From IMG/VR virus record IMGVR_UViG_3300037010_002425, positions 1 to 64,000 of that record: a DNA stretch of 64,000 nt; one strand, written 5' to 3'. Shown in pieces: positions 1 through 64,000 of this stretch; the stretch's first letter is position 1, and the number at the start of each line of letters is the position of its first letter. This stretch comes from a virus. The notes below the pieces were generated by a model. The model was given only the letters and a program-made list of their open reading frames with translations. It was not told the origin of the DNA and did not search any database. The position numbers and the translations under genes were made by a program.

Positions 1-74
1 GAGCAGATTACGCGTTCTGTAGCTTCCGCAGCGCGAAGTGTGCGCGCTACCATGATAAAGTCGCGGCGTGTCAT
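1..74 (-). CDS. Hypothetical protein, N-terminal fragment (cut by window edge)
   Basis: An open frame starts with ATG at 74-72 and runs off the left edge of the window. The visible residues begin MTRRDFIMVARTLR. The start is supported by an AAAAGGA ribosome binding site about 10 bases upstream. The leader resembles those of the next two genes (an AACC motif followed by an A/G-rich Shine-Dalgarno and GACC or ACC before ATG). Short phage proteins with a similar start are common and of unknown function. Only 24 codons are visible, so nothing more can be said. Confidence 0.6.
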   Translation of the reverse strand, partial: MTRRDFIMVARTLRAAEATERVIC

Positions 75-104
75 TGGTCTTAATCCTTTTCGGTTAATGA
101 GGCG

Positions 105-138
105 CAAAAAGAGGGAGCGCGGTTTAGGCGCTCCCTCG
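105..138 (-). terminator. Rho-independent terminator
   Basis: A perfect 10-base-pair stem (111-120 with 128-137, GAGGGAGCGC type) with a 7-base loop is followed on the minus strand by five T (106-110). It lies just after the stop codon of the gene ending at 144, so it should end that transcript. Confidence 0.85.
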
Positions 139-143
139 ATTCG

Positions 144-671
144 TCAGCTAGGTTCATAGATACAGAGGCCGATGGGGCAGGGGGGAAGGTCGTTCCCGCG
201 AAGCTCCCAAGCGCGATAGCCAGACGTGCCTAGCGGCGCGCCTAGCGCGTCGTAGTTGGCGACGGCTCGCCCGTTCGTGGTTCGCCGCGTCTGGACAAGC
301 GTGCCGGCTTCACGCGTAAAAAGCTCGTAAGAGACGCTTCTATTGGCGTTCGCGGTATAGACGGCGAAAGTCTCTGCGTTCAGGTCGACGCGCACAGGCG
401 AATTAATCGCAAGGGATACGCGGCTATAAGAGCCGAAGGCGAAGATCCAAACGCGCACAGTGTCGTAGTTATCGGGATGCGGTTGCTCGCCTTCCCAGGT
501 CCCTACGAAGCCAAGAAAGGTACGAATTCCGACGTTTCCGCGCCGAAGCTCGGAACGGCCGAAACGCTCGCGAGCGGCATTAAGCGCGCGGCTCGGGCTG
601 AGGTAGCTAGTACGGTAGAGACGAGCGCTCGCCATGTTGAGATAATATCGTTCGTTTTCGTTAAGGCGCAT
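144..671 (-). CDS. Hypothetical protein, 175 aa
   Basis: I do not recognise a family. The N-terminal third is basic and helical (many Arg, Ala). The rest looks like beta-strand-rich globular sequence and ends with a small Cys pair (PPCPIGLC). No signal peptide or membrane segment is visible. The ATG at 671 follows an AAAGGA ribosome binding site. The leader upstream contains one arm (699-730) of a 32-base inverted repeat whose other arm lies beyond the next gene. A terminator follows the stop codon directly, so this gene closes a transcript. Confidence 0.7.
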   Translation of the reverse strand: MRLNENERYYLNMASARLYRTSYLSPSRALNAARERFGRSELRRGNVGIRTFLGFVGTWEGEQPHPDNYDTVRVWIFAFGSYSRVSLAINSPVRVDLNAETFAVYTANANRSVSYELFTREAGTLVQTRRTTNGRAVANYDALGAPLGTSGYRAWELRGNDLPPCPIGLCIYEPS

Positions 672-698
672 GGTCTAATCCTTTCAGGTTATTGGTTT

Positions 699-730
699 GA
701 TTCGTAGCCTCTTATCGGCGCGGAACGCGC
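699..730. repeat. Left arm of a perfect 32-base inverted repeat
   Basis: The 32 bases at 699-730 are the exact reverse complement of 1367-1398. The arm contains GATTCGTAGCCTC and, at its end, a small GC-rich hairpin (GCGCG TTC CGCGC). Identity stops abruptly at both ends. Each arm sits in the untranslated leader of a gene (the genes starting at 671 and 1326), but in opposite orientation relative to transcription. Confidence 0.8.
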
Positions 731-738
731 CTATGGTA

Positions 739-1326
739 TCAGCGTGCTGAAACGCTCTTAACGAGCTTCCCGGCGAGTTTGCCAGCCTTGACGGCGAGCG
801 GTTCAGCCTTCTTAGCTGCTTTCTTCGGTTCTTCGGCGGCGAGCTTTGCGGTGCTCTTCTCCGCTTTCGGCGCCTTTGCGGGGGGTCCGCTGAGTTCCGC
901 GATTTCCGTGTCGCTCATGAACGACGGCGCGCCGCAGTAGGACGTGCCGCTATCAAGCGAGGCGAAGAAAACGGCTTTCAGGCCGGACATATGAGCTTGC
1001 ACGGCCGTCAAGCGGTCGCCGCGCGTTCCCGACGTTGCGACGTAGGCCGCCTCGACAATGACGCACGGGAAGCGTTTCCCGGCGAAAGGTCCTTCGGTAA
1101 CGCGTTCTGGGATATATCCCTTCGTGTCAGTATGCCAGGCATACAGCGCTGCGCGCTTGCCTCCCGCTTTAACGAGGGCGGAAGCGGTGACGCCATCTTC
1201 GAAACGCTTAAGCGCGAGGGGCGCCGCGGCGCTTGCCTCGGTGGTCGCCGCTTTCTTCGCCTTGGGGGCGGTTTCGACGGCGACGCTCTTGGTGCTCTTC
1301 TTGGTGGAAACGGTTTCGTTTTTCAT
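739..1326 (-). CDS. Hypothetical protein with Lys/Ala-rich tails, 195 aa
   Basis: A central globular part (about residues 40-150) is flanked by an N-terminal segment rich in Lys, Ala and Thr and a C-terminal segment rich in Lys and Ala (about residues 152-195, for example KAAKKAEPLAVKAGKLAGK). Such tails are typical of nucleic-acid-coating or disordered proteins and recur in other proteins of this phage. I recognise no family for the core. The ATG at 1326 follows an AGAGGA site. The whole gene lies between the two arms of a 32-base inverted repeat (699-730 and 1367-1398). Confidence 0.7.
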   Translation of the reverse strand: MKNETVSTKKSTKSVAVETAPKAKKAATTEASAAAPLALKRFEDGVTASALVKAGGKRAALYAWHTDTKGYIPERVTEGPFAGKRFPCVIVEAAYVATSGTRGDRLTAVQAHMSGLKAVFFASLDSGTSYCGAPSFMSDTEIAELSGPPAKAPKAEKSTAKLAAEEPKKAAKKAEPLAVKAGKLAGKLVKSVSAR

Positions 1327-1366
1327 GGTGTATCCTCTAATCGGTTATTGTGTGGAAACGCTGTAA

Positions 1367-1398
1367 GCGCGTTCCGCGCCGATAAGAGGCTACGAATC
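1367..1398. repeat. Right arm of a perfect 32-base inverted repeat
   Basis: Exact reverse complement of 699-730, lying about 40 bases upstream of the ATG at 1326. Just beyond it on the minus strand is a TTGACA sequence (within 1411-1422), but no convincing -10 box follows at the usual distance. Confidence 0.8.
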
Positions 1399-2569
1399 TT
1401 TTTGGTTATTCAATTGTCAAGGAACGGGATCGCCTTTTGGGAGTCGCGGCGATTAGGCGACGGTGCGCGGGAAGGGCAACGCGTTGCCTAGGCTATGGGT
1501 TCGGTTTCTTGCTTCATGTTGGTATCCGGTCCCTAGCTATTAGCGTGCCATCGGCGGCGATAGGCTAATCCGTGCGTTTTCCCAGCGTTCTAATCGGCGA
1601 GGTATGGCGCCGCTGTCATAGCTTGAGGCGCCTTTCGTAGCCTTTCGGCGGCAAGCGTAGGCTAATCGCGTAGTTAATCGCTATGGCATTCGAGTCATAG
1701 GGGCGTTAGCGTCTTGACGTGTGTTAGGAGGCTAACGGGGCGCTAGAAGGTGCCCTAATGGGCCGTCGGGAGGGTCTAGGCTAGGGGAGTAGCCTAGGGC
1801 GGCGAAGAGAGGCTACAGAGGCCGCCTAGGCGCCTCGATAAGGGTAGCCGTTAGCCTCCCAGGCGAGCGAGGGACGCTAACGCTATGCGCGTAGCAAGGT
1901 CCGTGCCAGTTAATGAGACAAGCAAGCGCCGTGCCAACGTTAGCGTCTCTTCGCACATGCAAAGGCTAAGCCAACGTGCGCATGACGGTTTTTGAGGGGG
2001 CAAGAATCGTGCCGTCGCTTAGCGTCAGAATCGCCGAAGAGAGGCTACATGATGCGCATTTTGGTGCCGTTTTCACACAGGGGGAGACGCTCGCGCACGC
2101 GTTCGCACGGTGTGTGTAGCGTCTCTTCGCCGCTCGTGAGGCTAAACCCTTTTCACGTACGTACACGCACAGGAGGCACACAGGGAGGGCCCACCCGGGC
2201 CTCTCTAATGAGCTCGAAAAGCTGGCAAGTGCTTGAAAACCCTCACCATCTGCGATTTTCAGGGGCATCGCGAGGAGACCGTCCCGGGTGGAATGTATAC
2301 AGTGAGCTGATAACAATAGGGTGGAATGTATACAGTGAATGTATACGGTGAGCTGGAATGTATACGGTGCGGGGTTAACAATAGGCGAGCTGATAACAGC
2401 AGCCCGTCGGTGAGCGTCGCAGGGGGATGCAGGTGAGGCAGTTGAGTGCTCGTTCGGATGCAGATGGCTCCTCGGGGTTTATTGTTTCCGCGCACTTTAT
2501 ACGTACGGCGAGGTTTGGCTCACTTCCGCGAAGGCCGCTGTGTGCGGCTGCTGTGTGTGTGTGTGCATG
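1399..2569. other. Gene-free region with dispersed short repeats; candidate origin or control region
   Basis: No convincing gene is seen on either strand. The short frames present lack good start sites and have odd composition. The region is packed with AGGCTA/TAGCCT hexamers in both orientations and with GTTAGCG/CGCTAAC words. Longer exact repeats are CGAAGAGAGGCTACA at 1803-1817 and 2035-2049, and TAGCGTCTCTTCGC at 1941-1954 and 2117-2130. The second family overlaps the complement of the first. The right end carries the GTATAC repeat cluster listed separately. This layout suits a replication origin or packaging/control region, but that is inference. Confidence 0.5.
2291..2400. repeat. GTATAC iteron-like cluster (four TGTATACRGTG copies)
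   Basis: The motif TGTATACRGTG occurs at 2294-2304, 2327-2337, 2340-2350 and 2359-2369. A second word, GAGCTGATAACA, occurs at 2304-2315 and 2387-2398, and AACAATAGG at 2312-2320 and 2377-2385. Together they form a partly duplicated block of about 110 bases with a palindromic core (GTATAC). Such spaced repeats are typical of initiator or repressor binding sites. No protein that would bind them can be identified from the sequence. Confidence 0.65.
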
Positions 2570-2572
2570 AGA

Positions 2573-2606
2573 AAGCCCCCTTCCCAGTGTTGAGAAGAGG
2601 GCCATC
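2573..2606 (-). terminator. Probable rho-independent terminator
   Basis: On the minus strand a GGCCCTCTTC arm pairs with GGAAGGGGGC around a short loop, with one G-U pair, followed by TTTCTC. It lies 65 bases after the stop codon of the gene ending at 2670. The T-run is short, so efficiency is uncertain. Confidence 0.55.
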
Positions 2607-2669
2607 TGTTTTCTATTGGTCCGCGATTAGCGGATAGTCCCGTCGTTCAGTTCCGTCTCCACGCCATGC

Positions 2670-2963
2670 TCACTTTCGAGCCCTTTCGAGTTTTGCCGCG
2701 GCACGCCGAGCTTTGCGGTTCATGGGAGGGGCGACGCAGTTAGCGGTCACCGAAGGGTAGTCCTCTTCCCACGTCGCCGAGTTCGCCGTTGACACGTAGT
2801 GTGGATTGACGGCATCGAGGCGTACCGTCGGAGAGGCGGGGTAGAGGTCGGTCATGCTGGTGGTATACGGGAGTGTTGAAGGTGAGCGGTAGTACCGCCA
2901 TTCGAGTTTGTATTCCCGCGGCTCGATCTTGTCCGTGATCGGGAAAACAGGATCGTTAGTCAT
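2670..2963 (-). CDS. Hypothetical protein, 97 aa
   Basis: Unrecognised. I place the start at the ATG at 2963 (MTNDPVFPITDK), which overlaps the stop codon of the upstream gene by 8 bases. A longer in-frame reading exists but has Pro/Ser-rich shadow composition. The middle is rich in Tyr and Thr, and the C-terminal 20 residues are strongly basic (RKARRAAAKLERARK), suggesting nucleic-acid or membrane-surface contact. It is the last gene of a run of small genes before the gene-free region. Confidence 0.65.
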   Translation of the reverse strand: MTNDPVFPITDKIEPREYKLEWRYYRSPSTLPYTTSMTDLYPASPTVRLDAVNPHYVSTANSATWEEDYPSVTANCVAPPMNRKARRAAAKLERARK

Positions 2964-3246
2964 TAGAAACCTTCTTCCGCTTGCGGGCCAAGGGGACGTA
3001 AGGCCGAATGGCCGTGCCGAGGATGGCGACGGCGTAGGCATCGGCTAGACGCATCTGGCACTTCCGGCAGCTCTCCGGCGAGTGGCTGACGACACTGTGG
3101 TAGAATCGGGAATCCTCCAGCTGCTTCTGGTTCACGTCGATTCCGACGAAGAGACAGAGCCGCACGAGTCCCCAGTAATTGACGCCACCTCGCTGCAGCC
3201 TCAGTGCGAAGTCGGAGTCAATTGTGCGCGCAACGATGTCGGTCAT
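2956..3246 (-). CDS. Hypothetical protein, 96 aa
   Basis: Unrecognised. It is a small mixed protein with one CRKC pair near residue 60 and a basic C-terminus (ARKRKKVSND). The start overlaps the stop codon of the upstream 396-residue gene by 4 bases (ATGA type), and its own stop codon overlaps the next start, so the three genes are probably translationally coupled. Confidence 0.65.
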   Translation of the reverse strand: MTDIVARTIDSDFALRLQRGGVNYWGLVRLCLFVGIDVNQKQLEDSRFYHSVVSHSPESCRKCQMRLADAYAVAILGTAIRPYVPLARKRKKVSND

Positions 3247-4433
3247 TCGTCGCTTCCGCCCGGAATAATAGGCACCGTCGTTTCGGTCACGGTGGTTTCC
3301 ACGCGGCGTGAGATTCCGACGAGCGAATCGTCTAGTTCCTCACGAGGCGGATTCAGCACAATAGTGCCACCCTCCGCCGCCCCTTCCGAGATTTTCGGCT
3401 TCCCGAATCCGGCTAGAAGCCTAGCGAAGACACCGCCGCCTTTCGCTACGCCTGAATCCTGAGAGACGACGGTCGTAGTCTTCGTAGATGCCTGCTGCAT
3501 CGGCACTTTAAGCCGAGCCACTTTCTCAATTGCATCGCTTGCAATCGCCAGCTGTCGAGTGACGTTCGGGTCTAGTTGCCCGCCAGCGACGCGCGCCTCA
3601 AGCATCACGCCGCGAAGTCCTCTCTTTAGCTGCAAGTCGGCGATTACTTCCAGCGCCGGAATCATGTTGTTCGCGTCCCGCGTAGTGAGCCCTGACAGGT
3701 CCTCTTCGTAGGCGCAAGTCGCATTATCCTCGTACTTCGGGCAGCTTTCCGCCGCTGCGCAGTTTGCGCAAACGACGCCGGGCAATCCGATCATCACAGA
3801 CGCGATAGAGCGCTCTTGCTGGCGACTATAGCTAGTTTTCCGCAGGTCCTTCGGGATGTACGAAACGGCCGATGGAGCCTCGTCGGCGTCCTCCGCCCCC
3901 GCGGCCACCGCTTCGTCCGCCGTGAGATTCCGAACGGGCGCATTCCGTAGGATAGGCAGCGACTTACGAGCTTGCTCGACGAGCGCGTCGGCCTCCTCGT
4001 CGGTGCGGCCAGACCTATGTTTATCGGCCTTCGGTTTGGTCAAGCCGTCCAGGAAGTCCTCTGACAACTCAGGGTCTTCAGGGTCGTCTTCCTCGATTGA
4101 GGGAAGCGGCGCAGCAAGGATGCCCTTCGTTAGAGACTTGGCCGTCGGCAGTGTGCGCCCCTTCGCCTCTGCACGTTCACGGAGCTTCGACGGATGCCCG
4201 CCTGCTTCCGGAATATCGTCGTCCGCCGAAGGGTACCATTGGCTCGATTCCGCCTTTGGTTTTGGTTCCTTCCCCAGGGGCTTTCCTGGCAGCCCCTTGG
4301 AGGGCTTCCCCGGTTTAGTGGTGGGCGCTGAAACCTTCGTTCCCGTCACGTGCTTTCGCGCGTTGCCTCCCACGTCTTGGTAGTTTGCCGGCCGCCGTAC
4401 TCTGTCGCCTTCTCCGATTCGCTTAATCGCCAT
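3243..4433 (-). CDS. Hypothetical protein with Pro-Gly-Lys N-terminal region and Cys cluster, 396 aa
   Basis: Residues 1-75 are basic and disordered and contain KPGKPSKGLPGKPLGK, the same PGK-type repeat found on the tails of the SSB-like and DnaB-like proteins. An acidic/disordered stretch follows (about 110-190). Near residue 225 there is a compact cysteine cluster (CANC, then SCPKY, then TCAY) that probably binds zinc. After it comes a helical segment (about 245-300). Small terminase subunits and related phage DNA-binding proteins sometimes carry a similar Cys cluster before a helical domain, but the match is weak and I leave the function open. Confidence 0.65.
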   Translation of the reverse strand: MAIKRIGEGDRVRRPANYQDVGGNARKHVTGTKVSAPTTKPGKPSKGLPGKPLGKEPKPKAESSQWYPSADDDIPEAGGHPSKLRERAEAKGRTLPTAKSLTKGILAAPLPSIEEDDPEDPELSEDFLDGLTKPKADKHRSGRTDEEADALVEQARKSLPILRNAPVRNLTADEAVAAGAEDADEAPSAVSYIPKDLRKTSYSRQQERSIASVMIGLPGVVCANCAAAESCPKYEDNATCAYEEDLSGLTTRDANNMIPALEVIADLQLKRGLRGVMLEARVAGGQLDPNVTRQLAIASDAIEKVARLKVPMQQASTKTTTVVSQDSGVAKGGGVFARLLAGFGKPKISEGAAEGGTIVLNPPREELDDSLVGISRRVETTVTETTVPIIPGGSDE

Positions 4434-4445
4434 GGCTCCCTCGCT

Positions 4446-4766
4446 TTACTTCTGGATAGCGGCGATGAGTTCCTGAACCTTCTCAAGCTTCGCCAGCGCT
4501 GCATCTCGCTCCGCGACGAGCTGCCGGTTCTCGCGCACGAGGCGCAGTTGTTCCCTCTGGATCATTGCAGCGCACTCCCCGACGCACGTCTCACAGATGG
4601 CAGCGGTGTTCGTCGGATTCGGAATGAGCACGTCCACCTTCACGGCCTCTCGGTCGCAGAAAGAGCAGTGCGGAATCTTCGGTAACTCTGTAGCGACGGC
4701 AGGGGCAGGGAACGGGTCGGCCTCTTCGGTGGTGGGGAGCACTTCGGTCTTTGATTCGTCTTCCAT
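4446..4766 (-). CDS. ClpX-type zinc-binding-domain protein, 106 aa
   Basis: Residues 32-70 match the N-terminal C4 zinc-binding domain of the protein unfoldase ClpX: Cys34-x2-Cys37, about 20 residues, then Cys58-x2-Cys61, with the conserved CSFCDR and ICETCV contexts. In ClpX this domain dimerises and binds substrates and adaptors such as SspB. Here it is free-standing: an acidic Pro-rich leader (1-30) precedes it, and a coiled-coil-like helix (70-106) replaces the AAA+ ATPase. The ATG at 4766 follows GAAAGGA. A terminator lies upstream, so it probably has its own promoter or relies on read-through. A role in binding or redirecting host ClpXP is my inference. Confidence 0.75.
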   Translation of the reverse strand: MEDESKTEVLPTTEEADPFPAPAVATELPKIPHCSFCDREAVKVDVLIPNPTNTAAICETCVGECAAMIQREQLRLVRENRQLVAERDAALAKLEKVQELIAAIQK

Positions 4767-4799
4767 TGGTCGGGTCCTTTCGTTTTTGGTCGTAGCATA

Positions 4800-4830
4800 A
4801 GAAAGGCCCCCGGGGATACCGGAGGCCAGC
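4800..4830 (-). terminator. Rho-independent terminator
   Basis: The minus strand reads GGCCTCCGG, a short loop, CCGGGGGCC (one G-U pair), then TTTCTT. It follows the gene ending at 4950 by about 120 bases and precedes the gene starting at 4766. Confidence 0.75.
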
Positions 4831-4949
4831 CCGCTAAGGGCGTCGTTCGCGAAGGTCGGAGAGAAACAGGTAGGCGGTGCAGGCGAGGGCGAGGAGGAGC
4901 AGCACTAATCGGTCTCGTGGTAGGTGGTGGGTTGCGGTGGCCTTGGGAG

Positions 4950-5213
4950 TCACTTGATCCCCTGCCGGATTAGAGTCTTCTTGAGGGTGCCTTTGATGAA
5001 CCGCACAACGTCGCGCAGGTTCGGGACGGTGCCTCGTGGGAAGCGGAGGCCGCGCCGGTCGGCTTCGTCGACGAGGATTCGTCCGTACTCGTGTGGGTAG
5101 TGCAGCAGCTCAAAGACGACTTCGTCGGATCTCGGCATCCGCCCGCGCGTGGTGGGCGGCGCATCGGCTCCGCGGAGAACGCCGGGCCCGCTTCGGCGTT
5201 TGTAGCGCACCAT
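4950..5213 (-). CDS. Hypothetical protein, 87 aa
   Basis: Unrecognised small basic protein (MVRYKRRSGPGVLRG start; FIKGTLKKTLIRQ near the C-terminus). The ATG follows two bases after the stop codon of the upstream 401-residue gene, so it is likely co-translated with it. No membrane segment or motif is visible. A terminator lies downstream. Confidence 0.6.
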   Translation of the reverse strand: MVRYKRRSGPGVLRGADAPPTTRGRMPRSDEVVFELLHYPHEYGRILVDEADRRGLRFPRGTVPNLRDVVRFIKGTLKKTLIRQGIK

Positions 5214-5215
5214 TG

Positions 5216-6421
5216 TTATTGCCCCTGCGGCGGTACATATTGGTCGACGTGGGCGATGATCTCCGCCTCGGTGCGCGGTTCCTTAGCAAGGCGCGCTGAG
5301 CCCCCGCTGCCCGAAGGGGATACGCCGACGGCAATCCGCCCTTCGTGGCAGCGGGGGCAGAGGATGCACCCTTCATCGTCCGCCATAAAGTAGCAGCCGT
5401 CCGTGGAAACCTCTTCCTCCAAGTTATCGAACCGGTGGCGATCGAATCGAAGCGTGTCGCCGTCGCGTTCAGACTCCCAGCTCTGGCCGCCGTCCCGGCT
5501 GTCCGCGTAGAAGTCGCACGTGGGCGAAGTGCAGTACATCGTGAGGTCACTAATGGCGTAGATTGCCTGGTCGTCCGGGCAGTCCGCCTCGAACACCCTG
5601 GGCTCGGTGAAGCCCTCTCGCGCGTCACGGCCGACGTTGAAGAACACGACGAGGAAGTCTTTGTCGCCACTCGCGTCGTTCGAGTCTCCCACGCTGAACG
5701 AGTGATACTGGAAGTCGAGCGTTAGCGCGCTCTGATAGTTGTACGTGTAGTCTGTAACCGGCGGGTAGGTGAAGTCGAGAAGGTGTCCGGCACGCGGCGG
5801 CCAGTTCGCGTTCGGGTGGCCACCAAGCTCGTGCAGCTCTTCTAGCGGGTAGCAGGCGTTCTTCCAGTGCGCATAGTAGAGGCATCCCCGGCCGGAACAC
5901 CGCGTACAGCACAGGCTGCGGCCAGCCTCGCCGCTGCCGCCGCAGCCATGGCACGTCACCTCAGTGAGTTCGCCCAGGTCCTCGACGCCGACGAGGTTAG
6001 CGACGATCTGGCCGATCGTCTCTCCATCGCGCATCCCGGAACGCTCGCTGCGGTTGAGAATGTCTCGCACGGCGCGAGTCGCTTCCTTGTTGTACTCGTA
6101 GTGGGAGCTGAGCCAGCGTTCGGTGGGCACCGCCAGGTCTGACGAAGAGCGCACGTAGCGCGTCCCGGTGAGAAGCTCGATGAAGCTGCGAAGTGCGTGC
6201 ACCTCGTAACGTTCGTTGCGCGTGTGGGCCGGCCCCGTGTCATTCTCGATCCAGCGCGCCCGGTTATCGTAGACGTGGAATCGATAGTACTGCCGAAGCT
6301 CTTGGTAGAGCGCTCGCTGCGTCTCCGTTAAGCAGCTTTCGAGGTCAGAGGCGGTCTCCTGAGCGATGCACCGTAAGCGGCGTTCTTCGTGCGTCTCTTT
6401 GAGGGCGGCGGGGGCGTTCAT
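5216..6421 (-). CDS. Protein with DnaJ-type zinc-finger motif, 401 aa
   Basis: The ATG at 6421 (MNAPAALKETHEE) is chosen over an upstream in-frame start because a GAAGG site precedes it and it starts just after the upstream stop codon. Around residues 180-205 is a pair of zinc motifs, CHGCGGSG and CTRCSGRGC, of the CxxCxGxG kind seen in the central domain of DnaJ and in zinc ribbons of protein-folding factors. A further CPRC pair lies near residue 375. There is no J-domain (no HPD). The remainder is unrecognised. A chaperone-like or substrate-binding role is possible but unproven. Confidence 0.7.
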   Translation of the reverse strand: MNAPAALKETHEERRLRCIAQETASDLESCLTETQRALYQELRQYYRFHVYDNRARWIENDTGPAHTRNERYEVHALRSFIELLTGTRYVRSSSDLAVPTERWLSSHYEYNKEATRAVRDILNRSERSGMRDGETIGQIVANLVGVEDLGELTEVTCHGCGGSGEAGRSLCCTRCSGRGCLYYAHWKNACYPLEELHELGGHPNANWPPRAGHLLDFTYPPVTDYTYNYQSALTLDFQYHSFSVGDSNDASGDKDFLVVFFNVGRDAREGFTEPRVFEADCPDDQAIYAISDLTMYCTSPTCDFYADSRDGGQSWESERDGDTLRFDRHRFDNLEEEVSTDGCYFMADDEGCILCPRCHEGRIAVGVSPSGSGGSARLAKEPRTEAEIIAHVDQYVPPQGQ

Positions 6422-6432
6422 AGCGGGTACCT

Positions 6433-7053
6433 TCAGCAGGGGTTGAGGCGGTATTCGAGGGCGATAGGTTTGCAGGGGATGCCGCACGTACACTTGTCGG
6501 CGGCTTCCACGCAGGCGATGATCATCTTCAAGCGCGTGCTGTCCGCGGACGCGTAGTAGGCGTCACCCTTGCTAAGCCGCAGGTAGGTAGGCTTGGCCTT
6601 GGAGTCTGACGCTTTCTGGAAAACGACGTCTGTAGAGCGCACTGCTTTCACGAACGCTCGGCGCTCTTCTCCGTCGTTCCAGAGACGGTCGACGCTACCG
6701 CCGTGATTCGCGAGGCGCCGCTTGAATTCCGCGCGGGAGAGTTTCACGTCGTCGGGCTTTACAGCGGCGCGATGACGGAGAGCGTAGGGCCGCTTGGCGT
6801 ACTCCTCCATCCGGCCCTGAGTCTGGCTGTGACAGCAGCAGCCCCACAGCCAGTTATTGTCCTCGTCGGTTACCCACACGGCTACGTCAGTGCCGATAGT
6901 CGGCATGAGTGCGAGCACGGCCTGGCGCGGGTTGCCCTCTTGCACTTCCGACGTCCAGGTCCGCTCGGGGACGAGAGCGTCACCCCTGGGGTAGTCGCCG
7001 ACGTCTTTTAGGTTGCAGGTGTGGAGAATGAACCGTTGGTTAGTGCTGCTCAT
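6433..7053 (-). CDS. Hypothetical protein, 206 aa
   Basis: Unrecognised globular protein. I use the ATG at 7053 (MSSTNQRFILHT), two bases after the upstream stop codon. The longer frame would overlap the neighbour. Features visible are a GCCCHSQTQ cluster near residue 90 and a Cys-rich C-terminus (CTCGIPCKP), which could bind metal. It belongs to a run of three tightly spaced unknown genes (7056, 6433, 5216). Confidence 0.65.
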   Translation of the reverse strand: MSSTNQRFILHTCNLKDVGDYPRGDALVPERTWTSEVQEGNPRQAVLALMPTIGTDVAVWVTDEDNNWLWGCCCHSQTQGRMEEYAKRPYALRHRAAVKPDDVKLSRAEFKRRLANHGGSVDRLWNDGEERRAFVKAVRSTDVVFQKASDSKAKPTYLRLSKGDAYYASADSTRLKMIIACVEAADKCTCGIPCKPIALEYRLNPC

Positions 7054-7055
7054 CT

Positions 7056-7460
7056 TCAGCCTCGTTCTTTCCAGTAGGCGCACTGGGCCTTGTTCTCTTC
7101 CACTGTGTCTTCGGCGAAGATATGCCAGACGGGCTTGTCGGGCTCGTCCGTGTAGAAAACCTCGGTCATCGGGTAGTGGTTAAAGTCGAAGCGGATTCCT
7201 GCAAGGCTAGTCTCCAGGGGAATATCCCTACCCAAGTATCGGGCGAAAGCGCGGCGTACAGCTGCGTCGGTTGCGTAGAAGTCGCCGCCGGCTACTTCCC
7301 GTCGGCCGTAGAGTTCGAAGCTTCCGCAGCTGTACGCGGCGTTAACCTCGTAGCCATCTTCGGCGTTGCCCCAAACGTCTAAGCTCTGAATCTCGAAACG
7401 TAAGAGGTGGGAGCGGCGGCGCGTGCGTGGTTCGGTTTCGTTGGGATTGGTGTGTTCCAT
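7056..7460 (-). CDS. Hypothetical protein, 134 aa
   Basis: Unrecognised acidic/aromatic protein with a basic start (RTRRRSHLLRFEIQS) and a DFNHYPMTEVFYT segment. The start at 7460 lies 17 bases after a 51-base tripartite element (7478-7528) that is repeated before another small gene at 11295. This gene is therefore probably the first of an expression unit. Confidence 0.65.
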   Translation of the reverse strand: MEHTNPNETEPRTRRRSHLLRFEIQSLDVWGNAEDGYEVNAAYSCGSFELYGRREVAGGDFYATDAAVRRAFARYLGRDIPLETSLAGIRFDFNHYPMTEVFYTDEPDKPVWHIFAEDTVEENKAQCAYWKERG

Positions 7461-7477
7461 CGAGGAGCGACGTTAGA

Positions 7478-7528
7478 GAATTGCTAACAGGTAGTAAACA
7501 AGAAAAGAGCGGTTCTCATTAGAAAGGT
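7478..7528 (-). promoter_or_regulatory. Tripartite 51-base element, copy A
   Basis: Read on the minus strand, three conserved blocks, ACCTTTCTAATG, CTCTTTTCTTGT and CTGTTAGCAATTC, are separated by 7-base spacers that are not conserved. The same arrangement with identical spacing occurs at 11315-11365. Both copies lie just upstream of a start codon. A phage promoter or regulator binding site is the simplest reading. Confidence 0.65.
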
Positions 7529-7534
7529 AGGAGG

Positions 7535-8509
7535 CTATCCTACATCGTCGCCTTTCCTCTTCTTAGCTGTCACGTAGGGATGCGTTAGAAACACCTTTCC
7601 CTCCTGCATTAGCTGCCAGAGGTAGGGTTTCTGCTTCATGAGACCTTTGCGCTCGAAGCTATTGGCCAACTCACGCCACGCAACGATCGTGGCGAGGCGG
7701 TTCTCTTGCAGGTCGTCCTTCGCGATTAGAGAGAAGTCGAGTCCCCAGTTTTCGTACCAACGCCGATAACGCGCCCGGTCCGCCTTGTGGAGGTGGTCGA
7801 GAACAATCCACTTCCCATTCATGTAGATACAGGTGCCGCCGTACTTGTCGGCGCGAAGCCACGTCGTGGAGTCCACGCTATCGAACGGGGCGTACTTTAG
7901 AGTCGTGTGCACGCCTGTTTGCGCGAAGCCATGCACAAACTTTCCCCATTGGTGGCAGCGAGCGATGATGCCGGCTACGCCGTCGTTTAGAGACGAGGCT
8001 ACGCCCACGTACGGAGACACCGTTTCCGCCAGCCACGCGTCGAGCCAATTCTTCCCGCGGTGGGCGTGGAACACTGGCATATACCGCTCGGCGACGCCAG
8101 GCACGGAGAGGAACGTGTTGCTCCAGTCGTCCACTTGCGCCGTCGTAATCATCTGCCCCGGCCGGTCCGGGTCGGCGATGGAGCCGTCAACGTCGAACTC
8201 GACGATAACGTCGAAGAGGTCGCCGTGCTCTTTAACGAAAGTGAGGTACTCCTCGACGTACTTCTTCGGCGACGGAAGACGGCTGCCCATCTTCTCGCCT
8301 TTCATATGGTACGTGAACGCCCCGCTATCGAGCATGAAGCGGAAACCTTTCCCCTTCGCTTCCCGCATCGTGCGCAGTAGCAGCGAGGCGTCCCCGCTCC
8401 GCGCGTTTAGTTGCGAACGAAAGTAGTAGTAGGAGAAGAGGATGTTTTTCACCCCCATTCTAATGAGCACATGGGCCCAAGCCTCACCGCCGGCGAAGTA
8501 GAACAACAC
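7535..8509 (-). CDS. dpdA: DpdA-like 7-deazaguanine DNA transglycosylase, 324 aa
   Basis: The protein resembles phage DpdA proteins, relatives of tRNA-guanine transglycosylase that exchange guanine in DNA for a 7-deazaguanine base. The key motif is MLDSGAF at residues 59-65, including the catalytic Asp61. The N-terminus (FYFAGGEAWAH, then GVKNILFSYYY) and the VEFDVDGS segment near 105-110 are also typical. It starts with GTG at 8509 after a strong AGGAGG. The partner enzymes FolE, QueE and QueD are encoded at 13.2-15.1 kb, which supports a DNA substrate rather than tRNA. The exact base inserted depends on which precursor is made (see findings). Confidence 0.85.
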   Translation of the reverse strand: MLFYFAGGEAWAHVLIRMGVKNILFSYYYFRSQLNARSGDASLLLRTMREAKGKGFRFMLDSGAFTYHMKGEKMGSRLPSPKKYVEEYLTFVKEHGDLFDVIVEFDVDGSIADPDRPGQMITTAQVDDWSNTFLSVPGVAERYMPVFHAHRGKNWLDAWLAETVSPYVGVASSLNDGVAGIIARCHQWGKFVHGFAQTGVHTTLKYAPFDSVDSTTWLRADKYGGTCIYMNGKWIVLDHLHKADRARYRRWYENWGLDFSLIAKDDLQENRLATIVAWRELANSFERKGLMKQKPYLWQLMQEGKVFLTHPYVTAKKRKGDDVG

Positions 8510-8699
8510 GGTTTACCTCCTGGTTTGCGATACAACGAGATTCCCAAAAGCCGCGCCGCTGGCGCCGTTGCCCCGCCAGAAGCCGAAGCGCGCACGCCTG
8601 GTGAAGCCACAGCCGGTAACGCCCGCCAGGAAAAACGCACTGGTGGTATCGCCCTCGGCTAGTAACGAGCCGGCAGAGCCAACACTCTCCCGCGGTCAT
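8484..8699 (-). CDS. Small Cys/His protein overlapping dpdA, 71 aa
   Basis: The ATG overlaps the stop codon of the upstream gene (ATGA), and the frame ends 26 bases inside dpdA. It carries CWLC near the start and HQAC near residue 33, a plausible treble-clef or ribbon zinc site. The C-terminus is Arg-rich. Composition and coupling favour a real gene, but the overlap with dpdA and the lack of any known relative keep confidence moderate. Confidence 0.45.
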   Translation of the reverse strand: MTAGECWLCRLVTSRGRYHQCVFPGGRYRLWLHQACALRLLAGQRRQRRGFWESRCIANQEVNRVVLLRRR

Positions 8700-8920
8700 T
8701 CGAAGTCCTTCGAGGTTAGAGTGCCGTCTACGTGCACCAACGTCACGGTGAGATGCTGGCTTTCGGAGCTGGCACCTAGCTCCTCTAAAACGGGCACGGT
8801 GAGCGTCACGCCTTCCAGCGTTAGAGCGTTGAGAGCTGCAGGTGAGAGAATGACGCGGCGCACGCTTGGGTTAACGCGCTTCCGCAGGTAGTCGATCAAG
8901 GCACGTTCGCGGTCTGTCAT
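8696..8920 (-). CDS. Hypothetical protein, 74 aa
   Basis: Unrecognised. The ATG at 8920 (MTDRERALIDYLRKR) is preferred to a longer frame because a GGGAG site precedes it and the longer reading would run through a terminator. The first 25 residues are helical and basic, followed by beta-strand-like sequence (VTLTVPVLEEL, HLTVTLVHVDG). Confidence 0.6.
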   Translation of the reverse strand: MTDRERALIDYLRKRVNPSVRRVILSPAALNALTLEGVTLTVPVLEELGASSESQHLTVTLVHVDGTLTSKDFE

Positions 8921-9049
8921 GGTTCTACGTCTCCCGATTGCGGCGCCTAGGATGGCCCTAGGACGCGTCTTAGTGATCGCCTGGTAGGGGTCCATGGGCC
9001 CGCCTGAAAGCGTCTGTAGGGCGCCTTGGCGGCGCGGCATGGCCAAACG

Positions 9050-9080
9050 GAAAAGGGGCGTCCCCATCGGAGGCGCCCCC
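9050..9080 (-). terminator. Rho-independent terminator
   Basis: An 11-base stem (9055-9065 with 9069-9079, one mismatch) rich in G and C is followed on the minus strand by TTTT. It lies 37 bases after the gene ending at 9117. Confidence 0.8.
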
Positions 9081-9116
9081 ATCCTTCACAGTCTCACGAT
9101 AGCCGATGCGAAGCGT

Positions 9117-10235
9117 TCAGCCCTTCTTGCCCTTTTCCTTCACTTCTTCGAGTTCGTCGGCGGAGATGAAGGATTTGTTGCCGTCAGCCCACTTCACTTC
9201 CGGGTCGCCGTCGTCGTCCGCAGCGCCGGTAAGCGTGCCGAAAACTTTCTTGCCCTCGTGCGTGGTGTAGACCTTCTGGCCCTTCGTGTAGGGGCTCTCT
9301 TCCTCTTCGTCGCCCTCTTCCTCGTCCGACTCTTCCTCGGTCTCTTCTTCCTCTTCCTCTTCCTCTTCCTCTTCGTCGCCCTCTTCCTGGCTGGCGGCGA
9401 TGGTGGCGATGAGGGCTGCACGGAGAACCTTCGGCGCTTCCTTGCCCTTCGTGGCAGCGTCGACGTCGAAGTCGATGGCTTCCGCGAGTTCGCAAAGCTG
9501 CGTCCAGTTCATTTTCTCGATCTGCGCAGGCTCGACGTCACCGCTCGCAATGAGCGCCGAGACATCAACCTCGTCTTCCTCCGCCTTGGCGCCCTTCTTC
9601 GGCGGCTTGGTCGGTCCCGCCTTGGGCATCGGCGTCTCTTCTTTCACGGCGCCTTTCTTGCCACTCGCTTCGGCGACGTCGCCCCACGTGGTGGCGTCCA
9701 TTCCGGGCACCATCTTGACGACGCTGGCAATGCGGCCTTCGAGTTCCCAGCCTTCGAAGTCCTTCGACTTGAGGCGCTCATTGAACGCCTTGAGAAGGTC
9801 GGCCTGCTTCGCCGCCTTGATTGCGTCCGCCTCCCAACCGAGGAATTGCCACGCCCAGGCTCGGAGCGACGAGAGCTTCGCGCCGGCGAGATCGAGCTGC
9901 ATGTTGAGGTTGTCGTCAACCGACACGAGGTGGCTGTCGATGACGTAGAGGTTCTTCTCCGTGACGGCGAGGCGAAGGGCGAAACTGGTGAGAACCGTTG
10001 AGAGGCTCTGGCCGTCGATAGTGGCTTCGTCGAGGGCGAGCGCCTGCACCTCCGCCGCCGTCTTCTTGCCGATGCCCTTCTTGGGGGCGGGAGCTTCCTC
10101 TTCCTCCTCTTCGGCTTCCTCTTCGTCCTCGTCGACCTCCGCGGGCGCCTTCTTGCCAATCGAGGCGGGCTTGCCGATGCCCTTCTTGGCAACAGGGGCG
10201 GAAGCGACGGACTTGGTGGGTTTCGTGAGAGCCAT
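9117..10235 (-). CDS. Hypothetical protein with poly-acidic segment and SH3-like C-terminus, 372 aa
   Basis: Start at the ATG 10235 (MALTKPTKSV) after AAAGGT. The N-terminus carries Lys/Gly/Pro-rich repeats (KKGIGKP, SIGKKAP, KKGIGKK) separated by an acidic run. Residues about 75-275 form a helical core without recognised family. A second, very long Glu/Asp tract (about 285-320) precedes a short beta-rich domain (YTKGQKVYTTHEG to KSFISADELEEV) that looks like a KOW/SH3-type fold. Alternating basic and acidic tracts suggest a nucleic-acid or protein-coating role, perhaps histone-like. This is inference only. Its own terminator follows, so it may be strongly expressed. Confidence 0.65.
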   Translation of the reverse strand: MALTKPTKSVASAPVAKKGIGKPASIGKKAPAEVDEDEEEAEEEEEEAPAPKKGIGKKTAAEVQALALDEATIDGQSLSTVLTSFALRLAVTEKNLYVIDSHLVSVDDNLNMQLDLAGAKLSSLRAWAWQFLGWEADAIKAAKQADLLKAFNERLKSKDFEGWELEGRIASVVKMVPGMDATTWGDVAEASGKKGAVKEETPMPKAGPTKPPKKGAKAEEDEVDVSALIASGDVEPAQIEKMNWTQLCELAEAIDFDVDAATKGKEAPKVLRAALIATIAASQEEGDEEEEEEEEEEETEEESDEEEGDEEEESPYTKGQKVYTTHEGKKVFGTLTGAADDDGDPEVKWADGNKSFISADELEEVKEKGKKG

Positions 10236-10350
10236 TGTGTTTGTACCTTTTTCTTCGGTTTCGGTTAGTGACGTGGGGGGAGAGATGACGTTAGCCCATG
10301 CCGCCAAAGTGTTAGGCCGGGTCTCTTCGTCTAGTAGGAGGCGGTTAGTC

Positions 10351-10704
10351 TTAGCCAGGTTCGCGGGTGAAAGCAATAGTGACGTTTTCCTCGCCATTAT
10401 ACCGCTCCTCCACGCGGATTCCCGCGTCAGACAGTCCTAGGTCTAGTGCCCAGTTAGCGAGGCCACCGGGCCTAGCCAGCTGCATCGAGAGAACGAAGCG
10501 CCCTTCCGGGGTTCGCCCTAGTTGGTAGATTGAGCCAACCTGCTCGTACAGTACGATGGCGACTTCCTGCCTACGCATGGCGAGCATTAGCTGCTGTAAC
10601 GAGCGGGACGAAGTGCAGAGCCACCATTCCGCGCCGCCGATATAGTCGGCTAGGGGTTCGGATAGTGCCGCAGGATGGCCGTAGTCAGGCCACAGCTGTG
10701 ACAC
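10351..10704 (-). CDS. Hypothetical protein, 117 aa
   Basis: Unrecognised mixed protein. I place the start at GTG 10704, seven bases after the upstream stop codon and behind AAAGGG. A GTG at 10758 would overlap the upstream gene by 47 bases and lacks a ribosome binding site. The sequence contains a Trp-rich stretch (GGAEWWLCTSS) and later beta-strands (VAIVLYEQVGSIYQLGRT). No motif assigns a function. Confidence 0.55.
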   Translation of the reverse strand: MSQLWPDYGHPAALSEPLADYIGGAEWWLCTSSRSLQQLMLAMRRQEVAIVLYEQVGSIYQLGRTPEGRFVLSMQLARPGGLANWALDLGLSDAGIRVEERYNGEENVTIAFTREPG

Positions 10705-10711
10705 CTGCCCT

Positions 10712-11116
10712 TTACGTCCCAAGGCGGGACAGCTCCTCTGCGATGCGTCCGTAGGCACCGTCCACGCTTTCGTCGTCGGAGGCTTCGTAAAGCTTCCCGA
10801 TCAACAGCGTAATGCGCCGCGGGGACCGCGTGTCGCAGGAATGCTCGGCCCAAAACAGGCCAAGGCGCGCGCATTGCCGTTCCAGCGAGAGCCGCCCAGT
10901 AAGGGGCTTCATCGTCCGGATACCCGTCGCATCGGGGCTGTCAGGGCGCCTTTCGGCGACACCAACGCGCGCTCCACGAGGCTCGCTAGAAGGGGCGGGC
11001 TCTTCTGCCGCTGCCTTCGCTTTCTTCTTGGTAGGTACAGGCGGCGCCTCGGTGGGCTTCTTGGAAACCTTTGCAGGTAACGCGGGAGGGACTTTTGGCT
11101 TGAGCTTGAGTTTCAT
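10712..11116 (-). CDS. Hypothetical KLKLK-tagged protein, 134 aa
   Basis: The N-terminus MKLKLKPK is followed by about 45 residues rich in Pro, Lys and Ala, then a helical C-terminal domain (about 70-134, SLERQCARLGLFWAEH onward). The KLKLK start recurs on the RecA-like protein and on the proteins at 12756 and 29081, suggesting a shared sorting or docking tag. The ATG overlaps the stop codon of the upstream gene (ATGA). Confidence 0.65.
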   Translation of the reverse strand: MKLKLKPKVPPALPAKVSKKPTEAPPVPTKKKAKAAAEEPAPSSEPRGARVGVAERRPDSPDATGIRTMKPLTGRLSLERQCARLGLFWAEHSCDTRSPRRITLLIGKLYEASDDESVDGAYGRIAEELSRLGT

Positions 11117-11295
11117 CCTTTCGCCTCGACGGCTAGCCGCTTAGCGGCCCATTCAAGAAACAGAGGGAAGCTGGCGAACTCGCGTTCGACGCCTGCGTGG
11201 ACGCCTGCGTTAACGGCGCCATTCGGGAGAACGACGACGAAGGCGATAGGCGCCGGGAACGTGGGGATCTTCGTTAGAGGGGCTGGGTTTCTCAT
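11113..11295 (-). CDS. Hypothetical protein, 60 aa
   Basis: Small unrecognised protein with a hydrophobic middle (APIAFVVVLPNGAVNAGVHAG) too polar for a clear membrane helix. The start at 11295 lies just behind the second copy of the tripartite 51-base element. The stop codon overlaps the start of the KLKLK protein downstream. Confidence 0.55.
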   Translation of the reverse strand: MRNPAPLTKIPTFPAPIAFVVVLPNGAVNAGVHAGVEREFASFPLFLEWAAKRLAVEAKG

Positions 11296-11314
11296 CGGCG
11301 AGGTCCGTTCTAAT

Positions 11315-11365
11315 GAATTGCTAACAGCCTGTATACAAGAAAAGAGAGGCGCCCATTAGAAAGGT
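11315..11365 (-). promoter_or_regulatory. Tripartite 51-base element, copy B
   Basis: Same three blocks and same 7-base spacers as 7478-7528. In this copy the first variable spacer, read on the plus strand, completes a GTATAC palindrome, the core of the repeats at 2.3 kb. It overlaps the 3' end of the 123-residue gene and lies about 20 bases before the ATG at 11295. Confidence 0.65.
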
Positions 11366-11692
11366 GGGACATGTAGGTTTAGCCTCTTGCCGACGACAGA
11401 AGGCTACCGAGGTGGCGGGAAGGTCGCTAGGGCACGCAACCGCATCGCGGAGAAGGACGTAGCCTGTAAACCGGCTGCCGCCCCAGCAAGAAAGCTCGCT
11501 CGCAGGGCGAAGGTCCCTGCAGGCGGAGTCGCACTTCAGGCAGCGGATAGTCAGTCCCCATTGCACGATAAAGCCGCGCTTACGGGGAGCGCACTTCGAA
11601 CAGAGAGTAGCCCCGTTCTCTAGCAACTGATAGCGGCAGGGGTCTCTGAACATGCCGTACTTTAGCGTCATGCCTGCGGAGAATTGGCTCAT
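11321..11692 (-). CDS. Cys-rich hypothetical protein, 123 aa
   Basis: Several Cys pairs (CSKC near 31-34, CLKC then AC near 51-58, and single Cys residues after) suggest a zinc-ribbon protein. The last 15 residues are encoded inside the conserved tripartite element, so the natural end may be set by regulatory rather than protein constraint. The ATG overlaps the stop codon of the upstream membrane protein by 4 bases. Confidence 0.55.
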   Translation of the reverse strand: MSQFSAGMTLKYGMFRDPCRYQLLENGATLCSKCAPRKRGFIVQWGLTIRCLKCDSACRDLRPASELSCWGGSRFTGYVLLRDAVACPSDLPATSVAFCRRQEAKPTCPTFLMGASLFLYTGC

Positions 11693-12144
11693 CGGTACAG
11701 GGTGCCTTTCTGCCAGACATCATCGATACTGACGTTGCAGCCGCCGGGGAACTTCTCCCGCATATAGGCGCTGTACGTTTGCAGCCTAAGCCGCTGAATG
11801 TCGCTGTAGCTCACCGGACGCAGCAGTATCCCCGATAGAGGAACGCAGCCTCCGGTAAAGATTACGACGAGAGCCAAAACGTACGTGCCGTGGTCCCCCT
11901 TCAGGTCGAGAGCTAGAAGAACTCCCGCGAAACTGACGATCAGCGTCACCAAGAAGAAGGCGTGGTGCCTCGTGGTTCTGGCTAGCTCCATCGAGTCGAG
12001 CTTCGCCTGTACGCGCGCGAGGCACTCTTCGTCGTTATGCTCGGTCCAAGTCCCGAGAAGCTGCGTGAGTGCTTTTTCGTCTTTGGTTAGCGGAGCGACG
12101 GGAGGGTAGTAGGGCACCTCTCCCGGTTTGCGGTAGGGTTCCAT
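11689..12144 (-). CDS. Membrane protein with two transmembrane helices, 151 aa
   Basis: A charged N-terminal domain (1-58) is followed by two hydrophobic segments, about 60-81 (HHAFFLVTLIVSFAGVLLAL) and 87-108 (YVLALVVIFTGGCVPLSGIL), with a short loop between, then a cytoplasmic-type tail. No holin or known inner-membrane family is recognised, although two-helix phage proteins can act in lysis or superinfection exclusion. Confidence 0.65.
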   Translation of the reverse strand: MEPYRKPGEVPYYPPVAPLTKDEKALTQLLGTWTEHNDEECLARVQAKLDSMELARTTRHHAFFLVTLIVSFAGVLLALDLKGDHGTYVLALVVIFTGGCVPLSGILLRPVSYSDIQRLRLQTYSAYMREKFPGGCNVSIDDVWQKGTLYR

Positions 12145-12458
12145 TAGACAGCCAAGCTCGCCGGCTTGCTGAGCCGATAGACGCCATCGAGCCCAGGGAG
12201 CCTTGCGTAGCCAGTAACCCAGAGTCCGCCGAAGGTAGCCCAGACGACTTCCCCGTCGGTCATGGTCTTGGCGTAGCTATCCAGCCAGCTCCTAATGGCA
12301 CTTCGGCAGGACGCGACGACGTTTTGCCTACGAACAAGCTCCCAGCGCTCAACGCCAGGAGGGCCGAGCGGCATCTCTGTAACCTCGCACGATGACGATA
12401 CAGAGAAAGCCGTCTGATTCAGCCTGTGTAGGTCGAAAGAGAATGTTTGCTGTTCCAT
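12144..12458 (-). CDS. Hypothetical protein, 104 aa
   Basis: Start at ATG 12458 (MEQQTFSFDLHRL), one base after the upstream stop codon and behind GAGGGGG. The longer frame is an out-of-register shadow of the neighbour. Unrecognised. The stop/start junction with the membrane protein downstream overlaps by 1 base (TAATG). Confidence 0.6.
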   Translation of the reverse strand: MEQQTFSFDLHRLNQTAFSVSSSCEVTEMPLGPPGVERWELVRRQNVVASCRSAIRSWLDSYAKTMTDGEVVWATFGGLWVTGYARLPGLDGVYRLSKPASLAV

Positions 12459-12459
12459 T

Positions 12460-12759
12460 TTAGACCCCCTCGCAAGAGCATGGCAGCCCGTGTCCACACG
12501 TCTTCTTGCCCCGCTTCGCGGCAGGTCGCTTCTCCGCCGACGCCGTAAGCCATTCTTCGGGAATACAGAAGATGCGACCTTCAGGCGTAGTGACGCTGTG
12601 CCAAGTCTTGTTTCCCTTTTTAATAACGCCACTAATGCGAACAAAGAAGCCGGTAGGGTCGGTCACCTCGCGCATGAGGCACGCCAGGTAGTGCAGGAAG
12701 TCGGAAGTGTTGGTGAGTTTTGCGTCAACGCCGGGGGACAGCGGGAGTTTCTTAGTCAT
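12460..12759 (-). CDS. Hypothetical protein, 99 aa
   Basis: Unrecognised. The C-terminal region is basic (EKRPAAKRGKK) and ends with a Cys/His cluster (TCGHGLPCSCEG) of the kind that binds zinc and that often closes small phage proteins. The ATG overlaps the stop codon of the KLKLR-tagged gene upstream. Confidence 0.6.
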   Translation of the reverse strand: MTKKLPLSPGVDAKLTNTSDFLHYLACLMREVTDPTGFFVRISGVIKKGNKTWHSVTTPEGRIFCIPEEWLTASAEKRPAAKRGKKTCGHGLPCSCEGV

Positions 12760-13232
12760 CGAAGCCTCAGTTTCAGCTTGGGTTTACCGACAACAAATTC
12801 AAGCTTCGAGGGCTGCTTCTGGTTCGCGATTTTCTTCGCGATGAGCCGCTGCAGCGGAGTGAGCTTGATACCGAGAGAGTTCTCCAGCTTGTCGACGTCG
12901 GCGTCTTCCTTCCAGCCTTCGAGCTTTTTCACGAGGTCCCGCGCGCCTTGTACGGAGATCGCGAAAACGTCCTCTTTAGTGGCACCTGCTCGATAGGCGC
13001 GGTTAATGAGCTGTGCGCGGGAAAGAAGCTCGAAGGGGATGTCTTGCTCTTTCAGCACGAACCCTTGCTGCTCCTCGTCTTCGAGCTTCCGTTGCTCGTC
13101 GCGCAGCGCCTCCCGTCCGCGGGCGAGGGCGGGAGCTGTCTTGCGGTCAAGAAAAGAGCCGGGAGAAGTCTCCACGGCCCATCCTTCCACCGGGCGTTTC
13201 TGTGCGGGTTTCAGCCGCAGCTTGAGTTTCAT
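12756..13232 (-). CDS. Hypothetical protein with KLKLR tags at both ends, 158 aa
   Basis: The sequence begins MKLKLRLKPAQKR and ends GKPKLKLRLR, so the same alternating Lys/Leu tag is present at both termini. Between them is a largely helical domain (LLSRAQLINRAYRAG; ARDLVKKLEGW; PLQRLIAKKIANQ). It sits directly downstream of FolE with a 4-base overlap and so is probably co-expressed with the deazaguanine genes, but nothing ties it to that pathway chemically. Confidence 0.65.
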   Translation of the reverse strand: MKLKLRLKPAQKRPVEGWAVETSPGSFLDRKTAPALARGREALRDEQRKLEDEEQQGFVLKEQDIPFELLSRAQLINRAYRAGATKEDVFAISVQGARDLVKKLEGWKEDADVDKLENSLGIKLTPLQRLIAKKIANQKQPSKLEFVVGKPKLKLRLR

Positions 13233-13855
13233 CGTTGGTTCCCTTTAGCGAATTGGAGCTGTTGGTAGAACTCGTCGATAGCCTTAGGCAAGGTGCGCCC
13301 GTGGTCAGGACGAATGGCGGTGGTGATCATCTGCGTGTTGGCCTGTTTAACGCCGCGGCACCGCATACATTGGTGCGCGCCTTCGAACAGGGCGACGACG
13401 AGACGCGGGCTGGCGTGTTCCATGACGAAGTCGACCACTTGGCGCGTAAGGCGCTCCTGGATTTGGAGCATTCGCGAATAGTGGGTAACGACGCGCGGAA
13501 TCTTCGAGGCTCCGACGACTTTCTCCTCCGGGATGTACGCCACGTAAGCCGCGCCAGTGAAGGGCAGTAGGTGGTGGGCGCAGAGCGACGTGTAGTCAAT
13601 CGGCCCGATGAACACCATGGCGTCATTCCCATCGCTGGGAAAGCAGGTGAACGAGTCTATTAGAGCTTGCTCCGCGCCGTCAATATAGCCCGCTAGAAGC
13701 TCTTCGCGGTACATCTTAACGATGCGCTTAGGGGTCGACTTGAGGTCTAGCGCCCCGTCGGCGAATTCCTGCTGCGGAATGTTGAGACCTTTGAAGAACG
13801 ACAAGAAGTCGTCTGACGGCGTCCGCTTTTTGGGGAGCTTCACGGCAGCTCCCAC
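13229..13855 (-). CDS. folE: GTP cyclohydrolase I (FolE), 208 aa
   Basis: The first enzyme of pterin and 7-deazaguanine synthesis, converting GTP to dihydroneopterin triphosphate. Conserved zinc and active-site motifs are present: CAHHLLPF at 92-99 (Cys92, His94, His95) and HQCMRCRGV at 161-169 (Cys163). Length is normal for the type I enzyme. It is followed by a KLKLR protein and preceded by QueE with a 16-base overlap, and QueD lies just upstream, so it belongs to a modification cassette rather than folate supply. Confidence 0.93.
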   Translation of the reverse strand: MGAAVKLPKKRTPSDDFLSFFKGLNIPQQEFADGALDLKSTPKRIVKMYREELLAGYIDGAEQALIDSFTCFPSDGNDAMVFIGPIDYTSLCAHHLLPFTGAAYVAYIPEEKVVGASKIPRVVTHYSRMLQIQERLTRQVVDFVMEHASPRLVVALFEGAHQCMRCRGVKQANTQMITTAIRPDHGRTLPKAIDEFYQQLQFAKGNQR

Positions 13856-14601
13856 ACCTTGTGAGCCTGTACGCCAAGGCGGATGTCAGAATTTCGGTAG
13901 CCTAGCCGCAGCAACGCCTTTCGAAGCCTATCCGCCTCCTCCAAGCACTCTTGCATAGGGATCCCGTCCACGGGCTGTAGATAGACGCTTTGTCCTAAAA
14001 GCTTAGCGTACGGCGGAATGTCGAGCGGAAGAGCCGAGGTGCCGGGCACCAGAAGCAGCTTGAGGCAGTCAAACTGAACGAGGTGATCGTGCGACTTGTA
14101 TTGCTGTGCAAGTGGCGCGGGGGGCTTCGGAGCTAGCGCGTAGTGGGTATTCCATGCTTTATCGAGGGGAGGCAGAACACCGTTGGTCTCGATGACGACC
14201 TCCGTCTGGCCCTTAGCGTTTTGGAGAATCACGTCTACTAGCCGCTGGCTAAGCTGCAGGAGCGGTTCCCCTCCGGTAAAGACGATGAGGGCGTCGGGCT
14301 CGGGAGTCATATCGAGCACCCGCCTAACAAGTTCTTCGAACGTCAACACGCCTCCGTTGGCCCCGTTAGGCTTCGCGAAGTCGGTGTCGCAGAAGCGAAC
14401 GCAGGAACCGTTCGGCGTTTCCGCAAGGCGAGTCTCTTCTCGCCCCGACCAGAGGTTGCAGCCGGCGAAACGCACGAAGGTAGCGAGCCGCCCAAGACGA
14501 GAGCCCTCGCCCTGGTACGTTTTGAAGATGCTGTTAACCGCGTAGCGGTCGCGGGAGACAATCCCGTCGGTAACGGGAAGGTGCTTGTTGTCAGAAGCCA
14601 T
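13840..14601 (-). CDS. queE: 7-carboxy-7-deazaguanine synthase (QueE), radical SAM, 253 aa
   Basis: Converts 6-carboxy-tetrahydropterin to 7-carboxy-7-deazaguanine (CDG). Typical features are TYQGEGSRLG near 28-37, the cluster-binding region FAGCNLW with Cys48, FCDTDF with Cys71, and GGEPLLQ at 110-116. The cysteine spacing is Cys48-x18-Cys67-x3-Cys71, longer than the Cx14Cx2C I know for this subfamily. The protein lies between QueD and FolE with overlapping ends, indicating one operon. Confidence 0.9.
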   Translation of the reverse strand: MASDNKHLPVTDGIVSRDRYAVNSIFKTYQGEGSRLGRLATFVRFAGCNLWSGREETRLAETPNGSCVRFCDTDFAKPNGANGGVLTFEELVRRVLDMTPEPDALIVFTGGEPLLQLSQRLVDVILQNAKGQTEVVIETNGVLPPLDKAWNTHYALAPKPPAPLAQQYKSHDHLVQFDCLKLLLVPGTSALPLDIPPYAKLLGQSVYLQPVDGIPMQECLEEADRLRKALLRLGYRNSDIRLGVQAHKVWELP

Positions 14602-15121
14602 CGCAAGCGCTCGCTTTCCCGTTGGGAGTTTCGTACACCTCGATGCCCGTCACGAAGACGCTTTTGCTAACCGCGGCGAGGCTGCGGCGCGCCTGCTCAA
14701 GCACGTAGAGCGCCAGGCACTCGGCCGTGGGCGGGTCCTGCATGATCACGAGCTTCGTTCTCTCGTCGGCAGCCAGTGCGGGAATGAGCGGGTCGCCCAC
14801 CTGCAGGATAGTCGCGTGGTCAAGAGTCTCGTTAAGCCACTTTCCGACGGTGCTCTTGATGTCGTCGAAGTCGATGATCATCCCGTCGTTATTGGCGAGT
14901 TCTTGATGCCAGCCGCTAGCCAGTGGCTCGATAAGCTTGTGGCCGGTACCGACAGATTCGTGGCCAATTTCGACGGTTAGAAGAAAGTCGTAGCGGTGGC
15001 CGTGCAGCCCCGAGCACTTCCCCTTGTGGGCGAGCAGGCGGTGCGCGGAGTCGATGGACATTCGAATCGTCGCCGACGGACGAAGACGACGAAGGCCAGA
15101 AGTAATGTGTGTAACGCTCAT
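14591..15121 (-). CDS. queD: 6-carboxy-tetrahydropterin synthase (QueD), 176 aa
   Basis: Second step of the deazaguanine pathway. The 6-pyruvoyl-tetrahydropterin synthase fold is shown by the zinc ligands His27 (SAHRL) and His40/His42 (GLHGH), the catalytic Cys36, the LDH triad part near 100-102, and PTAE near 131-134. It is somewhat longer than the usual 120-150 residues because of an insertion near 55-80. Its stop codon overlaps the start of QueE. Confidence 0.92.
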   Translation of the reverse strand: MSVTHITSGLRRLRPSATIRMSIDSAHRLLAHKGKCSGLHGHRYDFLLTVEIGHESVGTGHKLIEPLASGWHQELANNDGMIIDFDDIKSTVGKWLNETLDHATILQVGDPLIPALAADERTKLVIMQDPPTAECLALYVLEQARRSLAAVSKSVFVTGIEVYETPNGKASACDGF

Positions 15122-15588
15122 TTTCCACCTCGCAGGTTCAGGATGATTCCGCGGCCCTTAGCTTCCGGCGCTTTCCCGCCGTAGCCCGCCATGGGGCTAA
15201 TCTTCGAGCCGTCCACGTTTTCGTTAACGACGACGATTCGGCCCTTGTACATGCCCACCTCGTTCTGCAGCAGCGGGCGAACGGGGGTCTCTCGCAGCCG
15301 GCCGTCGGCGTATTCGAGGAGCTTGGGCGCGTACTTGGACAGATGCTCGAAGTTCGGGTCCTGGCGCATCTCGCTCCAGTCGCTCATCGAGATCTGCGTC
15401 ACGTTGGGGACGTTGTGGTCAGTGAGCCGGCCCACCAATGCCTTTTCCACGGCCTCCGTAAACATCTCGTTGTGGCGGAGCGCCTGCTTTGCATCGCGAA
15501 CAACGGCACCATCGCCGTCGTCAACGAGCTTGGGAGCTTCCGTGCTTTTTTCACCGATACGAGCCACGATCTTCGGGTTGTACGCCAT
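15118..15588 (-). CDS. Hypothetical protein, 156 aa
   Basis: Unrecognised acidic to neutral protein. The first 60 residues are helical (AVVRDAKQALRHNEMFTEAVEKAL). The C-terminus is Gly-rich and basic (GYGGKAPEAKGRGIILNLRGGK). It directly precedes QueD with a 4-base overlap. The ATG at 15588 follows AAAGGA, and a terminator lies upstream, so it may head the deazaguanine operon. Confidence 0.6.
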   Translation of the reverse strand: MAYNPKIVARIGEKSTEAPKLVDDGDGAVVRDAKQALRHNEMFTEAVEKALVGRLTDHNVPNVTQISMSDWSEMRQDPNFEHLSKYAPKLLEYADGRLRETPVRPLLQNEVGMYKGRIVVVNENVDGSKISPMAGYGGKAPEAKGRGIILNLRGGK

Positions 15589-15602
15589 TATCGATTCCTT
15601 TC

Positions 15603-15641
15603 GAAAAGAGAGTGCCCCGCCAGGGTATCCCAGCGGGGCAG
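15603..15641 (-). terminator. Rho-independent terminator
   Basis: The minus strand reads TGCCCCGCTGGG, a 3-base loop, CCCTGGCGGGGCA with a small internal bulge, then CTCTCTTTT. It separates the basic 427-residue protein (ending 15673) from the deazaguanine operon. Confidence 0.8.
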
Positions 15642-15672
15642 TCGTGTCATTAGAGGGAATTTCGCCTAGAGG

Positions 15673-16956
15673 CTACTTCTTCTTGCCTTTGCCCTTGCCG
15701 CCCTTGCCGACGTAGATCTTCGCCCCATTAGCGCCGATATAGTATTGGCCGCCGCGGCGCCCGGTCATCATGCTCTTGGCGGGGGCAGCCTTCTTCGGAG
15801 CCGACTTGGCTTTCGCCGCAATCTGCTTGTCGAGCTGCGCACGAAGCGCCTTCCCGGTCCCGGTATGCTTGAGGCTACGCGCCATTGCCGCAGCACCCTT
15901 TGCCCCGCGCTTGCCGATGAGTGCCTTCGCCTTCGCGTGGTCAGCGCGGGAGGGCTTCACCGACACGGGAGGAGCCGACGCCTTGGCGGTCTTCTTGGCG
16001 GCGGGGGCTGCTGCCTTTGCGGCAGCTTTCTTCGCCATCGCCTTTTCGAAACCCGCGGCACGGTTGGCTTTCACGCCCACCATCTTCATCCCGGGCCGCG
16101 GCGTCTTCTTCTCCGCCTTGGCAGCGGCGACGGGAGCTGCGTTCGGCATCGGTTTCGGCGTACCGAGTCGGGCCTTGAGAGCATCGAGCCCCTTCGGCTT
16201 CGCAGCACGGGCGGCCTTCGCTTCGCGCGCTTTGTCGAGGGCGGCGCGCTTGCCAACGCTCTTGTCGCGCATCGTCTTGGGACCGCTCATGCTGGCGGGG
16301 CCCATGCCGGCGATCGTCGGAGGCCCAGAAGGCATCGTCTTCGGCCCGCCTCCACTATCCTTGCTGCGCAGAGCAGCCACCTTCTGCGAGCCCGCGGCGC
16401 GAGAGGCGAGCTTGTCTTCGCGGGTAGCCATCGGACGGGGCACTTTATCCCAGCCCTTATCGATGGCACTCGTATCGGGCGCCTTGGCTTTGCCTTTGGC
16501 GACAACGGCGGCGAGCGCGCTGCTGCGCATAGTGGCGGGAGCCGGCTCAGGAGCAGAAAGCTTGCCGCCCTGCTTCTTGAGCCGCAGAGACTTCAGCTTG
16601 TTACGGAGGCCCACCTCTTTCCCGATGCTCTTGTACGCCTTCTCTGCCGCCTTCGCCCCGCGCCCATGCATTGCCTCCATATGGGCACCCTGCGCGTCTT
16701 CGAGCTTGGAAGCAGAGGCGCGCGAGTAGTCCTTATCCCGCTTCTTGCCGGTGAGGTCCCGGTCGCGGCCCCGCGAAAGCGCCTTCACCTTTTTGGCAGC
16801 GGGAACGGCTGCCTTGGCAGGAGAGGGGCCGATCCATTTGTGCTCCGTTACGGTAGCCCCGCTCTTGTCTTTTGTGACCTTCGCAGGGCCAAAGTTAGAG
16901 TCGCCGAGTACGCGGTGAATGTCCGACGAGCTGGTCTGCAGTGTTTTCTTCGACAT
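15673..16956 (-). CDS. Very basic Lys/Ala-rich protein, histone H1-like composition, 427 aa
   Basis: Almost the whole chain is low-complexity Lys, Ala, Pro and Arg (for example AKKAAAKAAAPAAKKTAK), with few hydrophobic residues, so it is probably disordered and DNA-coating. Short ordered islands are seen near 1-25 and 100-130. The C-terminus contains GRRGGQYYIGANGAKIYVG, a short beta-type motif seen at the ends of some phage proteins, then a GKGGKGKGKKK tail. The ATG follows AAGGAG and a terminator follows the gene, so expression could be high. DNA condensation is an inference from composition. Confidence 0.7.
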   Translation of the reverse strand: MSKKTLQTSSSDIHRVLGDSNFGPAKVTKDKSGATVTEHKWIGPSPAKAAVPAAKKVKALSRGRDRDLTGKKRDKDYSRASASKLEDAQGAHMEAMHGRGAKAAEKAYKSIGKEVGLRNKLKSLRLKKQGGKLSAPEPAPATMRSSALAAVVAKGKAKAPDTSAIDKGWDKVPRPMATREDKLASRAAGSQKVAALRSKDSGGGPKTMPSGPPTIAGMGPASMSGPKTMRDKSVGKRAALDKAREAKAARAAKPKGLDALKARLGTPKPMPNAAPVAAAKAEKKTPRPGMKMVGVKANRAAGFEKAMAKKAAAKAAAPAAKKTAKASAPPVSVKPSRADHAKAKALIGKRGAKGAAAMARSLKHTGTGKALRAQLDKQIAAKAKSAPKKAAPAKSMMTGRRGGQYYIGANGAKIYVGKGGKGKGKKK

Positions 16957-17089
16957 TGGTGCTTTCTCCTTAACGGTTGATGCACTTGCAGCGGTGGGGC
17001 GCGGCGAAGTTTTCTTTTCGCGCTTCGCGATTGAGCGCGCTCAGTTGTGCCGCCGCTTTTGCAACGTGGAACCGGGTGTGTGCGGCGCG

Positions 17090-17197
17090 CTAATGCGCGT
17101 TCCGTCGTTTCCTTGTCCTCGGCGAGGTCCCGGTCTTCGTGGTGGAAGAAGGGGTTTTGCCGCGGTACTTCGGCGCGGCCTTGGTACCTGTAGCCAT
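17090..17197 (-). CDS. Possible small basic peptide, 35 aa
   Basis: An ATG overlapping the upstream stop codon (TAATG) opens a 35-codon frame beginning MATGTKAAPKYRGK and ending RTRKRRNAH, followed by TAG. It is Lys/Arg-rich like its neighbour. Translational coupling is plausible, but the short length means chance cannot be excluded. The remaining 130 bases to the next ATG hold nothing I recognise except a ribosome binding site. Confidence 0.4.
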   Translation of the reverse strand: MATGTKAAPKYRGKTPSSTTKTGTSPRTRKRRNAH

Positions 17198-17619
17198 TAG
17201 TCGTCTCCAATCTGCTCGTTTTCAGGCGTTTCTGGGTAGCGTTCCCTATCCGCCATGAAGCCGCTAACGAGCTGCATGAAGACGGAGAACTCAATAATGA
17301 CGTAGCCGGTCGAGTCTCCATGCTGCTTGAACACCACGATGGGGGAAAGTTTAGAGCGAGCCTTTGCGATGGCTTCCCGCGTTTGCCTAATCCAGGCCGG
17401 AAACGCGAGGGTCTTCGTATTCTTGCATTCAACCCAGAAGGGAAAGCGCTTCTGGGCTGCGGGGGAAAGCCCGATGTCGCACTCATCGGTGCCTGACTTT
17501 GTAGATACCACATCTCCTTCGCCAAACTGCATCCAGACTGCGATTGCGTCCTCCACAGCCTTTTCCCAGCTTTTTCCCTTGGTCTTGGAGCGTCTTCCGA
17601 GTCTTGCGCGGTCAGTCAT
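17197..17619 (-). CDS. PD-(D/E)XK nuclease-like protein, 140 aa
   Basis: Start at ATG 17619 (MTDRARLGRRSKTKG) after AGAGG, overlapping the upstream stop codon. The active-site pattern of the restriction-endonuclease/resolvase fold is visible: an early Glu in the KSWEKAVEDAI helix, then Asp in DECDIGLS, then PFWVECKNT, giving D...ExK. Length fits Holliday-junction-resolvase-like or VRR-type phage nucleases. It lies in the recombination module with a RecB-like exonuclease and RecA, so a role in branch resolution or end processing is likely. Confidence 0.7.
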   Translation of the reverse strand: MTDRARLGRRSKTKGKSWEKAVEDAIAVWMQFGEGDVVSTKSGTDECDIGLSPAAQKRFPFWVECKNTKTLAFPAWIRQTREAIAKARSKLSPIVVFKQHGDSTGYVIIEFSVFMQLVSGFMADRERYPETPENEQIGDD

Positions 17620-17932
17620 GGGACACCTCTCCCTTTGCATCGCACAAAAGGCGAACGAGCAGAAGGGCGGTGACAACGCAGTCAGCCTCCCCCTGCTCGC
17701 CAGCCGTTAACGACGGCAGCCTTTCGTTGATCAACGTCGGAACCGCCGCGTACAGGAAGCCCTGTCTGGAAAACACGCGGTTCGCAACGGATACGGCTTT
17801 AATGGCCGCCGACACAGACTCAGGGCCGATGGCCCGCAAGACGACGCTTTTCTCCTCGCGAATTGCGTAGACGATAGACGCCGCTAATCCGTTCGTAGTT
17901 GTTGTTTTCTTAACTCGGATCTCGACGCGCAT
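17612..17932 (-). CDS. SpoVS-like (Alba superfamily) protein, 106 aa
   Basis: Start at ATG 17932 after GGGAG. The sequence fits the small stage V sporulation protein S family: a first strand VEIRVKKTTTTNGLAASI, a helix, then LRAIGPESVSAAIKAVSVA (the conserved aIG..Av.qavKA. segment), then LYAAVPTLIN and a last strand. SpoVS is an Alba-fold regulator, presumably nucleic-acid binding, in sporulating and related bacteria. The overlap with the upstream gene is 23 bases. Its presence among phage recombination genes suggests nucleoprotein binding or host regulation. Both are inference. Confidence 0.7.
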   Translation of the reverse strand: MRVEIRVKKTTTTNGLAASIVYAIREEKSVVLRAIGPESVSAAIKAVSVANRVFSRQGFLYAAVPTLINERLPSLTAGEQGEADCVVTALLLVRLLCDAKGEVSHD

Positions 17933-18425
17933 TCTCGTCTCCCTGTCTCCGGGACATCTCCCGTGACAGAGCGCTAGCACGCCGTTCGAAAGACTTCAGC
18001 CTCGCCCGTAGGAGCTTGGATTTAGCTTCTTTTTCGAGGCGGTCGAGGTCCGCGCTGACGAACTCGGGGTCCATCCGCGTCTTCATATCCTTGTCTTTGA
18101 CGGTGCCGGCTTTCTTGTGGCGAATGTTCGCCTCTAGCTGGGTTACCCAAACTTCCGCCTCTGCAGCATCGATGTCGAGAAGCGCGCATTCCCGCTCCAG
18201 GTATTCGAGGTAGGCCACGTGGTGCAGGTAGAGGCGGCCGAGGTCGTCACTAGTGAGGTCCGCCGCGTCAATGACGGAGGAGGGCACGGCGCATTGCTCC
18301 ACCTCGCCGAATCCCTGTGCATCCCAGTAATCGTTAGCAGCGCCGCGCATACGGCCCCGCTGCCATTCCGGCTTCGGGCCGAACTTCTCCGCAGCCCGCG
18401 CGGCTAATAGCCCTTTGAGCTTCAC
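17910..18425 (-). CDS. Hypothetical coiled-coil protein of recombination module, 171 aa
   Basis: GTG start at 18425 behind a perfect AGGAGG, overlapping the upstream stop codon (GTGA). The middle and C-terminal two thirds are strongly helical with heptad character (LEYLERECALLDIDAAEAEVW; RLEKEAKSKLLRARLKS). Similar coiled-coil proteins often sit beside phage exonuclease and SSB genes, but I cannot name a characterised homologue. The N-terminus VKLKG weakly recalls the KLKLK tags. Confidence 0.65.
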   Translation of the reverse strand: MKLKGLLAARAAEKFGPKPEWQRGRMRGAANDYWDAQGFGEVEQCAVPSSVIDAADLTSDDLGRLYLHHVAYLEYLERECALLDIDAAEAEVWVTQLEANIRHKKAGTVKDKDMKTRMDPEFVSADLDRLEKEAKSKLLRARLKSFERRASALSREMSRRQGDENARRDPS

Positions 18426-19297
18426 AGGCACACCTCCTGCGAAGCGCGTGTTTCTGGCGTCCGCCGGTCGAATGCATCCCAGCGTGCGAGTCCCCGGCGT
18501 TCGGCGGTGCAGATCTCCGCGTAGAGGCACTCGCGGTCGCAGTCGGCCTCGACGTAGACGGGGAGTTTCTTGCGTTTCGTGGATTCGAGCAGCCCGATGC
18601 AGAACTCTTCAATCTCGCCGACAGTCTTTTCGTCGTAGCGAACGTAGAACGAGGCGGCAGGGCCGGCCCAAGCCTGGGAATCCTTGTTTTCGTAGAGGAC
18701 GTAGCCGGCGCCGACGCGGGCCATCATCATGTACGTGAGCACCTGCATCCGGTGCCGCTGTTCGGGCTCTTTGAGCGACTTGCAGCCTTTAGAGCCTTTG
18801 GTTTTGAAGTCGATAAGGTACCGGTCGCCGCTGTCCATCGTCACGATGGCATCTGCGTTTCCCGCGATGGGAAGGAAGCTGTGTTGCAGGCGCTTCTCTA
18901 GTTCGACCTTTCCAATCCCGAAGTGGTTATCCCGCGCCATGCGAGTAAAGAGCTTTCCGAGGCCGACGTGCCTGTTGTCTCCGTTATCGAAGATCTTCAG
19001 CATCGTAACGTTCGTCTTTGGCACTCGCGGCGAGCACAGAAGGTCGAACACGATTGCCCGCTTGCAGCCCGCCGTGTTCGGGTGAAGGCCCGACGAGGGA
19101 TGGAAGTAGCCTTGCGGGCGACCGAGGCGGTCTTTGTTGTAGTGCTCCCAGATGTAGCTATTCGCGAGCATCTCGAAGTCGATCGTCGGAACGTCGGGGT
19201 CGATAGCGGCGTAACTCTCGTCTTTTGCAGAGGCTTTCTTCGCGCGCGGCGGCGCTTTTTGCGAGAAAACGCTCAGTAGCAGTTTCTTCATTGTCAT
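18422..19297 (-). CDS. RecB/Cas4-like PD-(D/E)XK exonuclease with Fe-S cysteines, 291 aa
   Basis: The nuclease core shows GNADAIV then YLIDFKTKG (Asp and Asp-x-Lys ligands, about 140-165) and the QVLTYMM helix with the conserved Gln. One Cys (GCKRAIVF, about residue 76) lies N-terminal to the core and three lie at the C-terminus (CDRECLYAEIC), the arrangement that holds a 4Fe-4S cluster in Cas4 and AddB-type nucleases. A basic N-terminal extension (about 1-30) is present. It probably degrades DNA ends for recombination with the RecA-like protein, or degrades host DNA. Confidence 0.8.
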   Translation of the reverse strand: MTMKKLLLSVFSQKAPPRAKKASAKDESYAAIDPDVPTIDFEMLANSYIWEHYNKDRLGRPQGYFHPSSGLHPNTAGCKRAIVFDLLCSPRVPKTNVTMLKIFDNGDNRHVGLGKLFTRMARDNHFGIGKVELEKRLQHSFLPIAGNADAIVTMDSGDRYLIDFKTKGSKGCKSLKEPEQRHRMQVLTYMMMARVGAGYVLYENKDSQAWAGPAASFYVRYDEKTVGEIEEFCIGLLESTKRKKLPVYVEADCDRECLYAEICTAERRGLARWDAFDRRTPETRASQEVCL

Positions 19298-19313
19298 CGG
19301 TTAACCCTCGGCA

Positions 19314-19347
19314 AAGAGAAGGGGAGGGGCCGTTAGGACCCCTCCCC
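19314..19347 (-). terminator. Rho-independent terminator
   Basis: A perfect GGGGAGGGG/CCCCTCCCC stem (19321-19329 with 19339-19347) is followed on the minus strand by TTCTCTTT. It comes 30 bases after the PGKP-repeat gene. Confidence 0.85.
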
Positions 19348-19376
19348 AGTTTGTCGCTTCATCGCGCTCGTGTCGT

Positions 19377-19916
19377 TCAGGCTGCGAGCTTGCCCGGCTT
19401 CCCAGGCTTGCCCGGCTTCCCGGGAGGCGCCGAAACGGCCTTGGCCGGCTTACCGGGCTTCCCGGGAGGCGCCGAAACGGCCTTGGCCGGCTTACCGGGC
19501 TTCCCCGGGGGCGCGACGGGCTTCTTCGCCGGGGGAAGCTTGTCCCGCAGGTCGGCGAGCTTCGCCTTCGAGGTCTCGACGGAAACGGCCGGCTTCGAGG
19601 GCACTTCCTTCTTCGCTTTCGCCGGCGTGGAAGCGGCGGCCTTCGCCTTCGGTTCCTTGGGGGCCGCCTTGGCGCCCCAATCTTTCTTCTCGGCTTCGAG
19701 GGCGACCAGGCCCTTGAGGAGTTCCTTCGCGAGGAACGGGCCGGATTCCTTCGAGCGAATCAGCTTGCGGAGGCGGGCCACCCGGTCCGCGTCGGCGATG
19801 AGAGCCGAGAGCGACACGTGCGTGTACTTCCGGAGGTTGCGGTAGGCGAGCTTCGCTTCGGGCTCGGCGGCGGGGGTGCTTTTGGCCGACTTGGTCGGTG
19901 CGGGTGCCTTTTTCAT
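19377..19916 (-). CDS. Basic protein with PGKPGKP repeat tail, 179 aa
   Basis: Residues 22-85 form a helical, charged domain (HVSLSALIADADRVARL and following). The rest is Lys/Pro/Ala-rich and ends in a tandem repeat of a 14-residue unit (PPGKPGKPAKAVSA) followed by PPGKPGKPGKPGKLAA. The same PGK repeats end the SSB-like and DnaB-like proteins. At the DNA level the unit is an exact 42-base duplication. A terminator follows immediately. Probably a DNA- or replisome-binding protein, but no family is recognised. Confidence 0.7.
   Translation of the reverse strand: MKKAPAPTKSAKSTPAAEPEAKLAYRNLRKYTHVSLSALIADADRVARLRKLIRSKESGPFLAKELLKGLVALEAEKKDWGAKAAPKEPKAKAAASTPAKAKKEVPSKPAVSVETSKAKLADLRDKLPPAKKPVAPPGKPGKPAKAVSAPPGKPGKPAKAVSAPPGKPGKPGKPGKLAA
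19414..19497. repeat. Perfect 42-base tandem duplication inside a gene
   Basis: The 42 bases at 19414-19455 are repeated at 19456-19497, and a third partial copy begins at 19498. They encode the 14-residue PGKPGKPAKAVSAP unit. Perfect identity points to recent duplication and a likely site of length variation. Confidence 0.85.
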
Positions 19917-19997
19917 GATCTCTGCTTTCTGGTTTGGGTTGTAGCGTGGCTGTTAGAGCCCGATTAGTGACGGAGTTTGTAGCGGTCGTCAAACGCT

Positions 19998-20330
19998 TTA
20001 TTCGTCGACCCGGTCTTTTAGAGCGAGAAAGTCGTCGAGGCGGAGAACGGCGTAGCTGCGGCCGGACATCTCGATGATCATTGCCGGGAGGCGGTCCCCC
20101 GTGCGCATAGCCTCCACCTCGATCTTCCGTAGCAGCGGAAGGGTAAGGCGGAACGCCTGCGTTTTCGTTTGCTTAGCCTCGATGAGCCACCCGGGGGCTT
20201 TCACGTCCCCGTGCAGGCCGGGCTGGTTTCCGCTCCCGACAACGCGCTTGCCGCCCATGGCGACGGCGATTCGGTGCTCCTGTTTAGCGCTCGATTGCTG
20301 CCGGCGGTAGCTGAGGGAGGCTTTTTTCAC
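19998..20330 (-). CDS. Small PD-(D/E)XK nuclease (resolvase-like), 110 aa
   Basis: The core pattern is complete: Glu in KQEHRIAVAMGG, Asp in GLHGDVKAPGWL, then IEAKQTK (ExK), then a helix with LPLLRKIEVEA and a closing strand AMIIEM. This matches small Hjc/VRR-like phage nucleases of the restriction-endonuclease fold. It lies directly downstream of a helix-turn-helix gene and the RecA-like gene. It is a second small nuclease, with the one at 17197, and the two are not obvious duplicates. Confidence 0.75.
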   Translation of the reverse strand: MKKASLSYRRQQSSAKQEHRIAVAMGGKRVVGSGNQPGLHGDVKAPGWLIEAKQTKTQAFRLTLPLLRKIEVEAMRTGDRLPAMIIEMSGRSYAVLRLDDFLALKDRVDE

Positions 20331-20536
20331 CGGCGGCTCCTGCCCTTCCAGGCAAGCTGGACCGAGGTCAGCCCTAGCGCCATCACTTCGCTTTCGCGGA
20401 GAAAGTGCGAGCGGGCCACCGTCCGTGAAGTGAGCTTCCCCGCTTTCAGAGCATTGCGGATGGTGTGGGAAGAGACGCCGCGACGGATCGCGGCGGCCAT
20501 TACAGTCATCGTGTACCCCTCGTCGGCGGCAGTCAT
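20327..20536 (-). CDS. Small helix-turn-helix DNA-binding protein, 69 aa
   Basis: Start at ATG 20536 overlapping the RecA-like stop codon (ATGA). Residues about 8-55 read as a MerR/excisionase-type winged helix: a first helix TVMAAAIRRG, a turn, a recognition helix SSHTIRNALKAG, and a wing KLTSRTVARSHFLRESEV. It could regulate the recombination operon or act as a DNA architectural factor. Confidence 0.65.
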   Translation of the reverse strand: MTAADEGYTMTVMAAAIRRGVSSHTIRNALKAGKLTSRTVARSHFLRESEVMALGLTSVQLAWKGRSRR

Positions 20537-21909
20537 GAGCGGAGCGCCTCCAAGGTTGCGGCCCACAGGGCGGAAAGCACGTCCGGGTTCCCCTTCAGGA
20601 ATTCCGCGAACTTTTCCTTTCCGTTCCACTTCGCCTCAGTGAGGTCTTTCCGCACGCCTTTGAAGGTAAGGCGGTAGTTAGAGCCTGCCCGCGTCACCGT
20701 GCTCGACATGAGCGCGTATTGGAGCAAGTCGCCGGCGTAGTCGATGTCGCCCATACGGTTTGCACCGTAGTCGGCCAGGAACATCTTGTAGGTGCCTTCT
20801 CGGAGCGGCGCCGACAGCTTGTTCTTCAAGCACTTAACGCGCGTCTCTTGGGCGAAGGTAAACGCCTTGCCGCGGGAGTCCTCGATCTGGTCGTACTCCC
20901 CCTTGTAGATGAACAGAATAATATGGTGATTGTGCTTGTTGCCTTCGCCGCCCTTAATGGATTGCGTCTTGTACTTGGCCCGCGCCGTGGTCCCGATAAC
21001 GGTGACGATCTGATTCAGGTGAATCATGGTCGTATCGTTCGTGTGGAGGCCGTCTTTAGAGCGGTTACCCGCCCCGTCGTAGCGGTAGTTCATGATCAGA
21101 TTACAGCGCGCGGTATAATCGTTAATCATCTTGGGTTCGCGTGCAAAGTCCTGCGCGTCCTGCACCTCGTTCTCTTCAAGCCATTTGGTGCTCTTGGCGA
21201 TGCCGAACGAGTCCACGACGACGTACGCGAACATGTTCGACTTGAGCAGGTCGAGCGCCGCGTCAAGGGCCACGTCTCCGCGGCTTTCCTGGACAAGCAC
21301 GAACGGGGAGACCTCTTTGTAGGGGTCCGTGATGCCAGCCTCTTGCATCCGGTGTAGCTCCAGCTCGGAGGCATCGGCAAACGGGTCCAGCGGCACCTTC
21401 TTGCCCGTTTGCGGGTCGAGCACGAGTTGCTCAGAGAACGGGAGGAAGAAGCCTCGTTCACGCGCCCAGCGTTTCGAGAAGGGTTCGATGGCAACCCACG
21501 CGCAAGCCTCGCGGGTAGTGCGCTGCAGAACGGCGAGAGCCTCGATAGCGAGCGACGTTTTCCCGGATGAGAACTCGCCGCCGATCTCGACACAGCCACC
21601 GACGGGATAGCCGCCGCCCGTAACGTAGTCGACAGAGGGCACCCCGCTGCTTCGCCGGCGCTTGTCGGAGCGGCCGTATTCGGAAGCGCGGAAGACACGG
21701 CCGCCGCCAGCGAGGCGCTTGTTAATGGAATCGATGACACCCGAAATGCGGTCGTAGCTGACAGTCTTCGGAGCTGCCGCCATGTTGGCGTCGCGCTGGC
21801 GCTTCTTCTCCCCGACGGTCATCCGCTTGTTGCTTTTGGCAACCTCAGGTCCCGTCTCTACGGGCGCGTTCGGCTGCTTCAGCTTCAGCTTTAGTTTCTT
21901 CGCTGCCAT
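20533..21909 (-). CDS. RecA-like recombinase, 458 aa
   Basis: A strand-exchange ATPase of the RecA/UvsX group. Walker A is GGEFSSGKTS near 110-119, Walker B is YVVVDSFG near 230, and the core between matches RecA (VDYVTGGGYPVGGCVEIGG). The first 20 residues (MAAKKLKLKLKQPNAPVETG) carry the KLKLK tag, followed by a basic linker before the core starts near 85. Longer than bacterial RecA because of this extension and an enlarged C-terminus. The ATG follows AAGGA, and the gene overlaps the end of the upstream zinc protein by 65 bases. Confidence 0.85.
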   Translation of the reverse strand: MAAKKLKLKLKQPNAPVETGPEVAKSNKRMTVGEKKRQRDANMAAAPKTVSYDRISGVIDSINKRLAGGGRVFRASEYGRSDKRRRSSGVPSVDYVTGGGYPVGGCVEIGGEFSSGKTSLAIEALAVLQRTTREACAWVAIEPFSKRWARERGFFLPFSEQLVLDPQTGKKVPLDPFADASELELHRMQEAGITDPYKEVSPFVLVQESRGDVALDAALDLLKSNMFAYVVVDSFGIAKSTKWLEENEVQDAQDFAREPKMINDYTARCNLIMNYRYDGAGNRSKDGLHTNDTTMIHLNQIVTVIGTTARAKYKTQSIKGGEGNKHNHHIILFIYKGEYDQIEDSRGKAFTFAQETRVKCLKNKLSAPLREGTYKMFLADYGANRMGDIDYAGDLLQYALMSSTVTRAGSNYRLTFKGVRKDLTEAKWNGKEKFAEFLKGNPDVLSALWAATLEALRS

Positions 21910-22111
21910 CTTTTCCGTCCTTATCGAATAGCTCGTTTAGTTGCTTCTGCCGCCGCCGGCACCCTCCGCATTGCGGAATGCCCATGCGCGAAGTCACGAT
22001 CTTTATAGCATCGCCGAGGCGAAGCCGCTCTAATGCGCGTTTAAGACACCCGGAGCAGGCACCGTGCTTAGCGCCCGCGTCCAGGGGTTGGCTGCAGAGG
22101 CAGCAGGTCAC
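21845..22111 (-). CDS. Small zinc-ribbon protein, 88 aa
   Basis: Three Cys pairs (CCLC at 3-6, CSGC at 19-22, CGGC at 48-51) indicate one or two zinc sites, followed by an acidic helical tail rich in Glu, Lys and Ala. The tail is encoded in DNA that also encodes the KLKLK start of the RecA-like protein in another frame. The start overlaps the upstream stop codon by 4 bases. Function unknown. Confidence 0.55.
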   Translation of the reverse strand: MTCCLCSQPLDAGAKHGACSGCLKRALERLRLGDAIKIVTSRMGIPQCGGCRRRQKQLNELFDKDGKDGSEETKAEAEAAERARRDGT

Positions 22112-22926
22112 AGCTTGCCGGCCAGCCGTTGGAGGAAGCTGCGGGCAACCCTCTTCGCCTGCACGAAGGCGTCTCGCTGTTTGGCGATAATAACGACTTC
22201 CTTGAATGCCTTCAGAAGCCGGCGGTTCTCTCGAAAAGCCCGGTTCGCGTTTTTAGCAAGCTCGGCGTACGCCAGGCCGTCGATATCAAGCTCCTTCCGC
22301 AACTGCTCGATCGTGGCCTGGTAGGTCTTCGCCTGTTCCTCGGCGCGCTTAGTGTTAAACGCGAGTCGCGAGGTCGACTCGGCTACGTGCGCGTGGCACG
22401 CCTGGATAAGCTCGCTCATCGCGTGGAAGGCGATGTTCTCGTAGTCCCACAGGTAGTCGTCTGCGGCGTGGTCGTGGTCGGTGGTGGTGCGCGCTTCCAA
22501 CACGCGAAACAACACCTGCCGCTCGGCTTTAAAGGGAATTTTCTGGACGTACTGGCTGTAGGCGTGCGTGAGGTGCGAAACGCGCGCGTTGTTAGCGACG
22601 ACGACGATAACCCTACAGGGGTTCTTCGGCACGGGCGGAGGCTCTGCGGCTGCTGCCGCGATTTCTGCGCAGAGCGCCTCGTCTGCGTCTACGGAATAGC
22701 CGTCGCCGGGCACTCGTGCCCCTCCCTGCCAGCGGCGAGCGAGCAGGAAAGCTCGCATAGTCGGGTAGTTTTCCGAGAGGATTTTGAGAACCGAAGCCGT
22801 CTGCTCCTCAGTGCCCGTGTGAAACGCGTAGCTGCTGCCGAATTTCTTGGTGTAGGACGGCAGGGAAAGGAACCTGCTCAGGTGACTAAACGTGCCCGCT
22901 GCGCGGGTCTTTCGTAGTTCGCTCAT
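22108..22926 (-). CDS. Hypothetical protein, 272 aa
   Basis: Start at ATG 22926 (MSELRKTRAAG), overlapping the DNA polymerase stop codon (ATGA). Mixed alpha/beta N-terminal part with a strand CRVIVVVANNARVSH near 105, then long helices with coiled-coil character to the C-terminus (SRLAFNTKRAEEQAKTYQAT). No known motif. Its position between polymerase and recombinase suggests a replication or repair accessory factor. Confidence 0.65.
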   Translation of the reverse strand: MSELRKTRAAGTFSHLSRFLSLPSYTKKFGSSYAFHTGTEEQTASVLKILSENYPTMRAFLLARRWQGGARVPGDGYSVDADEALCAEIAAAAAEPPPVPKNPCRVIVVVANNARVSHLTHAYSQYVQKIPFKAERQVLFRVLEARTTTDHDHAADDYLWDYENIAFHAMSELIQACHAHVAESTSRLAFNTKRAEEQAKTYQATIEQLRKELDIDGLAYAELAKNANRAFRENRRLLKAFKEVVIIAKQRDAFVQAKRVARSFLQRLAGKL

Positions 22927-25067
22927 TTTGCATCGCTCCAGCATGGGCCAGCTTTAATGGATACCGGCATCGGAACGCGCAGCTCGCGGGCAAACGGGCG
23001 CTCCATGATGGCCTTCGTGCGCGCCATGACGGCGTGTCGGTGGATAATGGGACAGTGTTGGATAAGCTCGTCGTGCACCTGCATAATCAGGCGGCTCTTC
23101 GATTCGACGATGACGGGGTCACGATCGATGAGAAGGGACGAGCGCGAGGTCATGTCGGCCGCAGAGCCCTGAATGACACCGTTAATCAGGCGTCGTTCGT
23201 GCTCGCCGCGAAGGGAGCGGTTGTTCGACTTGAGCTTCTTCATGTCCGCGTGCTGAACGCGGCCAGAAAGCGTGCGCAAGAAGCCGCGGCTAGAAGCTTG
23301 CTGAAGGATGCTGTCCATCCAGGGACGGACGCGGGAGTAGCCGCTGAACCAGCCGTCAATCATCTTCTGCGCTTCGCGCTCGCTGAGATTCAGCTGTTCG
23401 CCGAGCTTTGCAGCACCGACGCCGTAGATGATTTCGAAGTTTAGCGTCTTCGCCTTCTTGCGCTCGTCCGGAAAGTGTTCCGAGATCCACGTAAGGGCTT
23501 CGGTCGTTAGAGAGCCAAACTTGCGCTTTGCGTCGCTCTGGATGGCCGGGAAGATGTTCCAAGTAGTGAGCGAGTGCATGTCCCACCCGTTCTGAAACAT
23601 CTCGATGAGCCGCGGGTCGCGCGTGAAGTGTGCGAGCAGGCGGTATTCGAGTTGCGAAAAGTCGGAGACAACGAGACAGAAACCCTCTTCAGCCATAAAG
23701 GCGTCGCGGATGTCGTAGATGTCTTTATCGCCGGTCGTGATGTTTTGCAGGTTCGGCTGGGAGGCGCTGTACCGGCCCGACGTGGTGCCGATCTGGTTCA
23801 GACGGCCATGCACGCGCCCGTGGCGGATGCTGTTGTGCAGCCCGACGAGGTACGTGTTGTACTGTTTGTTGCTTCGCGCCCAGTTAGTAACGGAGCGCAG
23901 GCCCTTTTGGTCCACCTCGTCGAGAAGCTTACGCTGCTCCAGATGACGGGCGAGTTCGGCGATAGCAGAGGCGCCCGTCGAAGGCTGCCCCGTTTCCGTC
24001 GTCGAGAGAATCGGCCATCCCTTGCCGTGGATAACGAATTCCACCTTCTTCGCCTTCGGGGTCTTGCGAATCTCGAACGAGCCTTGCCCGTAGTAGAATT
24101 GGGCGAGCTGCTTAGGAGAGTTGACGTTAATCGGACACCCTGCCCAACGCGCAATCTCTGCAGCGTATCGCTCCAAGTCGGCCTCAGCGACCTTCTGCTT
24201 TTCCTTGAGCAGAGCGCCGTCGATGGGCATCCCGTGCCTCTCCATTCGCCAGATAGTGTCCGTCTCCGGGCACTTCCACGCGTAGAAGAAGTCGAGCATG
24301 GTTTTGTTCTCGATCCACGCTTCCTTCCGAAGCTCGCCGGCGTAGTAGTCGAGGAGCAAAAGCCCGTCGATAGCGTCAGCAACGGCGTAGTCGATCAGGG
24401 TATACCAGCGATACGCGGGGCTGCTCGCGTCGGGGAGCTGTCCGCGCTTCGGGAGCGACATAATGACAAGCTCGCCCCAGTCGTCCGTCGGGCAAGGGAT
24501 ACCCTCCGTGTAGGCGTCCAGAAGCGGCACAATCAGCTGCTTCGAGGCGCTCGGCGTGCCGTCCTTTTTGAGCTTCGGGCTGCCGAAGGTCTTGTTGTAC
24601 GACTTGCGCTCAATCCCGAGGTGGTCGAATGCGCATTCCTTCAGGCCGTGCGCGTTCTCGCGGTTCTCGTCCAGCAGATGGTCCATTACCATCGTGTCGA
24701 TGTTGTGGTTCTCGGTCCGGATGCCCGCGTTCGCGAGCACGTGCCGGTCGACGGGAACGTTGTGCGAGGTCTTAGAGTGCGGACCCGCGAAGAACGGGCG
24801 AAGCTCCAACAGGTTCCCGTCGCTCTGGCCGTGATTGTGAACGTAGGCCGAGCAAAGCTCGTCGTCCTCCCACCAAGCCAGCGTCGCGCAGAACGGAAGC
24901 CCGTTGTGGACGGGCGTCATATCCTTGTCCCACGCGTACCATTCGGTGTCCACCGAGACGACGTTCGTTAGAGGAAGAGAGAGCAGCCGCTTGTTAAGCG
25001 AGCGTGCTCCCTCCCTCGTGAGAACGATCTCGATGGGCCGCGGGAGGTATTCTTCCCGCGAGCCCAT
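22923..25067 (-). CDS. Family A DNA polymerase with 3'-5' exonuclease, 714 aa
   Basis: Replicative DNA polymerase of the Pol I type. The proofreading domain starts with VVSVDTEWYAW (Asp40, Glu42) and continues with the NVPVDRHVL region. Polymerase motif A is VSDFSQLEYRLLAH near 468, motif B (O-helix) RKKAKTLNFEIIYG near 535 with Phe and Tyr at the usual places, and motif C MQVHDELI near 660. There is no 5'-3' exonuclease domain, and length is like T7 or other phage enzymes. Neighbours are the SSB-like protein, primase and helicase. Confidence 0.95.
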   Translation of the reverse strand: MGSREEYLPRPIEIVLTREGARSLNKRLLSLPLTNVVSVDTEWYAWDKDMTPVHNGLPFCATLAWWEDDELCSAYVHNHGQSDGNLLELRPFFAGPHSKTSHNVPVDRHVLANAGIRTENHNIDTMVMDHLLDENRENAHGLKECAFDHLGIERKSYNKTFGSPKLKKDGTPSASKQLIVPLLDAYTEGIPCPTDDWGELVIMSLPKRGQLPDASSPAYRWYTLIDYAVADAIDGLLLLDYYAGELRKEAWIENKTMLDFFYAWKCPETDTIWRMERHGMPIDGALLKEKQKVAEADLERYAAEIARWAGCPINVNSPKQLAQFYYGQGSFEIRKTPKAKKVEFVIHGKGWPILSTTETGQPSTGASAIAELARHLEQRKLLDEVDQKGLRSVTNWARSNKQYNTYLVGLHNSIRHGRVHGRLNQIGTTSGRYSASQPNLQNITTGDKDIYDIRDAFMAEEGFCLVVSDFSQLEYRLLAHFTRDPRLIEMFQNGWDMHSLTTWNIFPAIQSDAKRKFGSLTTEALTWISEHFPDERKKAKTLNFEIIYGVGAAKLGEQLNLSEREAQKMIDGWFSGYSRVRPWMDSILQQASSRGFLRTLSGRVQHADMKKLKSNNRSLRGEHERRLINGVIQGSAADMTSRSSLLIDRDPVIVESKSRLIMQVHDELIQHCPIIHRHAVMARTKAIMERPFARELRVPMPVSIKAGPCWSDAK

Positions 25068-26278
25068 TAGCGAATACCTCGCTTCAGAAACGACGGCTTC
25101 CCGGGCGTAGCGGGCTTGCCGAGGGGCTTCCCGATGGGTTTGCCGAGAGGCTTTTTACCGGGCGAGGAGGCGGGCTTCTTCACGAAGAGGTCCTCGAAAT
25201 CTTCCTCCGTTGCGGCCGTGTCCTCCTCCTCAACGCCCACCGGCTCGTCTTCATCGTCATCCGTGACGGCGCCGTGCTTGGTGTCTTTCCCGCGGAACGG
25301 GTCGGGCACGTTGAGAGAGCGCGCCTGCTCGTGCGTCGGCTTGGGCTTCACCTGCCCCTCCTCGTCCATCTTCTCGCGTCGCTCCGCAGCTGCGGCCTTG
25401 TCCTCGTCCGAGGCCGGCTTGGGCGGGAGTTTGAAGTCGAACGAGTAGGTGGTGTCAGTGCCACCGCCAACGCGCGTAACCAGCCAGGCGAAGTCATCGA
25501 TGCTGCAACGCACAGGGTTGTCGCAGTTAGAGCACTCGATGTCCTCCAGAGGCGGGAGGGTGTTTTTGCAGGCTCGGCATTTCGCCGTGAGGGCGCCGCT
25601 GTCCGGGTCGAAGTTAACGGGCTTGCCGCAGCCCTTCTTCCCGCATCGGTATTGCGTAATGACAATCGTCCCGTTGCCGTCGTCCACGGCGCAGCACGAG
25701 CGGCAGAACATGCCGATCACCTCCTTCTTCGCGACGAGGCTATCCGCGTGCCCCGCAGACAGCTCCCACCAGCGAAAGCCGTCCTTCTCTCGCGGGACGC
25801 CGTTGGTGCAGTGCCGGCACGGTTTCGCCGGACGGCTACAGGGGACGTACTTCGTTTCCTTGTACGCGTTGCTGTCGTATTCGCCGTTTTTGTTCTTCTG
25901 CGCGCCGTGCTTGAGAACGCGCACCTTCTCGTCGAGCTTGTGAATGAGCTTCTGATTCTCGACGAAGAAAAGAGCGCGGTCGCTCGTCGAGATCGTCTTG
26001 GGATTGCTCTTCACGAAGTCGCAGTAAACGCAGGGCTGGCCGGTGTTAGCGCCGCAGTTTTGGTATTGCTGCGAACCCTGCAGGCGCTTGACGTAGTGGT
26101 TACGGTAGATGGTGGGAGTGTCTGCCTTTGGACCGTCGAAGATTCCGTAGAAACGAAGAACGGTCGATTCCCCGTCAGACAGACGCAACGGGTAATTCCC
26201 GCCGCCGCTGCCCTCTTGGCGCTGTTTGCTTTCCTCGGTTGCCTCTCGCATCGCTGCGAATCCGCGTCGTAGAGCCAT
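25067..26278 (-). CDS. T4 gp32-like single-stranded DNA-binding protein with PGK tail, 403 aa
   Basis: The N-terminus MALRRGFAAM, the YPLRLSDGESTVLRFYG strand region and numerous Cys pairs between about 75 and 265 (CVYC, CRHC, CRSCC, CRACK, CSNC) resemble phage gp32-type SSB proteins that hold zinc. A long acidic segment follows (about 335-368, rich in Asp and Glu), as expected for the regulatory tail of an SSB. Unusually, the chain does not stop there but adds a basic tail of about 35 residues (GKKPLGKPIGKPLGKP and onward). Lies between primase and polymerase. Confidence 0.75.
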   Translation of the reverse strand: MALRRGFAAMREATEESKQRQEGSGGGNYPLRLSDGESTVLRFYGIFDGPKADTPTIYRNHYVKRLQGSQQYQNCGANTGQPCVYCDFVKSNPKTISTSDRALFFVENQKLIHKLDEKVRVLKHGAQKNKNGEYDSNAYKETKYVPCSRPAKPCRHCTNGVPREKDGFRWWELSAGHADSLVAKKEVIGMFCRSCCAVDDGNGTIVITQYRCGKKGCGKPVNFDPDSGALTAKCRACKNTLPPLEDIECSNCDNPVRCSIDDFAWLVTRVGGGTDTTYSFDFKLPPKPASDEDKAAAAERREKMDEEGQVKPKPTHEQARSLNVPDPFRGKDTKHGAVTDDDEDEPVGVEEEDTAATEEDFEDLFVKKPASSPGKKPLGKPIGKPLGKPATPGKPSFLKRGIR

Positions 26279-26284
26279 GATTGA

Positions 26285-27301
26285 TTACCTCTTTTTCTTT
26301 TTCCAGAGCGCTGCTTTGAGCGCTTCCTGCTGAATAATGTAGCGCTCGGAGAATGGCAATAGAGTCCTATTGCTGCCCAGAATCCACCGGTGCCACGGGA
26401 CGTAGGTGATTCCCGCTCTAGCCTGCAGGTCGCCGGGGTCTTTCCCCGGGTATTGCATTACCAACAGCCGCTTCCCGCGTCCGCTCAGCTCTTTAATGGC
26501 AAGCCGGGTTGCCTTCTCCCCGGCCTCGTCGTTATCGAACGCAAGCACGACCTCGTCTGCGTTAACGAGATCAGCCTGCTCGCGAGAGAGTGCCGATCCC
26601 ATGATGGCCGCAGCGGGGAAGCCGAGCTGCCGCATTCTCACCGCGTCTAGCTGCCCTTCTACGAGGTAGATGCGCCGCTCTTTCCGAATGAGATGCAGCC
26701 CGTACAGGTGCAGCGCTTTCGAGAAGTTATCGTGCCAGTACTTGGCCGGCTGTGTGTCGTCATCTTCGTAGTCGATTCGGTACGTGATTCCGACGAGACG
26801 GCCCTCCACGTTTCTAACCGGGAGGACAATCTTCGAACGAGTCTCGTCGTAGCCGATGTCGAACAGGCGGATGCTCTTTTTGGAGAAGCCGCGGTTTAGA
26901 AGATACCGAGGGTACAGGCCGAGATACGGCACGATGTCCGCTTCCCGCAGAAAGCCCTTTTCGGCCTGCCCCGTGTGTTTCGCAAGCTTGTCGGTGACAG
27001 CCTGCATCGAATAGAACACCGGCAGGGTTTCCCCTGCCAGCGCCTCTCGTGCCTGCGCAAGCGACAGGTTCTTCAGGTGGGCGTAAAGCTCCGTCATGCC
27101 TCCGCTAGCTTCGCACTTGAAGCATCGGAAGAAGCCAGAGCGCCCAATAGAAAACGTCGTGCGGTTATCGCCGCCGTGGTAGGGACAAGCAGCTCGGAAG
27201 CGTTCGTCGCTTTCCTTCCACACGCTAAAGTCGGCGAGGAGAACCTCGATTAATGGCGAGAAGTCTCTCCGCTTCTTGGGAGCTTCCTTCCCTCCGCTCA
27301 T
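26285..27301 (-). CDS. DNA primase (DnaG type), 338 aa
   Basis: Makes RNA primers for replication. The N-terminal CHC2 zinc finger is clear: Cys39-x2-His42 and Cys60-x2-Cys63 (ACPYHGG to FFRCFKCEASGG). The TOPRIM catalytic domain follows, with YLVEGQLDAV near 212 and LAFDNDEAGE near 254. The C-terminal helicase-binding domain is short. The start overlaps the DnaB stop codon by 4 bases, so primase and helicase are coupled. Confidence 0.92.
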   Translation of the reverse strand: MSGGKEAPKKRRDFSPLIEVLLADFSVWKESDERFRAACPYHGGDNRTTFSIGRSGFFRCFKCEASGGMTELYAHLKNLSLAQAREALAGETLPVFYSMQAVTDKLAKHTGQAEKGFLREADIVPYLGLYPRYLLNRGFSKKSIRLFDIGYDETRSKIVLPVRNVEGRLVGITYRIDYEDDDTQPAKYWHDNFSKALHLYGLHLIRKERRIYLVEGQLDAVRMRQLGFPAAAIMGSALSREQADLVNADEVVLAFDNDEAGEKATRLAIKELSGRGKRLLVMQYPGKDPGDLQARAGITYVPWHRWILGSNRTLLPFSERYIIQQEALKAALWKKKKR

Positions 27302-28800
27302 GCTGCGAGCTTTCGAGGAGGCTTACCGGGAGGAAGCCGCGTAATGTTCGTCTTTCCCGGAAACTTTCCAGGAACGCTAGGGGGCTTTCCAGGTGGGGCG
27401 GCAGCCACCTTTCCAGGAATCTTGCCGGGAAGCTTTCCGGGGATTTTGCCAGGCACAGCGGCAGCCTGCTTTCCGGGCACCTTGCCAGGCACGGGCGCAG
27501 GAGCGTCGCCGCTCGGCATAATCGATTCGTCGTTAGCGGCCGTATCGATCTCCTCCTCGTCGTCGGTGAGGGGAATCTGCTCCACCTGCTCCATGTTCGA
27601 GCAGAGGTGCATGTTAACGGCGTAGTAGGCCGGCTCACCTTCTCGCAGTGCGCTAGTGAAGTGCTTCACTCTCCGCTGACGCTTGTCTTCGATGTCCGCC
27701 GTCACGCGGATAGCGCAGTGGCAGTCCTGGGCAAACGAGTCACCGTAGCCGAAGTCATTAGCCTCGCCAGGCCCGCCCTTCTTTTTGCCCTTTTCGCCCT
27801 GAGAGCGGTTCTGTTGCGTCGTCCCGATCATGAGACGCTGCGAGGTCTGGGCGAATTGCGCCAACCCTCTAGTGATGACGGCAATCTCTTTCCAGTCCTC
27901 GCCGAGGAAGTAGAGCCCGTCAACGAACACGATATGGGCACCGTGTTCGTCTGCTTTAGCGGCCAGCTCCGACAGTGCCGAGGCGCCGGTAGAAGAAAGC
28001 CGGTCGAATACGATGCGGTCCTGGTTCTCGAACTCTTCGAGCGCCGCGTAGAAGCGCGCCTCTTGCTCAGCGTCGAGCCGGCCGCGCTGATAGAGTTTGT
28101 AATCGATATTCGCCTGCAGCGCGATGTATCGGCGACAGAGTTCCTGCGGAAGCATTTCCTGCGAGATAACCAGCGCGCGACAGCTAGGGTCCGCGTTAGT
28201 CATATGCTGGATGCTCTTCAGAGCGCTCCACGTCTTGCCGACTTTCGGTCGACCGTAGAACAGGACGAAGTGCCCGTTCTGTCCGCCCATAGTGGCCCCA
28301 TTAAGAGCCGCCCAAGGCCACGGCCTTCCTTTCAGCCCCGTGCGTCCCTCTTTCATCGCCTGATACTCGACGCGCATCTGCGGGATGAGGCTGCCCACCG
28401 TCGCCGAGGTCGCGTCATCCGAGAAGCGTTGCGAGAGTGTAATGGCGGACGCTCTAAGAAGGTCGAGTCCCTTCTGTGGATCGGCATCCGATTCCTCCAC
28501 GATGGCACTCATCGCCTCAGCCAGGTCGGAGTAGAGTTTTTGCGCTCTAATCTTTTCCAATAGAGCAGGAAGGGGGTCTTCCATTCGCTCAGGCTGAAAG
28601 TCTTCGAAGTCGTGGCTGAACATCTTCCAGCTCGGAACTTCACCGTGCTCCGGATTGTTAAAGCAAGAGAGCAGGTAGATGTATGCCGCTCTGGCAGTGC
28701 TGTCAGAGAAGAATTCAGGGGTGATCTTCTTCTTCACAACCTCCCGGATTGCCTTCTCGTCGATGATCTTCGTGATAATGGCATTTTCAAACGAACCCAT
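27298..28800 (-). CDS. Replicative DNA helicase (DnaB type) with PGK tail, 500 aa
   Basis: The RecA-fold helicase core has Walker A FYGRPKVGKTWSAL at about 181-194 and Walker B IVFVDGLYFLG near 305, with an N-terminal helical domain as in DnaB/DnaC. I use the ATG at 28800 (MGSFENAIITK) behind AGAGGA. The upstream frame encodes Arg/Thr/Ala-rich sequence from an alternating purine-pyrimidine tract. The last 70 residues are a run of x-PGK units (GKIPGKLPGKIPGK and similar), absent from ordinary DnaB helicases and similar to the tails of the SSB-like and 19.4-kb proteins. Confidence 0.9.
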   Translation of the reverse strand: MGSFENAIITKIIDEKAIREVVKKKITPEFFSDSTARAAYIYLLSCFNNPEHGEVPSWKMFSHDFEDFQPERMEDPLPALLEKIRAQKLYSDLAEAMSAIVEESDADPQKGLDLLRASAITLSQRFSDDATSATVGSLIPQMRVEYQAMKEGRTGLKGRPWPWAALNGATMGGQNGHFVLFYGRPKVGKTWSALKSIQHMTNADPSCRALVISQEMLPQELCRRYIALQANIDYKLYQRGRLDAEQEARFYAALEEFENQDRIVFDRLSSTGASALSELAAKADEHGAHIVFVDGLYFLGEDWKEIAVITRGLAQFAQTSQRLMIGTTQQNRSQGEKGKKKGGPGEANDFGYGDSFAQDCHCAIRVTADIEDKRQRRVKHFTSALREGEPAYYAVNMHLCSNMEQVEQIPLTDDEEEIDTAANDESIMPSGDAPAPVPGKVPGKQAAAVPGKIPGKLPGKIPGKVAAAPPGKPPSVPGKFPGKTNITRLPPGKPPRKLAA

Positions 28801-29080
28801 TGAATTTCCTCTAGTTAGCTCAGGTCTTGCGTTTCCGTACCGCCTCGCGTACGCGCAGGCATACGCGCACGTACCCGTGTGTGTGCGCTCGCGTGCGGGT
28901 GCGCGTGTGCGCAATATCCCGAAGGGATATATCGTGCGCGTACGTGTACGGGTGCGTATGCGCGCGAGGTCCGGGATCAGTTTTTAATGGACCGGAAAAG
29001 CGTCTCGTCGTCGCTGACAGGCTACAGTAGCTCGGCGGGATGCCGAAAAAGAAGAGAGACGCTTTCCATTAACGAATCCA
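28801..29080. other. Gene-free stretch with alternating purine-pyrimidine tract and inverted repeats
   Basis: From about 28844 to 28967 the DNA is mostly alternating purine-pyrimidine (GCGC, GTGT, CGTACG words), a composition prone to Z-DNA. At its centre is a hairpin, ATATCCC (28914-28920), GAA, GGGATAT (28924-28930). Further right, AAAGCGTCTC (28997-29006) and GAGACGCTTT (29056-29065) form an inverted repeat. The GCGTCTC word also occurs in the 1.9-2.1 kb repeats. It lies directly upstream of the helicase-primase genes, so it could be an origin, promoter or both. Confidence 0.6.
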
Positions 29081-29443
29081 TTAATCGCCGAAAAACGAGG
29101 TCACCATGCCGGAAAGTTCTTCGAGCTTCGCGGTGACAATCTTCTCGGAGATGGCGAGCGCCTTGTCCGTTCCCTTCCGGGTCGGCGGATGCGGCAGCCC
29201 GACGTGGACTTCGAGCCTAACCGCCTTGAACGAACGTTCCGGTCCTGGAATGGTTAGCCCGATGCTAATGCCAGAGAAGCCGTTGCCGGTCTCCTCGATG
29301 GGCACCTCTTCGTGGCTCTCGGAGGCGACGCGGGGAGGTTTGGCGTGTCGGCCGTTCTCGCTCACAACAGCGATGGCCTTTACCGAGGCGTGATTAGAGC
29401 TTCTAGCGCCTTTTGGCGCGGGAGGGGTCAGACGGAGCTTCAT
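29081..29443 (-). CDS. Hypothetical protein with KLRL start, 120 aa
   Basis: Begins MKLRLTPPAPKG, a variant of the KLKLK tag, followed by a polar linker. Residues about 55-120 look like a compact domain (GISIGLTIPGPERSFKAVRL then EVHVGLPHPP then a long helix). Small phage proteins with a comparable VEVxxGLP... pattern are common but uncharacterised. It is transcribed toward the helicase gene across the alternating tract. Confidence 0.6.
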   Translation of the reverse strand: MKLRLTPPAPKGARSSNHASVKAIAVVSENGRHAKPPRVASESHEEVPIEETGNGFSGISIGLTIPGPERSFKAVRLEVHVGLPHPPTRKGTDKALAISEKIVTAKLEELSGMVTSFFGD

Positions 29444-29470
29444 GGTGGTAAACGGCCTTCCTGGAGCCTC

Positions 29471-29968
29471 TCAGCCCTTCTTGACGGAAACGCTTACGTG
29501 CTTGAAGGCGGGAGCGCGGTAGGCGGCGAGCACCTTCGCACGGTCTTCGCTAGTGAGCTTGCTGTCCCGAAGCATCCCCTCCACGCGCTCCGTGTCTACC
29601 TCGATAGCGGCAGCCACGAGGACGTTCTGCGGAAGTTGCTCGGGCACGTAGTAGGGGGCGCAGTGGACGTAGGTAGCGACGACGGACATTCCGCCGACCT
29701 TTGCGAAGCAGAACGAGCGCGAGCCGCTTTCGAGGAAGTCCGGTGCCTCTTTAACGTTCAGAATCGCCTTCAGGTGCTGCCGCTCGTTCTCGATGGCAGC
29801 CTCAATGCGGTCCATCTCCTCGAACGCCTTCGCGTGCTTTGCGCGGAGAGCAGACTTCTCGACTTCGAGATTCACGATAGAGCGGAGGTGGCCTTCACTC
29901 AGCCCCTTGAGGTTGTCAACGCGGGTGAGCTTGTTCGGGGAAGCGGCGGTCTTTCTCTTGGCGAGCAT
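29471..29968 (-). CDS. Hypothetical protein with coiled coil, 165 aa
   Basis: I use ATG 29968 (MLAKRKTAASPNK). The longer frame would read through a terminator. Residues 25-70 are a charged coiled coil (EVEKSALRAKHAKAFEEMDRI). The rest is a globular domain with FCFAKVGGMSVVATYVH and later helices. No recognised family. The ribosome binding site is weak (GAGAAAG at long distance). Confidence 0.6.
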   Translation of the reverse strand: MLAKRKTAASPNKLTRVDNLKGLSEGHLRSIVNLEVEKSALRAKHAKAFEEMDRIEAAIENERQHLKAILNVKEAPDFLESGSRSFCFAKVGGMSVVATYVHCAPYYVPEQLPQNVLVAAAIEVDTERVEGMLRDSKLTSEDRAKVLAAYRAPAFKHVSVSVKKG

Positions 29969-30049
29969 TAATCGTGCTTTCTTTCTCCCTCGCTGCGAGG
30001 GGCTAAGAATCCTAGGTGAGAAGAGGGAAATAGTCAGTAGCCGCCCCAA

Positions 30050-30080
30050 AAGAAAAAGCCCCTCCGAAAGAGAGGGGCCT
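30050..30080 (-). terminator. Rho-independent terminator
   Basis: A GCCCCTC/GAGGGGC stem (30058-30064 with 30072-30078) with a 7-base loop is followed on the minus strand by five T (30053-30057). It ends the transcript of the accessory genes to its right (30.1-34 kb). Confidence 0.85.
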
Positions 30081-30145
30081 TCCATTAGAGATTCGATTAG
30101 AAGCCGCTACCGCAGTCGCCGTCGTTGCTAGCCTTCTCCTGCTCT

Positions 30146-30517
30146 TTACTCCCGCGCCGAGGGGAGCAGGGGCCGCTTATCGAATTGGCGTGCGGCGAAC
30201 AGCCCGTCAAGGAAGTCCTGCGTGCACTCGTCGTCGCTAAGGTGGGTAATGACGGAGCCCTTATCGTGGTAGGTCGCTTCCAGGATGGGCGAGCGGCCGA
30301 AGAAGCCTCGGACGAAACCCGTTGCGTAGTTCCGGTCCCGTCCCTTGAGCAGCTCGGCGGCCTCTTCGGCGGCGTATTCTTTTTCGTTGTCAGATTCCAT
30401 TAGATTCACCTTGGAGAGGTTAGTGATTTTGAAAAGTGGAAAGCGGGTAGGCCGTCCGGAGGCAGCCTCGACGTAGGTCGGAATGCAGATAGACGGTCCT
30501 CGGAGGTTAAAGGGCAC
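30146..30517 (-). CDS. Hypothetical protein, 123 aa
   Basis: Two starts are possible in the same frame: GTG 30517, behind GGGAGG and two bases after the upstream stop codon, or ATG 30401 (MESDNEKEYAAEE), behind AAGGTG. I give the longer one because gaps between genes here are short, though the shorter N-terminus looks more natural. The C-terminal 85 residues are charged and probably helical (YAAEEAAELLKGRDRNY). Function unknown. Confidence 0.55.
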   Translation of the reverse strand: MPFNLRGPSICIPTYVEAASGRPTRFPLFKITNLSKVNLMESDNEKEYAAEEAAELLKGRDRNYATGFVRGFFGRSPILEATYHDKGSVITHLSDDECTQDFLDGLFAARQFDKRPLLPSARE

Positions 30518-30519
30518 GG

Positions 30520-31023
30520 TCAGCCTCCCGCGAGCCCCGTCTCGGCGTCAACAGCGATTCCGACTCCCTCGACTACCGCCACGGCAGTCGTCCCAGCCCG
30601 TGCAGCGAAAACGGGGCCCGTCTTCTCCGCCGGAATGCGCCGGCTTCCCGAGGCAAGGCCGCCTTTCTTCCCGGCCACCTTGGCCTCTTCGCGGGTGAAG
30701 CGGTGTGCGGTGCCGGCAGCATGGGCCGCCTTCCCGCCCAGGGATGCCAGCGCGCTCACCTTCGCCGGGTCCATCGCTGCAAAGCCCCGCGGCTTGCGCG
30801 GTTTCTCGTTAGCGGCCTTTTTCTCTGCGTTGTCTTTCATGGCTTTCCACTTTCTGTCTTGGAAGATGGTGTACTTTTGCGAGTTAACGGCGTGCCCTTG
30901 CCGATAACGGAGCATCCGGTCCCACGGAGGCGCCCACAGATCAGCCTCGACGCGGGTCCAGCCGCACTTTAGAAGGAACCTTGCCTCTGCTTTGAGAAGC
31001 TGGTCGACGGGCTGCCTAGCCAT
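30520..31023 (-). CDS. KGG-motif (YciG-like) protein, 167 aa
   Basis: Residues 79-122 match the stress-induced KGG repeat of YciG-type proteins: RGFAAMDPAKV, LGGKAAHAAGTAHRFT, EEAKVAGKKGG. This motif is found in small desiccation, acid or general stress proteins of bacteria and is probably disordered and DNA- or protein-binding. The N-terminal 55 residues form a separate domain (LLKAEARFLLKCGWTRVEADLWAPP). The C-terminal 45 residues are Gly/Ala/Val-rich. It lies directly downstream of the RyR-domain gene with a short overlap. Confidence 0.65.
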   Translation of the reverse strand: MARQPVDQLLKAEARFLLKCGWTRVEADLWAPPWDRMLRYRQGHAVNSQKYTIFQDRKWKAMKDNAEKKAANEKPRKPRGFAAMDPAKVSALASLGGKAAHAAGTAHRFTREEAKVAGKKGGLASGSRRIPAEKTGPVFAARAGTTAVAVVEGVGIAVDAETGLAGG

Positions 31024-31687
31024 TCCTGGCAGCTCCGACCGGGGGCGGGGCGTAGAGGTGGAGCGTGTCCCGAATGAGGGCCTCTCGCGCAGCGAACACG
31101 GCAGCCCGGAAAATGTAGTCTTTCACCTGGTCGTGGAACGGAAGCTCCACGTAGGGGAGAAAGCAGGGATGCTCTTTCTTCTCGAAGTCTTTAACGGGGC
31201 CGTATTTCCAGCCCTGCTCCGTCTTCGTCTTGAGCCAGAGTTCGTGGGATTCGCCGGGGCTGTTACCGGCCAGAACGCCGCGAACGCCGATGCGCACGCT
31301 CTCGCGCAGGTCCTCGCGGGTATCCTCCCACGGGCTGTGCGAGTTATCACCCGCTAGGCGGCAGTAGTCTGCGTTGGTCTCGTGCGCGATCGCTGCCAGG
31401 TGTTCGACAACCGCGGGGTGGTACGCGTCAAACACAGCGTGGTCGCCGATAGGACTACTAACGGCGTAGTCGACGGCGGCGCGGACAAAGCAATCCTTGG
31501 CTTCGAGAAGCTTCCGAAATCCGGCAGCTACTTCTGCTCCCGGCTGGGACGTTGGCGGGTGGGCAGCAAGCGCCGCTGCGACAACAGAAAAAAGGCGTGA
31601 CACCGGGGCGATAGACGCCGGCAAGTGCTTGTAAGTAAAGAACTTGAGAATCGGAAAGGTGGCGGTGGAGGCAGCGGGGATGTTCAT
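31016..31687 (-). CDS. RyR-domain protein with N-terminal helical hairpin, 223 aa
   Basis: Residues about 105-195 fit the RyR repeat: an SHSPWEDTRE start, KTEQGWKYGPVKDFEKKEHP (the GWxYGxxxDxxxKxHP signature) and LPYVELPFHDQVKD. In bacteria RyR domains are found with SLOG, TIR and other conflict-system proteins and are predicted to sense nucleotides. The N-terminal part (15-75, FFTYKHLPASIAPVS, then FRKLLEAKDCFVRA) resembles a helical hairpin common in phage proteins and reminiscent of Acb2/Tad1-type hairpins, although I cannot confirm this. A nucleotide-signal sponge or sensor is a reasonable hypothesis. Confidence 0.7.
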   Translation of the reverse strand: MNIPAASTATFPILKFFTYKHLPASIAPVSRLFSVVAAALAAHPPTSQPGAEVAAGFRKLLEAKDCFVRAAVDYAVSSPIGDHAVFDAYHPAVVEHLAAIAHETNADYCRLAGDNSHSPWEDTREDLRESVRIGVRGVLAGNSPGESHELWLKTKTEQGWKYGPVKDFEKKEHPCFLPYVELPFHDQVKDYIFRAAVFAAREALIRDTLHLYAPPPVGAARNG

Positions 31688-31995
31688 TGATGTTCCTTGC
31701 AGCGGACGTTGCAGTTAGAGCGCAGCACCTCGCGGCTATTCGCGTGGAGGATGCAGCTAACAGAGATGAGGCCGCGCAGGTCGGCCTCTCCCATGAAGGT
31801 TTCGCACGTAGTCCCGAGAGGCTCGACCGGGTAGCCCTCCTCGCAGTGGAGTTCGCGCAAGTGTCGGCAGGTGGTTTCTGCCGTTCGAGGAGTCATGCCC
31901 GGTTCTTCCGCCGGGGCACTCGGCGTGCAGGCCGTCGCCACGATGGCGAGCGCACAGATGAGGGCGAGGCGTTCGAAGGCTTGTTGGTGGTTCAT
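31684..31995 (-). CDS. Lipoprotein, 103 aa
   Basis: A signal peptide with hydrophobic core (LALICALAIVATAC) ends in the lipobox Cys23. The mature part has seven Cys after the lipid-anchored one (for example TTCRHLRELHCEEG, NVRCKEH), so it is probably disulphide-bonded outside the cytoplasm. Phage lipoproteins often block receptors or DNA entry of superinfecting phages. Others serve in lysis. The start overlaps the stop codon of the papain-like protease by 4 bases. Confidence 0.75.
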   Translation of the reverse strand: MNHQQAFERLALICALAIVATACTPSAPAEEPGMTPRTAETTCRHLRELHCEEGYPVEPLGTTCETFMGEADLRGLISVSCILHANSREVLRSNCNVRCKEHQ

Positions 31996-32801
31996 CGTTC
32001 TTCCAGCTTTCCAAACGCGCTAAGAGCGTAGAACTCCGCTCCGACCTTTTCGGCCCGCTCTTGAGAGATGAAGTAGAAGCCCTTGTCGCCCCAGCCGGTT
32101 CCCCAGCTGTTAATGCCGCGGTAACAAGGGATACCCCGCGTGTGCTCGACGCCGACAAGGCAGGTGTAGTGCCACCCGAGGACGGTGCCGAGTTCCTTCT
32201 GCCCGATGAAGGATTCGCCGCCAATGTAGTCCTCGAAGTCTCCGTCCACCGGCTGGGCGAACACGACAGGGAGTCCTTTCCACAGGGCGTAGGTGACGTC
32301 CTCGGGCTTGAGCGGGATCGCGTTGGACATGGTAGCCCGCCGATTAGAGAACCCTTTCTGCAGTAGGTCCAGGGGGAGCCGCGCGTTAACGACGTTCGGG
32401 TCGAAGGGGTATTCCTCCTCGTCCACGAAGCCGAACTCTTGAATGAAGCGGAACGCCAGCGCCGGCTGACATCCGCCGTCTTCGAGAGCAGGAAACGAGC
32501 GGTGCTCTTTCGAGCGGCCACCCGCGTAGATAGCGAGCGCGGAAGGGCGAAGTTCGCCCCGCGACATGACGCGCACGGCCTGGGCGATAGCTTGACCGAC
32601 GCACGAGCTAGTGGCCCCCTGGTCGACGATTTCCGGCTCGTAGCCCGCCGGCAACGCGTAGCTGTGCCCGGCAGGGTTGGGGTGGTCGGGGAAGCCAGGG
32701 AAACTCAGGAACGTAGAATACTTCCCGTCGGCTTTCCGCTCAGTGGGCTGGTGCAGGTACGTGTCCCCGCTACGACGAAAGCCGTAGGTTCTAGTAATCA
32801 T
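31992..32801 (-). CDS. Papain-like (C1) cysteine protease, 269 aa
   Basis: Start at ATG 32801 (MITRTYGFRRSG), overlapping the upstream lipoprotein stop codon. The catalytic set is complete: Gln61 and Cys67 in VDQGATSSCVGQ, His211 in LGWHYTCLVG, and Asn231 in GINSWGTGWGDKGFYFIS. There is no obvious signal peptide and no long propeptide. C1 peptidases are uncommon in tailed phages. Possible roles are processing of host or virion proteins, attack on host defence, or lysis. It lies between two lipoprotein genes, which hints at an envelope or host-takeover role. Confidence 0.85.
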   Translation of the reverse strand: MITRTYGFRRSGDTYLHQPTERKADGKYSTFLSFPGFPDHPNPAGHSYALPAGYEPEIVDQGATSSCVGQAIAQAVRVMSRGELRPSALAIYAGGRSKEHRSFPALEDGGCQPALAFRFIQEFGFVDEEEYPFDPNVVNARLPLDLLQKGFSNRRATMSNAIPLKPEDVTYALWKGLPVVFAQPVDGDFEDYIGGESFIGQKELGTVLGWHYTCLVGVEHTRGIPCYRGINSWGTGWGDKGFYFISQERAEKVGAEFYALSAFGKLEER

Positions 32802-33124
32802 CGGTCGGCACCTGCGTCTTTCGGCGTGGCGTGTTCGAGTGCGTATTTCCGCGACGCCGCCCGCGACGTGTTGACGATTTCGCGGAGGTCCGGAAGCAGG
32901 GCGTCCGTGATGTTGCACACTCGGGCGATGGTCGCATCGTCGCTCTCCGCGTTGGCGATAATGCAGATGACGTTCGCCGCATCGAGCGCGGTGTTCGCTG
33001 CTCGCCGATTAGCGGCGGGTGAACAGGCCGCGGAGTACACGGACAAAGCCACGAGGCCGGCCGTCGAGATCAGGATGAACAGGAGGGCTTGCGCTACCGG
33101 CTTTTTCTTCGTTGCAGTGTGCAT
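32798..33124 (-). CDS. Lipoprotein, 108 aa
   Basis: A basic start (ATKKKP) and hydrophobic segment (ALLFILISTAGLVALSVY) lead to the lipobox SAAC with Cys34. The mature domain is helical with two Cys (NVICII, ARVCNIT). The ATG at 33124 follows GAGG within the upstream zinc protein, which it overlaps by 116 bases. A spanin-like or superinfection-exclusion role is possible. No partner spanin is recognised. Confidence 0.7.
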   Translation of the reverse strand: MHTATKKKPVAQALLFILISTAGLVALSVYSAACSPAANRRAANTALDAANVICIIANAESDDATIARVCNITDALLPDLREIVNTSRAASRKYALEHATPKDAGADR

Positions 33125-33383
33125 CTTCGGCCTCTTTCTCTTCTTTGCAGTAGGCGCAGTATTTAGAAAACTGCGCTGTAATAACCTGAGCAGGGAGCAT
33201 TCCCTTCTTCAGGAAGTCTTCGCAGCGAGTCTGGTGCTCGGGGTCTCGGCACTCAGAAGTCGACCACGTGTCGCGGCGGCAGAAGAGGCAGATGCTCGGG
33301 AATCCACCTTCCCGGTACGCCTCAAAGCAGCCTGCGCAGAGTAGTGCGTTCGCGGGGTCCCCGCAGATGGCGCAGGGCTTCAT
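33009..33383 (-). CDS. Zinc-ribbon protein, 124 aa
   Basis: Starts MKPCAICGDPANALLCAGC, with further pairs CLFC and CAYC, giving several likely zinc-binding knuckles in the first 80 residues. The last 45 residues, basic and without Cys except one, are encoded in DNA shared with the start of the lipoprotein gene. The start overlaps the upstream stop codon by 4 bases. Function unknown. Confidence 0.6.
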   Translation of the reverse strand: MKPCAICGDPANALLCAGCFEAYREGGFPSICLFCRRDTWSTSECRDPEHQTRCEDFLKKGMLPAQVITAQFSKYCAYCKEEKEAEDAHCNEEKAGSASPPVHPDLDGRPRGFVRVLRGLFTRR

Positions 33384-33859
33384 AGCGAGGGGCCGCTAGC
33401 CTTCTTGTGGGGGCGCGGCACCTCCTCGACGCCCGACGCCCGAACGCGCTCCAGGGATTCCTCGGCAGCTGCCCGCACGGCGGCAAAAGGGTCCTCGGCG
33501 AACACCCCCGCCCCCGTCAGGGTGCTGCGTACGGAGTCGTTAATGCGTCCCTGTTTCAACGCGAGGCGTTCGAGTCGCACGATGTTCGCCATCAACACCG
33601 CGTAGCCGGCGAGGTCAAGGTACGGGTCTTCGTTGTCGAAGCTTTCGTCGTTCGCAATGCGGGCGAGCTTATCCATGATGCGCTGCGCGAACAGCACCTT
33701 CATGAGCGTCAGCACGGGAACGCTGACGAAGATTTTCGCTAGGGCATACGGAGCTTGTCGAACGCTGTCCCCGTAGGAGGCGTTCTTTAGCTTGAGCGTG
33801 GTACCCAGATCGGCAAGAAATTCGTCGATTCCAGTAACGGCGGTGATGGCGGTGGTCAT
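33380..33859 (-). CDS. DUF1599-like (nucleotide modification associated) protein, 159 aa
   Basis: The core (about 10-100) matches the DUF1599/Nmad1 pattern: LKLKNASYGDS, then a helix ending IMDKLARIAN, then EDPYLDLAGYAVLMANI. This all-helical family resembles MazG-type folds and has been linked by gene context to modified-nucleotide metabolism in phages. The C-terminal 40 residues are variable. It could help to shape nucleotide pools for the deazaguanine-modified genome, but the genes are far apart and this is inference. Confidence 0.7.
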   Translation of the reverse strand: MTTAITAVTGIDEFLADLGTTLKLKNASYGDSVRQAPYALAKIFVSVPVLTLMKVLFAQRIMDKLARIANDESFDNEDPYLDLAGYAVLMANIVRLERLALKQGRINDSVRSTLTGAGVFAEDPFAAVRAAAEESLERVRASGVEEVPRPHKKASGPSL

Positions 33860-34248
33860 TCGGGCCTCTTCGGTTTAGGGGGCGGGGCGTCGATAACATA
33901 GAAGAACCGCTGTGTAGCCCCGATTAGGAGCGTGACGTTCAGCCTTCCTCGTTTGCTTCGGCACCGGCTCATTAGCGCTTCCAGGGCGACAAGCTGTTTC
34001 CGCGAGTAGTAGCGAGAGCAGCGCTTGTCGTTAGGAAGTTTCCAGAGAGACGGGGGGAATCCCCGTTTCTCCAGCTTGTAGATGCGCTCGTAGGGCATCC
34101 CGAGCACGTGAGAGAGCGCAGACACCGGGAACAGGTCCAGGTCTACGCCCTCGACGAGCGCCGAGTACCCTTTGAACGTCTTCGCCTGGCCGGTAGGTGA
34201 CGTAAGTGTCAGCTCTTCAGCCAGGCGGAATCTCTTAGAAGGTTCCAT
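33856..34248 (-). CDS. Putative winged-helix DNA-binding protein, 130 aa
   Basis: Residues about 40-95 look like a MerR-type winged helix: VSALSHVLGMPYERIYKLEKRG (helix, turn, recognition helix), then a wing containing RYYSRKQLVAL. A possible transcription or packaging regulator. The ATG overlaps the UvsW-like helicase stop codon (TAATG). The C-terminus is basic and Pro-rich. Confidence 0.6.
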   Translation of the reverse strand: MEPSKRFRLAEELTLTSPTGQAKTFKGYSALVEGVDLDLFPVSALSHVLGMPYERIYKLEKRGFPPSLWKLPNDKRCSRYYSRKQLVALEALMSRCRSKRGRLNVTLLIGATQRFFYVIDAPPPKPKRPE

Positions 34249-35693
34249 TAGTAATTCAGAGTCGCATTAGGGTCAATATTGCGAATAGCAAGCTTCATTG
34301 CCTCGCCCATGCGGCGGAGGCTACTAGTCGCATTGTGGTTATAGACGACCACAATGGGCGCAGCCTTTCCCTCGACGACGCGCTCGATGCGGCCCACGGC
34401 CTGGCGGAGGAAACCTTCGTCCTTCGAGGGCCACAACAGAAAGAGACAGTCGAGCCGCTCGACGTCTAGTGCCTTGTAGCCAATCTTGTCAGTAACGAGG
34501 AGCACCTGGTGCTTCAGCGCTTCGAGGCGCTCTTTCTTGGTGACGTTGCCGATGATTAGTCCGGCGTCCACGCCCTGCTTTAGAAGCTCCTCGTGGAGAA
34601 ACGAGAGCTGCCCCGTGCGGCATCCCAGCACGAACACCTGCCGCCCCGCCTTCGTCGCCGAGAGCACGTCTTTCAGGATGCGTTCGTTCCAGATGGGGGA
34701 CTTCGACGCAAACGTGTCATAGCGCGGGCGAAGCAGCATCTTCCGCGCCGGCCGGCCACCGTACGCCTTGACGGTTCGGTAGCAGCGCTCCTCTACGCCA
34801 TTGGCGAGGATGTTTCCGATGCTTCTAAAGTACCACGTCGAGCTTTGGTGCCGGTCGATGTTCACGTACGACGGCTGCATTCCGCCCGTGTGGAGCATGT
34901 ACACAGGATGCAGGTCGTCTAGCCGCTCTGGCGTCGCCGTTAGTGCGAGCCGGCGAGCCGGAAACCTGGGCGGTACAAGCGAAAAGCCGGGAGCGCCGAG
35001 AACGTGGGCCTCGTCGAAGATGACAAGGCCGAATTGAGAGCACCATTCGTCGGTAAGCTGTCCGTCTCGGTTCCGCGCTGCGAGGGTCTGCACCATGGCC
35101 ACGGTGAGGTGCTCGCCGATAGTGTCTTTCTTGCCTTGAACGGTGCCCGTTGCCTTCGCAGTCTCTTCGCCGAAGATGGCGCCGATTTCCCGCTTCCATT
35201 GGTCAAGGATGGCGTCCCGGTCCACGACTACCAGCGTCTTTAGCTTCAGCCTCGCCGCGTAGAGCAAAGCCAACGTCGTCTTCCCGCGGCCGCATCCCAG
35301 ACAGAGAAGCTGGTCGGGGTCCTCCCAGTCCACCAACGCCTGAAACGGCTCCGCCTGGTGGCTGCGCATCTCTCGTTGCGGCGTCGGCCAGTCTTCGAGC
35401 ACTTCCTCGTTTCCCCAGCCCTCAACGTCAAAACGCGGCGTGATGCCTTTCCGCAGGTAGCGGGAGACCTCAACGCCGCGCGGCAGGAAGACGTAGTCTT
35501 TCCCGTTAACGGTTTCGATGTACGCAACGCAGACGTTCGGGTCGACGGGCTTCTCCCCTTTGCGGGGCGGATTCAGCTCCGCCTGCTTCACCGCGTTTGC
35601 GTCGACGAACGTAAGGTCGGCCTCGATTAGCTCCTCGTCCGCCCACGCACGGGGGATCTTCCAGTGGTTTCCGTAGATAATGGCCTCAATCAT
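34248..35693 (-). CDS. Superfamily 2 helicase, UvsW/XPB-like, 481 aa
   Basis: An ATP-dependent DNA helicase or branch-migration enzyme. Walker A is GCGRGKTT at 133-140, motif II FDEAH near 227, motif III LTATPERLD near 250, and motif VI QAVGRIERVV near 433. The N-terminal 100 residues form a damage-recognition-like extension. Length and motif spacing fit phage T4 UvsW-like proteins, which restart stalled forks and drive recombination-dependent replication with a RecA-like partner, here encoded at 20.5 kb. First gene of the replication side after the virion module. Confidence 0.85.
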   Translation of the reverse strand: MIEAIIYGNHWKIPRAWADEELIEADLTFVDANAVKQAELNPPRKGEKPVDPNVCVAYIETVNGKDYVFLPRGVEVSRYLRKGITPRFDVEGWGNEEVLEDWPTPQREMRSHQAEPFQALVDWEDPDQLLCLGCGRGKTTLALLYAARLKLKTLVVVDRDAILDQWKREIGAIFGEETAKATGTVQGKKDTIGEHLTVAMVQTLAARNRDGQLTDEWCSQFGLVIFDEAHVLGAPGFSLVPPRFPARRLALTATPERLDDLHPVYMLHTGGMQPSYVNIDRHQSSTWYFRSIGNILANGVEERCYRTVKAYGGRPARKMLLRPRYDTFASKSPIWNERILKDVLSATKAGRQVFVLGCRTGQLSFLHEELLKQGVDAGLIIGNVTKKERLEALKHQVLLVTDKIGYKALDVERLDCLFLLWPSKDEGFLRQAVGRIERVVEGKAAPIVVVYNHNATSSLRRMGEAMKLAIRNIDPNATLNY

Positions 35694-35728
35694 GCGGCCA
35701 GTATTGCAGGATGCGCTGGAATGGTCAA

Positions 35729-36364
35729 TCAGGCGATCGGCAGGGAGACGGTCGGCTGATAAAGCGACAACTGCTTCCCAGCAAGCTCGCGTGCAGACAG
35801 CACGTTAATGGGACCGGGCTCGTCGGGCACGGTGAAGTCAAACGAGATGTTCGCATCGGGAATCTCGACGTGCAGCCGGGTCCCGCGGAGCACCTCCGCC
35901 TCCCAGTAGCCCCGGTCGTCGGGATAGAAGGTTCGTTCCGCCGGCAAGCGCACAACCTTGTCGGGCCTCGTCCCCGATTCTCCGCCGAAAGAGGTCGTCT
36001 GGTCTCCGAGTGCCTGGCGATAGGAGATAACTACGCTAGACGCCGGGTCTACGGCGCCGAACGGGTCCATCAGGTAGCCGACAAGTAGGCAGAAACCCGG
36101 AAGCTCGGGAGGGGAAACGACGATAACGGGGTCGCTGTCTCCGGCCTCGCCGGCGGCGATAATACGGTAGATGTCACCGGGCGTTCCGAGCGTGTCCGTG
36201 TGCGCGTAGGTGCGGCTCTCGGTGTCGTAGTTGGCGCCCGTCGGGTCGCGCAAGATGGTGGCGAGGGAGGTGTAGTTGAGCCCGCCGTCGGTCGACCTTT
36301 CGATTCGGTACGATTGCGCCGTCTCGTCGGTCCCGTCCCATCGCAAAGTGTGGTTAGTAGCCAT
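35729..36364 (-). CDS. Fibronectin-type-III-like virion protein, 211 aa
   Basis: The first 85 residues look like a fibronectin type III domain (LRWDGTDETAQSYRIERSTDGG, then YRIIAAGEAGDSDP). The second half is beta-rich (PDDRGYWEAEVLRGTRLHVEI). It lies directly after the long repeat fibre gene (1-base stop/start overlap), so it is probably a tail-fibre tip, attachment or decoration protein. No membrane or enzymatic motif. Confidence 0.65.
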   Translation of the reverse strand: MATNHTLRWDGTDETAQSYRIERSTDGGLNYTSLATILRDPTGANYDTESRTYAHTDTLGTPGDIYRIIAAGEAGDSDPVIVVSPPELPGFCLLVGYLMDPFGAVDPASSVVISYRQALGDQTTSFGGESGTRPDKVVRLPAERTFYPDDRGYWEAEVLRGTRLHVEIPDANISFDFTVPDEPGPINVLSARELAGKQLSLYQPTVSLPIA

Positions 36365-38886
36365 TACCTCTTCTCCGGTTTCTTCTGCGTGGCGCTGGAA
36401 AGGTGCACGATGGTTAGTCGCGGCCGATTCTGGGTTTCTGTGGTGATAGTAACGTCAACGCTGGGAGCTTTCTGCTGCCCAGGAGCGAGCACTCGGACGT
36501 CTTTAGCGGGACGCTGCCTGACGGAGAAGTCCGGCGCCCGGCCAGCAGAGCGGAAGCCAGAGAGGACGGCGACAACCGTACCCAGGTGGGCGAGCCCGCC
36601 AGCCGCCGCAGCTGTAAGAGCCTGAAGTGAGGAGTCGCCGACGCCCACAAACGCTATAGAGGCAAACGCCGAAGAGCGGAACGACGAGAACGCCACAGTG
36701 CCGGCACCTGAGAAGGTTAGAAGTCCCGTAGCGCTGCCGACGAAAGCCACGAGGTTAGTCGCCGCCGTCCCCGTGATGGGGAGCAGTGCCGCAGCGACAC
36801 CGGTTGCTTGGAGCTGCCTTAGCGAGCTGGTCCCGGTTGCTGAGAAAGTCTCCGCGCCGGCGGATGTTCCCGCGAAGGGGGACAGAACAGAGCTTCCCGT
36901 AGCCGAGTATCCCCAAGCACCTGCCGCGGTAGCGGTAAACGAGCACAGAGTGCCGCTCCCGATAGCAGAAAACGCCTCCGATCCGGTACCCGAGCTAGCG
37001 AGCGCAATGCTGCTGGTGGTGGTGCCGGAGAAGGCTTCTGCGCCAGCAGCGCTATTAGCGAGGGGCTGAAGAACACCGGCCCCCGTAGCCGCGAAGGTCT
37101 CCGCAGCGTTTCCGCTAGAAGCGAAAGAGCGAAGCGTTCCGCTCGCCGTTGCCGAGAAGACGAGTGACGCCGCGCCGCTAGAGGCGAAAGCTACAGAAGA
37201 CGCCGCCGTGCCTGTGAACGCCTCTGAGCCCGCCGCGCTGCTAGCAAAAGAGGCCAGAGCCGAGGCACACGAGCCGCTTGTGCCGGCCAGAGAGCTACCC
37301 GTCGCATCCGAGGCGAAAGGCTGCAACGCGCTAACGCACGTCGCCGAAAAGGTCTCGAAAGCTGTTGCGCTAGAGGCAGGGCTTTGGAGCGCACCTGCAG
37401 CCGTCGCCGAGAACGTTTCCGCTCCTGTAGCTGCGCTGGCGAAAGAAGCGCACGTGCCGGTCGCCGTTCCGGAAAACGTTTCTGCGCCCGTACCAGCCGA
37501 AGCCAGCGAGCGCGTCGTGCCCGTAGCCGTTGCGCTGAATGTCTCCGCCCCGGCTCCTGCGCTAGCAAACCTAGAGACGGCTGCTGTACAGGTTGCCGAG
37601 AAAGTCTCGGCACCGGTCCCGCTAGAGGCAAACGGAGACACAGCACCGCTACAAGTCCCGGTGATAGGCAGAAGCGCAGTCGCCGTGCCTGCCGACGCAA
37701 ACGGGGAGACAGCCCCGCCGCCGCTACCACTGAAAGTCTCTACGCCAGTAGCCGCGGAAGCAAAAGAGGCGCACGTCCCTGAGGCTGTAGCAGAGAAGGT
37801 TTCTGCTCCCGTTCCGCTACTTGCGAAGAGCTGCACAGCCCCGGCCGCCGTTGCGGAAAAGGCGAGAGTGGCGGCAGCGCTAGAAGCCAGAGGCCGCACG
37901 GCACCCGAGGCTGTTGCCGTAAACGCTTCCGTCCCCGAAGCGCTAGAGGCTAGGCTAGAAACAGCGCCAGAGCCCGTGCCAGAGAAAAGCTCGGAGCCGC
38001 TAACGACGCTGGCGAACGGGGTGAGCGCACCGGAGGCGGTCCCCGTCACGGGAGAGGCAGCGGTAAAGCGTCCCCAGTAGGTGATCCAGGCGGTAGCCTG
38101 GCTATCGTCAATAGCTTCGTACCCAATCCACAGGGAGGCCAGTTGTGTCGCCGTGGCGTAGGACGAGAGCGCCAGGCCGGAGTATCCGATAGACAGCTGG
38201 CTAGCTGGGAACTCGGGGCGGATAGTTAGAGCTGCGGATTCAACCCACGCCCCGGCCCCGACGCGAATGCCAATCTTGTAGCCGCCCGAGCTTTTGCGCT
38301 GCCCGCGGATAAACACCGAGCTATAGGTGCCAAGAGGGAGCGTCTGGCTAACGCTAACGAAGCCGTCTACGGCGTTGCCAATAGTCAGGTAGATAGTAGC
38401 TACCCCACCGTTCTGGCGCACGTTTACGTAGAGCCCGTAGCCTGCCGCCGAGGCGACGATGGGCTCGTTCTCGTAGCTAGTAACGCTGTTAGTAGAAGAG
38501 GAGGTAACCTTCAGGTACATCCCGAGCGAGAACTCGGGGCCCGGCAGAAACACGTTTTGCGAATCGAGCGTAATGACGCCGCCCATCCCGCTAATGTTGG
38601 CGGCGTGGTAGGCGCCTAGCGCGTCTCCAACGGAAAAAGCACCGCCAAAGGCAGTGCTGTCTACGGGGTGGAGCTTGGAGCCGCCTGCAACGGAGTTTTT
38701 CCCGCTCCAGACAGCGCCAGTGATGTTCTCGGCATCTTCAACCCACAGCGAGAGGCGCGCTTTCGGCGCACCGGATACGAGTGCCTGAAAAGGGAGCGCC
38801 CGACGCGGAAGGTCAAAGACCGCACGCCGAGGCCACGTTAGAGGCAGACGCCTCGCCGGGGAGTTGAAGAGGTCGATAGTTCTCAT
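36364..38886 (-). CDS. Tail fibre with about 22 copies of a 21-residue repeat, 840 aa
   Basis: Residues 1-275 contain a lectin/concanavalin-like domain (SLWVEDAENITGAVWSG; FSLGMYLKV; VFIRGQRKSSGGYKIGIR). From about 284 to 755 comes a regular repeat of consensus SGAvspFASsgtGaETFSATa, 21 residues with a few 20- and 23-residue variants. The Ala/Ser/Gly/Thr content with one aromatic every 10-11 residues suggests a beta-solenoid or triple beta-helix fibre. The C-terminal 85 residues are basic and polar. Probably a host-recognition or surface fibre. Repeat number is likely to vary. Confidence 0.75.
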   Translation of the reverse strand: MRTIDLFNSPARRLPLTWPRRAVFDLPRRALPFQALVSGAPKARLSLWVEDAENITGAVWSGKNSVAGGSKLHPVDSTAFGGAFSVGDALGAYHAANISGMGGVITLDSQNVFLPGPEFSLGMYLKVTSSSTNSVTSYENEPIVASAAGYGLYVNVRQNGGVATIYLTIGNAVDGFVSVSQTLPLGTYSSVFIRGQRKSSGGYKIGIRVGAGAWVESAALTIRPEFPASQLSIGYSGLALSSYATATQLASLWIGYEAIDDSQATAWITYWGRFTAASPVTGTASGALTPFASVVSGSELFSGTGSGAVSSLASSASGTEAFTATASGAVRPLASSAAATLAFSATAAGAVQLFASSGTGAETFSATASGTCASFASAATGVETFSGSGGGAVSPFASAGTATALLPITGTCSGAVSPFASSGTGAETFSATCTAAVSRFASAGAGAETFSATATGTTRSLASAGTGAETFSGTATGTCASFASAATGAETFSATAAGALQSPASSATAFETFSATCVSALQPFASDATGSSLAGTSGSCASALASFASSAAGSEAFTGTAASSVAFASSGAASLVFSATASGTLRSFASSGNAAETFAATGAGVLQPLANSAAGAEAFSGTTTSSIALASSGTGSEAFSAIGSGTLCSFTATAAGAWGYSATGSSVLSPFAGTSAGAETFSATGTSSLRQLQATGVAAALLPITGTAATNLVAFVGSATGLLTFSGAGTVAFSSFRSSAFASIAFVGVGDSSLQALTAAAAGGLAHLGTVVAVLSGFRSAGRAPDFSVRQRPAKDVRVLAPGQQKAPSVDVTITTETQNRPRLTIVHLSSATQKKPEKR
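36620..38040. repeat. 63-base tandem repeat array inside the fibre gene
   Basis: The DNA behind the 21-residue protein repeat: about 22 units of 63 bases, imperfect at the base level. The longest plus-strand shadow frames of this area come from the repeat and are not genes. Confidence 0.75.
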
Positions 38887-39674
38887 GCGTAGATCGAGCC
38901 CACTTTCCCCTGGGCGCTGGTAGCGGTCGTCGTCGACGGGTACCAGGCGAACATAAGAGTTGCCCCGTCGTAAATGCGCGGAGGCGGTTCCGACACGAGG
39001 TCATATTGCCCCTTCGTGTTCGCAATGATGCCGATTTCCGCGAGCCGCTTGCAAAGCGTCACGTTAGCGACGCCTGCCGCCGCCGCCGTGTTGACCTGCA
39101 GGTTAGTAAGCTGCTTGATTCCGAGGCTGCCGGTCAGAAGCGGCAGCGGGCCCATCCAGTTAAGCGGAGTTGCCGCGTTGGGAAGGGTGAGCGTAGGTGC
39201 CGTGGTGACGGCAGCGTTCGTGTCGTCGGTGTAGTCCAGGCGTACCACCGGGGCCGTCGTCGTCGTCGCTGTCGTGATCTCGATAAACGCTTCGAGCCCG
39301 ATGCCGTCTGTGTAGCGAGTGGGCACAGTGTTGTTGAGCGACTTTGCGCCCGTTGCCGCCAGGGATACGGCGCCGACGCTGCAAAGGCGGTCGAAGAGGA
39401 TCAGAGTTCCTTGCGTAGTAGCAAGGCCAGAAAACCCGGCGATATAGCGCTGAAAGCTGGCCTGGTCCGGAAAGAACAGGCCGCCGGCGGTCTTGTTGTA
39501 TTGGGTGCCGGTGGAGGAGGGGGCTGCTCCCGCACCCGGCATCCCGGTAGCTGCCCAGCCGGAGACCATCTGCCCCGCCGCCTGAGCAGCCGTAAAGCTT
39601 TTGAAAAAGCCGGAGTCGTTAAAGCGGCCTGCCCCAATAGCCGCCGAGATGTCGTCAAGCTGGGTTAGCGCCAT
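38883..39674 (-). CDS. Virion-associated protein, 263 aa
   Basis: Start at ATG 39674 (MALTQLDDISAAIG), two bases after the upstream stop codon. The sequence is rich in Ala, Thr and Gly with repeated short strands (TTATTTTAPVVRLDYTDD, GVANVTLCKRLAEIG), typical of phage structural proteins in the tail-tip region. N-terminal helix and PSSTGTQYNKTAGG segment are similar to uncharacterised virion proteins of other phages. Its stop codon overlaps the fibre start. Specific role unknown. Confidence 0.65.
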   Translation of the reverse strand: MALTQLDDISAAIGAGRFNDSGFFKSFTAAQAAGQMVSGWAATGMPGAGAAPSSTGTQYNKTAGGLFFPDQASFQRYIAGFSGLATTQGTLILFDRLCSVGAVSLAATGAKSLNNTVPTRYTDGIGLEAFIEITTATTTTAPVVRLDYTDDTNAAVTTAPTLTLPNAATPLNWMGPLPLLTGSLGIKQLTNLQVNTAAAAGVANVTLCKRLAEIGIIANTKGQYDLVSEPPPRIYDGATLMFAWYPSTTTATSAQGKVGSIYA

Positions 39675-39675
39675 G

Positions 39676-39927
39676 TCAGCCCACCGTTCCTTCGCCCGAC
39701 GAAACGAAGAGCTGATCGACGGCGTTCGTCGGTTCCGGTTCCGGCAAGGATTCGTCGAGGGGAAGTGCCGCAACGCTGTAAAGCGCTTCCGGCACGACGA
39801 TTACCCAGCCTTCCGGCTTGTCGAGTTTCTCCGCTTCCGCAGTGGCGAGAGCGCGAGATGCGTAGATACCGGGCAGAAGGCCGAGGTGCTGTGAACGAAG
39901 ACGAAACGTTTGGTAGCTTTTCAGCAT
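39676..39927 (-). CDS. Hypothetical protein of tail region, 83 aa
   Basis: Unrecognised small protein (MLKSYQTFRLRSQHLG). It contains GWVIVVPEALYSVAALP and a final acidic, Pro-rich segment. It is flanked by structural genes with gaps of 1-2 bases, so it is probably a minor virion or assembly protein. Confidence 0.6.
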   Translation of the reverse strand: MLKSYQTFRLRSQHLGLLPGIYASRALATAEAEKLDKPEGWVIVVPEALYSVAALPLDESLPEPEPTNAVDQLFVSSGEGTVG

Positions 39928-39929
39928 GA

Positions 39930-40337
39930 TCAGGCCGCCTGGGTAATAACGAGGGAGGACACCGAGACGCTAGCCCCGGAGCTGATAGCCGCGCTGTTAA
40001 GCACGAGGTTCGGGGTGCTTCCGGCGATGCCCGCCGAGCCATCGTGAACACGCGTAGTGCCATCGCTCTTTACGAGCGAGTACCAAGTTGCGGTTCCCGT
40101 AGCCAGAGCCGCCGAAGACGTAATCGCATTAGCGGTTTTCGAGCCCGCCGAGGCGGCAGCGAAGGCCGTTGCGTTGAGGGAAAGCCGGGCGAGTCGCACC
40201 TGGGCGGCGATGGCCGTGTCGGCATCTGTCGGCTGCGTGCCGTCGTAGATGTCGAGAAAGCCCGCGTTGAGAACGTCGAGAGCCGCATTCAGGGCGAGGT
40301 TTCGGCTGGCGACGGAGGTTTTCGGATTAAGAGCCAT
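39930..40337 (-). CDS. Virion-associated protein, 135 aa
   Basis: Begins MALNPKTSVASRNLALNAALDVLNAG, followed by FLDIYDGTQPTDAD and Ala/Ser/Thr-rich beta-strands. This arrangement is shared by many uncharacterised phage tail-region proteins that start with a helix and carry an IYDGTQP-type turn. Probably a small structural or fibre-associated protein. Confidence 0.65.
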   Translation of the reverse strand: MALNPKTSVASRNLALNAALDVLNAGFLDIYDGTQPTDADTAIAAQVRLARLSLNATAFAAASAGSKTANAITSSAALATGTATWYSLVKSDGTTRVHDGSAGIAGSTPNLVLNSAAISSGASVSVSSLVITQAA

Positions 40338-40602
40338 TGCTTACCTGCGTTTCTGCCGGTTTTCCGGCGTTGTTGGCCACGGCGACGGCGAGGCGTCCCT
40401 TGGCGTAGTGTTTCGTAACATCTTCCGCGGTGTGCGCTGCAAACCACGTGGTGAGAACCCATTCGAGCAGGCTTTTCACCTGGTCCCAGCTCGCCTTGTT
40501 GGCGAAAAGAGCCCCGAAAGCCAGGGCGACGACGAAGAGAGCAACAATGCCCTTCGTGGAAGAAAGAAGCCGCGTGAGGGGATTCGGAGAGTCAGGATTC
40601 AC
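40327..40602 (-). CDS. Small membrane protein, possible holin, 91 aa
   Basis: One clear transmembrane helix (residues about 17-34, KGIVALFVVALAFGALFA) follows a polar N-terminus. The rest contains an amphipathic helix (VKSLLEWVLTTWFAAH) and a charged tail. Placement at the end of the tail genes is common for holins, but no endolysin gene is adjacent, so the call is tentative. Overlaps its downstream neighbour by 11 bases. Confidence 0.55.
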   Translation of the reverse strand: MNPDSPNPLTRLLSSTKGIVALFVVALAFGALFANKASWDQVKSLLEWVLTTWFAAHTAEDVTKHYAKGRLAVAVANNAGKPAETQVSNGS

Positions 40603-43600
40603 GGGTACACCTTGGTAAAGTTGGAGAGAAATCCGCCGGCGCCGTCAGAGTACCACTTCAGGTCGTCGAGGCGGATTCCTCCTGCGTCGGTCGCGCCGGT
40701 GGCGTGAAGTACGTTCCCGACGCTGTAGGCGTGCGTGTCGCTGTTCGCCGGAAGGCCGTACTTGGCGACGAGGACGTTGCAGGCAAACATGCCGAAGATG
40801 CAGCGGTTGTGCCGGATAGCCGCGTTGTCCGACGCGCCCGCCGAACGCGGAAGCTCGATGAAGTTTCCATAAACCTGGAATTGACGGAGCCCTTGCAGGA
40901 TCACGCCAACGTAGTCTCCGTTAACAATGGGCTCGTCGACAGAGTCTGCGCGGAACTTGAAGACGTTGTTCGCCATTCGGAGGCCGGTAAACGCGTTAGA
41001 GAGTCCATCGAAGCCGCCGTCCGGGCTAGCGGCGATGATGTTCGCACCGCCGTCCGCCCCGCCAACGTAGTCTGGGGCGTTCGTGACGACATCGCCGCCA
41101 TCCAAAGACACCGGGTAGAAGCCCAGGTAGTATTCGTAGTTGGGAGAGACGGTTCCGCCCGTCAGGGACACCGGAGAGGCGCCGCCCGCGTTCCCGCTCA
41201 TGCTGATGACGTTGTCGGAAAGCTCGACACCGACGATGGTGAAATTTCCGCGGTAGGTGTTTTTGACGGCAAGAAGGTGCGCCGCTTCTGCCATCGCCGG
41301 CTTCGCCGGAGTAACGCCAGGCGCCCGCGGAATGATACCCGCCCACACGAAGTCCCCGGCGATGCGGGTGCGTCGCATCGTGACGGCCTCGAAATCCGGC
41401 TGCGCGTCGATGGTGTTGACGATGAAGCCGCCAATCCACCGGCCGTAGCTGGAGTTAAAGTAGCCGTTAACGGAGTTCTGCGGGAGGCGGAGCGAATTGC
41501 CGTCGAGAAGCAGATTCTTGACGTAGCTCGACTCGATGAGCACGGCAGCCGCGGCCCAGAAGTGCGTGCCGGCCACCTGGGCGGAGTAGGACGTGAGCGC
41601 GTCGGGAGACGCGATAGAGAACGAGTTGTTCCGAATCGTGACGTTTTCGTAGGTGCGGTTCGCCAGGAAGGCGATGGCCGAGCAGGTAACGGCGTATCCC
41701 GGCGACCCGCCCTTCACGAAGAACGGCCGGCCGGCGGTGTCGGAAGTGCTCCCGGTGCCGCTCACCGCACGCCCCGCGATAAACGTTCCGTTGTAGCCGA
41801 TGCGACATTCCTCAATGAGGGTGCGGCCGCCGTAGCCTACGCCGTCGTTCGCGTTAACGATCATCGGGAGGAAGCAGCGGAGGTCACCCGGCGACCCGTA
41901 CAGCTCGCCCGAAAGCGTGCAGTTGCGGATGGCGACGCCGGCGAACGACTTGCCAATAACGAGCGCCCCGTGCGCGTCCTCGAAGTGTCGTGGCGTAAAG
42001 ACACAGTCTTCGATGGTGAGCTGGTTCGTAAACGAGAAGTGCTGCGGGTTACCTTCCGCCGCCTTGAACGGCGTGAGGCCCGAGACGCTGGACGTCCCCG
42101 CCATGCTGCCGACGAAGGCGCCGTCCCAGTAACGGGACACTCGCAGGCAGCAGGCGTGGAGATAGTTGTCCCCTTCGTTGCCGAACGAAGAGGAGCTGCC
42201 GGCTTCCTGCGAATACTTACTCCACAGCCGGGTACGCTTCAGCGTGATGTTCGAGGCCACGATGTCAACGGGGAAGGCGAACTCGCAGTCCTCGATAATG
42301 ACGTGTTGCGCGACGAGCTTGAGCCCGTAGGCGATGCCGTCCGCCCCGCCAAGGAAGTCAAAGGCGATTCCTTTGAGCACGATCGTGTCCGCCGAGAGCA
42401 CCAAGACGGCGTTGCCGTCCGGAAAGCTTTTCGGCACGGTAACGCGCGTCTGGTGTTTCCCGTAGCCGACGAACTCAAGCAGCGATTGTCCCTCGTCGGG
42501 GTAGGTAGCGCCGTCAACGTAGGTGTGGAGTAGGGCGGCTTCGAACGTGTCCGGCCCCAGCTTCGGCACCTGCAACGCGCTTCCGAAGATTCCGCCTGCA
42601 GCAACGGCATGGTCGCCGGGCAGGAGGGAGAAGCGGAGCTTTCGCCCGCCATTAGAGCCAGTGTGTAGGGCCAGGTTGCCGAGCCCGTGCGAGCGCACCA
42701 AAAAGCGCAGTGCGTCGTAGAGCTGCGTTCCCGAGTTCACGATAGCCTCGCGGTCTCGGTTAATTGCGTCTGCCACGCTACCGAGGTCCGGCGCGTCGTA
42801 GGTGACGTGCCCGTTCGCCCACAGCAATTTTCCGTTTTCGTGCCGGCAGACAATCTGCGCGCCTGCGCCGGTAAACTCGGAGGGGTCTCCCACGTAGAGG
42901 TTTTCCGCCGTGAGTCCAGAGAAAGAGCCGCCAGACGGTCCGAAGTAGAGGCCCGCAGCCCCCTTGCGGTGGAACGTTTCGTCAGACAGCCCGCGCCACC
43001 CGAGCGCCTTGCCGACGGGAAGCGTCCAACCTCCCGAGGGTGCCACGCCCGGAGTGGCGTACGTCACAACCGGATTGCTAACGAGGTGCTGCGGCCCGCG
43101 TGCGTCCAACGCGGCAGTGGCGGACATGTAGAGCTTTCCCGCGTTAGAGTCCCAGAGGATGGAACCCGTCGAGAACATCGACACGAAGCTGTTGCCCTCG
43201 CCGAGCGGCTCGCGAAGGTCCACGGTGTAGAGGAATTGCACGACGTCGGGTCCGCCCGGATCGCCGATGGCAGGTCCAAGGTTTCGTCGTGCAAAGCGAC
43301 AGAGGAGCACCTGCGTCTGGAAGCCCCCAAGCAGGGTCGCATCCGACGGGTTTCCCAGCGCAGGCACCGCAGCGATGGCCGCCGCAAGGGTCGCTGCCTC
43401 GGACGCGGCGAATACCACCGTGGGCTCTCGACGGAGGGCCGTAATTCCAAGTTCCGCGATGGCGATGGTGGGGTCTTCGAGGTCGGTGATCTCGGCGAGT
43501 GTAATCGTCGCGTAGAGGACGCCGTAGCTGATAGGCCCGAGCGGCGTAGCTAGCGGCGCGAAAATGGAGTCGCCCATCGGGAGGTCGCCGGCGAGGAGCA

Positions 43601-43895
43601 AGCGAAACCCGTCGACGTAGGAAACGCCGCCGCTAACGCTAAGAACGACGTTCGCACCATCCAAGACGGGCTTCCACGCGTCTCCGGTCGCAAAGAGCTT
43701 GGATTGGCCGAGGGCCGCACCCGAGGAATTCTGGCTCTCCCGTCCGAGCATCGCGCGGAAGGCGTCAGTTTGGGCCGAGCGTAGAATGTCTTGTGCCTCG
43801 TTAAGGTCGCTGTCGACGACCACGGTGCCTTGCTGGAAAACGACGGTGGAACGGTTTTTCGCGCGGTCGAAAGAGTTACGAGTGTTGTTAGTCAT
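40599..43895 (-). CDS. Tail spike with DUF6519-like N-terminus and beta-helix, 1098 aa
   Basis: The first 55 residues (SFDRAKNRSTVVFQQGTVVVDSD then LNEAQDILRS) match the start of DUF6519-type phage tail proteins (FD..K....V..QQG.v..D.D.NE). From about residue 380 to 1050 the chain has the repeated short strands of a right-handed parallel beta-helix (HVIIEDCEFAF, GVAIRNCTLSG, ENVTIRNNSFSI, GNFTIVGVELSDN). Such spikes bind or cut host surface polysaccharide. No catalytic residues can be assigned by eye. A second receptor protein lies next to it. Confidence 0.8.
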   Translation of the reverse strand: MTNNTRNSFDRAKNRSTVVFQQGTVVVDSDLNEAQDILRSAQTDAFRAMLGRESQNSSGAALGQSKLFATGDAWKPVLDGANVVLSVSGGVSYVDGFRLLLAGDLPMGDSIFAPLATPLGPISYGVLYATITLAEITDLEDPTIAIAELGITALRREPTVVFAASEAATLAAAIAAVPALGNPSDATLLGGFQTQVLLCRFARRNLGPAIGDPGGPDVVQFLYTVDLREPLGEGNSFVSMFSTGSILWDSNAGKLYMSATAALDARGPQHLVSNPVVTYATPGVAPSGGWTLPVGKALGWRGLSDETFHRKGAAGLYFGPSGGSFSGLTAENLYVGDPSEFTGAGAQIVCRHENGKLLWANGHVTYDAPDLGSVADAINRDREAIVNSGTQLYDALRFLVRSHGLGNLALHTGSNGGRKLRFSLLPGDHAVAAGGIFGSALQVPKLGPDTFEAALLHTYVDGATYPDEGQSLLEFVGYGKHQTRVTVPKSFPDGNAVLVLSADTIVLKGIAFDFLGGADGIAYGLKLVAQHVIIEDCEFAFPVDIVASNITLKRTRLWSKYSQEAGSSSSFGNEGDNYLHACCLRVSRYWDGAFVGSMAGTSSVSGLTPFKAAEGNPQHFSFTNQLTIEDCVFTPRHFEDAHGALVIGKSFAGVAIRNCTLSGELYGSPGDLRCFLPMIVNANDGVGYGGRTLIEECRIGYNGTFIAGRAVSGTGSTSDTAGRPFFVKGGSPGYAVTCSAIAFLANRTYENVTIRNNSFSIASPDALTSYSAQVAGTHFWAAAAVLIESSYVKNLLLDGNSLRLPQNSVNGYFNSSYGRWIGGFIVNTIDAQPDFEAVTMRRTRIAGDFVWAGIIPRAPGVTPAKPAMAEAAHLLAVKNTYRGNFTIVGVELSDNVISMSGNAGGASPVSLTGGTVSPNYEYYLGFYPVSLDGGDVVTNAPDYVGGADGGANIIAASPDGGFDGLSNAFTGLRMANNVFKFRADSVDEPIVNGDYVGVILQGLRQFQVYGNFIELPRSAGASDNAAIRHNRCIFGMFACNVLVAKYGLPANSDTHAYSVGNVLHATGATDAGGIRLDDLKWYSDGAGGFLSNFTKVYP

Positions 43896-43905
43896 GATCG
43901 GCCTT

Positions 43906-46900
43906 TCAGGGAGTCGTAGCGGTTACGTTGGCGAAGTGGAGGCACCAGTTGGGCTGCCAGGGGTCGGAGTCACGCAGCTGCCCGCGCCGAACCTTGCCGT
44001 CTCCGTCCCCAAGGAACGCGTAGGCAACGGAGATATCGGTCGCCGCCGGCAGCGGTGCGGCAGTGTCGATGTACACGATATTCCCCGCGATGGACACTGA
44101 CGCAATCGTGAGCTTCGTTGCTCCGTTATAAAGCTCGAAGCCCTTGCCGTTTGTCCATTCGGTATTCACCACCGAATGGTTTCCGTCCCACAGCGCGGAA
44201 TCGAAGACGAGCGGCCCGTGCGGTACGGCCATCGTCAAGGTGACGCGCGAGCCAGAGGCTTCCGCGCTAATGGGCTGCAGCGGAACCCATCCGCGCCCGC
44301 GGCGAACTTCGTTGAACACCTGCCAGTTTTTGCGCGCCAGGTCTCGGTAGCCTTGCGCCGTCAGGTGCAGGTTGTCGGGGGAGAATTCGTACTGGTACTT
44401 TGGCCCGCTAACGAAGATGTCGTTCGGCCACAGAATACCGGCCTGGCGCTGCGATTCGTGTACGGCGAGGGATACCGGGAGCGACGCGTACATGCCGGCC
44501 GACGCTTGGGAGAGGATGAGCGGAATGCGCGTTGCCTGTCCCGTAATCGCGCGCACGTCGTGGTCGTAGTCCTGCTGCATCTGTCGCACCGACAGGTTGT
44601 ACGCGGTGTCGGCGTAGTCGCTCTCGCCGTGCGTGAGGATGACAGCGGCTACTTCGTAGCTCTTGCCCTGCGAGTTAAGAATCCGCTTGAACGCGGTAAC
44701 CTCGTCGATGGCGGCAGAAAAGCTGCGTCCCGGCTCGATGGAGTCGTTCGGCTCGGTAACGCCGTTTTTCGCGATCAAGTACATCGCCCAGCCGTCTTTA
44801 CCGACGAGTGAGTGGGCCGTCTTCATCCGCCCGCGATAGGCGCCTTCCGCAAGTGAAGCGAAATAGGTAGCGCCCGTCTCGCCCTCAACGTTGTTCGGGT
44901 GAGGAAGGTTCTGCGTGAACTCGCGGGGCGGCTCGGCGATGTCTACGGCTGTCCACGTAGTCGTCGGCGTGATGAGGGTTGGCAGTAGCGCCTGCATTCC
45001 GGCGAGGCGAAGATGTCCGGGCACCGGCATTGTCGTAATGGGCGGGTAGGCGGTAGCTCCAACAGAAAGCGATTGCCCCGTCTCGATGATTCCGAGGACA
45101 TTATCCGGCGATTCAAGCAGATAGTCTTTAACCGGCTCAAAGCGCACGTAGACGTTGGCTCCCTTCGGCGCGAACGAGGGCAACGCAGCGACAAGCCGCG
45201 CATAGGAGTACGCGTCCCTCTGCGAAAGAATCACGTAGGTAGAGCCTGCCCGCGCCACCGCCTCGATATTCAAGTCGCGGTCGTTCGGCTCCAGGTAGAG
45301 AGCGGTCTCGCTGTTCCCCGTGATTCGGTAGAGGCGCCGCGTGTTCCAGTTGGGAATAACGTAGTGCCCCGTGAGCGCACCGGGAATCCACGCTGCTGTG
45401 CTGTCCGTAAGCTCGTTGTAGAGCGACGGATACGCGCCGCCCTTCGTGGCGGTGACGGTGCCCAGCGCCTCGTAATTTCCGCTAACCCACAACAGGACGT
45501 CGGAAGGTCGCGGCGCATAGACGTCGGCGAAGTCGGAGCCCCCACCCGGCATAAAGCTCCAGTAGGAGTCGAACGCTTCCGAGCGCAGGCGCGCATCCCA
45601 CAGCCCCGAGGGCATTAGGGAGAAGTCGCCGACGTGTAGACGGAATCCCGTTTCTGCAGAGCGCGTAGCCCAAGCACCGGGCGTGTGCGCATCCGCGATG
45701 GACGCTTGTCCGTTAGCCACGGGTGCCGACGGGGCCAGCGTGATGCGGGTCTTTCCAGCTGCGAACTCTCCAGTCTCGTATTGCCCGGTAATGAAAAAGC
45801 GGTTTCCGGCCGAGTCCAAAAAGGACACCGCCCCGGTGCTGTACAGAGCGCCCGCCATCCAGGAGCGCGGCGTCTCGCTCGGCAGCTGCCAGGCGTCATT
45901 GGTGATTACCGCGTCGATATCGAACACACCGTCAGAGGGAGACGAGCCCGTAATGAGTAGCTCTTTCCGCATGAAGGCGGAGGGGTCGGAGAAGGAAATC
46001 TCCTGGTCACTTTCGCCGCCGGCGGACACAGAGCCTACGCAAGCGAAGCCACCCCAGGCGTCGAGCGCAAACATGTTCTCCGGTTGATAGGTCGGCAACT
46101 CGACGATATCCCCCGTAGGTGTTTCCGCAGTGTGGACAGCTGAGACGCCCGGAGCGTTCGAGGTGGGGTTGATCCGGTACCAAGTTGACTTCCCGTCCCA
46201 CGTCTTCATAACACGAGAAGAACCGCAGTGCGGGTAGTTCTCCTGCTCACAACGAACGTCCCAGCCCGTGGAGAGCTTCGCCAGTGCCACCAGCGAGGGG
46301 CAGGTGCCCTTCGTGGCCTGCACGGTCGAGATTCCGGTAACAAGGCGCCGCAGAGAAGACGTTTCCGCATTCATGTCTACCGGGATGCCCTGTTCTTTCG
46401 CCGCGGCGCGCAAAAGGCCATCCTGGTTAGAGGGAATGCCAATCTGCCCAGCCGGCATGAGGTCCGGGTCGCGCAGGTCTCCGAGGGCCGAAAGCCAGCC
46501 TCGGAAAAGGTTGGTAACCGCCAGAAGATTTCGGGTCTTCGATTCCGCGAGGCCGCGGTCGTCGCCAGCCAGCGTACTTTGGTCTGCCCGGCGCACGGCT
46601 TTCGGGAGCAGCTGGTAGACGTAGTTACCTTCTGCAGCTTCGTAGTCCTCGATAGAGAGGCCAGTAACCATGCCGTCGGCCGAAAACAGCCACTGTTCCG
46701 GCTGCATCGGAGCGCTGGCCGCCGACGACAGAAACACGGTGTAGTAGTAGGCCCCCGGGGCCACCGTGTCGGTGAAGTTGGTAACGGCCACGCCGGCGTA
46801 GATAGCTTCCGCGTCGGGGTCGTACGGGAGGCGGGGGTGTCCTTTCTGGGAGCGGAGAATCCGCACGCGGGTGGTACCGCTCCCGTTTCGCCACGTCAGG

Positions 46901-47265
46901 TCGACGCGGTTTCCCTCAGGAAAGGTCACGGCGCGCAGCTCGCTGATCTGCGGCTGGTCGACGCGAAACAAGAAAGCTTCCCGCGCCGTTTCTCCACTCG
47001 CCGTTCCCGTCGCATGGAGGGCGATCGAAGGGGTGTCGGCGGAGAGGGCAGAAACGCGGTAGGTCCGGGAGTCTGCGGTAAAGGCGGTAAGCACCGCCAA
47101 AAAGCCTACGGCGGCTACGAGGGAGCCGCCGAGGACGAGAGGTTGTCCGTTTGCCATAACGTTGATGCTTCCTGTAACCAGCCCCATCCCCTGGAAGGTG
47201 AGTAAAAACTCAGCGTCTCGGGAAACAGGAGCAATCGGGTTTTGGGGGGTGACGGTGATCTTCAT
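43906..47265 (-). CDS. Tail protein with SGNH-type esterase domain, 1119 aa
   Basis: The N-terminal 140 residues are beta-rich. Residues about 220-370 resemble phage tail protein I (baseplate-to-fibre connector; GWLSALGDLRDPDLMP, ATKGTCPSLVALAKLSTGWD). From about 730 to 970 there is a sialate-esterase-like SGNH hydrolase: GIIETGQSLSVG (nucleophile Ser in GQS, about 732), VILTHGESDY (about 878) and DNLHLTAQGY (about 965, catalytic Asp and His). It probably deacetylates host surface glycan during adsorption. The fusion of connector and enzyme in one chain is unusual. Confidence 0.8.
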   Translation of the reverse strand: MKITVTPQNPIAPVSRDAEFLLTFQGMGLVTGSINVMANGQPLVLGGSLVAAVGFLAVLTAFTADSRTYRVSALSADTPSIALHATGTASGETAREAFLFRVDQPQISELRAVTFPEGNRVDLTWRNGSGTTRVRILRSQKGHPRLPYDPDAEAIYAGVAVTNFTDTVAPGAYYYTVFLSSAASAPMQPEQWLFSADGMVTGLSIEDYEAAEGNYVYQLLPKAVRRADQSTLAGDDRGLAESKTRNLLAVTNLFRGWLSALGDLRDPDLMPAGQIGIPSNQDGLLRAAAKEQGIPVDMNAETSSLRRLVTGISTVQATKGTCPSLVALAKLSTGWDVRCEQENYPHCGSSRVMKTWDGKSTWYRINPTSNAPGVSAVHTAETPTGDIVELPTYQPENMFALDAWGGFACVGSVSAGGESDQEISFSDPSAFMRKELLITGSSPSDGVFDIDAVITNDAWQLPSETPRSWMAGALYSTGAVSFLDSAGNRFFITGQYETGEFAAGKTRITLAPSAPVANGQASIADAHTPGAWATRSAETGFRLHVGDFSLMPSGLWDARLRSEAFDSYWSFMPGGGSDFADVYAPRPSDVLLWVSGNYEALGTVTATKGGAYPSLYNELTDSTAAWIPGALTGHYVIPNWNTRRLYRITGNSETALYLEPNDRDLNIEAVARAGSTYVILSQRDAYSYARLVAALPSFAPKGANVYVRFEPVKDYLLESPDNVLGIIETGQSLSVGATAYPPITTMPVPGHLRLAGMQALLPTLITPTTTWTAVDIAEPPREFTQNLPHPNNVEGETGATYFASLAEGAYRGRMKTAHSLVGKDGWAMYLIAKNGVTEPNDSIEPGRSFSAAIDEVTAFKRILNSQGKSYEVAAVILTHGESDYADTAYNLSVRQMQQDYDHDVRAITGQATRIPLILSQASAGMYASLPVSLAVHESQRQAGILWPNDIFVSGPKYQYEFSPDNLHLTAQGYRDLARKNWQVFNEVRRGRGWVPLQPISAEASGSRVTLTMAVPHGPLVFDSALWDGNHSVVNTEWTNGKGFELYNGATKLTIASVSIAGNIVYIDTAAPLPAATDISVAYAFLGDGDGKVRRGQLRDSDPWQPNWCLHFANVTATTP

Positions 47266-49250
47266 ACGCGGATGCCTCCGCTAGTGCGGATTTCGAGGGA
47301 GTCAGACGAGAAGGTAGGGAACTCTTCCTCCTCAAGCAGCACGTCTCCGCGCTGCGGAAACACGTCGACGACCAGCACGTCTCCCGCGGCGAAAGGCTTG
47401 GAGCCGACAACCGGTTTGAACGAGACAAGGCCGTCGTCGCTAGTGAACGTGTCCGTGACGTTGTAGCCAGACGTAGAAGGCGAGACGAGGTAGTACGTCG
47501 CGCCCGGTTGCGTAACGCTATAGAGCGTGTAGCGGTTCTCTACATTAATCGTTTGGCCTTCCGCCGACAATACAGCCACGGAAGCCGCAGAACCACGGTC
47601 CGGCACGAGACGCCAGCCAGCAGAGAAGTTTTCCGTCTCGGCGGTGAAGTCGGCGGCCTCGTCCACGAGGGAGTACGTGGCTACCTGGCTAACGCGCCCT
47701 TTGAGGCGCTCCCGAACGGCGTAACGGTTCGCGGCAAGGAAGGTCACAACGTATTGCCGGCGCTTTCGGTTCGGCGCCAAGTTCGTAATCGTGATGTCTC
47801 CGTTACCGGTGTTTCCCTGCAGCGGCTTCAGCGCTTTCGGGTTTGCCGTCAGGCCGACGATCTCCACGCGGTTGACGCCAGAGGGGCGAAGCGCTTCGAA
47901 CAGCGCCTGCAACCGCGTCGTCGACAGAAGGTCGAGGGGCCGCCCCTCGTCGTCTTTCCCCGCTGCCGCGAAGTCGAGCTGAGAGAAGTTCAGAATCCCG
48001 CTGTCTCGCGCGGTGTAGAGCTGCTCACGCACCAGCTGCTTGACGGCCGCCGCGCGAAAGTCGTTATCTACGTGAACGAGAAGCGAAAGGCCGCATTCCC
48101 GGTACAGAGCCGAGAACACGTTAACGCGCTCGTTCACCATCGAGGCAGTCTTAAAGAAGCGGCTAACGGACACAGCCAGCGCGGGCGTCACCTCCCCGCC
48201 GCCAGACGGGGCCACGAACAGGGAGACGGTGCGGCTCCCGCGAGGCTGGCCCGCAGAGGCGCGCACCCGGGAGATGCCGGGAAGGGTCGACGCGAGTGCC
48301 TGGTAGTCCTCCAGTGTCACAGCCCGCTGCAGGGTGGCGTTTCGCGTAGCCAGTGCACCTTTCGCCTCTCGGAGCGTAGCGGCTTCTTTCCCGCCAGTGG
48401 CGTCCGCCGCGTTGGTAATGGACAGGACGCATTGCGGCATCGAGACCTTCTCGTTAATGAGCCCTTTCGGGATGTTTCCGCGAATCCCGCCGGCGATGCG
48501 GAAGCTCGCGCGCAGCTCCGAGCCCGACGGCGGAACGGCCCCGTAGGTACCGTCGCCGAAAGCCAGAAACGTGTTGCCGATTTCGTCCGTGATGCGTCGG
48601 TAGTGGCGCGCGGTAGCTGCCGACAGCACGAGGTTGTCGACCTCCGCCCAAACAGACGAGCCGATTACGAGAGTGATCGAGCTGCCGAGCACGCCCTGCT
48701 GCGGAACCTGGAAGCGCTGGTTCGGTGCACCCGTTCCCACGCCCACAAGGATGTCTGTGACGCGCTCGCCCTCGACGCATTCAATCTCGACGAAACCCGC
48801 AATCGGGTAAGACGGGATGTCGAGCGCCGCCCGGGGAGAGTAGAAAACTTCCGCCTCTCCCCCGGCTCCGTTGCTAACGACGGCATCGAGGCCCACAGTG
48901 GCCGGATAAAGACCAGCGTCGGGGTCTAGCGTGAGTGCCATCACGACAGAGGCGGCCTCTGCTTCGCGCGGACGAAAGCCCACGGACCGGCCGATATTCA
49001 CGAGGGATTGCCGCCGGCGAGCCGAAGTCACGAAGCTCTCCTGCAAAAGAGAGTTGGTTTGGTAGGAGAGGAGGTCACCTAAGTACGCCGCAAGTTCGAC
49101 GTACATCATGTTGAAATCGTTGGGAACGTACGCCGTCCAGAGGGCGGAATACTTGCCCTGCGCGTAGGCCACGAGATCAGAGGTCATCGATTCAAAGTCG
49201 GCCGAGGTGTAGTCGACGACGGGGCTTACTCGGTTAGCGGAGAGGTCCAT
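47262..49250 (-). CDS. Baseplate J-like / gp6-like wedge protein, 662 aa
   Basis: A contractile-tail baseplate wedge protein. The N-terminus VDYTSADFESMTSDLVAYAQG and FNMMYVELAAYLGDLLSYQTN, then ESFVTSARRRQSLVNIGRSVGFRPREA, are hallmarks of the Baseplate_J family, followed by a central beta-domain and an IVGLTANPKAL-type C-terminal region. It overlaps the downstream tail gene by 4 bases and follows the gp25-like gene. Confidence 0.9.
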   Translation of the reverse strand: MDLSANRVSPVVDYTSADFESMTSDLVAYAQGKYSALWTAYVPNDFNMMYVELAAYLGDLLSYQTNSLLQESFVTSARRRQSLVNIGRSVGFRPREAEAASVVMALTLDPDAGLYPATVGLDAVVSNGAGGEAEVFYSPRAALDIPSYPIAGFVEIECVEGERVTDILVGVGTGAPNQRFQVPQQGVLGSSITLVIGSSVWAEVDNLVLSAATARHYRRITDEIGNTFLAFGDGTYGAVPPSGSELRASFRIAGGIRGNIPKGLINEKVSMPQCVLSITNAADATGGKEAATLREAKGALATRNATLQRAVTLEDYQALASTLPGISRVRASAGQPRGSRTVSLFVAPSGGGEVTPALAVSVSRFFKTASMVNERVNVFSALYRECGLSLLVHVDNDFRAAAVKQLVREQLYTARDSGILNFSQLDFAAAGKDDEGRPLDLLSTTRLQALFEALRPSGVNRVEIVGLTANPKALKPLQGNTGNGDITITNLAPNRKRRQYVVTFLAANRYAVRERLKGRVSQVATYSLVDEAADFTAETENFSAGWRLVPDRGSAASVAVLSAEGQTINVENRYTLYSVTQPGATYYLVSPSTSGYNVTDTFTSDDGLVSFKPVVGSKPFAAGDVLVVDVFPQRGDVLLEEEEFPTFSSDSLEIRTSGGIRV

Positions 49251-49256
49251 GTTTGC

Positions 49257-49682
49257 TCATTTCTTGACGGAGGGGTCGAGGTAGAACGGATAGATGAGAG
49301 AACCTTGCCGATTAGTAAGCCGGAAAGTCCAGCTCAGCTCGACGTAGAGAACGCCAGGCTCTCCCTCTCGAACGCCCGCGGTAGCACGAACGGCGGTCAC
49401 TCGGGGCTCTTGCGCCGAAACGGCATCTGCAAGCTGCGCCGGCACGATGGCTTGCGCTGAGTCGATGTCTGAAAAGAGGAGCTTCGACAACAAAACGCCC
49501 TCGTCCTCGCGCATCACCCGCTCGCCTAGGAGCGTTCCGACGAGGATGAGAATCGCCTGCGTCACGGCGGCCTCGCCTTCGGCCGGCTTGAGGCGGCCCG
49601 TCCTCGGGTCTACCTGGAGAGGGAACGCCACGGTGCGTCCCAGCGTATCCGTGTTTAGCAGCTGATAAAGGTTCGGAATCAT
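49257..49682 (-). CDS. gpW/gp25-like baseplate wedge protein, 141 aa
   Basis: Start at ATG 49682 (MIPNLYQLLNTDTLGR), overlapping the upstream stop codon (ATGA). The pattern ILILVGTLLGERVMREDEGVLLSKLLF, followed by a DAVSAQEPRV strand and an ELSWTFRLTNRQG end, is that of gp25/lysozyme-like baseplate wedge proteins of contractile tails. It lies between the 252-residue baseplate protein and baseplate J, the usual order. Confidence 0.85.
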   Translation of the reverse strand: MIPNLYQLLNTDTLGRTVAFPLQVDPRTGRLKPAEGEAAVTQAILILVGTLLGERVMREDEGVLLSKLLFSDIDSAQAIVPAQLADAVSAQEPRVTAVRATAGVREGEPGVLYVELSWTFRLTNRQGSLIYPFYLDPSVKK

Positions 49683-50437
49683 AGCTCTCCTGTAATCGGC
49701 GTGAGGTAGTTCGCGACGATAGCGTCGATGGCGTCGCACTTAGCGATGACGGCGTCAGGGTCGGCAAGCTCCGACGGAGACAGTCCCAGCGGGTAAACGC
49801 CGGCATCTTTTAGAGCCGCCTTAATCGGCGGGGCCGCCGCGAGCGCCAGGTCGAAAGCGGTTGTTACGAGGGCCAGAAGGTCGTTAATCGAGGCCATCTG
49901 GAATTGCTGATTCGCGACGAGAATCTCTTGCTGGCGTTTTGCGCATTCAGCCACGACCTGTAGGTTAGGGTCCGCGCTCTCCTCCATTTTCATGATGTCG
50001 AGGCTGGTCTGCACCTGCAGTTTCGAGCTTTCCGCCGCGCAGCGCATAATCGTCGAAACGGTGTTCAGCGTGTCTCTAACGAACTTGATCCACGGCAGCG
50101 GATTCGCTGGAAGCGGCACAAGGTTGAGGAGTCCGGGCAGCTCGTCTTTCGTGAAGGCGGTCACCTTTTTGACGAAGTCGACGAGGGCGAGCGGGTTAGT
50201 CACGATGCCCGGAAGGCCCAGGAAAAGCGTGATAAACGAGACGATGGGCTTGAGGGCGTTAAGCAACGGCACCAGCGGGCCAAGGCTCGCCGACAGCGCG
50301 ATGGTCAGCGCTTGCGGGTTCGGGCAGCAGGCATTCGGCAGGCTCGCCGGCGGCAGCCCCATCGGCAGCCGGATACCCAAGGTTTTGCACGGCGGCGGTT
50401 CTGCGCAAACGTCGACGGGAAACTTGATCTGCGCCAT
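49679..50437 (-). CDS. Baseplate-region protein, 252 aa
   Basis: No family is recognised. The N-terminus is Cys/Pro-rich (VDVCAEPPPCKTLG, NACCPNPQ). The middle has hydrophobic helices (LGPLVPLLNALKPIVSFITLFLG) that could span or pack in the baseplate core, then amphipathic helices. Placement between spike and gp25 genes points to a baseplate component. The start overlaps the spike stop codon (TAATG). Confidence 0.65.
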   Translation of the reverse strand: MAQIKFPVDVCAEPPPCKTLGIRLPMGLPPASLPNACCPNPQALTIALSASLGPLVPLLNALKPIVSFITLFLGLPGIVTNPLALVDFVKKVTAFTKDELPGLLNLVPLPANPLPWIKFVRDTLNTVSTIMRCAAESSKLQVQTSLDIMKMEESADPNLQVVAECAKRQQEILVANQQFQMASINDLLALVTTAFDLALAAAPPIKAALKDAGVYPLGLSPSELADPDAVIAKCDAIDAIVANYLTPITGEL

Positions 50438-51222
50438 TAGATGTCTTCTCCATTCTTCGTGACGTTTCGGCCGAGGATAGACGCTTGGTGGCCTGCAGCG
50501 TGCACCCCGTCTTGCCCAACAGTGAGCCCGCCGCCGCCCGGATAGGCGACAGAGAAGCGAGCCCCTTCTTTTAGGGCGACGACGAAGTCACCCTCCGGCT
50601 CGAAGAATTGGGCCCCCTTCGAGCGGATATGCACGCTGCCGTCGGCGTCGATGAGCAGGCAGGTCCCGGTAGGGTGCTGGTACCTGGCGCGCGGCTTCCC
50701 CGCCGATGCGTCAATCTCCAGGATATGCCCGCCTGGGTAGGTGAAGACGTGGTTATCGGGGTACTTGGGCCGCGTCTCCCGCGCTGTGTCTGCCGGAATA
50801 GTGACGCTAATGGCAGGCCCGCGCCCAGCCGAAGCCACCTTGCGCTCTTGCGTCCAGGTCGGCTCCAGCTCCCCGCGGGCTGCGGGCGGTGCTTCCGACG
50901 TTTGCGCGTCCGTGCCGGGTGTCCAGCCTGGCGAGTAGATAGGATTCGTGATGTAGCCGCGCTCGAACATGACAAACACCGCGCTATTAACGGGAGGAAC
51001 GTCCGTCGCCGAGCCGCTCATGGGCAGTGCCCAATCGAGCCACGATTCGCCACCGCGGTCTTCCGGGAAGATAGCTGGCACGTAGATGCGGACGCGCCCA
51101 CGCTTCTCGGGGTCTTTTACGTCGCGGACGAAGCCGAGTTCGATACCGAAGTATCGGTTGCGCATCTGCTCAACGTGCGGGTCTTGGTACGCCTCAGGGT
51201 CGGAGTTGTGTGCAGTAGCCAT
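50437..51222 (-). CDS. Baseplate spike protein, gpV/gp5-like, 261 aa
   Basis: The N-terminal part (YFGIELGFVRDVKDPEKRGRV then RIYVPAIFPED) is the OB-fold of phage spike proteins (gpV, gp5, VgrG-like), with the usual AVFVMFERGYITNPIY strand. The C-terminal half contains short beta repeats (GHILEIDASAGKPRARYQHP, CLLIDADGSVHIRSKG, GDFVVALKEG), as in the spike beta-helix. The start is ATG 51222 with an alternative GTG one codon earlier. It follows the hub gene. Confidence 0.85.
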   Translation of the reverse strand: MATAHNSDPEAYQDPHVEQMRNRYFGIELGFVRDVKDPEKRGRVRIYVPAIFPEDRGGESWLDWALPMSGSATDVPPVNSAVFVMFERGYITNPIYSPGWTPGTDAQTSEAPPAARGELEPTWTQERKVASAGRGPAISVTIPADTARETRPKYPDNHVFTYPGGHILEIDASAGKPRARYQHPTGTCLLIDADGSVHIRSKGAQFFEPEGDFVVALKEGARFSVAYPGGGGLTVGQDGVHAAGHQASILGRNVTKNGEDI

Positions 51223-52514
51223 CACTTCGTCTTCTGCGGCAGCGGCCGCGGTGCGGGGGGTTTCGCCTTGGGCGGGATTACGGTCAGCTTACCGGTAGCA
51301 GCCTCAATCTGCATTCGGAACGCGTTGTCTCCCGTCTTCGGCCCGCCGTCCTCCTTATTATTCTTGTTCCCGTTATCGGCAGGCTTTCCCGCACCCGTAC
51401 TGTTTCGCTTCCAGGAAACGGTCGTAGCGGCGCCGCTCCCGCTGATCGTGTCGTTAATCTCTTTCGTGTACCACTTCCCGTCGACCTGCTTCTCGATGCC
51501 CTTCCACGTGTAAAGCTCGCCGAGTTGGATAGACGGGGTTAGGGGGTGCGCGGACGACGCCTCGTTGGCACGGTCAAGCATCTGGGACCTGGCCGCTTCG
51601 AGCGTCTTCCTGGCGTTTGCGTTCGACGGCACGGGCCTGTTGACGGAGCGCGCGGCAGCGGGGTTGTTGATGACCTTTGCCTCGAAGCTGTTGCCGTTAA
51701 CGACGCCGCGCGGGCCGAGGTTGGGGCGCGCAGACAGCTGCACAACCTTCTTCGGAACGCCTGTCTCGACGTTCTTTTTCTTGTCGTCTTTCTTCTGGTC
51801 GTTCGCCCCGCTAGCCGAGCTTTTATAGGGCCCCAGGCTTTTAACCTTCGGCTTAAACGAGTTTACGTAGAGCCGTTCGGACGGGTCGTCGTGGTAGATG
51901 AACGTCCCGACAGGCGGCGAGTCGTATTGCTTCTTTCGGTAGACGAGGCGTGGCGGTGTGCCCTCTACGAGCACCTCGAAGTCGATGAGCATTGCTAGGT
52001 CGCGCAGGTAGCGGATGTCGTTCACGTCCCCAGGCTGTACCCACGCCTTCTTCGGGACGTCGCCAGATTCCTCGATAGTGGCCTGGAATCCGTGAAGCTT
52101 CGCGAGCTGCCGGGCAATCTCCGACGTCGACACCTTGCCCCAGTTTTTGCCCGCCGACGTTTGCGACATATTGAGGGCCATGTCGTAGAGAGTGATTACG
52201 ACGGTCCGGCGGTCGGCGTAGGACGGCTCCACCTCTCGAACGATGCCCGTAATGATGGGGCTCATGTCGTTAAGGTAGCCGTAGCGAAACGTCCACGTGG
52301 TGTTCGGAAACGTGCGCGGGTCGTCGAGTAGCCGACGCGTATCGTTGCGGAACGTGAACTTCGACTCGGCGCTCTTCGCCAGCTCTCGCTTATGCGTGAA
52401 CGTGGTGAGCTGACCGAGGAGGTCGGAAGCGTCCTTTCCGTTAATGTTAAGCAAAACAGCCGGCGCAAAGTTGCGCCGGCTCCATCCCCCAGATCCATCT
52501 TTTCTGTCGACCAT
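51222..52514 (-). CDS. Baseplate hub protein, gpD-like, 430 aa
   Basis: Start at ATG 52514 (MVDRKDGSGGWSRR) behind GGAGGA. Residues 1-230 match late-control gpD / gp27-type hub proteins (LLNINGKDASDLLGQL; SKFTFRNDTRRLL; YGYLNDMSPIITGIVREVEPS; STSEIARQLAKLHGF; IRYLRDLAMLIDFEVLVEGT). The second part has a Lys-rich linker (KKDDKKKN) and a final domain YTWKGIEKQVDGKWYTKEIN. It forms the ring that joins tube and spike. Confidence 0.85.
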   Translation of the reverse strand: MVDRKDGSGGWSRRNFAPAVLLNINGKDASDLLGQLTTFTHKRELAKSAESKFTFRNDTRRLLDDPRTFPNTTWTFRYGYLNDMSPIITGIVREVEPSYADRRTVVITLYDMALNMSQTSAGKNWGKVSTSEIARQLAKLHGFQATIEESGDVPKKAWVQPGDVNDIRYLRDLAMLIDFEVLVEGTPPRLVYRKKQYDSPPVGTFIYHDDPSERLYVNSFKPKVKSLGPYKSSASGANDQKKDDKKKNVETGVPKKVVQLSARPNLGPRGVVNGNSFEAKVINNPAAARSVNRPVPSNANARKTLEAARSQMLDRANEASSAHPLTPSIQLGELYTWKGIEKQVDGKWYTKEINDTISGSGAATTVSWKRNSTGAGKPADNGNKNNKEDGGPKTGDNAFRMQIEAATGKLTVIPPKAKPPAPRPLPQKTK

Positions 52515-52516
52515 GG

Positions 52517-53131
52517 TCAATCCTCCGGCAGGGTGTTGGCAGGGTTGCCAAAGTTGAGACATTCGAAGAAAGCCCTACTCGGCGCCGGACATACAAGCCG
52601 CCGAGGTTCGAGCTTCCGAATAGAGACGCGAGACAGCGCGACGGGGATTCCGGGGGCAGGAACACGCGTCGGGATAACCTCGACGGCCGAGTGTGCCGAG
52701 TTCACGCCCTGCACAACGGCCTCCATTCGCGTTGGCGTCGCCGGGTCGAGGTTTTCGACGACAATCCTATCTCCGACGGCAAAACGCGCAGGATGCGTCA
52801 CCGGGATAGAGGAAACGGTCATCCCGCCGACAAGCTCCGCACGGAGCTGCGCTTTGGCTTGGTAGACGATCTTCGTCTGTGGGTCGCGGAATGGGTCCAC
52901 GATGCTGCTGTAGTCAGCGATAATCCACCAGCGCTTGCCGCTCCCAAGGCGTTGCCAGGCAGCCTGGCTCCAGCGAAAGTCGGTGTCTCCGTAGAACTCT
53001 TGGTTATCCGAGTGCTGGGTAGCTGCCAGCGAGGGGCGTAGCGTCAGGTGTTCCGGTTCCACGAGACGGGCGTTTCCGTCGACGATGCGGATAACCTGGC
53101 AGTAGTTAGAGCGACTTTCGGCGGTAATCAC
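52517..53131 (-). CDS. Tail/baseplate protein, gp53-like features, 204 aa
   Basis: It contains AWQRLGSGKRWWIIADYSSIVDPF, the W..iA..N.i.DPf pattern found in gp53-type baseplate wedge and LysM-linked tail proteins, then a beta-rich region (VGDRIVVENLDPATPTRME). Placed between the tube-initiator-like gene and the hub, as expected for a baseplate protein. The stop codon is two bases before the hub ATG. Confidence 0.65.
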   Translation of the reverse strand: MITAESRSNYCQVIRIVDGNARLVEPEHLTLRPSLAATQHSDNQEFYGDTDFRWSQAAWQRLGSGKRWWIIADYSSIVDPFRDPQTKIVYQAKAQLRAELVGGMTVSSIPVTHPARFAVGDRIVVENLDPATPTRMEAVVQGVNSAHSAVEVIPTRVPAPGIPVALSRVSIRKLEPRRLVCPAPSRAFFECLNFGNPANTLPED

Positions 53132-53697
53132 AGGCGACCTCCCGAGCGGAAAACGGTGTCACGGAAGATGGTGTTTGTGACGATTCGAGCGAGGCTAACG
53201 GTGACGGTTGCTTTCGTAGGCGCGAGCTTCATCGAGAACTCGGTCACGTTCACGGAGACGTCCGCCGCCGTGCAAAGCTGGCCGCGAACGGCGGTTCCCA
53301 TCGAGAAGACGAGCCGAGGAGGGCCGTCGGCACCCGGCAGTCGCGGGTCTTCCGGAAGCGGCAGCGACATTAGAAAGTCAATCTCCGCTTGAAGCGAGAA
53401 TTGGCCACCGTCGCCTTCCTGCTGCGCGAGCCCCGCATCCGGGCGAAGGTCGTTAAGCATCTGCCGACCGCGGTTGCGCAGCGCCAGCTCGGCGTCAAGC
53501 ATGAGCGAGAGGCTGATGTCCTTTTCTTTAGAGCTCATCCAGCGGACAAGCTCGTGCGAGGCACCTGGAAGTGCGTCACGAGCGAGGCTCTGCGAGGCGC
53601 CGAGCGTCAGAGACGCCGGGTTAAAGAGGCAGCTGTAGACTTCCCCGGTGCGCACCAGGGCGATTGTTGCGCGGTCTGCTCGGTCTCCGAAAGGCAT
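53128..53697 (-). CDS. Contractile-injection-type tube initiator protein, 189 aa
   Basis: The sequence fits the CIS tube / tail tube-initiator family: VYSCLFNPASLTLGASQSLA, LPGASHELVRWMSSKEKDISLSLMLDA, then PPRLVFSMGTAVRGQLCTAADVSV and VTEFSMKLAPTKATVTVSL. These proteins cap the tube at the baseplate side. It lies directly downstream of the tape measure gene, which is the usual position. Confidence 0.8.
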   Translation of the reverse strand: MPFGDRADRATIALVRTGEVYSCLFNPASLTLGASQSLARDALPGASHELVRWMSSKEKDISLSLMLDAELALRNRGRQMLNDLRPDAGLAQQEGDGGQFSLQAEIDFLMSLPLPEDPRLPGADGPPRLVFSMGTAVRGQLCTAADVSVNVTEFSMKLAPTKATVTVSLARIVTNTIFRDTVFRSGGRL

Positions 53698-53699
53698 CG

Positions 53700-56147
53700 T
53701 TATCTCCCTGCAACGCCCATGTTTGCGCTCTGCCCTGCGATTGCGATTTCCTTCCCGTCAACCTGGACGGAGGTCTTATCGATCTTCTTGAGAAGCTCGC
53801 CGAGCAGCCGGTTATTGTCCGCCTGCAGACGAAGCTTTTCGCTGTCGATGGCGTCCCTGTTCTTTTGCACCCCGCCGTAGCTCCGCGCGCTGGCAATCTC
53901 AGAATCCGAAGCGTTGAGGCTCGCAAGCCGCGTGTCGCCCCCCTGCCCGTCCGTTGTGTAGTTGAGCGCCTCGTCGATTCCCATCGTACCTGGGCCGCTA
54001 ACGGCTCGCTTTTTAATTCTTTGCCCGCGGCGGATGCGGGCAGCGTCTTCGTCGTTAAGGTACTTCGAGGGGTCCTTCATGAACTCTTTCCGGCTAACGC
54101 CCATATTCGGGTCGTAGAGCTGGCCCATGTCGAAGTTGCCGTCTTTATCCTTGTAAGCGTCACCCTCCGAAGAGGCGTCTTTCTCGTCGAGTTCGCCCTT
54201 GTCGTGGAAAAGGGGCGCGGATGCCTTCTTTTTCTTTCCGGAGAGAAGCCCGCCCGTAATCAGGCTGCCCGCCATGTCCGCTACGTCTATGCCCGACTTT
54301 CCGCCTCCCTTAGAACCACCGAAGCGATCAAGAATATGGAACTTTTCTAGAACGGGCTTCATCTTTTCGCTCAACCACGAAAACGCCTCGCCGAGCAGGT
54401 GCACAATGTTTTTAACGCCGTTAATCCGCTCTTTCACGTGGAAGAACGCCATGCCGACGCGCACAATGGCGGTCGTAGTGCGCGTTACGGCGATGATGTA
54501 TTTCGTAACCTCGATTAGAGCCTCGGCCATAGAGTGCGCCGTGTCAGTCCAGTCCTCGGTAGAAGACTCGTTCGCCTTTACAGCGGTGTCGTTCAAACCC
54601 AGGGCGTCGAACAGCTCGTCGAACAGGTCTCCCAGCTCCTCGATCATCGGGATGAACGTCGGCGCGATGGCCTTGTATGCTTCGTCGAGCGTCGTAGAGA
54701 ACTCCTCCCACGCCGCGTTCAGCTTGTAGAAGACAGCTAGAGCGTCTTGAACGAAACCGAGGAGCCCCTGCTCCTGCAGCTTGTCCATCGTTTCGAGGCT
54801 CATCGTGGCCGCGGTACCGTCGAAGCTAGAAAACAGCTCCGAGAGGGCGCCGAACACGGTTTTGAGCTTCTCGAAGATAGTGATGCTTCCGCCCCATTTG
54901 CGCTCGATAACGTCCGCACCGGCCTTGAACAACAGAACGGTGCCGGCAACGATGGGCGCGAGGACGATCATCACGGGGATTAGCGCCGCCAGGGCGATGC
55001 CGGCGGGAATGAGTACCTCGGAGCCGATAACGGCCAGCTCTGCGCCAAAAGCGCCGAAAGCGGCCGTTGCCGAGATGACGGTTCCGACGACGGTGAGCAT
55101 TGCCACGGAAACTAGCGTCAGCCCCATCGCGAGCTTGGGCAGCCACGGTGCCGCAGAGAGAATCTTCGTTACCCACTCTACGCCGCGCGCTGCCAGGCGA
55201 ATGCCAGCAGCCGCGAGGTCGCCCACCATCTTCACGGCCGAGGAGAGGCCGGCCATGATCTCCTTGTTGGAGACGAGGTCGCCGAGCGCGCCAACGAGTT
55301 CCTTCACTCCGCGGGTAGCCGCCTGCAGGCCCTCTTTGCCTGCGCCAGCGCGAAGCTGCTGCAACAGGTCGGGAATCTGCGCGGTAACCTTGTTCCAGTT
55401 GTCCGCCTTCAGGGCGCCGGCGCCGCCGAACGTGGCCCCGAGTTCTTTAACGAGGTAGTTGTACTTGGCCTGCTGGTCAGTGAGGCCATCCATGTCCTTC
55501 TTCCACTTGCCCGTCACGGTCCTGGGCATGTCGAGGGCGTCTGTAATGGATTTCATGTCGCCAGAAACCGCCTCGCGGATGGCAAACATGAAGCCGCCGA
55601 CGTCGCGGCCAGAGGCATCTGCGGTGTCTTGGAGGATTTCCAGCGCCCGGACGGTTTCGCCCGTCTTAGAGACGAACTTCTGCGATTCTTCGGTGATACC
55701 GCCGAAGGGGTTAATCTTCATGCGGCCGAGAGAAGAGGCGAGGCCGATAGTGTCCTGGAAGGTAAACGTGAGCTTCGCCGAGTCTTTAAGGACCTGACCG
55801 TAGACGCTCTCCCAGGCGTCTCCGTAGGCGAACTTCAAGTCGGCCTGAGAGTCCTCGAACATCGCCGCGTCTTCGACAATCTTCTCGCCCATGTCATGCA
55901 TGGCGCCGGTAATGCGGCCCGTCAGGTTGCCGACCCGCTCCGACAGTCCTTGAAGGCTTTCCGCCATAGAATGCATGTCGGTTTTGGACAGGTTTTCGAG
56001 CTTGTCCTGCAGAGAGCCGAGAGAATAGCCAGCCGCGTATGCCACCTTGCCGGCGGTCTCCCCGAACGACGCGAGCGCCGATTCGATTAGGCCGAGTTTC
56101 CGGTCGGCCCCGCCTGCTACTTCGAATTCCATCTTGTACTTAGACAT
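53700..56147 (-). CDS. Tail tape measure protein, 815 aa
   Basis: Sets tail length and sits inside the tube. It has helical N- and C-terminal parts and a central hydrophobic stretch with several candidate transmembrane helices (about 345-425, GLTLVSVAMLTVVGTVISA; EVLIPAGIALAALIPVMIVL), typical of tape measures that insert in the host membrane. The C-terminus contains charged linkers and an SGKKKKAS segment. It is preceded by the frameshifting chaperone genes, which supports the call. Confidence 0.9.
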   Translation of the reverse strand: MSKYKMEFEVAGGADRKLGLIESALASFGETAGKVAYAAGYSLGSLQDKLENLSKTDMHSMAESLQGLSERVGNLTGRITGAMHDMGEKIVEDAAMFEDSQADLKFAYGDAWESVYGQVLKDSAKLTFTFQDTIGLASSLGRMKINPFGGITEESQKFVSKTGETVRALEILQDTADASGRDVGGFMFAIREAVSGDMKSITDALDMPRTVTGKWKKDMDGLTDQQAKYNYLVKELGATFGGAGALKADNWNKVTAQIPDLLQQLRAGAGKEGLQAATRGVKELVGALGDLVSNKEIMAGLSSAVKMVGDLAAAGIRLAARGVEWVTKILSAAPWLPKLAMGLTLVSVAMLTVVGTVISATAAFGAFGAELAVIGSEVLIPAGIALAALIPVMIVLAPIVAGTVLLFKAGADVIERKWGGSITIFEKLKTVFGALSELFSSFDGTAATMSLETMDKLQEQGLLGFVQDALAVFYKLNAAWEEFSTTLDEAYKAIAPTFIPMIEELGDLFDELFDALGLNDTAVKANESSTEDWTDTAHSMAEALIEVTKYIIAVTRTTTAIVRVGMAFFHVKERINGVKNIVHLLGEAFSWLSEKMKPVLEKFHILDRFGGSKGGGKSGIDVADMAGSLITGGLLSGKKKKASAPLFHDKGELDEKDASSEGDAYKDKDGNFDMGQLYDPNMGVSRKEFMKDPSKYLNDEDAARIRRGQRIKKRAVSGPGTMGIDEALNYTTDGQGGDTRLASLNASDSEIASARSYGGVQKNRDAIDSEKLRLQADNNRLLGELLKKIDKTSVQVDGKEIAIAGQSANMGVAGR

Positions 56148-56160
56148 ACGCGGCTAGCCT

Positions 56161-56400
56161 CTATTTCTGCTGGTTACGGGCTTCTGCCTCCTGGACGTAC
56201 CAAAGGCGTTCTTCGACGCTCAGGGCTCGGATTTCTCCTGGGCTCCATCCGTAGGCTTGAGCCAAGAGGATAGTGTGCGCCCAGATTCGCGGGACGGGGT
56301 GGCCGTGCCGGTCAAGAAGGTACCCTTCTCCCGGCCCGGATAGAAAAAACTGCGGCCCATGCTGAGAGGGGCAGTCCACTCCTGCTGGCAGCGCGGGCAC
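56161..56400 (-). CDS. Tail assembly chaperone, frameshift extension (gpT-like part)
   Basis: This frame overlaps the 3' end of the 294-residue gene in the -1 frame. The part used after frameshifting starts at 56343 and reads LSGPGEGYLLDRHGHP, then ILLAQAYGWSPGEIRALSVEERLW, typical of the short second domain of phage tail assembly chaperones. The free-standing start in this frame is a GTG without a ribosome binding site, so it is most likely made only as a fusion. Shift product length would be about 314 residues. Confidence 0.75.
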   Translation of the reverse strand: MPALPAGVDCPSQHGPQFFLSGPGEGYLLDRHGHPVPRIWAHTILLAQAYGWSPGEIRALSVEERLWYVQEAEARNQQK

Positions 56401-57104
56401 ACGTAGTCGACGTGAACGTTGACGCCGTAGATGGGCTCGTCGGCGGCATCTCGGTACTCGGCGCGTTCTGCCCAGGAGAGGCCGTGTTGCTCGTCTTCCA
56501 GGAATTCCGTGAGGCTGGTCGGCTTCTTTCCGTTAATCGACGTGATGTAGAACATCATCAACCGGCTTGCGATCTCGTCGGCGTGGTTCCGGCGAAGTTC
56601 GGCCTCGATGGCCATATCCTTCACGTACGACGGCCGGAAGTTAACGACCTTGCCGGTAGAGAGTTTCGTCGAAAACTCGCGTACGCCCTTCCGGATTTCC
56701 GGGTCGCCGTCGCTGATTTCACACTTCGACAAATCGACGGGGAACATGGGCGCGTTGCGATGCGCCTCGCAGCGCTTGTTCGGGCACGGGCGACGCGTAC
56801 GAACAAGGTCGCCGAGGGTGTGCCGGCGCAGCGCGATTACCGCGAAGAAGTAGTCGGCCTGCAACATCCGCCCGAACAGCGTGTTAGCGCGCTTTTGCGA
56901 CTCGGTATCGGGGGTGACCTCCATGCCGTCATAGCCGATGATAGCGCGCTGCAGGAAGGTGTGTTCGAGCCCCTCCCCCATATTGCGGTCATTGGCGAGA
57001 TAGTCTTCGTCGCTGCCGTTAAGCTGGCGAATGGTGATCGTTTTCACGACCTGATTGCCGGTGTCCAGGATGCCGTTGGGGAGCGGAAGGGTGACGGTTT
57101 TCAT
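56220..57104 (-). CDS. Tail assembly chaperone (gpG-like), 294 aa
   Basis: The first gene after the tail tube and before the tape measure. The N-terminus VTLPLPNGILDTGNQVVKTI and RQLNGSDEDYL, and two zinc pairs (CPNKRCEAH near 107 and CPRCQQEW near 238), match tail assembly proteins of contractile-tail phages. In the zero frame it continues 40 residues past a slippery TTTTTTC and ends EKSEP. A -1 shift there joins it to the next frame. The ratio of the two products usually controls tail assembly. Confidence 0.8.
   Translation of the reverse strand: MKTVTLPLPNGILDTGNQVVKTITIRQLNGSDEDYLANDRNMGEGLEHTFLQRAIIGYDGMEVTPDTESQKRANTLFGRMLQADYFFAVIALRRHTLGDLVRTRRPCPNKRCEAHRNAPMFPVDLSKCEISDGDPEIRKGVREFSTKLSTGKVVNFRPSYVKDMAIEAELRRNHADEIASRLMMFYITSINGKKPTSLTEFLEDEQHGLSWAERAEYRDAADEPIYGVNVHVDYVCPRCQQEWTAPLSMGRSFFYPGREKGTFLTGTATPSRESGRTLSSWLKPTDGAQEKSEP
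56343..56349 (-). promoter_or_regulatory. Programmed -1 ribosomal frameshift site, T TTT TTC
   Basis: On the coding strand the zero-frame codons are AGT TTT TTC, giving the classic X XXY YYZ heptamer T TTT TTC exactly in register. Slipping back one base leads into the frame that ends at 56161. A GC-rich stretch follows that could fold into a stimulating structure. Phages with long tails use this device between the two tail chaperone frames. Confidence 0.85.
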
Positions 57105-57135
57105 GAGTGTTTCTCTCTTTTTAGATGCTGTTCGA

Positions 57136-57168
57136 GGAAAAGGCCCGGAGCCGTAAAGCTCCGAGCCC
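57136..57168 (-). terminator. Rho-independent terminator after the tail tube gene
   Basis: The minus strand reads GGGCTCGGAGC, a 5-base loop, GGCTCCGGGCC (one G-U pair), then TTTTCC. Placed between tube and chaperone, it would let sheath and tube be made in much higher amounts than chaperone and tape measure. Confidence 0.85.
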
Positions 57169-57199
57169 TCTTACACCTAGCACAAGTCCAACTCGCGTT

Positions 57200-57706
57200 T
57201 CAGACGGGCTTAAAGCCCTCGATGACGAGGATCATCTGCTGCATCGAGTTGTTATTCGAGTTGAAGTCCAGCTCGCTAAAGGGCCGGTGGCCCTTCGGCC
57301 AGCACTGGTAGACTTCCCAGCGCTTCGCCTCGGAGCCGTCGTTATTGAGCTGCACGATCGTGACGTCTCGGCGGAACGTCGCGGAGCCCGACGGGCCCTT
57401 CTTGGAGATGTTGAACACCTGGTTGCTCCAGGCGAGGATGTCCTCGTCTCCCGCGCCGGCGGCGAGAATCTGCCCGCGTTCGAGGGTGATGTCCGGGTAG
57501 GTCGTCTTTCCAGGCGCCTTCTGCACGGTGGTGTTGGTGCCGCCCTCGCCGTATTCGATAACCGTAGTATCCGAGGAGAGAGGCGAGCACTTGGCGAAGC
57601 CGAAGCGCGCGAAACCGTCAATCTCCACGAGGAAGTTGAAGGTCTTCAGCGGGTCTTCCGCCATCGTGCGGTTGTTGTGCGTGGTGAGAATGTTCCGAAG
57701 GTTCAT
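57200..57706 (-). CDS. Tail tube protein (T4 gp19-like), 168 aa
   Basis: Forms the inner tail tube. The family signature is clear: DPLKTFNFLVEIDGFARFGFAKCS, then TTVQKAPGKTTYPDITLERG, then LAWSNQVFNISKKG, and the final MILVIEGFKPV strand. Located right after the sheath gene, as in other contractile-tail phages, with a terminator behind it. Confidence 0.92.
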   Translation of the reverse strand: MNLRNILTTHNNRTMAEDPLKTFNFLVEIDGFARFGFAKCSPLSSDTTVIEYGEGGTNTTVQKAPGKTTYPDITLERGQILAAGAGDEDILAWSNQVFNISKKGPSGSATFRRDVTIVQLNNDGSEAKRWEVYQCWPKGHRPFSELDFNSNNNSMQQMILVIEGFKPV

Positions 57707-57718
57707 CGTTGGCTCCTA

Positions 57719-60124
57719 TCAGGCCGCCTTCGCGACGGCGGGCGCCACGGAGACGTTGATGTTTTCAGTGGTGTTCGGGACGCTGACGTTAGAGTCGACC
57801 TGCATGATGTTGGCCGAGACAACTTCGTTGCCGTTGTTGTTTTCGTCAACCTGCGTCTGGAAAGCTTCCTCTTCCGACGCGCCAGTGAGGTCCCCGCGCT
57901 TCCACATCGCACGGTAAAACGAATCCACGGAGCGCTTCACGCGAGCGCGGCCCGAGGCGTCGTTAACGAGGAAGAGCGCGAAGCGGAGACCGATGCGGAG
58001 GCTCTCCCGGATGTAGATGTACGTCTGACGCACGTGCATCTGGCCCCAGGTACCCGGCTCACCCGTCCGGCTCCCGCAGATGACGAAGCCGCCGTCTTCG
58101 AGCTTGTCGACGGGGTTAATGTAGGCGTCGTAGAGGTCGTCGCGGTCGTCGTCCTCGATGTCCGGAAGGTACTCGCTGAGCCCGTCGACGGTGGAGAAGC
58201 GCCCGTAGATGTCCCCCGCAGGCGCCTGCTTGAGGCCAGCGTCGGCGAGGGTCTTCACGAAGCGCCCCATCGCCCACCCGTCAATCGGGAAGGTGTTCTG
58301 CAGCCCTGTGGTGACGTCCGTTGCGATCACGTGCTGATGGAACCACCGCGTGAACGACGACGCCCCGACGATTTCCGCCTTGAACGTACGGGTCTGCGCC
58401 GGCGTGTAACCAGGCGGCGAGCTGAGAACGGCCTCGACGGTGGTCCGATCCTCGCAGTAGTTGCGAAGGGCCTTTTTGATAGAGCCCGCCGTGGTGAATC
58501 CGTACACGCCCGGAATGGCCGCGAGCCGCACGTCACGAACCGTGTTCATCGAGTAGATGCCGGTCTTTGCTTCCTTCGTCCCGACGTAATCGGCGTCGAC
58601 GAACACCGTCGCTTCGGTGCCGCCAGTGAGGCTGTCGCCGACGGAGGTATTCGCGACAACGGGGCGAAGGTCTCCGCCGTTAAAGGCGGCACCGATGTCC
58701 GAGAACGCCACAAGCACGTCATCCGCGCCAGTGTTCGTCTGATTAATGACGTAGTTCTTCCCGGCGAGAGCGGACATGCGGAGACCCGACATCGAGGGCC
58801 GCGCCGGCACGCCATCGTCGAAGATGGTGAGCGAAAACGTCTCGACGTAGATTTTCGTCGTCGCGGCAGCAAGAGCTGGCGTGGTGACAGGAGCCGTAAA
58901 AACGACCTTCGTCCCGCCGCGAATCTCGCTAACGACGCCACGGGCGAGCGAGGCGCCATCCTGCAGACGGAGCGTATCGCCCACCGCGATGCGGGAGATG
59001 ATGCTCGCGCTGAGCCCGTCGAGAGAGGTAATGGTTCCCGCCGAGATAGGCGCCGGAATCGACGAAGCGATAACCGTGTCCTGCGCGGTAGCGAGCACGG
59101 AGTAGCGGTTGCTATCGACGCCAGGCCCGGAAGCCGTCGCCGTGAGCACCGGCACAACGGACGCGCCGTTGGCGGTGTGAACGGCCGTGTCAAAGCCGCT
59201 AATCTTCGCGACGCCGAGGCCGCTGGTGAGTTGCACCGAGCCCGTTCCCGTCGTAGACGAGGCCCAGGTAACGGCGTGGTTGGCGGTGTCCGGCGTGGTA
59301 ACGCTGCCCGCGAAGGTTGCGTTAAAAAGCCCGGCAAGCTCCGTCTCGGTCACCGCGAGGGAATCGACGACGTTCGAGGCGCCGCCGCTGGTGAAAGCCC
59401 CCGCGGCAAGGCCGAGGGAAGTGAGCACGGTCGCCGAAGTCGCGGCAGCGACGCTACCCGAGGCGCCCGAGCCAGCCTTGTCGGTGCGAATCTTGAGTTG
59501 ACCGGCCGCATCGACAGCCGCGCCGCCCACGATGACAGCGTTGATTGCTGCAAGGTACTTCGCCTGCGTGTTCTCCGTTCCGTCGAACGTGATGACCTGC
59601 GCGACGCCTCCGATAACGAGATCGAGGTGAGACGCAGCAGCCACGGCAGCGTAGGTTGCGCCTGCGCCAGTAACGCTCGCCTGCTTCGCGTTAATGGTGA
59701 CGGTGAGGTTAGCCCCCCCGTTTACCTTTCCGACGAAGGTATCCCCGTCTTTCAGCGCAGCAGGGAAGGCGTTCGGGGCGCTCGCGAGTTGCCCGATGGC
59801 CGAGGCCGACTGCGCGTTGAGGACGAGCGAAGCAGCCGTGTTGGAGCCGCCCGACGAGCCGACAATCCGGCAGAAGTAGAGAACGCGGCCACCCTCGGCG
59901 AAGAACGCCTGGACGCTGTTGCCGACGACGGGGTTGGCGGGGTCGGCAGCGCCGAAGATGCGCTTCCACTGCCCGAAGTTTTTGACCTGGATTGCGCGGT
60001 TGGCGGGTCCGCGAAGCGTTCGGCCAGCCATCCACGAGATCCCAAGGGGGGTTCCCGCGATGCGCTGAGTGACGTTCGCCTTCTCGGTTACCTTGACGCG
60101 CGGGCTTCGATTTCCTGTAGCCAT
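57719..60124 (-). CDS. Tail sheath protein, 801 aa
   Basis: The contractile sheath. The N-terminus (GISWMAGRTLRGPANRAIQV, NFGQWKRIFGAADPANPVVGN, AFFAEGGRVLYFCRIVG) and C-terminus (AMGRFVKTLADAG, QMHVRQTYIYIRESLRIGLRF, FQTQVDENNNG) match the phage sheath family. A large middle insertion (about 100-420) of Ala/Thr/Gly-rich beta sequence makes it longer than usual and probably forms exposed domains. Confidence 0.92.
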   Translation of the reverse strand: MATGNRSPRVKVTEKANVTQRIAGTPLGISWMAGRTLRGPANRAIQVKNFGQWKRIFGAADPANPVVGNSVQAFFAEGGRVLYFCRIVGSSGGSNTAASLVLNAQSASAIGQLASAPNAFPAALKDGDTFVGKVNGGANLTVTINAKQASVTGAGATYAAVAAASHLDLVIGGVAQVITFDGTENTQAKYLAAINAVIVGGAAVDAAGQLKIRTDKAGSGASGSVAAATSATVLTSLGLAAGAFTSGGASNVVDSLAVTETELAGLFNATFAGSVTTPDTANHAVTWASSTTGTGSVQLTSGLGVAKISGFDTAVHTANGASVVPVLTATASGPGVDSNRYSVLATAQDTVIASSIPAPISAGTITSLDGLSASIISRIAVGDTLRLQDGASLARGVVSEIRGGTKVVFTAPVTTPALAAATTKIYVETFSLTIFDDGVPARPSMSGLRMSALAGKNYVINQTNTGADDVLVAFSDIGAAFNGGDLRPVVANTSVGDSLTGGTEATVFVDADYVGTKEAKTGIYSMNTVRDVRLAAIPGVYGFTTAGSIKKALRNYCEDRTTVEAVLSSPPGYTPAQTRTFKAEIVGASSFTRWFHQHVIATDVTTGLQNTFPIDGWAMGRFVKTLADAGLKQAPAGDIYGRFSTVDGLSEYLPDIEDDDRDDLYDAYINPVDKLEDGGFVICGSRTGEPGTWGQMHVRQTYIYIRESLRIGLRFALFLVNDASGRARVKRSVDSFYRAMWKRGDLTGASEEEAFQTQVDENNNGNEVVSANIMQVDSNVSVPNTTENINVSVAPAVAKAA

Positions 60125-60135
60125 ACGATTCCTCC

Positions 60136-60861
60136 TTAAAGGATTAGAAGAGACTGTGCGGGAAGCTCATAGCTCCATTCCGCGGTTTCGTCGCTGTAAG
60201 CTTCGACGTTGTAGGTGATTGCTAGGGCAAACTCGCGATCAACATACCCGGTAAGGGCCGCCTCTCGCGAGTCGAGGTCTTGTGTGTCGGTGTGAAGCAT
60301 ATCCCACGTACGAATTGTGCCGTCCGCCATCCGCACGCGAATGAAGCTCCGCGGGGGAAACGCGCGATACACGTAGTTTTGCAGGAAAGAGCGAAACCCG
60401 ACGTCCTTCGCATAGGCGCGGATTTCGACGGAAACGTCGTAGGGGCGTTCCATCGTCCGGCGGCGTAGAAGCGCCGGAACAAGCAACGTGTCCCCGTCGT
60501 CGAAAACAATCTCCCGGCGAGGGCCCACCTCCTCGACGTAGTGCTCCGAGGTCACGGTGCTGGAAACCGGGACAGCTTCCGTGTAGCGCGGTTTCGCCGG
60601 CCCGAGGTTGAAGGTAATCGACGGGTAGGCGCGGTCCGTTAGGTTGCCGTCGATTCCGAACGGATGAATGGACACCTGGACGCGGGCGGCAGCTTGGCCC
60701 GGCTGTCGGATGTTGGCCTCGAAAGTGCTCTTCTTAATGGGAGCAACGCGACCCTGCTGACCACTTTCGAAGTCGTTAATCCGCGGCAACGGCGGGACGT
60801 AGTCAGGCCCGCGCCCTTCAAGTCGAGCCCGCACCGATTCAGAGAGAGCCAGCGATAGCAT
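60136..60861 (-). CDS. Neck or tail-completion protein, 241 aa
   Basis: ATG 60861 follows AAGGAG at good distance. A TTG two codons earlier is less likely. The protein is beta-rich with many charged residues (VQVSIHPFGIDGNL, REIVFDDGDTLLVPALLRR, FPPRSFIRVRMADGTIRTWD). No clear family. Position between a gp10-like protein and the sheath suggests a tail terminator or connector. Confidence 0.65.
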   Translation of the reverse strand: MLSLALSESVRARLEGRGPDYVPPLPRINDFESGQQGRVAPIKKSTFEANIRQPGQAAARVQVSIHPFGIDGNLTDRAYPSITFNLGPAKPRYTEAVPVSSTVTSEHYVEEVGPRREIVFDDGDTLLVPALLRRRTMERPYDVSVEIRAYAKDVGFRSFLQNYVYRAFPPRSFIRVRMADGTIRTWDMLHTDTQDLDSREAALTGYVDREFALAITYNVEAYSDETAEWSYELPAQSLLIL

Positions 60862-61273
60862 CTTCAATCTCCTTGCCTACGGCCCCAGCTTCGCGCTCCA
60901 AAAACAGGGCCGTAGGCCGCTGGTGGGGCCGGGCCGGGATGTCACCAGCTCCGTATTCGAGAAGGTCGCCGAGGGCTTCGTTAGTGAGGCCGTCGCCGTG
61001 GGACCCGGTAGGGCCGATGCCGAGTGTCCGCCCGTCCACGGTAGACCGCCAGCTCTTGAGGTAGCGGCCAGTTCTAACGAGAGTCGGCTTTCCGTCTGGC
61101 CGGCGCTTAGGCACCAGCGAGAAGCTTCCGTCGGCAATCGAGCGTTTCAGGAATTCGATAGCCCGCTTCCCGAGCCGCTCTAGTGCCCGCTTTTCCGCCT
61201 TGGCGTAAGAAAGGCGAGCCCGCCGGATGCCGGCGAGCCCTTCTGCGAAACCGGTAAAATGCATTTTAATCAA
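60839..61273 (-). CDS. Head-tail connector, HK97 gp10-like, 144 aa
   Basis: A helical N-terminal region (RARLSYAKAEKRALERLGKRAIEFLKRSI), then LVRTGRYLKSWRSTVDGRTLGIGP and a C-terminal YGAGDIPARPHQRPTALF, the pattern of gp10/minor tail or neck proteins. The start is uncertain: TTG 61273 has GGAGG five bases upstream and overlaps the previous stop codon, whereas the first ATG (61264, MHFTGFAEG) is too far from that site. Overlaps the next gene by 23 bases. Confidence 0.65.
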   Translation of the reverse strand: MIKMHFTGFAEGLAGIRRARLSYAKAEKRALERLGKRAIEFLKRSIADGSFSLVPKRRPDGKPTLVRTGRYLKSWRSTVDGRTLGIGPTGSHGDGLTNEALGDLLEYGAGDIPARPHQRPTALFLEREAGAVGKEIEDAIAGSL

Positions 61274-62691
61274 GTGAACCTCCACGCATCGGCGAACACG
61301 TCCGCGAGCCCGGAAGGCGACAATAGCGCAATGTCGGCCGTTCGCCCGCGAAGGTCTGGATTAGCGAAAACCGGGGTTGTGAGCGTGAGCAGGCTGCTGG
61401 TCAGAGAGACGACGGGCATCTCTTTCCCGTAGAGCGTCGCTCGGGTGCCGGGCACGAAGTACCCGGAAATCGCCACAGTGTCTCCGCCCTCGATTCCGCC
61501 CACACGCAGCGACAACGAGGAAAAGTCGATGTCGCGATTATTGCCGAGCCGAAGAAACCTCGAACGAAACGGCAGCGTGTGGATTCTGACAACGTTCGAG
61601 GGCACAACCTCGCGGTTAGAGTCCATGAGGTACAGGCGGTAGAAGTAGTCGGTGTCCGGCTCGACGGGCTTTCCGCTCCCGTCGTAGAGAATGCCATCGG
61701 TGAACGCGCAGTAGGCAACGCGGCGGTCGTACATCGCGCCGAAAACCTGAAGGCTGGTCCCCGGCTGGTTCGGCATCGCGCCAGGCAGGTAGCCCGCGGC
61801 GAGCATCCCAGTCGAGTTGCGCTCTACCCGGGGCTGCGTGTCTCGCCAAAGCTCGTAACGCGCGAAGCCCTCGTCTCGGAATTCCGAGCTGCGAAGGCGC
61901 ACCAGCGTGTCCTCGACGTCCCCCTGATTCGGCTCCAGCAAGGTCGGCGGGGTCGGCGGAGTGTTTCGACGCATCGGCGCCACGAGCCCGAACCGCAGGC
62001 TTCGCCGCGTGAGAGAGCCAACGATGATGTCGCCTGTCCCGATATTCTGCTCGTCCGCTTTCGCTACCGGGACGAAACGCGCGTTGCTTTTCCGCTCCGC
62101 CTCGTAGCGGGCATCCTGGTCCTGGGCGAGCTTCAGCAGGGTGTCGGCGTCGTCCCCCATACCCTTTCGCCGGCCGGCATCGGCCGCCAGGGCACGGAAA
62201 CAGGCCGCCTGGGCCTTCATGAGCACGTAGGGGTGTTCGTGAGGGGGAACCGTCGAAACGCTCGCGTAGTTCGGATTGTGTAGCGCAATGGCCTGTTCGA
62301 GGATGACTTCGAGTTCGCCGTCGCTCCAGACACGGTGCTTGAGGGTAATGGCATCCTTCGCGTCGCTAGATCCGTCTAGCTGCAGGTCCACCGCAGGGTG
62401 CTCATTGCGGATGTTCGGGTCGGGAATGAGGGCCCAGCCACGCAGTTTAGCGATGGCGTTGATGACGCGCCCCACAGTCGAGTACCGAGGCTCCTGCAGA
62501 TTAAAGCGGAACGCTTCCACGGTTCCCTGCCCGCGGACGACGGATGCCGACAGGCTGCCGTTGCTAATCTCCAGAAAAGCCGATTGGCACTCTCCCGTCG
62601 CTGTAAGCGAGAATGCTGCGACGTTCGCCCGGTCGTCTGCCAAGGCAGCTCGCAACCGAGCCAATAGAGTCTTTTTCGCGCTTCCAGCCAT
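61270..62691 (-). CDS. Virion protein with FnIII- and IPT-like parts, 473 aa
   Basis: No single family fits. The first 180 residues are mixed alpha/beta (LEVILEQAIALHNPNYASV). A Pro-rich linker (RRNTPPTPPTLLEPNQ, about 237-252) leads to a domain that reads like fibronectin type III (FARYELWRDTQPRVERN; YFYRLYLMDSNREVVPSN). The last 90 residues resemble an IPT/TIG fold (EGGDTVAISGYFVPGTRATLYG). Position between capsid and sheath genes suggests a neck, whisker or head-fibre protein. Confidence 0.6.
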   Translation of the reverse strand: MAGSAKKTLLARLRAALADDRANVAAFSLTATGECQSAFLEISNGSLSASVVRGQGTVEAFRFNLQEPRYSTVGRVINAIAKLRGWALIPDPNIRNEHPAVDLQLDGSSDAKDAITLKHRVWSDGELEVILEQAIALHNPNYASVSTVPPHEHPYVLMKAQAACFRALAADAGRRKGMGDDADTLLKLAQDQDARYEAERKSNARFVPVAKADEQNIGTGDIIVGSLTRRSLRFGLVAPMRRNTPPTPPTLLEPNQGDVEDTLVRLRSSEFRDEGFARYELWRDTQPRVERNSTGMLAAGYLPGAMPNQPGTSLQVFGAMYDRRVAYCAFTDGILYDGSGKPVEPDTDYFYRLYLMDSNREVVPSNVVRIHTLPFRSRFLRLGNNRDIDFSSLSLRVGGIEGGDTVAISGYFVPGTRATLYGKEMPVVSLTSSLLTLTTPVFANPDLRGRTADIALLSPSGLADVFADAWRFT

Positions 62692-62717
62692 GGTCTTGTC
62701 TCCTAACTCTTACAGAC

Positions 62718-62750
62718 AGAAGGGCCCCCGTTTGCGTCGGGGGCCCTTTC
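62718..62750 (-). terminator. Rho-independent terminator
   Basis: A perfect GGGCCCCCG/CGGGGGCCC stem (62722-62730 with 62738-62746) lies four bases after the gene ending at 62754. On the minus strand TTCTGTCTG follows. The T-rich flank on the plus strand means it could also work in that direction. Confidence 0.75.
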
Positions 62751-62753
62751 TAT

Positions 62754-63035
62754 TCAGCCTACGATGCTGATCCAGCCGTTCTGCGCCAGCGTTTCCGCGT
62801 GACTCGGGTCCATCAGAATCTCCGCGCCCTTTCGAGCCTTGTAGATTCGGTAGCCCATCGAGGCGTCGAGGTCCTTCAGGAGGAAAACGGTCACCTCCTG
62901 AGTGGCCTCCTTCTGTGCCGGGGGAGCAGCGGGGACTTCCTTTTCGGCGGCCTCCGCTTCGGCGATTGCGGCTTCGGTGGCGATCTCTTCGGGGGTCTTC
63001 GCCGCTGCGGGAGCGGCAGTTTTGGTAGCAGCCAT
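62754..63035 (-). CDS. Hypothetical protein of head region, 93 aa
   Basis: An Ala/Glu-rich disordered N-terminal half (about 1-45) is followed by a small ordered domain (VTVFLLKDLDASMGYRIYKARKG, then AETLAQNGWISIVG). Small proteins like this next to capsid genes are often decoration or connector proteins. No specific family is recognised. A terminator follows directly. Confidence 0.6.
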   Translation of the reverse strand: MAATKTAAPAAAKTPEEIATEAAIAEAEAAEKEVPAAPPAQKEATQEVTVFLLKDLDASMGYRIYKARKGAEILMDPSHAETLAQNGWISIVG

Positions 63036-63052
63036 GTTCCAGTCCTCCAGTG

Positions 63053-63439
63053 TCAGGCCGCGCCGGCAGCGGTGAGGTAGGGGGCCGCGTTATTGACCGG
63101 AGCCGCCGCAGAGAGCGCGACGAAGAGGATGGCGACGACGTCACCAATGGCGTAGCCGCCGGCGCCGACGGTGACGCGGGCATAGCCCTTCGCGGTGACT
63201 TCGACGCTCGTGATGGCAATCGGCTTGATCGTGCGGACGCCGGCCGAGGCCGGGCCGACAACCTGCGCGACAAAGGGCACGAGGTTGGGATTGGCGTCGA
63301 GCTTGACGCCGGTGTCGAGCTTGATGTCGAGGGTATCGGTGGCCGCGAGGGCTGCCGTCACCACGTGCTCGACGAGAATCATGTTGCCTTCGGTGACGCC
63401 GGGATGCGTGTGCCGACCAGTAGTGTTGAACGCTGCCAT
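63053..63439 (-). CDS. Putative head decoration protein, 128 aa
   Basis: Ala/Val/Thr-rich, all-beta-looking protein (MILVEHVVTAALAATDTLDIKLD, VEVTAKGYARVTVGAGGYAIG). It is similar in size and composition to phage head-stabilising or decoration proteins and lies directly after the major capsid gene. Assignment rests on position and composition only. Confidence 0.6.
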   Translation of the reverse strand: MAAFNTTGRHTHPGVTEGNMILVEHVVTAALAATDTLDIKLDTGVKLDANPNLVPFVAQVVGPASAGVRTIKPIAITSVEVTAKGYARVTVGAGGYAIGDVVAILFVALSAAAPVNNAAPYLTAAGAA

Positions 63440-63503
63440 GTTCGTAGCTCCTCAGAAGAGTGTTGCGATTAGAGAGAACCGAGCACGCGGTGGGACGCGT
63501 TAT

Positions 63504-64000
63504 TCAGGCAGTTTCAAGGGCGAGGATGTGCTTCGTCTCAAGAAGGCCCGAGCCCCAGATCGAGTACCAGGCGAGGGCGTGCTCACGGCCGAAGTCCTGC
63601 ACGCCGTTGTCGCGCATCTCGACGGGAAGGCCGACGGCGTGGCCGTAGCTGTACTCGCCGAAGAACAGCGCGACGTAGATCGGAATCGAGTTCGTGCCGC
63701 CAAAGGTGGCCGTCGCGAGGTTGATGTCGAACGCCGGGTCGACGTAGTCACCCGTATCCGAATCGAGAGCGCCGTTAGCGCCGTTCTTCGCCATCGACGT
63801 CGAGATGAAGCGAACGTCGTTCCAGCGACCGACTTCGCCGGTAAAGATCGGGGTCGAGCCAACGTAGTATTGCGCGTTGGTCCAGCCGGCCGACTTTCGC
63901 ATCTGCGTGAGCTGGTGGGGGTGGCAGACGCAGAGATAGAAGTCGCCATCCCACTTCGGGGCGTTCGACGTTTCGAGCGCTTCGGTGGCAGCGTAGATTT
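63504..64000 (-). CDS. Major capsid protein, N4-gp56-like, C-terminal part (cut by window edge)
   Basis: The frame is open to the right edge, so only the C-terminal 165 residues are visible. DFYLCVCHPHQLTQMRKSAGW, YYVGSTPIFTGEVGRWNDVRFI and the later IPIYVALFFGEYSYGHAVGL match the N4-gp56 type of HK97-fold capsid proteins. An internal ATG at 63902 is a Met within the protein, not the start. The N-terminal part lies beyond the window. Confidence 0.85.
   Translation of the reverse strand, partial: IYAATEALETSNAPKWDGDFYLCVCHPHQLTQMRKSAGWTNAQYYVGSTPIFTGEVGRWNDVRFISTSMAKNGANGALDSDTGDYVDPAFDINLATATFGGTNSIPIYVALFFGEYSYGHAVGLPVEMRDNGVQDFGREHALAWYSIWGSGLLETKHILALETA

Follow-up and report, generated by a model that had tools for sequence, protein, structure and literature searches.

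What might a virus gain from a gene that joins a small helical hairpin to a ryanodine receptor (RyR) domain? The question is raised by a reading frame that we call P0001, which lies in the window, the 64,000-nucleotide stretch analysed here (positions 1 to 64,000 of an IMG/VR virus record of 69,202 bases). In prokaryotes, RyR domains occur in predicted conflict systems together with nucleotide-processing TIR and SLOG domains. In line with this, an earlier note made from the letters alone had proposed that the P0001 product is an anti-defence nucleotide binder, with a hairpin reminiscent of the sponges Acb2 and Tad1.

The P0001 gene and its surroundings

P0001 was confirmed as a real open reading frame on the minus strand. 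It starts with an ATG at 31687 and stops at 31016, and an AAGGA Shine-Dalgarno-like motif is found 7 bases 5' of the start codon. The gene shares the bases ATGA with the preceding gene and overlaps the following one by 8 bases. The three genes are:

31016..31687, minus strand: P0001, hairpin-RyR fusion protein of 223 aa (ORF with Shine-Dalgarno motif AAGGA, overlapping both flanking genes)
31684..31995, minus strand: upstream overlapping gene, lipoprotein-like, 103 aa (from the ORF list)
30520..31023, minus strand: downstream overlapping gene, KGG-motif protein, 167 aa (ORF with the KGG stress-induced motif PF10685)

One gene away from P0001, a papain-family cysteine protease is encoded (window 31992-32918, minus strand; PF00112, E 3e-10). 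A gene at 36364-38886 on the same strand encodes a protein of 840 aa with numerous degenerate repeats of the 'SGTGAETFSATATGT' type. Genes for a recombinase of the UvsX type, a primase, two helicases (one of them DnaB-like) and a baseplate wedge protein are also present in the record, a gene set like those of contractile-tailed phages. P0001 itself lies outside the head module, with a helicase gene to one side of it and the primase/DnaB genes to the other. The neighbours had been described as being of host-interaction type, which fits them only weakly: the papain-like peptidase, the lipoprotein-like ORF and the KGG protein adjoin, but replication genes share the region.

The RyR half and its predicted ligand residues

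The C-terminal half of P0001 proved to be an RyR domain, as had been suspected. PF02026 (RyR) matches aa 146-187 with an E-value of 1.8e-9 and 38.2 bits, above the curated cut-off of 27.4, and the match was recovered again on the G000 DNA. PHROG 11782/5154/18865 cover aa 85-202 (E 1e-32 to 1e-33), and a phmmer search against the PDB retrieved ryanodine receptors as well as the phage protein 35TM (aa 118-207, E 2.7e-10). Structure prediction, which had been suggested as a check of the fold, found it: an AF2 model based on 36 sequences reaches a pLDDT of 90-96 across aa 91-200, and the structure ranking of this model is led by R12 chains of ryanodine receptors (6uhi with Z 9.5 and an rmsd of 5.4 over 129; 9l91 with Z 9.4 and an rmsd of 3.7 over 124). 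As none of 2000 shuffled versions of P0001 matched the RyR or the hairpin profile at E ≤ 10, the domain observation does not represent a chance match. With Repeat12 of the ryanodine receptor and a RyR-like protein of Bacteroides (3nrt, 6uag), P0001 shares the fold and an adenine-ligand pocket; it differs from them as a soluble phage protein with a single repeat and no channel.

The entry 35TM belongs to the RyDEPs, phage RyR-domain Defense Evasion Proteins (PMC13232231; bioRxiv, 29 May 2026). According to this study, phage RyR proteins defeat Thoeris, and the RyDEP of DyoEdafos cleaves the signals 2'cADPR and 3'cADPR. Eight homologues, which the study calls highly conserved with RyDEP, were also tested: six bound signals, two formed no stable signal complex and none cleaved. 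The sponge homologues H4 (from a Ruegeria phage) and H7 (from a Pectobacterium phage) sequestered the signals, binding them with nanomolar affinity, and rescued phages from Thoeris. The homologues that bind cADPR immune signals are spread over several branches of the family tree (PMC13232231).

P0001 resembles RyDEP in being phage-encoded, in its PF02026/R12 domain, in its match to 35TM and in an H-x2-W motif, a second histidine and an aspartate that are equally spaced in both proteins. The domain and the residues concerned are:

31076..31417, minus strand: phage-type RyR (R12/RyDEP) domain, aa 91-204 (Pfam, PHROG, phmmer, AF2 and structure comparison)
31244..31246, minus strand: H148, equivalent to the catalytic H75 of RyDEP (H in 36 of 36 relatives)
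31235..31237, minus strand: W151, equivalent to RyDEP W78, the adenine brace (alignment of 36)
31169..31171, minus strand: H173, equivalent to RyDEP H100, a phosphate contact (alignment of 36)
31118..31120, minus strand: D190, equivalent to the catalytic D117 of RyDEP (conserved in 35 of 36 relatives)
31307..31309, minus strand: L127, probably at the position of RyDEP Q54 (Q in 34 of 36 relatives; equivalence inferred from spacing)

From H148, the distances to W151, H173 and D190 are 3, 25 and 42 residues, the same as in RyDEP, and the columns are invariant or nearly so among the 36 aligned sequences. Since the dyad and the ligand residues are kept at identical spacing, the family supports an anti-defence reading. 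P0001 deviates from the family in the otherwise conserved 'APxWQ' segment of the same alignment, and it carries L127 at the position of the conserved glutamine; Q54 is an active-site residue of RyDEP and was among those mutated (PMC13232231). Further differences from RyDEP are the lack of any sign of a NARP1 operon and the presence of an additional, conserved N-terminal hairpin, which is absent from the main text of PMC13232231.

By tblastn, the nearest relatives of P0001 are RyR proteins of Pectobacterium phages, with 44% identity. P0001 forms a long branch (3.78 changes per column), and its function could therefore have shifted. Other phage RyR proteins vary in architecture and annotation. 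In Arthrobacter phage StarLord gp67 (L341:2018-2851) the domain follows a hydrophobic, probably membrane-spanning N-terminus, making this a membrane-anchored variant. Pseudomonas phage USP_25 (L342:2501-3331), where the RyR gene sits among structural genes, and a further locus (L002:3986-4879) encode RyR proteins with similar-looking C-terminal extensions. The RyR protein of Pseudomonas phage vB_PaeP-D14S (BK061591.1:20857-21177) is annotated as 'Anti-CRISPR protein'.

The hairpin half and its linkage to RyR

31472..31654, minus strand: N-terminal helical hairpin, aa 12-72, of the PHROG 1761/5120 family (PHROG match; AF2 pLDDT 93 when modelled alone)

The N-terminal half likewise belongs to a family common in phages, as the earlier note had thought. 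PHROG 1761/5120 match aa 8-76 with an E-value of 1e-16, and standalone relatives occur in 366 of 50,697 phage records; the family is mostly encoded as a protein of its own, of 62-80 aa. Modelled alone, the hairpin is predicted by AF2 (pLDDT 93) as a short helix followed by two long antiparallel helices (model residues 4-16, 26-41 and 49-73); in the full-length model its pLDDT is only about 60. Most of the relatives in the set were obtained through the exact peptide LEAKDCFV, and the set was later widened with tblastn relatives of the LEAKDAAVRA and WEAKNLAVFA forms. The 100% conservation of LEAKDCFV is thus circular, but outside this peptide F17, H21, L22, P23, S30, A37 and an R-K pair before LLEAKD are strongly kept. 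In a mixed alignment, EAKDCFVRA of the hairpin was placed on QAKDFIFRA of RyR helix 4, which we treat as an alignment artefact or chance.

Among PDB entries, the hairpin matches 8jaj, the phage protein Gp22, with an E-value of 7e-4 (0.002 for the best stretch). Standalone hairpin genes of the P0001 type often stand beside portal and terminase genes, with about 15 portal-type matches among 94 neighbours. Family members are also found fused to a WDGH domain (PF25311; L006:3797-4693 and L007:408-965), a domain on which a literature search found no paper. In two further loci, one of them a Rhodococcoides fascians contig (L181:3395-5863; the other is L061:3803-5860), a prohead protease-capsid polyprotein carries the hairpin as an in-frame fusion at its N-terminus.

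The supposed kinship of the hairpin with Acb2 and Tad1 found no support at the sequence level from Pfam, hhalign or hmmsearch. PF24729 (Acb2_Tad1_hairpin) does not match P0001; the best value among 26-27 relatives was E 0.13, and seven divergent relatives gave no match. For comparison, two profiles of the Acb2 family were used, one built on T4 Vs.4 together with PF24729 loci, the other on phage relatives, namely Acb2-type genes next to RyR. With the former, 8h2j and 8ixz, both structures of Acb2, are found at about 1e-22, and the two profiles match each other in hhalign at 96.8%, whereas the P0001 hairpin family reaches a probability of only 0.1-0.9% against them, and hmmsearch likewise gave no support. 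The widened hairpin set did not yield a link either. With a Neff of 2.2-2.7, the hairpin alignment is of low diversity, which weakens the comparison and leaves a very remote kinship possible. Foldseek and VIA searches with the hairpin model returned no Acb2 or Tad1 chain among those listed, an absence that is uninformative. What the two families have in common is that both are small phage hairpins, and the predicted topology of the P0001 hairpin, in which a short helix at the N-terminus precedes a pair of long antiparallel ones, resembles that of the Acb2 protomer described in PMC12043709. Their surroundings differ, as hairpins of the Acb2/Tad1 type are found beside ERF and exonuclease genes, and in one case beside Acb3.

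Both families nevertheless occur next to RyR. Fusion to RyR in one clear ORF was found in only one other contig (L001), while hairpin genes of the P0001 type precede RyR genes in three more (L163, L005 and L004), each time beside terminase or portal genes. As an unplanned result, 13 viral loci were found to have an ORF that matches the Acb2 profile and lies upstream of RyR, either adjacent to it or with one gene between, and PF24729 was confirmed in five of five such ORFs tested (39-50 bits; cut-off 27):

L120:2642-2878, L115:3750-3995, L110:3522-3758, L119:40-270 and L135:2683-2919: PF24729 genes immediately or one gene upstream of RyR

Between the PF24729 and RyR genes of the L110 group lies a conserved gene of 75 aa. 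Genes of the Acb2 type were found near RyR in 13 of 87 loci, and in none of the 124 control loci (Fisher p 6e-6). This excess shrinks when the loci are dereplicated at 90% RyR identity, to 2 of 46 RyR loci or groups with the pairing. With PF24729 genes upstream of RyR elsewhere, and P0001-type hairpins adjacent in three contigs and fused in L001, the hairpin-RyR linkage recurs, though in few lineages. It is a minority arrangement, as eight annotated phages with RyR encode no hairpin within 2.5 kb. Ruegeria phage vB_RpoP-V12 (MH015250, NC_049435) has separate genes for an RyR protein (33197-33529) and for a protein of the hairpin family (14649-14795), far from each other. The pairing could in part be a product of accessory-gene clustering. 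A single origin of the two fusions was not rejected (AU p 0.28), and we therefore do not claim that they arose independently; the fusions and the adjacent pairs could also share one origin (AU p 0.19-0.28).

A putative signal sponge and its alternatives

We consider it reasonably probable that P0001 is a counter-defence protein of the RyDEP type, which binds a cADPR signal, sequesters rather than hydrolyses it, and uses its hairpin to oligomerise or as a scaffold. In this model, the RyR half would have a pocket, lined by H148, W151, H173 and D190, that binds 2'cADPR and/or 3'cADPR produced by the TIR enzymes of Thoeris. This would lower the concentration of free signal, more likely through tight sequestration than through hydrolysis. 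The N-terminal hairpin would most likely be an added module that oligomerises or scaffolds the protein. That P0001 itself binds such a signal and acts as a sponge, and the role assigned to the hairpin, are what we infer. The preference for a sponge over an enzyme draws on the homologues that bind without cleaving, on L127 and on the Pectobacterium phage proteins as nearest relatives. The recurrent linkage of RyR to hairpins, by fusion in L001 and as neighbouring genes elsewhere, also speaks for the model. Against it count the two homologues that formed no stable complex, the long branch, the departure from 'APxWQ' and, as regards the hairpin, its low pLDDT in the full-length model and the portal and terminase genes beside many standalone relatives. 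Of the original proposal of an anti-defence nucleotide binder, the RyR part is well supported by homology to studied phage RyR proteins and by the ligand residues, and the Acb2/Tad1 part is not supported at the sequence level. Likewise, the proposed ligand, an ADP-ribose derivative or a cyclic nucleotide, would by homology be of the ADP-ribose type, namely 2'/3'cADPR.

The presence of the dyad, the tryptophan and the second histidine at RyDEP spacing could also mean that P0001 is a glycosidase, which, like the DyoEdafos protein, would convert 2'/3'cADPR to linear ADPR by means of H148 and D190. This is unlikely, given that none of the eight homologues cleaved despite being highly conserved with RyDEP (PMC13232231) and that P0001 lacks the conserved glutamine. 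The gene content points the same way. Enzymes of the NAPRTase or PRPP-synthetase type, which one would expect in a NARP1 pathway, found no family match in the 69-kb record, which may be incomplete. With about the same low likelihood, the RyR domain may have a metabolic or regulatory role outside defence, with an ordinary adenine nucleotide or ADP-ribose as its ligand. R12 domains do bind ATP-like ligands (6uhh, 9l90), and replication genes are among the neighbours of P0001; against this, phage RyR homologues bind cADPR immune signals and the two sponge types tested rescued phages from Thoeris (PMC13232231).

The other two alternatives concern the hairpin. It may bind signals of a second class, such as a CBASS cyclic oligonucleotide, while the RyR half binds one of the cADPR type, so that one polypeptide, or elsewhere a two-gene cassette, would act against two or more nucleotide-signalling defences. 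The genuine PF24729 proteins encoded adjacent to or one gene from RyR, the P0001-type hairpins that adjoin RyR or are fused to it, and the Acb2-like predicted topology are all in line with this. We regard it as rather improbable, as the P0001 hairpin has no sequence link to Acb2/Tad1, helical hairpins are common folds for which the structure search gave no specific match, and the two hairpin types keep different neighbourhoods (portal/terminase versus ERF/exonuclease). Slimmer still is the prospect of a hairpin that serves as a head-associated or late-gene module, with the RyR domain as a cargo carried in, or assembled with, the virion. The proximity of hairpins to portal and terminase genes, both when standalone and when paired with RyR, keeps this explanation alive, as do the in-frame fusions to prohead protease-capsid proteins and the annotation of RyR as 'minor head protein' in two records. 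However, P0001 lies outside the head module, between helicase and primase/DnaB genes; nearness to head genes need not imply function, and 'minor head protein' is a record annotation.

P0001 probably represents a new shape within a counter-defence family that is already known, and not a new kind of system. As far as can be judged from the sequences compared, its hairpin-RyR fusion is a new architecture within the RyDEP family. Phage RyR proteins have been linked to the evasion of immune signals only very recently. The fusion, together with the recurrent adjacent hairpins of two families, one of them the Acb2/Tad1 hairpin, that have no detectable sequence kinship, suggests that phages may build compact counter-signalling cassettes. 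If the dual-module reading were true, a single gene would counter two or more nucleotide-signalling defences. With its occurrence in 366 of 50,697 phage records, the P0001-type hairpin family provides a concrete and widespread candidate for a role in counter-signalling.
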